Positions 1 through 21,105 of a stretch of DNA of 21,105 bases are shown piece after piece. Under the pieces are notes generated by a model. That model had not been told where the DNA came from, searched no databases, and worked only from the letters and a program-made list of their open reading frames with translations. A program made the position numbers and the translations under genes. The stretch is from Cochliopodium minus. Lineage: Eukaryota > Discosea > Himatismenida > Cochliopodiidae. Within the stretch, counting starts at the first letter, position 1; each line of letters opens with the position of its first letter. The stretch covers positions 569,086-590,190 of the forward strand of contig JAMYWO010000001.1 in assembly GCA_024220525.1 (NCBI GenBank). The letters run 5' to 3'.

Positions 1-769
1 ATTCTTGTTTGAAATATATGTTAAAATTTTCTAAATTCCCTTCTTGACAAGCACAATGGCTAGAGAAATAATGAAATGAAATAAAATTTTATCAATTCAT
101 CTTTTATTTTATTTTATTTAATTGGCAAATGAAAAATCAAGAAATTTTAAGAGTCAAATACAAAAAATGACTGAAGGTTTGACTATTCTATTTTTTAATG
201 AAAGATTCTCCTATTTTATCTCACTCTTTATAAGTTTCTTTAAATCTTGTTTCAATCTTTCTCTTTAATACTTTTCTTGTTTTTAAGGTTAAAAAAATTT
301 GCATTGTTCCTCAATTGAATCTATTTAAAAATAAATTTTTTGGTTTTATGAAATTTCTCAACATCAAATTTTCGAAATCTGTTTATATCTCATCATTTCA
401 AGTATTATGGATTTATAATAATGATGATCACAATGCATATCTCCATATCTTTATAATGCATACAAATGATTTATTTAAAAAAAATTTTGGGGGATGTTTA
501 TTGTGACCCAGAATAACATATCTTTATCAGAAAGAGTAAATATTTTATTTTATTCGATAAAGTGTAAAAAAAAATTTCATATAATGCTCAATATGTTCTC
601 CAAATTCCTCTATAAAGTATGAAATTCCTCATTAGATTTATGCATCAAGAAATAGGTCTTACAATTGATAGATATCTTTCCAGAACTTTTCCTCTTCTAC
701 TTTCGTTGTTGCTATTTTTTGTGGTTTGAAATTAGAATTCATTGGAGGCGGTGGAGGTGGCAATTCCAT
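1..769 (-). CDS. Partial minus-strand gene, possibly ankyrin-repeat type (5' end in window)
   Basis: A first exon is proposed at 769-663. It starts MELPPPPPPMN, continues with a lysine/glutamate-rich stretch ending FWKDIYQ, and stops at a good donor (GTAAG). Its two leftover bases match the phase of an acceptor (CTCTAG) before position 59. From there an open frame runs off the window edge and reads HCACQEGNLENFNIYFKQE, which resembles the first helices of an ankyrin repeat (Ax.eGnle). The implied intron is about 600 nt, long for this genome. A competing splice to position 609 gives a 42-residue peptide ending at 588. The 188 bp between this start and the next gene would be a shared divergent promoter. 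The proline run is seen; the ankyrin call is inference from one partial repeat. Confidence 0.3.
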
Positions 770-957
770 TTATATTGAAAGAATTTAAATGAATGGTTGT
801 GTAACAAACTTTAATTTTTCAATTTTTTTTTATTTGATCAAGTGTTTAAATGATGTTTAGAGATTGAGTAGATTGATCACATTCACGGTATCTTACAGCA
901 TTAAATTTGTGCAATATTTTTATTTTTTACATCACTATTAAATTATATAAAAAAAAA

Positions 958-3900
958 ATGGAAGATGAAAGAGGGAAATTAATGAAAGGTAATTCAAAAT
1001 TATAAACAAACAAGGATACATGTTATATTCTTTGATATATTTATTTTTGGAGAATAAAATAATATTATGAAAATTATTATCAATTTCTCATAATATACTC
1101 ACTCATATTGATTTTCATCCAATCTATTCAATAAAAATTATCAACAAATCAAAATTAAAAAGAATTTCAATTTATAAATTAATAATAATTAATAATTAAA
1201 TAAATTTTGATTCATTAAAATTCCCATTTTATTTTTAAATTTTTTAAAAGAATATGAAACAAAACTAAGAGTGGAATTGGACAACACTCAAGCATACTTG
1301 GTGAGATTGGACGGACACAAGTTTTCCACATTCACCAAAAACTGGAAGAAACCATACGACATGAGAAGTAAAAAAAAAAAATTGAAAAATTAAATAATAT
1401 TTGAATAAATAAATTTTAGTTTACGATGCAATGCACAAAACCACCGCTGATTTGGTGGAAAAATTTAATGCATCTTTTGGTTATACCCAATCAGATGAGA
1501 TAACGTAAAATTTAAATTTAAATTAAATTTATTTAAGTTTTTATTTTATTTTGTTTTTATTTGGTTTTTATTTTATTTTATTTTGTTTTGTTTTACAAAA
1601 ACTTTTTATTTTTATTTTTATTTTATTTTTTATTTTATTTTATTTTATTTATTTAAACATTTATTATTTTTCTTAAAGATTGTACTTCCCTGAGAGACCC
1701 AAGAAAGGAGTAACCCAAGAAGAGCTCGAAAACAAAAAGAATACTGAAGAATACAAGAAATTATTTGATCCCATCATGTTCCACGTAAAAAAAATAAAAA
1801 TATTTGAAATAAATAATTAAAAATTTGTTGAGGTTGAGTTAATAAAATGAATATAAATCAATAAAATTTAAATATTAAAATATTAAAATCTTTAAAATCT
1901 TATTTCATTTATCTCTCTGTTTTGGAAATAATTTATTTTTATTTTTCAAATCACCTAAAATAATTCCAAAGAATTTAGAGTAAAAATTTTTTCATAAAAA
2001 AATCAACAGTTTAACATTTTTTTTAAATTTAATCATAAAATAAAAAATAAAAAAAAAAATTAATACTAAATTTTAAAAAATAAATAATTAAAATTGAAAT
2101 TGAAAAAATAGGGAAGAACAGAGAAGATTAGTTCTTTGATGAGCAGCTACTGTTCGGTCAGGTTTGCTTATCATTTGAGTCAGATGACCTACTCGGAGAA
2201 CGAAGAGAACATCAAGAGCTTGATTTTTGATGTACATTTTGACGCCAGAGCTATCAACATACCCAATATTGAAGTATTAGTGGAAAACATCTTGTAAAAA
2301 AAAAATAAATAATCATTTTTTTTCTTAATATTATTTTTTATTTTTTAATTTAATTTTTTTTTTTCCTAAAATTTTTTTTTTTTTTATTTTTTAAAGATGG
2401 AGAATGGACGATTGTGAAGTAAAAAAAAAAATTGATAAAAGTTGATAATTAAAAAAATTATTTCAAAATTTCAGAGAAACAGCAAAAATAACCTAGGTAT
2501 AAAAAAAAAAACACATTTTTATTTATCATTTTTTTTATTTTTAATTTTATTTATATTTTACTTTTTTTAAAAAAATTTTTAGGAAGACAGTTTTTATCTC
2601 AAAAGGAAATGAACAATATGAGCGCAAATAAAGTTTCCAAATTAATTTTTGAGAAATTCGAAGAGAAATGGATGGATAGGTAAAATTTTTTATTTTTTAT
2701 TTTATTTTATATTTTTTATTTTTTATTTTTCATTTTTTTATTTTTTTATTTTTTTATTTTTGTTTATTTTTTTTTAAAAAAAGACATCCTTATTTCAAGT
2801 TTGGATGCTTCGTTAAAAAAGAACAAGTTCAAAAAGAAGGAACCAATGCCAAAACAGAAACTACTGTTCTAGTCAACCGTTCTGTCATTGTAAAATAAAA
2901 TAATAAAAAATCAAAAATAAAAATAATAATAAAATAATAAAATAATAAAATAATAAAATAATAAAATAATAAAATAATAAAATAATAATAAAATAATAAA
3001 ATTATAATAAAATTATAATAAAATAAAAAATAAAATAATTGTTAAATAATAGAAAAATTTGATGAAAAGAAAAAATAAAAAAATTTATTTAAAATTAGTC
3101 TTCTTCTTCCTTTAATCTTTCTACATTTGAAAAACAAGACATAATTGGATTTTTGAGGTCAAAATATGTCAATGAAAATCCTTCTTTCTACCCGCTCTTC
3201 AGATCTCTCCACACTGTCCCTCTTTTCGCTCAAAAGTTCCAGCAGAGTAAAAAAAAAAAATGAATGAAAAAAATAATCAAATAAATAATCAAATAAATCT
3301 TCAAATAAAAAAATAAAATAAAAAATTTATTTAGTTTTATTTACAAAAATAAATAAAAATAAAAATAAAATTGAGAAAAATAAAAAATAGAATAAAGTAA
3401 AAAAAAATTAAATTTAATAATTTATAAGTAAAAAATTTATTAAAAATAATAATTAATATTCAATAAAATTTTTAAATAAAATTTTTTAATAATTTAATAC
3501 AAAAAATATTTAAAATAAAAATTCTAATTTTTTAAAAAAAGATAAAAACAAAATTGAGGCGGTCATTTTTGATTTGGATGGAATCATTCTGGACACAGAG
3601 CCTCTTTACTATAAGGTGAACGACGTTTTGCTTAACAATTATGGCCACAAATACACCAATGAACTTCAACTCAAAATTCTTGGAAAAGTAATAAAACAAA
3701 TAATCCAAATCATCCAAATAATAAAAAATAAATTAATAAATTAGTAACTAATAATAAAAAAAAATCATAAAAAATAATAAAAAAATCAAAAAAAATAATA
3801 AAAAATCATAAAAAATTAAAATTAAAAACTAATAAAAAAACTAATAAAAAATAATAAAAAATAAAATACAATAATAAGAATTAAAATAAAAACAAAAATA

Positions 3901-5167
3901 AAAACTAATAAAAATTAATGAATATAAAAAATTGGAAAAACAAAAAAATGAAAAAAAATAAAAAAAAAAAAATCAATTAACAAACAAAACAAATAAAATA
4001 ATAAAAATAAAACAAAAAAAACAAAAAAACTCAGTTAAAATTAGATTAATAAAAAATAAAAAATAAAAAAACTAAAACAAAACAAATAAATTCGAAAATA
4101 AATAAAATAAAATAAAAAATAAAAACAAAAAACAAACAAAATATCGAAAATAAATAAAATAAAATAAAAAATTGTTTAGCCAGAGAAAGTAGGGTTGGAA
4201 ATATTGATTAAAGAGTTCGACCTCCCTTGCACAGTAGAAGAGTTAGAGAAACAGCACATGAACAAGCTTAATGAGCTCTTTCCTTCTGCACTCGCTTTGC
4301 CTGGTGCCTTCAGACTCATCAAACATTTGAAAGACAAAAACATCAAAATTGCCATTGCAACTTCTTCCAGTAATATTATTATTCCTTAAATTTATTGTTT
4401 ATAAAAATTTCTTTTCTTTTTAAAATTATTTAGTTTTAATTTTTATTAATTTGTTTATTTTTATTAAATTATTTAAAATATTTTTAACTAAAATTTTTTA
4501 AAATAAATCATATTTAATTTTTTTTTTAATTTTTTATATCTTTTTGTTCTTAGATTTTTTTTTAATTTCATAAAAATAATTAAATCAATATTTTTAATTT
4601 TTTATTTATTAATTTAATATTTATTATTTTTAAAAAGTTTTTTATTTTTAAAATTCACATATCAATTTATCTTTTGACAGAAATAGAATCATTTGAACTA
4701 AAATCAAAGAACCACGAAAGAATGTTTTCTTTTTTTAACAAAAATGTGATTTGTGGAGACAACCCATCCATCAAACAAGGCAAACCTTTTCCTGATATCT
4801 ACTTGGCCTCTGCCAAAAATTTGGGAGTTGATCCTAAACACTGTTTGGTCTTTGAAGACTCTCCTGCAGGTGTTCAAGCAGGTAATTTAATTAATTAATT
4901 TTTTTAAAATTTATCTTTTAATAATTTTTTTATCTTTTAATAATTTTTTTTCAATTTTTTTTTCTTTTTTTTAATTCTTTTTTTTAATATTTTTCTTTTC
5001 CTATAGGAAAGTCTGCTGGTATGTTCGTCGTAGGAATTCCTTACCCTCATGTTTATGACTCTCAAAGGGAGCATTATGACAAGAACACTGATCTTATATT
5101 GAACTCAATGTCAGAGTTTCTCCCTGAAACTTTTGGATTACCTTCTTATCTAAACACCAAAAATTAA
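958..5167 (+). CDS. Thg1-like 3'-5' polymerase fused to a HAD phosphatase (537 aa, 14 exons)
   Basis: Exons: 958-988, 1251-1367, 1420-1504, 1679-1784, 2112-2293, 2397-2418, 2475-2496, 2583-2679, 2784-2889, 3099-3246, 3542-3687, 4180-4369, 4681-4881, 5007-5167. All phases agree and the total is 1614 nt. Residues 1-305 are a tRNA-His guanylyltransferase-like (Thg1/TLP) enzyme, a family that adds nucleotides to tRNA 5' ends. The metal-binding motif RLDGHKFSTF has D31, KKPYD has K44, GYTQSDE has D75/E76, and WRMDDCERNS ends at residues 182-184. Residues 306-537 are a HAD phosphatase. No ATG is available to start the HAD part separately: the only ATGs upstream (3260, 3264) reach stops without a donor. 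Retaining the intron at 2890 would stop Thg1 after 258 residues; retaining the one at 3247 adds SKKKK then a stop. Both domains are certain; the fusion rests on phase and the missing start. Confidence 0.65.
2926..3025. repeat. Tandem AAAATAAT-type low-complexity repeat
   Basis: About a dozen near-perfect copies of an 8-nt A/T unit, becoming imperfect toward the right end. It lies wholly inside the proposed intron 2890-3098 of the Thg1-HAD gene. It contains no coding signal on either strand. It probably varies in length between strains, like other microsatellites. Confidence 0.85.
3542..5167 (+). CDS. HAD phosphatase half of the fusion, pseudouridine-5'-phosphatase (HDHD1/PUDP) type
   Basis: These four exons encode a complete HAD domain. 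Motif I is IFDLDGIILDTE (nucleophile D316 and D318 of the fusion). A cap region follows, with PEKVGLEI and LPGAFRLIKHL. Motif II is ATSS (414-417). The motif III lysine is in QGKPFPD (K452), and motif IV is FEDSPAG (E476, D477). Order, spacing and the four-helix cap inserted after motif I match the HDHD1/GPP-like subfamily, known for dephosphorylating pseudouridine 5'-phosphate or sugar phosphates. The exact substrate cannot be read from sequence. The first exon starts in phase 2, so it needs an upstream exon; the only fitting one ends at 3246 in the Thg1 frame. If it is a separate gene, its first exon is missing from the window. Confidence 0.85.
3688..4179 (+). other. Long A-rich intron of the Thg1-HAD gene
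   Basis: This 492-nt intron is almost purely A and T, with a marked excess of A on the coding strand and degenerate AATAAA/AAATAA repeats. It ends TTGTTTAG and has only a very short pyrimidine tract. Most other introns here are T-rich near the acceptor, so this one and its neighbour (3247-3541) stand out. I see no gene inside it. Confidence 0.7.
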
Positions 5168-5694
5168 AAATCCAAAATTTAAATTTAAAAAAAATTTTTT
5201 TAATGAAATCTAACATATCAGTTAAGAACAAAATTATTCTTTTATATTTTCCTTTGTGGAAAAGATTCTCAGTTTCTCAAATCTGGTTTTTCTTTTTTTT
5301 TTTCAAATTTCTTATATTTAATCACCCTCTTTGAATCTTTAATCTTTTTTGTTTAATGATCCTTCAAAGAAAATCACAAACATTATCTTGAAAAATGATT
5401 TTATTTTGAAGAAGTGAAATTAACAGAATAGATAGAGAACAAAGTTTTATTTACAAAAGTAATCTTTTATTTATTTAATTTTATATATTTATAAATGTTC
5501 AGAAAGTTTTAATTTCAAAAAGAAAGAAATTCAAGGCAAAAGGAAGAAGAAAGAATGAAGAAGAAAAATGGAAAAAATGGAAAATTTTTGAAAAATTTTT
5601 TTTCTAAGCTTCATTATATTCCCCTCTCTTTTATAATGCACCGTGAATGATTATAATTTTGATTTTAAAAGATTCAAGAACAGGCTTTTATAAT
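5168..5694. other. Convergent intergenic region, no gene seen
   Basis: It lies between the stop of the Thg1-HAD gene (plus) and the stop of the SAM gene (minus), so it holds two 3' untranslated regions. It is A/T-rich with T runs near 5280-5310 and an A/G-rich stretch near 5515-5580. Short AATAAA-like strings are too common here to be informative. No ORF or RNA gene is recognisable. Confidence 0.6.
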
Positions 5695-5940
5695 TTAGAA
5701 TTGTTCAACAGGTGAGGATCTATTTTCTAATTCTTGTTTGATCAATTTAAAGACATTTAATCTGTGTCCAACAACAATGATGCCCAAATCTTTGAGATTC
5801 TTCAATCCAAGCTCCAAGAATGATTTTCCATTCACATGATTTCCTCTAAATGAATCAATTACTTGATCAGCAAATGAGAGTTGATTGTTCAAGAAAGAGC
5901 AGAGTTCTTCAGTGGTAAAGTTTTCGTTATATTTGTTCAT
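5695..5940 (-). CDS. Small stand-alone SAM-domain protein (81 aa)
   Basis: One uninterrupted exon starts at the ATG at 5940-5938 and ends in TAA. Residues 9-71 read as a single sterile alpha motif: an N-terminal helix (TEELCSFLNNQLSFADQVI), the linker with NGKSFLELG, then LKDLGIIVVGHRLNVFKLI, which is the diagnostic LGI...GHR helix of SAM domains. SAM domains mediate homo- or hetero-oligomerisation and sometimes RNA or lipid binding. Nothing else is encoded, so the protein is probably an adaptor or a regulator of SAM polymers. No acceptor lies close upstream of the ATG, which supports it as the true start. The sequence upstream holds a long T-rich tract. The domain call is firm; the role is open. 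Confidence 0.8.
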   Translation of the reverse strand: MNKYNENFTTEELCSFLNNQLSFADQVIDSFRGNHVNGKSFLELGLKNLKDLGIIVVGHRLNVFKLIKQELENRSSPVEQF

Positions 5941-6264
5941 TTTTGAAAAATTGATTTGTGGAAAAAAGTTTTTTGATTTTTTGGAAAAAAAAGAGAAGAA
6001 AAGACTCTGAATATTTCTTTTTGAGTTTTTTTTTATTAATTTTTTTTTTTTATTTTTTATTTTTTATTTTTTTTCGTTGGGTGTGAAACAAAATATTTCA
6101 AATATTTTTTTATCATCTTTTTACATTCTCAGAATATGCATCCGTATACTTACGCAAAAAATAAAAAATAAAAAAAAAAATTCTAATTTTACTAAAACAA
6201 GAAGGAAATTTCATTAAACAAAATGTTTGACAAATAAAAAAGAAAACGAAACCAATCTTTTATT
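5941..6264. other. Intergenic region upstream of the SAM gene, no gene seen
   Basis: A/T-rich sequence with T and A runs at 6015-6080 and 6160-6180. One stretch near 6125-6150 is less biased and contains GTAAG-like and TAAG strings on the minus strand, but no convincing exon follows. It probably includes the promoter and 5' leader of the SAM gene. Confidence 0.5.
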
Positions 6265-6323
6265 TTAAATGGATATTGAATTAAGGTGGACCAAAAAGAC
6301 TTTAAAAAAAAATTTTTAATTAC

Positions 6324-6402
6324 CCTTTACATATTCACATATTGCATTCATTTCAAGGATTTTTATTTCCTCTAACATCAAATGAGTCGATATTTCTATT
6401 TT
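6324..6402 (-). CDS. Possible coding exon, minus strand, unidentified
   Basis: After an acceptor (ATAGAG) an open frame of 26 codons runs to a donor (GGTAATT). It contains MLEEIKILEMN and ICEYVK and looks helical. It can be joined in phase to the exon upstream (6644-) through a GTGTTT donor inside that exon, and then to 6299-6265, ending FLVHLNSISI and a TAA. That would replace the simpler ending at 6550. Both models are possible. The evidence is only the open frame and matching phases in very AT-rich DNA. Confidence 0.2.
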
Positions 6403-6549
6403 CTCTATAAAATTAATATTAAATAATAAAATCCCTATTTATTTCAGATAAATAGTTCCAAAAATGTAAAAAAAAATAAAAATTAAAGAAATTTAAGAAT
6501 CAATCTTCCTCTAAAAAGTAATTCTTCCACGCTACAGATTAATTAAATT

Positions 6550-6644
6550 TCAAAAGGTATTCATTGCAAACACTATGAATTCGTAATCATCAAGGAATGT
6601 TGCTTGCTTCTTCTTGTTTTTGTATTTCTCAATCTTTTTTTCCT
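6550..6644 (-). CDS. 3'-terminal exon of an unidentified minus-strand gene, 5' part missing
   Basis: After an acceptor (ATGCAG) the frame reads EEKKIEKYKNKKK, then QATFLDDYEFIVFAMNTF and a TGA. The codon choice and lack of stops look like real coding sequence: a lysine-rich helix followed by a hydrophobic tail. I do not recognise the family. No ATG is in frame, and the intron would start directly at the N at 6651, beyond which lie only low-complexity DNA and the oppositely oriented RCC1 gene. The rest of this gene is therefore probably lost in an assembly gap, or else sits within or beyond the RCC1 gene. An alternative 3' structure uses exons at 6402-6324 and 6299-6265. Confidence 0.4.
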
Positions 6645-6650
6645 CTGCAT

Positions 6651-6651
6651 N
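6651..6651. other. Ambiguous base (N), probable assembly junction
   Basis: This is the only non-ACGT base in the window. It lies between a 3' exon on the minus strand and a tandem A/T repeat. The two flanking genes both point away from it and both lack 5' ends, so more than one base may be missing here. Confidence 0.6.
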
Positions 6652-6707
6652 AAATTTTTTATTTCAAATTTTTTATTTCAAATTTTTTATTTCAAATTTT
6701 TTATTTC
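6652..6707. repeat. Tandem 14-nt repeat, four perfect copies
   Basis: The unit AAATTTTTTATTTC repeats four times without mismatch, followed by a degenerate copy and more T-rich DNA to about 6820. The reverse complement of the same unit occurs near 8265-8295, so the RCC1 gene sits between inverted copies. It lies directly against the N. Confidence 0.85.
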
Positions 6708-6753
6708 AAATTTTTATTTTTTTTATTAATATTTTGATTTTTGATTTTTTATT

Positions 6754-6790
<37 letters not shown>

Positions 6791-6825
6791 TATCAATATT
6801 TTGATTTCTTAATATTTGAAATAAG

Positions 6826-7973
6826 GGGTTGGAGAAAACAAAAATACGAGAGAAAGTCATCAATTGGTAATGAACGATTTAAACATAGAAGATTTCATGT
6901 GTGGTGGCTCTCATACTGTCATCCTCAAAAGAAATGGAGATGTATATGCTTTTGGGTTTGAAAAAAAAAATATCACCAAAAATATTAAAAAATAAAAAAA
7001 TTTTTAGTTTAAACGAAGCCGGACAAATGGGTATTTAATTTTCATTTATATTTTATTTTTATTTATTTCATTTTTTTTATTTTTCATTATTTATTTTTTT
7101 TATAACATTTTATTTTTTATTTTTAATTTTATTTAGGTATTGGAAATTTCCAACATCAATATTTTCCTATTTTAATAATGAAGGAACAAAAAATCAAACA
7201 AATTTTTTGCGGAGGAGGGCACACTATTATCTACGTAATTCATAAAAATAATTTTTATTAGAAAGATTACTTTGAAAAAAAAAAAATTAGAAATATTCTG
7301 GTGACGTTCTTGTATTTGGGTAATTTTTTTTTTAATAAAAATGAAATAAATTAATTTATAAAATTTTTTAGATGGAATATTTTTGGGCAATTAGGTCACA
7401 TTTTTTCTTTTCTATTTTAGTTTTATTTTTTTTATTTTTTTTCTCAAAAAAAAAAAGGTGTTGGAAATTTTGAGAACCAACCTAACCCTGTTCTTTTGAT
7501 GAATGACAAAAATATAAAACATATTTCTGGTGGAAGGAGGCACACCTTGATACTCAAACAGAATGGAGAGCTTTACGTTTCTGGTAAAAAAAAAAAAAGA
7601 AAAAAAAATGATATAAAATAAAATAAATTTTTTTGAATAGGATACAATGAAAATGGACAATTAGGTTTTTTTATTTTTTTGATTTTTATTTTTTTGGTTT
7701 TTATTTTAAATTTTTTATTTTTGAAAAATAGGACTGGGAAACACCGAAAACCAAAACAAATTTCAACTTTTAATGACAGACAAAGAAATATCTATTCTTG
7801 GTGGAGGAAAAAGGATGAAAGTAGAGTGGTCTCCGAACAATCATCTCCACCAAGAAGTTGCCCAACAAAAAGACGTTTTTCATCTCTTGCTTTATTTAAA
7901 AAGAAATCAAAACGAAATTAAGATCAAAATACCCAAATTTGTTATTTACGAAATAATTAAAAAATTTTTTTAA
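6826..7973 (+). CDS. RCC1-repeat protein, 5' end missing (C-terminal 230 aa)
   Basis: Exons: 6826-6955, 7008-7030, 7137-7234, 7291-7319, 7372-7394, 7458-7583, 7641-7664, 7732-7973, all in phase. Successive RCC1/ATS1 repeats read CGGSHTVIL...GDVYAFG-LNEAGQMGIGN, CGGGHTIIY...GDVLVFG-WNIFGQLGVGN and SGGRRHTLIL...GELYVSG-YNENGQLGLGN. RCC1 repeats fold into a seven-bladed propeller used as a Ran exchange factor, a ubiquitin-ligase accessory or a general scaffold. The first exon starts in phase 1 after an implied ...GQLG, so earlier repeats and the start are missing, probably at the N at 6651. The last repeat ends GGGKRM and passes into a tail beginning WSPNNHLHQEV and ending IPKFVIYEIIKKFF. This tail resembles a helical appendage rather than a blade. 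The stop lies only 50 bp from that of the convergent F-box gene. Confidence 0.8.
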
Positions 7974-8023
7974 ATTTTTGTGAATAATTCTTTTTTTATT
8001 TATCGTTTATTCAAATGTTTTTT

Positions 8024-9686
8024 TCAATTTAATAAATCGTCCATGCTGAAAGAATAATTTTTGTAAGTTCTTTGTATGTAGTTTTCTATGGAATTTCTCC
8101 CAAAAAGATTTTTGGTGATAGTGACTTTCATGCTGTAAGCAAAACAGACAACCATGAAATAGTCGTTGGAAGGAATGGAGTCGTACTTCCATCCTAAAAA
8201 ATAAATAATAAAATACTTTTAAAAAAATAAATAAAAAATAAAAAATAAAAAATAAAAAATAAAAAATTTGAAATAAAAAATTTGAAATAAAAAATAAAAA
8301 AATATAAAAAATAAAAAATAAAAATAAAAAAATTTTATGCCTTTCCAATCACCATTCAACAAGAATCCTATTTTTTTGTCATTTATTTAAATTTTTTTCA
8401 TTTGTCATTATTTTACCCATCTTTACTTTTCCTTTATCAGTGAAATAAAGTATGAAAGACACTTTGTCACCTTTTTCCCACGTGATAAATTTATCAGTGA
8501 AAGGAATTTGTCCCTCTCCAACATACTCTTGTTAATAAAAATAAAAGAAGAATTAAAAACTAATAAAAATAGAATTTAAAAAAAAAATTCTTTTTACCAT
8601 AAGCATTTCTAATTTTTTGAAGAAAAGATATTTTTTTTTTGAAGAATTAACACCTTTTTGAAAATTTTGTACCCCACAACCCAACAAGTTTTTTCCGCAT
8701 TTATACCTAGTTCGATTTAAAAAAAAAAATTTAAAAAATTATTAATTTAAAAAATGAAATTATAAAACAAAAAAGTAGAAAAATTAAATTTAATTTAATC
8801 AACAAATATTAAAATAAAATAAAAAATGAAAAAAATAATGGTGGAAAATGAAAAACATTTACATTTATCCACAACAGTCTCGGAAGTACAAATCCCCTTT
8901 AAAAATTTTATTTTTGAATTTGATTTATAATTTTATTATTTATTTTAACAGTTAATTTTTAAATTTTACAAAATAGATGAAATGCAAACACAAAAGATCG
9001 GTTGAAATTTCCACAAAATGAATACCCTTTGACATTTTTTTGTTACCCAAAATAGAGTTCCAACTTGTCAATAAAAATAAAAAATAAAAAATAAAAAATA
9101 AAATTAAAAATAAAATTTAAAATTAATTTTTTTACCTGTTTATAACATTGACTCCTGTTTCCACACTCTTTCCGTTTTCTGTTACATTTATAGAAGGACC
9201 TTTTCTGTTTTCATCAAAAAGCAAATCATGGTTATGTTTGTAGAAGAGGAGATATTTGTTTAATTCCCTCTCATATAAATCCAGATCATTTAATTGATTT
9301 ATATATTCTTCAATGTAGTTCATATCTTTCAATGAAATTTCATCTGTATCTGATATATTTCTCAAAATTAAATTTCTCCATATAATATTCGAATTCTCTG
9401 AAAAAAAAATAGTTCTCAGAAGATATTTATTGCATTGTGATAGGTTGTTTATCCATCTAATATCCAGATTAGTTAATATCAAACAGATTATATTCTTTGG
9501 CAATTTTTCTAGCAGAGATGATTGTTGGGATTCTTTCAATGATTCCATTAATTTCTCCTTCTTCTTATTCAATCTCTCCTTTTCAATTTTTTTATCCTTC
9601 TCCTTCTTACATGAACTAATTTCTGATGTGTTGATTTTATTTTGAGTTTCTAATGATGTTGAGGTTATTGATTTATTGTTCCCCAT
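8024..9686 (-). CDS. F-box/SPRY protein (339 aa, 8 exons, two microexons)
   Basis: Exons: 9686-9136, 9063-8970, 8896-8863, 8706-8673, 8608-8598, 8527-8417, 8367-8353, 8193-8024 (total 1020 nt). Residues 58-106 are an F-box (LLEKLPKNIICLILTNL, later WRNLIL), which would bind Skp1 in an SCF ubiquitin ligase. A basic/acidic helix precedes it. About 185-320 is SPRY-like: WNSILGNKKMSKGIHFVEI, CWVVGNAY, EGQIPFTDKFITWEKGDKV and FLLNG; it would supply substrate recognition, as in FBXO45-type proteins. The start MGNNKS fits an N-myristoylation signal. The 11-nt exon is needed to join VVG to EYVGEGQ in frame. The 15-nt exon uses a GTGATT donor; a GC donor 11 nt downstream is also in phase and would insert DWKG. 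SPRY is weaker than F-box but consistent. Confidence 0.75.
8220..8333. repeat. A/T low-complexity tract with inverted copies of the 6652 repeat
   Basis: A run of AAAAAAT units interrupted by two copies of AAAAAATTTGAAAT, the reverse complement of the 14-nt unit at 6652-6707. It lies inside the last intron of the F-box/SPRY gene. No coding signal. Confidence 0.7.
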
Positions 9687-9869
9687 TTGAATATATTTAA
9701 CCCAATCAATCTCACAATAATTTTTTATTCAATTTTTTTTTTATATTTATATTTTAAATTTTATAAATTCTGAAATTTCCTTGATATTCAATCCCAAAAA
9801 AAAATTCCTTGATTTTGTTTATTTGAATGAAATTAAACTTTTTTGTTTTATTTTTTTTTTTGTTTTTCT

Positions 9870-12511
9870 TTATTTTTGTAACATTTTTTTGAGTTGATCA
9901 TAAAATAAGGAAATGGAATACTGATCCTTCCCAGAAGTAATCTCACAAGAACCATCACTAGGAATGAAATTCTTGATGATCCTCAAAAGCTGAAGAACAG
10001 AAAAGTTCCTGGGCATGTATTTCCAAAGCTCACCAATCTTCTTGGGTTCCTCAAACTTAAAACAATAACCAACAGCCAAATGAAAGAGTTCATAATGTTC
10101 AGTGTCTTGGTTCATTCTCTTCTCCAAAATTTGAATGGCTTTGTTCCAATTATCAAAGTTGTAAAGCATAAGTTTCAAAGCATCACGCGCTCTATTGACT
10201 TTGCACATTATTTGGATGTAGGTGTCAAGTTGTTCATCGTTGGGCTTGAATCTGCTGAAGGGACTGTCTCCGATGTTGTAGGTGTTGATGTTTTGGTAGT
10301 CGTCATGATGCAAGAGGGGAGGCAAGTTGCTGAGACATCTTTCGAAAATGAAGAATTTGCTGCTTTTTTCTTCGAGGAGGGAGGAGGCGGATATTTCAGA
10401 GGAGATTTTTTCTTGGGAAGCCATATCGTTGAAAAAATTTTGCAAGTAGTCCAAAAAGACATATAATTTGTTTGGTTTGTAGATATAGAAGAGAAAAGAG
10501 AGGATGTCAAAGTAAGGAACAAAAGAGCTTGTGCTTTGTCTGTCATCGTACTTGAACTGGGTGAATAAAAGCTTTACCAAGTTGGAAGAGTTCTCCTTCG
10601 AAATGGTTCCATTTAGAACAGAATTTAGATCTAGTTGTTGAAAGAAATCATTAAATAAATTTGAGGGATTGGTGAGGTAAAGATACTCCAGTTTATCTCG
10701 AGAGATCTCTGTGACAGACTTTTTTTTTATTTCTATTTCTTTTTTAACATGGAGGTTTTCGAATTCATTGATGACAGAAAGATAATTCTTCAAGATGGGA
10801 TACAAAGATTCATTCAAAGAGGTGAACAAGTGAAAAGAGTTCTGCGCGGACAATTTCTGGTTTGATTTTTCATTGGAAAGAGGAGGATCAAATTTGAGAA
10901 GAAATTCTTCGATTTGTTTCTTGAATCTTTTTTGATAAAAACTATCTTCAGAAAGAATGGCAATAGTCAAAGAAGGGTTCGACAACAAAGGAAGCAATTC
11001 TTCACATATTTCAAGTTTACGTTGAAAATCAACATCGTTTTTATCATTGGTGGCTTCTTCCAAAAGATACTTTGCCTCCAACTTTTTGAGTCCCCACTGA
11101 GAACAAATTTTAGAAGAAAGTTGGCAAGATTTTTGTCGAGAAGCAAGCGAAACGATAGTAGGATGGATTATCTGCCAAATACCATCGTAATTGTCAATGA
11201 ATCCGAATTGGGGGAGCAAAGAGTTTTCTTTAGAAGAAGTATCAGAGAAATGTGAGCATTTCCAAAAGTTTTTGAAGTTCTTTTTGCTGTTGTTTATCAT
11301 CTTTTGATCGATCATGAATCCTGTGTTGATGTCGTAGAATTGTATGGAGTTGTTGGACTGAGACACTGCCAAAGTGTGGTAAATGAGGGTGAAATCTCTG
11401 ACTTTGTTTTGAGGAGAAAAGTCTTGAAGTCTGCAAACAGAAATCGCCAAAATTTGGTTTTTGTGGAAGGAGCAAATGGTAACTAACCCTGTAGACTCTA
11501 GCAAAACTAGCTCTTTGGTGGATTGGTTAAAGTAATAATGAAGAACATCTTCCATTTGAGATCTTTGTTTTTTGAGAGGAATTTCTTCTTCGTTTATTTT
11601 TTTCTGCTCGGTTTCTTTTCCGATGGGTGTTTTGATGTTTAATGTGTGGATTTTGCTTATAAACTCGTAAAAGATGATTTCTTTTTCGCAAACAATCCAA
11701 ACACCTTTGTTTCCAGGGAAGAAAGCAACAGGATCCTTGAAACTGGTTGTCAACACTTGGTTTATCCCCATCTCTAGCCCATTTTCGCTTGGTTTCAATG
11801 TCTTTTTGAGAAGTCTATAGTTGTTGTTATTATTATTGGAATTTTCAATCACATCTATCGAAACGAAAAAAGGGCTTGTTTCATCACACAATACGAGGTT
11901 TTGGGTTTTGGATTTGTTTATGAAAGAGATGTTGTTTTTACTGATGAATTTCCATTTGTCCTCTTTCCATATCCAACTGTATATTTCTCCATCTTCTGTC
12001 CCCACAAAGAGAAAGAGTTGTATTATTCCCTTTTCGTCTTTTAGCTTCTCTAGAAGCAGACTTGTTATTTTCTTTTCGAAGGCATCCATCATTATGGTAT
12101 GCTCTTTGTTTCCTATGTTAATTTGAACTCCTTTATGTCCATAATTATCAAATTTCTGATTTTCTTTCAATAATGACAATATTCTTTTAAGATTTTCACT
12201 TCCTATATTCTCACTATTTTTTATTTTTGAGGTTGTATATTCATATTTATCGTTATAAATGATATATATTTCAATATATTCTATTGGGATGTTCATTTTA
12301 ATTGATAGATTTACCATTTTAATGAATCAAAAATGATAAATTTCATTCTATCCTCCAATATAACTGCAAAATGTCCCGAGATATTGATGATGGAAGAGAC
12401 TTTGATATTTTCAGAAAAGGAAGTGGATAAAGAACCAATGATAGAAGATCCTCTCATAAAGAACCATGTTTTATCATTAACAGGACGATAATAAAAAAGT
12501 TCCTTTTGCAT
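9870..12511 (-). CDS. HPS6: HPS6-like BLOC-2 subunit (846 aa, 2 exons)
   Basis: Exon 1 is 12511-12315 and exon 2 is 12213-9870, with a 101-nt intron. Exon 2 also lies inside a longer frame opening at 12317, but the sequence 12314-12214 is very AT-rich and the splice TG|T joins the conserved start in phase. The N-terminal half looks like a degenerate beta-propeller (SGHFAVIL, VGTEDGEIYSW, NKGVWIVCEKEIIFYE, SNNSIQFYDINTGFMIDQK). The rest is helical. Compared from memory with human HPS6 (775 aa), the C-terminus aligns in order: YELFHLAVGY, LWKYMP, LLRIIKNFIPSDG, YDQLKKMLQ against EIFKLLLAEF, LCRLCP, LLLLRTYLPDE, LKALLEQ. In animals BLOC-2 (HPS3, HPS5, HPS6) tethers endosomal carriers bound for lysosome-related organelles. 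An asparagine run sits near 160. The match is remote, so another propeller-solenoid trafficking protein is possible. Confidence 0.55.
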
Positions 12512-12607
12512 TTTTTTTATTTTTTTTTTTTAAAGATCAAAAATAAGGAAAAAGTAAAAGAAAATTTTTTTATTCAATATCAAACATTAAAGAAAGAGAA
12601 CAAAACT

Positions 12608-13520
12608 TTATTTCAATTCATATCTACAAATAGGGCATAATTTGGAACTGTGAAACCATTTCACTACACAATCACGATGAAAATTGTGGGAACAAGGTAA
12701 AACAACGACTTTATCTCTTGAAACAAAATCATCCATGCAAATGGTACAACTTGTTTCCAATTCTTTAGATTGTCCTTTATATTCTAATCGAAAATAAATT
12801 TAATACTCAAGAATAAAGTATTGTTTATAAAGATAGTTTTTGTTGAATTATTTTTGTTGAATTATTAAATGTCAAAATTTTTTCTTTCAATTTCATCCAA
12901 ATTTAAAGAAAAAAAAATATTTTTTTATTTTTTTTTTAATGAAATTTACCAATAATCTTGAGATTTTTGATTTGGGATTCATTTGCACCCCGCGAAACAT
13001 TATTTTCATCCACTTACAAAAACACATTAATTAAATTCCCTTTTGATTAAAAAAAAAATTTTTTTTTTACACAGAAGCAGCCTCTCATATTCTTCCTCTC
13101 TATGTTGTTGATTCATTAATACAGTAAATCTATAATAAATTTCAATTATCTCTTGTGGGCTTGCATCTTGCAAGTTGATCTCGTTATCCATTGCCTCCTG
13201 CAGCTCATTTCTCATCATATCCAAATCATATTCGTTCATTTGTTGCTGCAATTGATGGGCATAATTCATATCAGATATCATTTGTTGATTGTGTATCAAT
13301 GGGATTTGTCCTTGAACATTTTGGTGTCCATTTCTATTTTTCCTTTGATATTGTTTGTAATAATATATTCCCAATGTTGATAGTATCCCTTTAAGAAGAA
13401 CAAATCAGAACATAAAATTTTTAAAGCAAGATATTCTTTGATTTGGGAAAAATTATTTCATAAAATAAAATTAATACCAATCCCTATTCCAATTCCTATC
13501 CCAATAATTGTTCTTTTCAT
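12608..13520 (-). CDS. Membrane-anchored RING-H2 E3 ubiquitin ligase (199 aa)
   Basis: Exons: 13520-13478, 13388-13071, 13012-12950, 12783-12608 (600 nt). Residues 5-25 form a glycine/isoleucine-rich hydrophobic segment after MKRT, probably a signal anchor, followed by a basic stretch (KQYQRKNRNGHQ). The middle (about 40-110) is Gln/Glu-rich and helical. Residues 154-194 are a canonical RING-H2: C154-x2-C157, C172-x-H174-x2-H177-x2-C180, then C191-x2-C194 with a conserved Trp (VVKWFH) and CPICR, typical of active E3 ligases that recruit E2 enzymes. The protein stops five residues later. Topology with the RING in the cytosol is inferred. It is tandem with the next RING gene upstream (start 187 bp from its stop). 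Confidence 0.85.
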
Positions 13521-13707
13521 TTATTCAATCAATCCTCAAATGATATTTCTTTCACTCCACCAATTTTTTTTTTTTATTTTTATCAAAAAGGATAACAAGA
13601 TGATAAAACAAATGGTATTATCTAGTTAATTGAAAAATCAAAAACACTATCTTGCATTCACTCAATTCAATCAAAAGAGGAAAGAAAATACAAATAATTT
13701 AATTTTT

Positions 13708-14403
13708 CTAAATTTTTTCAACAACTTTTCTCATACAAATTGGACAAAAATCTTTCTTTGATAACCAATCTGAAATACAAAGTTTGTGGAAAGTATGTTT
13801 ACAAGACAATGTCATTATTTCAGAAGTGAGATCTACCAAACAAATGGGACATTCTTCAACAACAACTTTTACATTATCTTCTCTATTGGGAACAATTTGG
13901 TTTGTACTCATGACAAATAATTGATTTTCTAACATTGAGATCAGTCGTTTGTATTCTTCTATTTTAAAAGAATCAATTTCTTTTTTATCTTTAAAAAAAC
14001 TTTCCAAAGTATTTATTCTGCAAAGAAGATCTTCAAAATTGTTTGTCTGTTTGTTTTCATTAAATTTTCCCAAAATCTCATTTTCATTCTTCAGTAGCTC
14101 CTTAAATTCTTTTTCATCAAGTTCAAGTATCTTTTGAATTTCCTTTATCTCATCTTCAATTTTGAAAGAATCAATTGATTTCTCTTCATGTATTGTTTAG
14201 ATAATTAAATTGGAAGAAATATTTATAAAATTTGATGAATTTAAATCAAATGAATTACCTGATATCTTCTCCAGATTGTTTATTTCTTCATTTAAATTCT
14301 TTGCAAATTGTTCATCCTCTTCTATCTGTTTAATTTTGATCAAAATGCTTTCCAATGATTCTTCCCCATCAACAAAATCTAAATTTTCGAAATTTAAACT
14401 CAT
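13708..14403 (-). CDS. Coiled-coil RING finger protein (206 aa)
   Basis: Exons are 14403-14259 and 14183-13708, joined through a GTAATT donor and a TGAAG acceptor; G|AG makes residue 49. Residues 10-150 are rich in Glu, Lys, Leu and Ile with heptad-like spacing (EEINNLEKI, EIQKILELDEKEF, INTLESFF, YKRLISMLENQL) and should form coiled coils. Residues 160-198 are a RING: C160, C163, C176, H178, H181, C184, C195, C198, with a Trp at SDWL and CPIC before a short basic tail. It is probably an E3 ubiquitin ligase that dimerises through its coil. Reading through the intron would add 20 residues after ISG and stop, so splicing is required for the RING. It is head-to-head with the SPRY gene at 14716. 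Confidence 0.8.
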
Positions 14404-14715
14404 TTAATCTTTAGATTAAACTCCTAATCAAGATTCAATTTTTTTGTATATTTTTATTTTGTTATTTTTTATTTTCTGAATCTTTTAATCATAACATTTT
14501 TATTTTTCACAAAAGATTCTTCACTTCCTCTGGTACGTTTCTCAGCACCATATTGTGAGACTCTATTTGAATTTTTTTTAAAAATGTAATTCTAACTTTG
14601 AAATCAAATCAAGAAAGTTGTGAATTTAACAAGATGTTATTATTCCAGACATTCCTAATTTTAAAAATTTTATCTTCTTTCTATTCCAACCGATTATAAA
14701 AATAAAAAAATTGAA
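14404..14715. other. Divergent intergenic region (shared promoter of RING and SPRY genes)
   Basis: 312 bp separate the two opposite start codons. The centre (about 14520-14560) is less AT-rich (ACTTCCTCTGGTACG), a composition that stands out locally and may hold regulatory sites. No ORF or RNA gene is evident. A bidirectional promoter is inferred from orientation only. Confidence 0.4.
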
Positions 14716-16228
14716 ATGGAAGAAGACAACAATACTCTAATTATTGATGAATATAGTGAAGCTGCGAACATAATAAGATCTTTCATTTCCCTTTCCCAAA
14801 TATCCAAAGCCATGGTAAGCCATATATCTTTAATAAATTAATTTTAATTTTTATTCACTATATAAAGGTCATTGGTGGATTAAATGAAGTGAGAGGAGAA
14901 AATATCTTGGAGATGGTCGAATCATCTGGAGGATCATCAAAGACCTCAGGTGTTATTAGAGGAAACAAATCAAAGAAATTGAAATATAGATGGGAGATAC
15001 CAAATTCCTTGCCTAATTCATTCATATTGTCCAATGACAATAAAAAGGTGCTTGGTAAAAATTAAATCATCACGCAAAAATATTAACTCATATAAAAATG
15101 GTTTTATAAAGCTCCCAATATATAGAACTCACATCGATTATTCTTGATAAGAAATTTCATTTAATTTCAGATATATTCAAACTTTCATAAAAATAGTTTT
15201 TAATATATAAACAAAACATTCATATGATGGTGAAATATTAAATATAAAATTCAATTCTTAAAATTGTTTTTAAAAGTTAATTCACTCTAAAAAATGTTTT
15301 TTTTCTTTTAACAGCTACTGGTTCTCATCCTTCATACCGTGTGATCACAGAATCCAACAAAATATCGAAAGGCAAAGCAGTATGGACAGTCAAAAGACAC
15401 ACCGACAATTATTTGGGTGTTGGTTTATCACATGATAAATTGGACACTTTTGATAGGTAAGTAAAAAAAACAAAAATAATGAAAATTATTTGAAATAAAT
15501 TTATTTTTTTTTTTGAATTTATTAAAAAAGCGAACATGGTAAACAAATTTTGTTATTTTCAAAATTAAACTTTAAAAAATCTTAAAAAATTTTTTTTTTC
15601 AGCATCTCGTGTTCCGGAGACTTGTGTTTATTATTACAACGGTTAAAAATTTTTTATCATAAAAAAAAAAACTATAATCAAAGCATTCTGACAGGTGCAA
15701 GCTATAACAATGGTACAAGCAACATGTAAAAAAATTTTGGATTTATTTTTTAATTATTTTAATTTCTTAAATTTTACCCTAGGTATGAAGCTTGGTAGAT
15801 TTCTCACCTAACTTCTGATAACATTATTTATTTCTCAATTTTTCTATAGGCAAGTTGGTACCAATCTTACCATCATTTTAGATATGGATCAAAGAAAAGC
15901 AGAGGTAAAATGAAAAAAAAACAATAAAAGATAAACTTTTTTTCTCTTTTATTTTCTTATTTTAATGGAATTTATTTTAATTTTAAAAGGCATTTTTTTT
16001 TGATTGTTTTTATTTTATTTAAAATTTGAAATTTTTTTATTTTTTGTTATTATTTTTTGAAAGGTTTGGTTAAACGGAAAATTAAATGCCAACTGGACCA
16101 TCAATCCGAACAACCAATGGATGAGACTCGACGCAACCCTCACTGAAAACGCCAGCGTGGAGATTGTTGAGCCAGACCAAGAAGTCCTCTCTAGATCTGA
16201 ACTCTGGAAAAGCAAAAAATTTAAATAA
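14716..16228 (+). CDS. SPRY (B30.2-like) domain protein (236 aa, 7 exons)
   Basis: Exons: 14716-14814, 14868-15054, 15315-15456, 15603-15641, 15702-15725, 15850-15904, 16064-16228 (711 nt). The first 75 residues are a helical or linker region with a Ser/Gly-rich stretch. From about residue 80 the sequence follows the SPRY pattern: FILSNDNKKVLATG, GKAVWTVKR, YLGVGLS, GDLCLLLQ-RYNNGT, VGTNLTIILDMDQRKAEVWLNG, then RLDATLTENASVEIV. SPRY domains bind short peptides on partner proteins and often sit in ubiquitin ligases. No RING, F-box or SOCS box is attached. The 24-nt exon encoding YNNGTSN is supported by phase and by the conserved x-Y-x-NG-x context. The C-terminus is lysine-rich (WKSKKFK). Confidence 0.75.
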
Positions 16229-16383
16229 AAGAATCGGCCCAATTAAAAAGATTTAATCAAAAAAAAATCAGATAAATAAAATGAGAAGAAAAGCGATTGA
16301 TAAAAAAAATAATTTTTTTTTTTTTTGTTTTTCTTTATTTTATGTAAAAAAATTTTCTCTATCTCTTTTTTTTGAACTTTTTT

Positions 16384-17323
16384 TTAGTTGCAACAAAGTC
16401 TTGCAGGTTTTCCCCTGTGGTGCATTTCTCTTATTTCTTGTATTTGAGCGCAGGGCTGAAATACCAGCGAACAAATCAGATCGCAGAAACAATTTCCCAC
16501 TATGCTGTATCGATCTCGAATCTTTCTTCTCGTGCAACAAAGCGTGCAGAAGGGTAAAAACAATACGCCTATTTAAATAATTTAAATAAATAAAAAATTT
16601 TATTCTCTGAAATTTTTATTTCAAGAAAAAATAGAAAAAAAAAAAAATTTTTGATTTGATTTTTTACATAAGAAGTCCATGCATCTTTTTATTTTTCAAT
16701 TGATAGTTCAAAGTTTATTGATAATTTTCAATTCTTTAAAATTTATTTGAAATTCTAGATTTTATTTTACCCACTATATTTTTAATATGGTTGTTAAGTT
16801 AAAAATTAAAATGGTATCAGATTCTTGATTTTAGATTCCAGATTCAATGAATTTAAAAATTTTTCTTTACATGTATTCTCTTTTTTTTGATTTTGTCATG
16901 TTAAATATTAAATTTGATACGTAAGGATGTTTCTAATTCTTTCATACCTTCCATGTACAACTCTAAAGTTAATTAAATAAGATTTAATTAGATTTACAAA
17001 TATATTCGTTAAAAAAAAATATATATATTTTTCACCCTCTTAATTTGCCTATTGTTTTGTATTTGTAGTATTAGATACCGATTTGAAATTAAGTATTTTA
17101 AATTGTTGATATGATATTTTTTTCTTACATTCAGCACACCAAAAACAAAACAAAGATAGACAACAAGTGTTACAATCTGTGCAAGGACAGCATACATTAT
17201 GTCTAAAATGGATTATTGAGAAAAATAAGAAATAAAACCATTTTTGTTTACTTCCATTCAGTATTTCCTTCAATGAATGAAGATTATCAGATTTTAAAGA
17301 ACGATGAAATTGTATTTACCCAT
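16384..17323 (-). CDS. PLAC8-family cysteine-rich protein (92 aa, 4 exons)
   Basis: Exons: 17323-17320, 17267-17252, 17202-17129, 16568-16384 (279 nt). The protein begins MGNTEWKHN and has the PLAC8/cornifelin signature: C11-C12-x-C14-x2-C17-x2-C20-C21, FCFWC (26-29), FCTLCC (38-43), RRKIRDRYSIVG (45-56), then C58, C60, C64 and CAQIQEIREM (71-80), matching the family's terminal C..CxxxQexREl. PLAC8 proteins are small, often membrane-associated, and linked to growth control, metal transport or organ size in animals and plants. Only 4 nt of coding sequence lie in the first exon (ATGG); an in-frame TAG lies upstream, so this ATG is the only start in frame. The final exon is notably less AT-rich than its surroundings. 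The last intron (560 nt) holds nothing recognisable. Its stop is 155 bp from that of the convergent SPRY gene. Confidence 0.8.
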
Positions 17324-18009
17324 ATATAAATTTCTTGTTACTATTTGAAACTAGTAAATTTTTTTTTATTTTTTTAATAAAAGGTCTCCGAAACAAAAAT
17401 TCTAATTAAAATCCATTCTTGGAGTCGGAAAAGATTTTTTCTGATTTAATGAACAATGTAAAAGTTGTGAATATCAATCTTATTTCCAATTTTGGAATGA
17501 AAACTAAAATCAAATTGTTCCTTTTAAACACAAAATAAAAGTTTCGCATCAAAAATACAAATTTTAGGAAAGATACAATTTTAGAACTTTTTAATCTTTA
17601 TCGCAATTCTTCATCAAAACACTATTGTTTTTTTAAAAAAAATATATATATCAAGTCTTTTAATTTAAACTTTTTAACTATTCACATTCTTACAAATGAA
17701 CTTTTTTACCAAATTAAAAACATTTCAATAAGAAGCTCGTTTGGCAACCCTAATCCTTTCCCTTTTAATATATTAAACTTTCCAATTATGGATTTTACAT
17801 ACGCCATCTGAACATAAGGCTTGGAAAGTGAAGTAAAACAAAAAATCATTAATCATTTATCTCAGAAAAAATCAAATTTTTTTTTATTCATTTTATTTCA
17901 CCTAAATTAATCATTGAAAATTTTGACAATTCATTTAAAAGAAGAATTCAGTTTCTTGGATCAAACAAATTGAAAGAGCCTCACAAAATATAAATTAAAA
18001 AAAAAAAAA
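17324..18009. other. Divergent intergenic region between PLAC8 and MAT2B genes, no gene seen
   Basis: 686 bp of A/T-rich DNA with long T and A runs and an AT-dinucleotide run near 17642-17650. A slightly more balanced stretch (about 17740-17830) carries no ORF and does not fold into a tRNA by eye. It should hold the promoters of both flanking genes. Confidence 0.5.
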
Positions 18010-19599
18010 ATGGAAACTGTAAATATCGAGAAAATTAAACCAAAAGAATCAAAAATGAAAGTTGTTGTTACAGGAGCAACTGGATTACTTGGAAGAGCAA
18101 TAATGAAGGTATAAAAATTATAATTTTTTTTTTTCCAATAAAATTCAACTTCTTTAAAAGGAATTCTCCCAATGTGATGTAGTGGGGATAGGATGGAATA
18201 GAGGAGGGAAAAACATAAAGAAATTGGATTTAAGAGATTTCAAAGAAGTGGAAGAATTTCTGATTGAAGAATTTCCAGGTATGTTTAATAAAGAATAAGA
18301 ACCAATATACAAACTCATTTTACATCTATTTGTTTCCATTTGATCAGGAAGTTTTCATATTATTATCTTTTTGGAACATTAAATTATATATCAGCGAAAT
18401 ATTATACCAAATAAAAAATAGAGAAAGAAATTTCTTTTGTGAGTATAATAAAAATAAAATACAACGAGTTCATAGTTTAAATATAATTGATCTTCTCATA
18501 TTTTAAATTTTAAAAAATAAAAGATGTGATTATACATTGTGCAGCAGAAAAAAATGTGGATATATGTGAGAAAAATGTGGAAGAAACACATAAATTCAAT
18601 GCAGACTTAACCGAATTCCTCTCAAAGTATTGGTAATCAAAAAAAATTTTTGTTTCAAAAATTTATAATTTTTTTTCAAATTTCATTTTATTTATCATTT
18701 ATAAACTTTATTTAATTTTATTTAACTTTATTTAATTATTTTATTCAATGATTTAATCTCTTTTATTAATAGCAAGGAATATGGAGCATGGCTTCTCTAC
18801 ATCTCCACAGATTATGTTTTCGATGGAAAAGCACCTGCTTACAAACCCAACAGCAAAACGAATCCTCTCAACTCCTATGGGAGATCAAAGTTAGATGGAG
18901 AGATCAGAGCTCGTGCTGCTGATTGGGGTGCTGGTGTTTTACGTGTTCCTTTGTTGTATGGTTCTGTAAAAAAAAAAAAATTAATTTTATTCATAAATAT
19001 CATTATTATTTTTAATATTTATTTTATTTTAATCATTTTTATTTTCATTAATTTTATTTTTTTTTTTGTATTTTTTTATTTTTCTTAAATTCAACAGTTA
19101 GAAAAATTGAATGAATCATCATGCACATCTATATTTCAACAAGTTCTCAATCAAACACCCCAAGAAATAGACAATTATAACATCCGCTATCCTACTTTCG
19201 TGGACGATGTTGCAAGAGTTTGTAGACTTTTGTCTGAAAGAAAAATGAAGCATTGTGGTTTCAATGGTATTTTTCATTTCTCTGGAAATCAATCTTTTAC
19301 AAAATATCAAATTGCACTTAAATATGGTAAAAAATTTTTTGTTTTTTAAAATATTTTTTCCATTTTACTTTTTATTTTTATTTTTTAATTTTTCTATTTT
19401 TTCTATTATTTTCATAGGAGAATTGTTTGGACTTTCAACATCCCATTTAAAACCTATCGACCATGCTACTAGTTCAGATTCAACTAGACCTCACAATGCA
19501 AAATTGGACACTAGTGTTTTGCAGTTGATGGGACTTCTAAAAGTTACCCCGTTTGAAAAGGCTATCAAACCTATTTTGGAACCTTTTCTACCAAAATAA
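18010..19599 (+). CDS. MAT2B: MAT2B-like methionine adenosyltransferase regulatory subunit (309 aa, 6 exons)
   Basis: Exons: 18010-18108, 18161-18278, 18524-18632, 18773-18965, 19098-19326, 19418-19599 (930 nt). It is an extended short-chain dehydrogenase/reductase of the RmlD/dTDP-4-dehydrorhamnose reductase family: NAD(P)-binding VVTGATGLLG (G22, G25, G28), HCAAE, YISTDYVFDG (118-127), and Y144-x3-K148 in NSYGRSKLDGE. The order and wording follow human MAT2B closely: VLRVPLLYG, RYPTFVDDVARVCR, GIFHFSGNQSFTKY, SSDSTRPHNAKLD. In animals this protein binds the MAT2A catalytic subunit and tunes S-adenosylmethionine synthesis. Family members in microbes can instead make dTDP-rhamnose, so the role is not certain. 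The ATG at 18010 is used; a second in-frame ATG precedes KVVVTG and would give 294 residues. Human MAT2B is slightly longer (334). Confidence 0.85.
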
Positions 19600-19796
19600 T
19601 TTTTGTGGATAAAAGAAAAAATTCAAATAAAAAATTTGAAAAAAAAAATTTTTTTAAAGGTTTAATAACAAGTCATGTTGTTTTTCAAGATAAACCAAAA
19701 AAACACAAATAAAAAATAACAAATAAAAAGTTTATCCCAAAAAAGTAAATACGTAACATCGATAAAAAAAAGTATTAGATTTTCTTTTTGAAAAGT

Positions 19797-21105
19797 TTAG
19801 TTCTTGACAGGAGCCTTTACAACACCTTTACTTCCAGTGCTTTTCAATTTGACAGCAAGAGGATTGATTGGAGGATTCTTGAGAGGAGGGTTTTTGACAA
19901 CGAGAGGAACTTTTTCACTTCCGCCAACAGTAGAGGATCTTTTGGTCAAACGAGAAGACAATTCACCCATCATTCCACCCATCATACCCATTCCCATACC
20001 CATACCTCCGACCTTGGAGACAGAAGGAGCGGAAGACTCGGAGCTGCCAGTGGAGTCTGGAGGTCTTTCCACAGTGATTCCTTCTCCTAGTTCTGTTAAT
20101 GGTTTGCTTGGTGGTTTTCTGCTTCTCAATGTTGATTTTTTGGGGTTGCTGAGCATCTCTTTAAATTTTTTGAATAAAAAAAAAGAAATTTTAAAAATTT
20201 GTTTTTATTCTCTTGAAAATAAAATTTTTTCTGAATGAAATAGAGGGTTTTGTATCAATATATCTTGAAATTTTATATGAAACATCTTATTTTATCATTA
20301 ATTTTGAATATTTTTATCTTTCTTATTGTTCAAATCATTATCTTTAAATATATTCCAATATTCTTTTCTTTATATTATTGTGATAAATTTTTTTGATTTA
20401 AAAGGAATAAGTACCTGATGATGTTTCGGGTATTTTGTTGAGATTACCTCCACCTTTAGATTGTTGTAAATTCTTGATCAATTCTTCTTGTTCTCCCAAT
20501 CTTTTGTTCAAATTATCGATTTTCTCCAAAGTGAAAACGATGAAATTTTTTAATTCTTCATTGGCGCAATTATCTACAAATTTGCTTGTCCATTCTTTGA
20601 GATTATCGTTTGCATCTTCTTTTTTTTGTTCGCTTTTTGATTCAGTGGTACTTTCTGCAATGATATATGAAATAAAAAAAAAATTATTAAAATTTTTCAG
20701 TTAAAAAAATATAAATTATAAAATATAAAATAAATTTATCATAATTTTTTAATATATATTCATAAAGGATCTAATAATTGAAGATACAAAATTAATGTAT
20801 CTCTAGAAATTTAATTTTTACCTTCAGATTTATTTTCTCCTTCAACAGTTTCTACTTTATCTTGTTCTTCTGTTTGTTTTTCTTCGGTTTTTGGGGATTC
20901 AGATGTTGGAGGTTGCTCTGTTGTTGGAGGTTCCTCTTGGGGTTTCTCCTCAATCACTTCTTTTTGTGGTTGTTCCTCTGTTGTTTGTGGTTGTTCTTCT
21001 GTTTGTGGTGGAGGTGGGAAATCTTGAGGTATATTCTCATTTGATTGATTATTTTCTTCAGTTGGTTTATTTTCCTCAACTTGAACGTTTTCAACAACTT
21101 GATTT
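19797..21105 (-). CDS. C-terminal part of an unidentified Pro/Glu-rich, coiled-coil protein
   Basis: Exons: beyond 21105 to 20822, 20654-20415, 20158-19797, all in phase; the N-terminus lies off the window. The first exon is disordered and rich in Glu, Pro, Gln and Thr with imperfect repeats such as TEEQPQ and EEPPTTEQPPT, and one DFPPPPQ. The second holds a probable coiled coil (NDNLKEWTSKF, ELKNFIVFTLEKIDNLNKRL, EQEELIKNLQQ). The third is basic and Pro/Ser/Gly-rich (STLRSRKPPSKP) with a methionine/glycine run leading into MMGELSSRLTKRSS, then VKNPPLKNPPINPL and a lysine-rich end. The MGELSSRLTKR helix recalls short actin-binding or WH2/GAB-like motifs in actin regulators, but that is weak inference. 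I do not recognise the family. The shorter reading starting at the ATG at 20156 ignores the upstream exons. Confidence 0.65.

Follow-up and report, generated by a model that had tools for sequence, protein, structure and literature searches.

The systems closest to the protein reported here include members of the Thg1 family. The Thg1-like protein (TLP) of Bacillus thuringiensis (BtTLP) is a stand-alone 245-residue protein with the carboxylates D30, D75, and E76, and the TLP reaction is described there as passing through an adenylylated 5′ end (PMC3701042). In seed plants, Thg1 contains two catalytic domains (PMC2904730), and in Dictyostelium the TLPs TLP2, TLP3, and TLP4 accompany a canonical Thg1, which gives four Thg1-family genes (PMC6471195). 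A search confined to publications returned no Thg1 combined with a haloacid dehalogenase (HAD) or phosphatase domain, and section 6 of PMC2904730 agrees with the absence of a described Thg1-HAD fusion. To this extent the literature bears out the statement, made in an earlier prediction from the DNA sequence (the original prediction), that no such fusion had been described. Analysis of a 21,105-nucleotide stretch of DNA from the AT-rich protist Cochliopodium minus, hereafter the window, indicates with a probability of about 0.9 that one gene encodes a bacterial-type TLP fused to a phosphatase of the HAD superfamily resembling human HDHD1A/PUDP.

Gene model and domains

The gene occupies positions 958–5167 of the plus strand and consists of 14 exons, and removal of its 13 introns leaves a single 537-residue frame without an internal stop. 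All 13 introns are of the GT...AG type and consistent in phase, as the original prediction had claimed for the introns joining the two domains, and the exons that it placed at 2784–2889, 3099–3246, and 3542–3687 are reproduced exactly. The TLP half begins with exon 1 (958–988), in which ATG 958 is the start codon and the frame runs to a GT donor, followed by exon 2 (1251–1367), which carries the RLDG metal-binding motif with D31, and exon 3 (1420–1504), which carries the QSDE motif with D75 and E76. It continues through exon 4 (1679–1784), exon 5 (2112–2293), whose HFDAR sequence is probably the DxR signature of PMC2904730, exon 6 (2397–2418), exon 7 (2475–2496), and exon 8 (2583–2679) to the final TLP exon, exon 9 (2784–2889). 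Intron 9 (2890–3098, phase 0) lies at the domain border and is followed by exon 10 (3099–3246), a 49-residue linker in which no in-frame Met is present.

A Pfam Thg1 match covers residues 7–164 of the protein (E 1.5e-29, 102.9 bits against a cut-off of 29.2), and the best PDB match of this half is BtTLP (4kgk, 2.3e-15), with which the metal-binding carboxylates D31, D75, and E76 align. The Thg1C domain is absent among the Pfam families of the window protein and present in that of a further locus of the genome, C507 (6.5e-41). In a tree drawn with midpoint rooting, a very long branch separates C507 from the rest, and the TLPs of the window and of two other loci, C58 and C55, lie beside 80 prokaryotic rows. 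The grouping of C55 with the window and C58 TLPs has a support of 97/44, in a tree whose tool marks C58, C55, and C507 as long rows of unsure placement. By sequence comparison, the window TLP is nearer to bacterial forms than to eukaryotic Thg1 and is classed here as a bacterial-type TLP.

Four motifs characterize HAD enzymes: DxDG (motif I), S/T (motif II), K (motif III), and an acidic pair (motif IV). In the window protein, the DLDG nucleophile motif (D316, D318) is encoded by exon 11 (3542–3687), the sequence ATSS (from residue 414), motif II, by exon 12 (4180–4369), and the sequences GKPFPD (from 451) and VFEDSPAG (from 474), motifs III and IV, by exon 13 (4681–4881); exon 14 (5007–5167) ends in FGLPSY, the C-terminus of human PUDP, and a stop. 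These motif columns are conserved in a five-row alignment with PUDP, TM_1254, and two beta-phosphoglucomutases. The catalytic motifs that the original prediction described as intact are thus present in both halves, as the three carboxylates of the TLP and motifs I–IV of the HAD. A Pfam HAD_2 match over its cut-off covers residues 313–494 (E 9.6e-27). The best PDB matches of the HAD half are human PUDP (3l5k, 1.8e-52; 9m7l, 2.8e-51), with 3kbb as the next enzyme (1.4e-32). An inorganic diphosphatase model, NF053653, also matches this half (4.8e-22), but its 78.6 bits fall well short of the model's cut-off of 245.

A paralogue with the same layout

A second locus on a separate contig (C58, positions 85285–87354) comprises 7 exons encoding 526 residues, with a Pfam Thg1 match of 6.9e-27. 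Its TLP is 41% identical to that of the window, retains the carboxylates, and is its sister in the tree (100/97). The exons continue past the TLP into a tail collinear with the window HAD. The alignment of the two tails scores 78, compared with at most 46 for 33 decoy frames of the same genome, and reaches z values of 7.1–8.6 with none of 1000 shuffles as high; BLASTP, in contrast, gives only E 0.023 and hhalign E 0.0013 at a probability of 18. The linkers alone resemble each other weakly (shuffles were as good in 20/1000 local and 95/1000 semi-global alignments, and in 90/3000 in another run). The similarity of the C58 tail to PUDP and other HADs is likewise weak: no HAD was recognized in it by Pfam or PDB sequence searches, and its score against a profile of five HAD sequences, 2.5 bits, was exceeded by several of the 500 shuffles. 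In place of DLDG the tail has SLEG (from 322), so that the DxDG nucleophile motif is absent; the tail is not classed as an active HAD, and its phosphatase is apparently dead.

The presence of the same layout in C58, the strongest of the new evidence, suggests that the fusion is real and kept, and the fusion put forward in the original prediction gains from both the 537-residue frame over 14 exons and this paralogous locus with the same order of parts. Since the two TLPs are sisters and both loci have the same two-part order, the fusion probably preceded the duplication, a sequence of events held with good though not complete confidence. The fusion probably arose from two adjoining genes whose intervening DNA turned into an intron where the TLP domain ends; the joined gene would then have been duplicated, and the C58 copy would have lost its HAD nucleophile motif while keeping the polymerase carboxylates. 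A third fusion, at C55, was rejected: the TLP there stops at its own stop, and the following gene has, judged by eye, its own in-frame ATG.

No similar fusion appeared in the other sets searched. Among the best 80 of 455 prokaryotic stretches encoding TLP relatives, a HAD-like frame of at least 80 residues was found near the TLP in 0 of 80 loci, with flanks of up to 4 kb and the window HAD as positive control; the six longest stop-to-stop TLP frames of this set, inspected by eye, have their extra length upstream of the TLP. Phages gave 189 matching records, none of which, among the matches listed, covers 80% of the protein, and viral contigs yielded no confirmed relative.

Proposed function

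The product would be a Thg1-like 3′-5′ RNA polymerase joined by a linker of about 50 residues to a PUDP-like HAD phosphatase, and is probably a bifunctional RNA 5′-end repair enzyme whose HAD half would act on a small nucleotide. The TLP half may be tetrameric, as the Bacillus enzyme is, and may repair tRNA or other RNAs at their 5′ ends, and the HAD half may hydrolyze a small nucleotide monophosphate, for instance that of pseudouridine (5′-pseudouridine monophosphate) or a comparable compound released in RNA turnover. This small-nucleotide role of the HAD half is advanced tentatively, at somewhat less than even odds. The whole proposal, comprising the fusion, its intron origin, the duplication, and the inferred roles, is moderately favored.

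In the genome, no stand-alone PUDP-like gene was found, which counts in favor of the fusion: all five matches to a query of linker plus HAD fall on the window gene, and two other HAD_2 loci look by eye like other HADs.

A different reading, which is somewhat unlikely, treats the HAD half as a passenger that read-through attached to the polymerase with no functional link between the two; the HAD would have been kept for a metabolic job of its own in the window protein and be decaying in C58. The loss of the nucleophile motif in C58 next to a TLP with intact carboxylates would fit this reading, and the window HAD, as the only PUDP-like gene found, may simply be the PUDP of the cell. However, the C58 linker and tail are open across about 260 codons, and only 49 of 20,000 shuffles of its exon 6 and 0 of 20,000 of its exon 7 (the last, 573 bases) stay open. 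Selection on the tail therefore fits better than free decay.

It is unlikely, to a slightly greater degree, that the one fused gene yields both TLP-only and TLP-HAD proteins through alternative splicing or early poly(A) addition in intron 9. Because this intron contains AATAAA-type sequence, in many runs, and an in-frame stop immediately after its donor (V-K-stop, 2898), which would end the TLP if the intron were retained, a TLP-only transcript is possible, and C58 also has an in-frame stop just after the donor (Y-stop). Stops shortly after the donor are, however, expected in AT-rich introns anyway.

The window protein could also assemble with the C58 protein into mixed tetramers, in which the phosphatase of the latter would not be catalytic and would serve a structural or regulatory purpose. 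A wider role for such tetramers is doubtful: an RNA repair machine of two subunits, with working and dead phosphatase paralogues, in which 5′-end repair would be coupled to the clearance or sensing of modified nucleotides such as pseudouridine monophosphate.

The original prediction had suggested, as speculation, that the phosphatase could take off inhibitory or modified nucleotides or process an activated 5′ end. PUDP belongs to the capped, small-molecule branch of the HAD enzymes, and HADs of the PNK type act on polynucleotide ends. The 7 Pfam families reported for the window protein do not include the PNK type, and PUDP is the closest match; a free nucleotide is therefore a likelier HAD substrate than RNA ends. 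A low probability is accordingly given to a HAD that would attack the 5′ end of the RNA itself, or else the AMP or pyrophosphate that the polymerase sets free: the capped active site and the wide margin by which PUDP is closest (1.8e-52 versus 1.4e-32) speak against it, although the match to the inorganic diphosphatase model, below its cut-off as noted above, and the adenylylated 5′ end of the TLP reaction (PMC3701042) would be in keeping with it.

On the preferred reading of a polymerase joined to a nucleotide phosphatase, the tether is a testable hint at the function of eukaryotic TLPs, and a paralogue in which the tether is kept and the phosphatase is dead would distinguish a catalytic from a structural role of the added domain.

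One gene or two

A division into two genes would have the TLP end at V-K-stop (2898) and a separate HAD begin at ATG 3166 or 3172 and splice from 3246 to 3559. The TLP domain is already complete at exon 9, and at C55 two separate genes lie just 197 bases apart, as this reading would have it. A systematic ATG/GT/AG search also showed that from 2784 onward one type of path reaches the HAD frame (plus strand, 3166–3246, donor 3247, acceptor AG 3557–3558); further paths begin at ATGs 2139–2672, within the TLP region. The original prediction that no usable HAD start exists between 3247 and 3541 is thus nearly, not absolutely, right: the ATGs inside that interval, 3260 and 3264, have no path into the HAD frame with at most two introns (GTA or GTG donors), but the path from 3166/3172 exists upstream.

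That path, however, reads exon 10 in another frame, with a log-odds of −5.68 versus −3.68 for the joining frame over 3166–3246, and uses an acceptor ending in TGAG, unlike all 13 acceptors of the model. Of the six frames of exon 10, the joining frame alone is stop-free, as 407 of 5000 shuffles also are, and its codon score is the best among the three plus-strand frames and is reached by 0 of 5000 shuffles. C58 repeats the arrangement, and when its linker and tail are read in each of the three plus-strand frames, only the fused one scores as coding, whereas the downstream gene at C55 has the in-frame ATG of its own noted above. Intron 9 has a G+C content of 3.8%, within the 3.8–14.5% of the other 12 introns and compared with 23.8% and 21.0% in the gene flanks. 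Positions 2899–3098, at 3.5%, are poorer than the C55 gap (12.2%) and than any 200 bases of the window beyond this gene, where the minimum is 9.0%. Base composition at the domain border supports the intron reading without deciding it. Two genes are considered very unlikely. Misassembly or chance adjacency is considered unlikely because the parts follow one another in the same order on C58, an independent contig.

Comparison with known systems

The Cochliopodium minus genome resembles that of Dictyostelium in having one canonical Thg1 and three TLPs, and differs in that section 3.4 of PMC6471195 mentions no phosphatase part for the Dictyostelium TLPs. Searches for COX1, cytochrome c1, and pyruvate:ferredoxin oxidoreductase gave no match, and one hydrogenase-like gene turned up. 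With BtTLP (PDB 4kgk), the TLP half shares the three carboxylates (D31, D75, and E76 here), a conserved lysine, the DxR region, and a length of about 250 residues; the window protein differs in adding a linker and a HAD after the TLP. The stretch HINNLYN is a mark of eukaryotic Thg1. As in BtTLP, it is lacking in the window TLP, unlike the canonical Thg1 at C507. The seed-plant Thg1 likewise bears an extra catalytic domain on a Thg1-family protein, which according to section 6 of PMC2904730 is a second Thg1, whereas that of the window gene is an unrelated phosphatase. Finally, the HAD half shares with human PUDP/HDHD1A (3l5k, 9m7l) 45% identity over the domain in the five-row alignment, the HAD motifs, and the FGLPSY C-terminus; PUDP, however, is a stand-alone protein that begins shortly before the nucleophile motif, whereas the HAD of the window gene forms the C-terminal half of a polymerase.

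Gene structure and domain composition

In the 44.65-Mb assembly (598 contigs; the window is C1:569086-590190), the gene at 958-5167 (+) comprises 14 exons that encode a 537-residue protein, and all 13 introns are GT...AG with consistent phases. The abundance of introns in the genes of this assembly identifies it as eukaryotic. The original prediction placed the domain border on exons 2784-2889, 3099-3246 and 3542-3687, and these coordinates are exact in the 14-exon model. Residues 7-164 match Pfam Thg1 (E = 1.5e-29) and residues 313-494 match Pfam HAD_2 (E = 9.6e-27). The solved structure nearest to the first 256 residues is the Thg1-like protein (TLP) of Bacillus thuringiensis (BtTLP, PDB ID: 4kgk; 2.3e-15), and that nearest to the last 281 residues is human HDHD1A/PUDP (PDB ID: 3l5k; 1.8e-52). 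The carboxylates D31, D75 and E76 align with D30, D75 and E76 of BtTLP (numbering from PMC3701042). In the HAD half, the phosphatase motifs DLDG, ATSS, GKPFPD and VFEDSPAG are all kept, and a C-terminal FGLPSY is common to this half and human PUDP. The longest intron, 492 bases at 3688-4179, has a strong bias towards A (72% A, 19% T), in contrast to other introns of this gene, which are T-rich (up to 74% T).

Several other frames are present in the window. Just downstream of the fusion gene, a small SAM-domain frame lies at 5695-6063 (-) (1.8e-9). An uninterrupted 818-residue frame at 9870-12326 (-) has a weak match to the HPS6 C-terminal domain (2.5e-6) and no introns, compared with 13 in the nearby fusion gene. 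An exon-like frame at 18726-19088 (+) matches the RmlD substrate-binding domain (1.7e-19).

One gene or two at the domain border

The intron at the border (intron 9, 2890-3098) has a G+C content of 3.8%, compared with 3.8-14.5% in the remaining 12 introns and 23.8% and 21.0% in the gene flanks; at 2899-3098 the value is 3.5%. This low G+C content is softer evidence for one gene than it looks, because low values also occur elsewhere: 12.2% in the 197-base gap separating two genes on contig C55, 13.4% in a 172-base stretch behind the Thg1 gene on contig C507, and 9.0% in the most G+C-poor 200 bases that the window has beyond this gene. The linker exon (exon 10, 3099-3246) is stop-free, among all six frames, in the joining frame only. 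Its codon log-odds score is 2.7 in that frame, whereas the two alternative frames of the plus strand give -8.5 and -15.5; 0 of 5000 shuffles reach 2.7 (407 of 5000 were stop-free).

A separate HAD gene was considered by combining ATGs from 2001 onward with up to two introns and GTA or GTG donors, which gave 244 combinations. From 2784 on, a single kind of path leads into the HAD: ATG 3166 or 3172, donor 3247 and acceptor 3557-3558, the acceptor also used by its two-intron variants. Over 3166-3246, the codon score of this frame is worse than that of the joining frame (-5.68 versus -3.68), and the acceptor ends in TGAG, compared with AAAG, TAG or CAG at the 13 acceptors of the gene model. The remaining combinations start at ATGs 2139-2672, within the TLP region, not all of them in the TLP frame.

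A paralogue with an apparently degenerate phosphatase

At C58:85285-87354, seven exons encode a 526-residue protein. Its N-terminal part shares 41% identity with the window TLP and retains RLDG, QSDE and FDAR. Its C-terminal 264 residues align nearly end to end with the window linker and HAD. Against the window HAD, the HAD part of this tail has a local score of 78 (z 7.1-7.8; semi-global z 8.6), reached by 0 of 1000 shuffles; the maximum among 33 decoy frames of this genome is 46 and, for comparison, a fragment of another of its HADs (contig C139) reaches 79. Against other HAD proteins, the values are z 2.4 for human PUDP (26 of 1000 shuffles as high), z 0.4 for TM_1254 (322 of 1000), and z 4.3 and 1.9 for two beta-phosphoglucomutases (4 and 62 of 1000). 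BLASTP of the two tails gives E = 0.023, and hhalign against a five-sequence HAD alignment gives E = 0.0013 with a probability of 18. The HAD profiles used do not recognise the tail (2.5 bits with the five-sequence profile, a value that several of 500 shuffles exceed), consistent with a lost catalytic motif, as SLEG stands at the position of DLDG. Taken alone, the two linkers show only weak similarity (20 and 95 of 1000 shuffles do at least as well). Of the three plus-strand frames, only the fused one gives a coding score for the C58 linker and tail, with training codons that include the window gene, and none of 20000 shuffles of the 573-base last exon remains open. Judged from these sequences, the simplest reading is that one fusion was followed by duplication and then, in one of the copies, by loss of the phosphatase site, with the reading frame kept.

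Distribution of the Thg1 family and of HAD relatives

Four Thg1-superfamily loci were found in the assembly: the window gene, C58, C55 and C507, the last a canonical Thg1 with Thg1C. A tree of 84 rows places the window and C58 TLPs as sisters (support 100/97), with C58, C55 and C507 as long rows of uncertain placement. The third TLP, encoded at the C55 locus (57800-63000), is unfused and carries a charged extension at its N terminus; it is divergent from the window and C58 TLPs (branch length 2.13).

Genome searches were run exon by exon with the best candidates alone scored, and may therefore overlook split genes. Within this scope no other PUDP-like gene was found, all five linker-plus-HAD matches being the window gene itself, and raising the E limit to 1 gave no match for the C58 tail beyond its own locus. 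Two further HAD_2 loci, on C414 and C139, resemble other HAD families as judged by eye. No HAD-like frame was found in the fetched flanks of 80 prokaryotic TLP loci (the best 80 of 455 stretches encoding TLP relatives), and none of 189 matching phage records covers 80% of the fusion.

No match to the COX1, cytochrome c1 or pyruvate:ferredoxin oxidoreductase families was obtained in the exon-by-exon search, which may miss split genes. One Fe-hydrogenase-like gene lies at C1:398263-399345; alternatively, it could be the cytosolic Nar1-type protein. If a mitochondrial genome is lacking, mitochondrial tRNA editing cannot be the role of any of the three TLPs.

Proposed function and relation to known systems

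BtTLP and human Thg1 are described as dimers of dimers, and a 5'-monophosphate end is first adenylylated, followed by nucleotide transfer (PMC3701042). In Dictyostelium, the functions of the TLPs are G-1 addition to a mitochondrial tRNA, repair of mitochondrial tRNAs truncated at the 5' end, or an essential, unknown role (PMC6471195). By analogy with these activities, the window TLP half is predicted to repair the 5' ends of RNA. The HAD half would hydrolyse a small nucleotide monophosphate; the substrate of PUDP, the enzyme for which PDB entry 9m7l is named, is 5'-pseudouridine monophosphate, an RNA breakdown product. Repair might plausibly be coupled to the removal of such breakdown products. 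In a tetramer, four phosphatase domains would be presented, and mixing of the window and C58 paralogues would leave some of them inactive.

According to section 6 of PMC2904730, most Thg1 proteins are stand-alone; the sole domain architecture it names is a duplication in seed plants, and the bacterial Thg1 neighbourhoods it describes hold polynucleotide kinase, MACRO and RNA ligase genes. Thg1 with a haloacid dehalogenase or phosphatase domain was not found in the papers searched, and the words fusion, fused and phosphatase are absent from the text of PMC6471195. The searches covered papers, this assembly, and prokaryotic and phage sequences, so a Thg1-HAD protein may already be deposited in UniProt or InterPro without having been described. 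Both halves are members of known families, and within these searches their combination, and the pairing of a predicted live with a presumably dead phosphatase, appear to be new.
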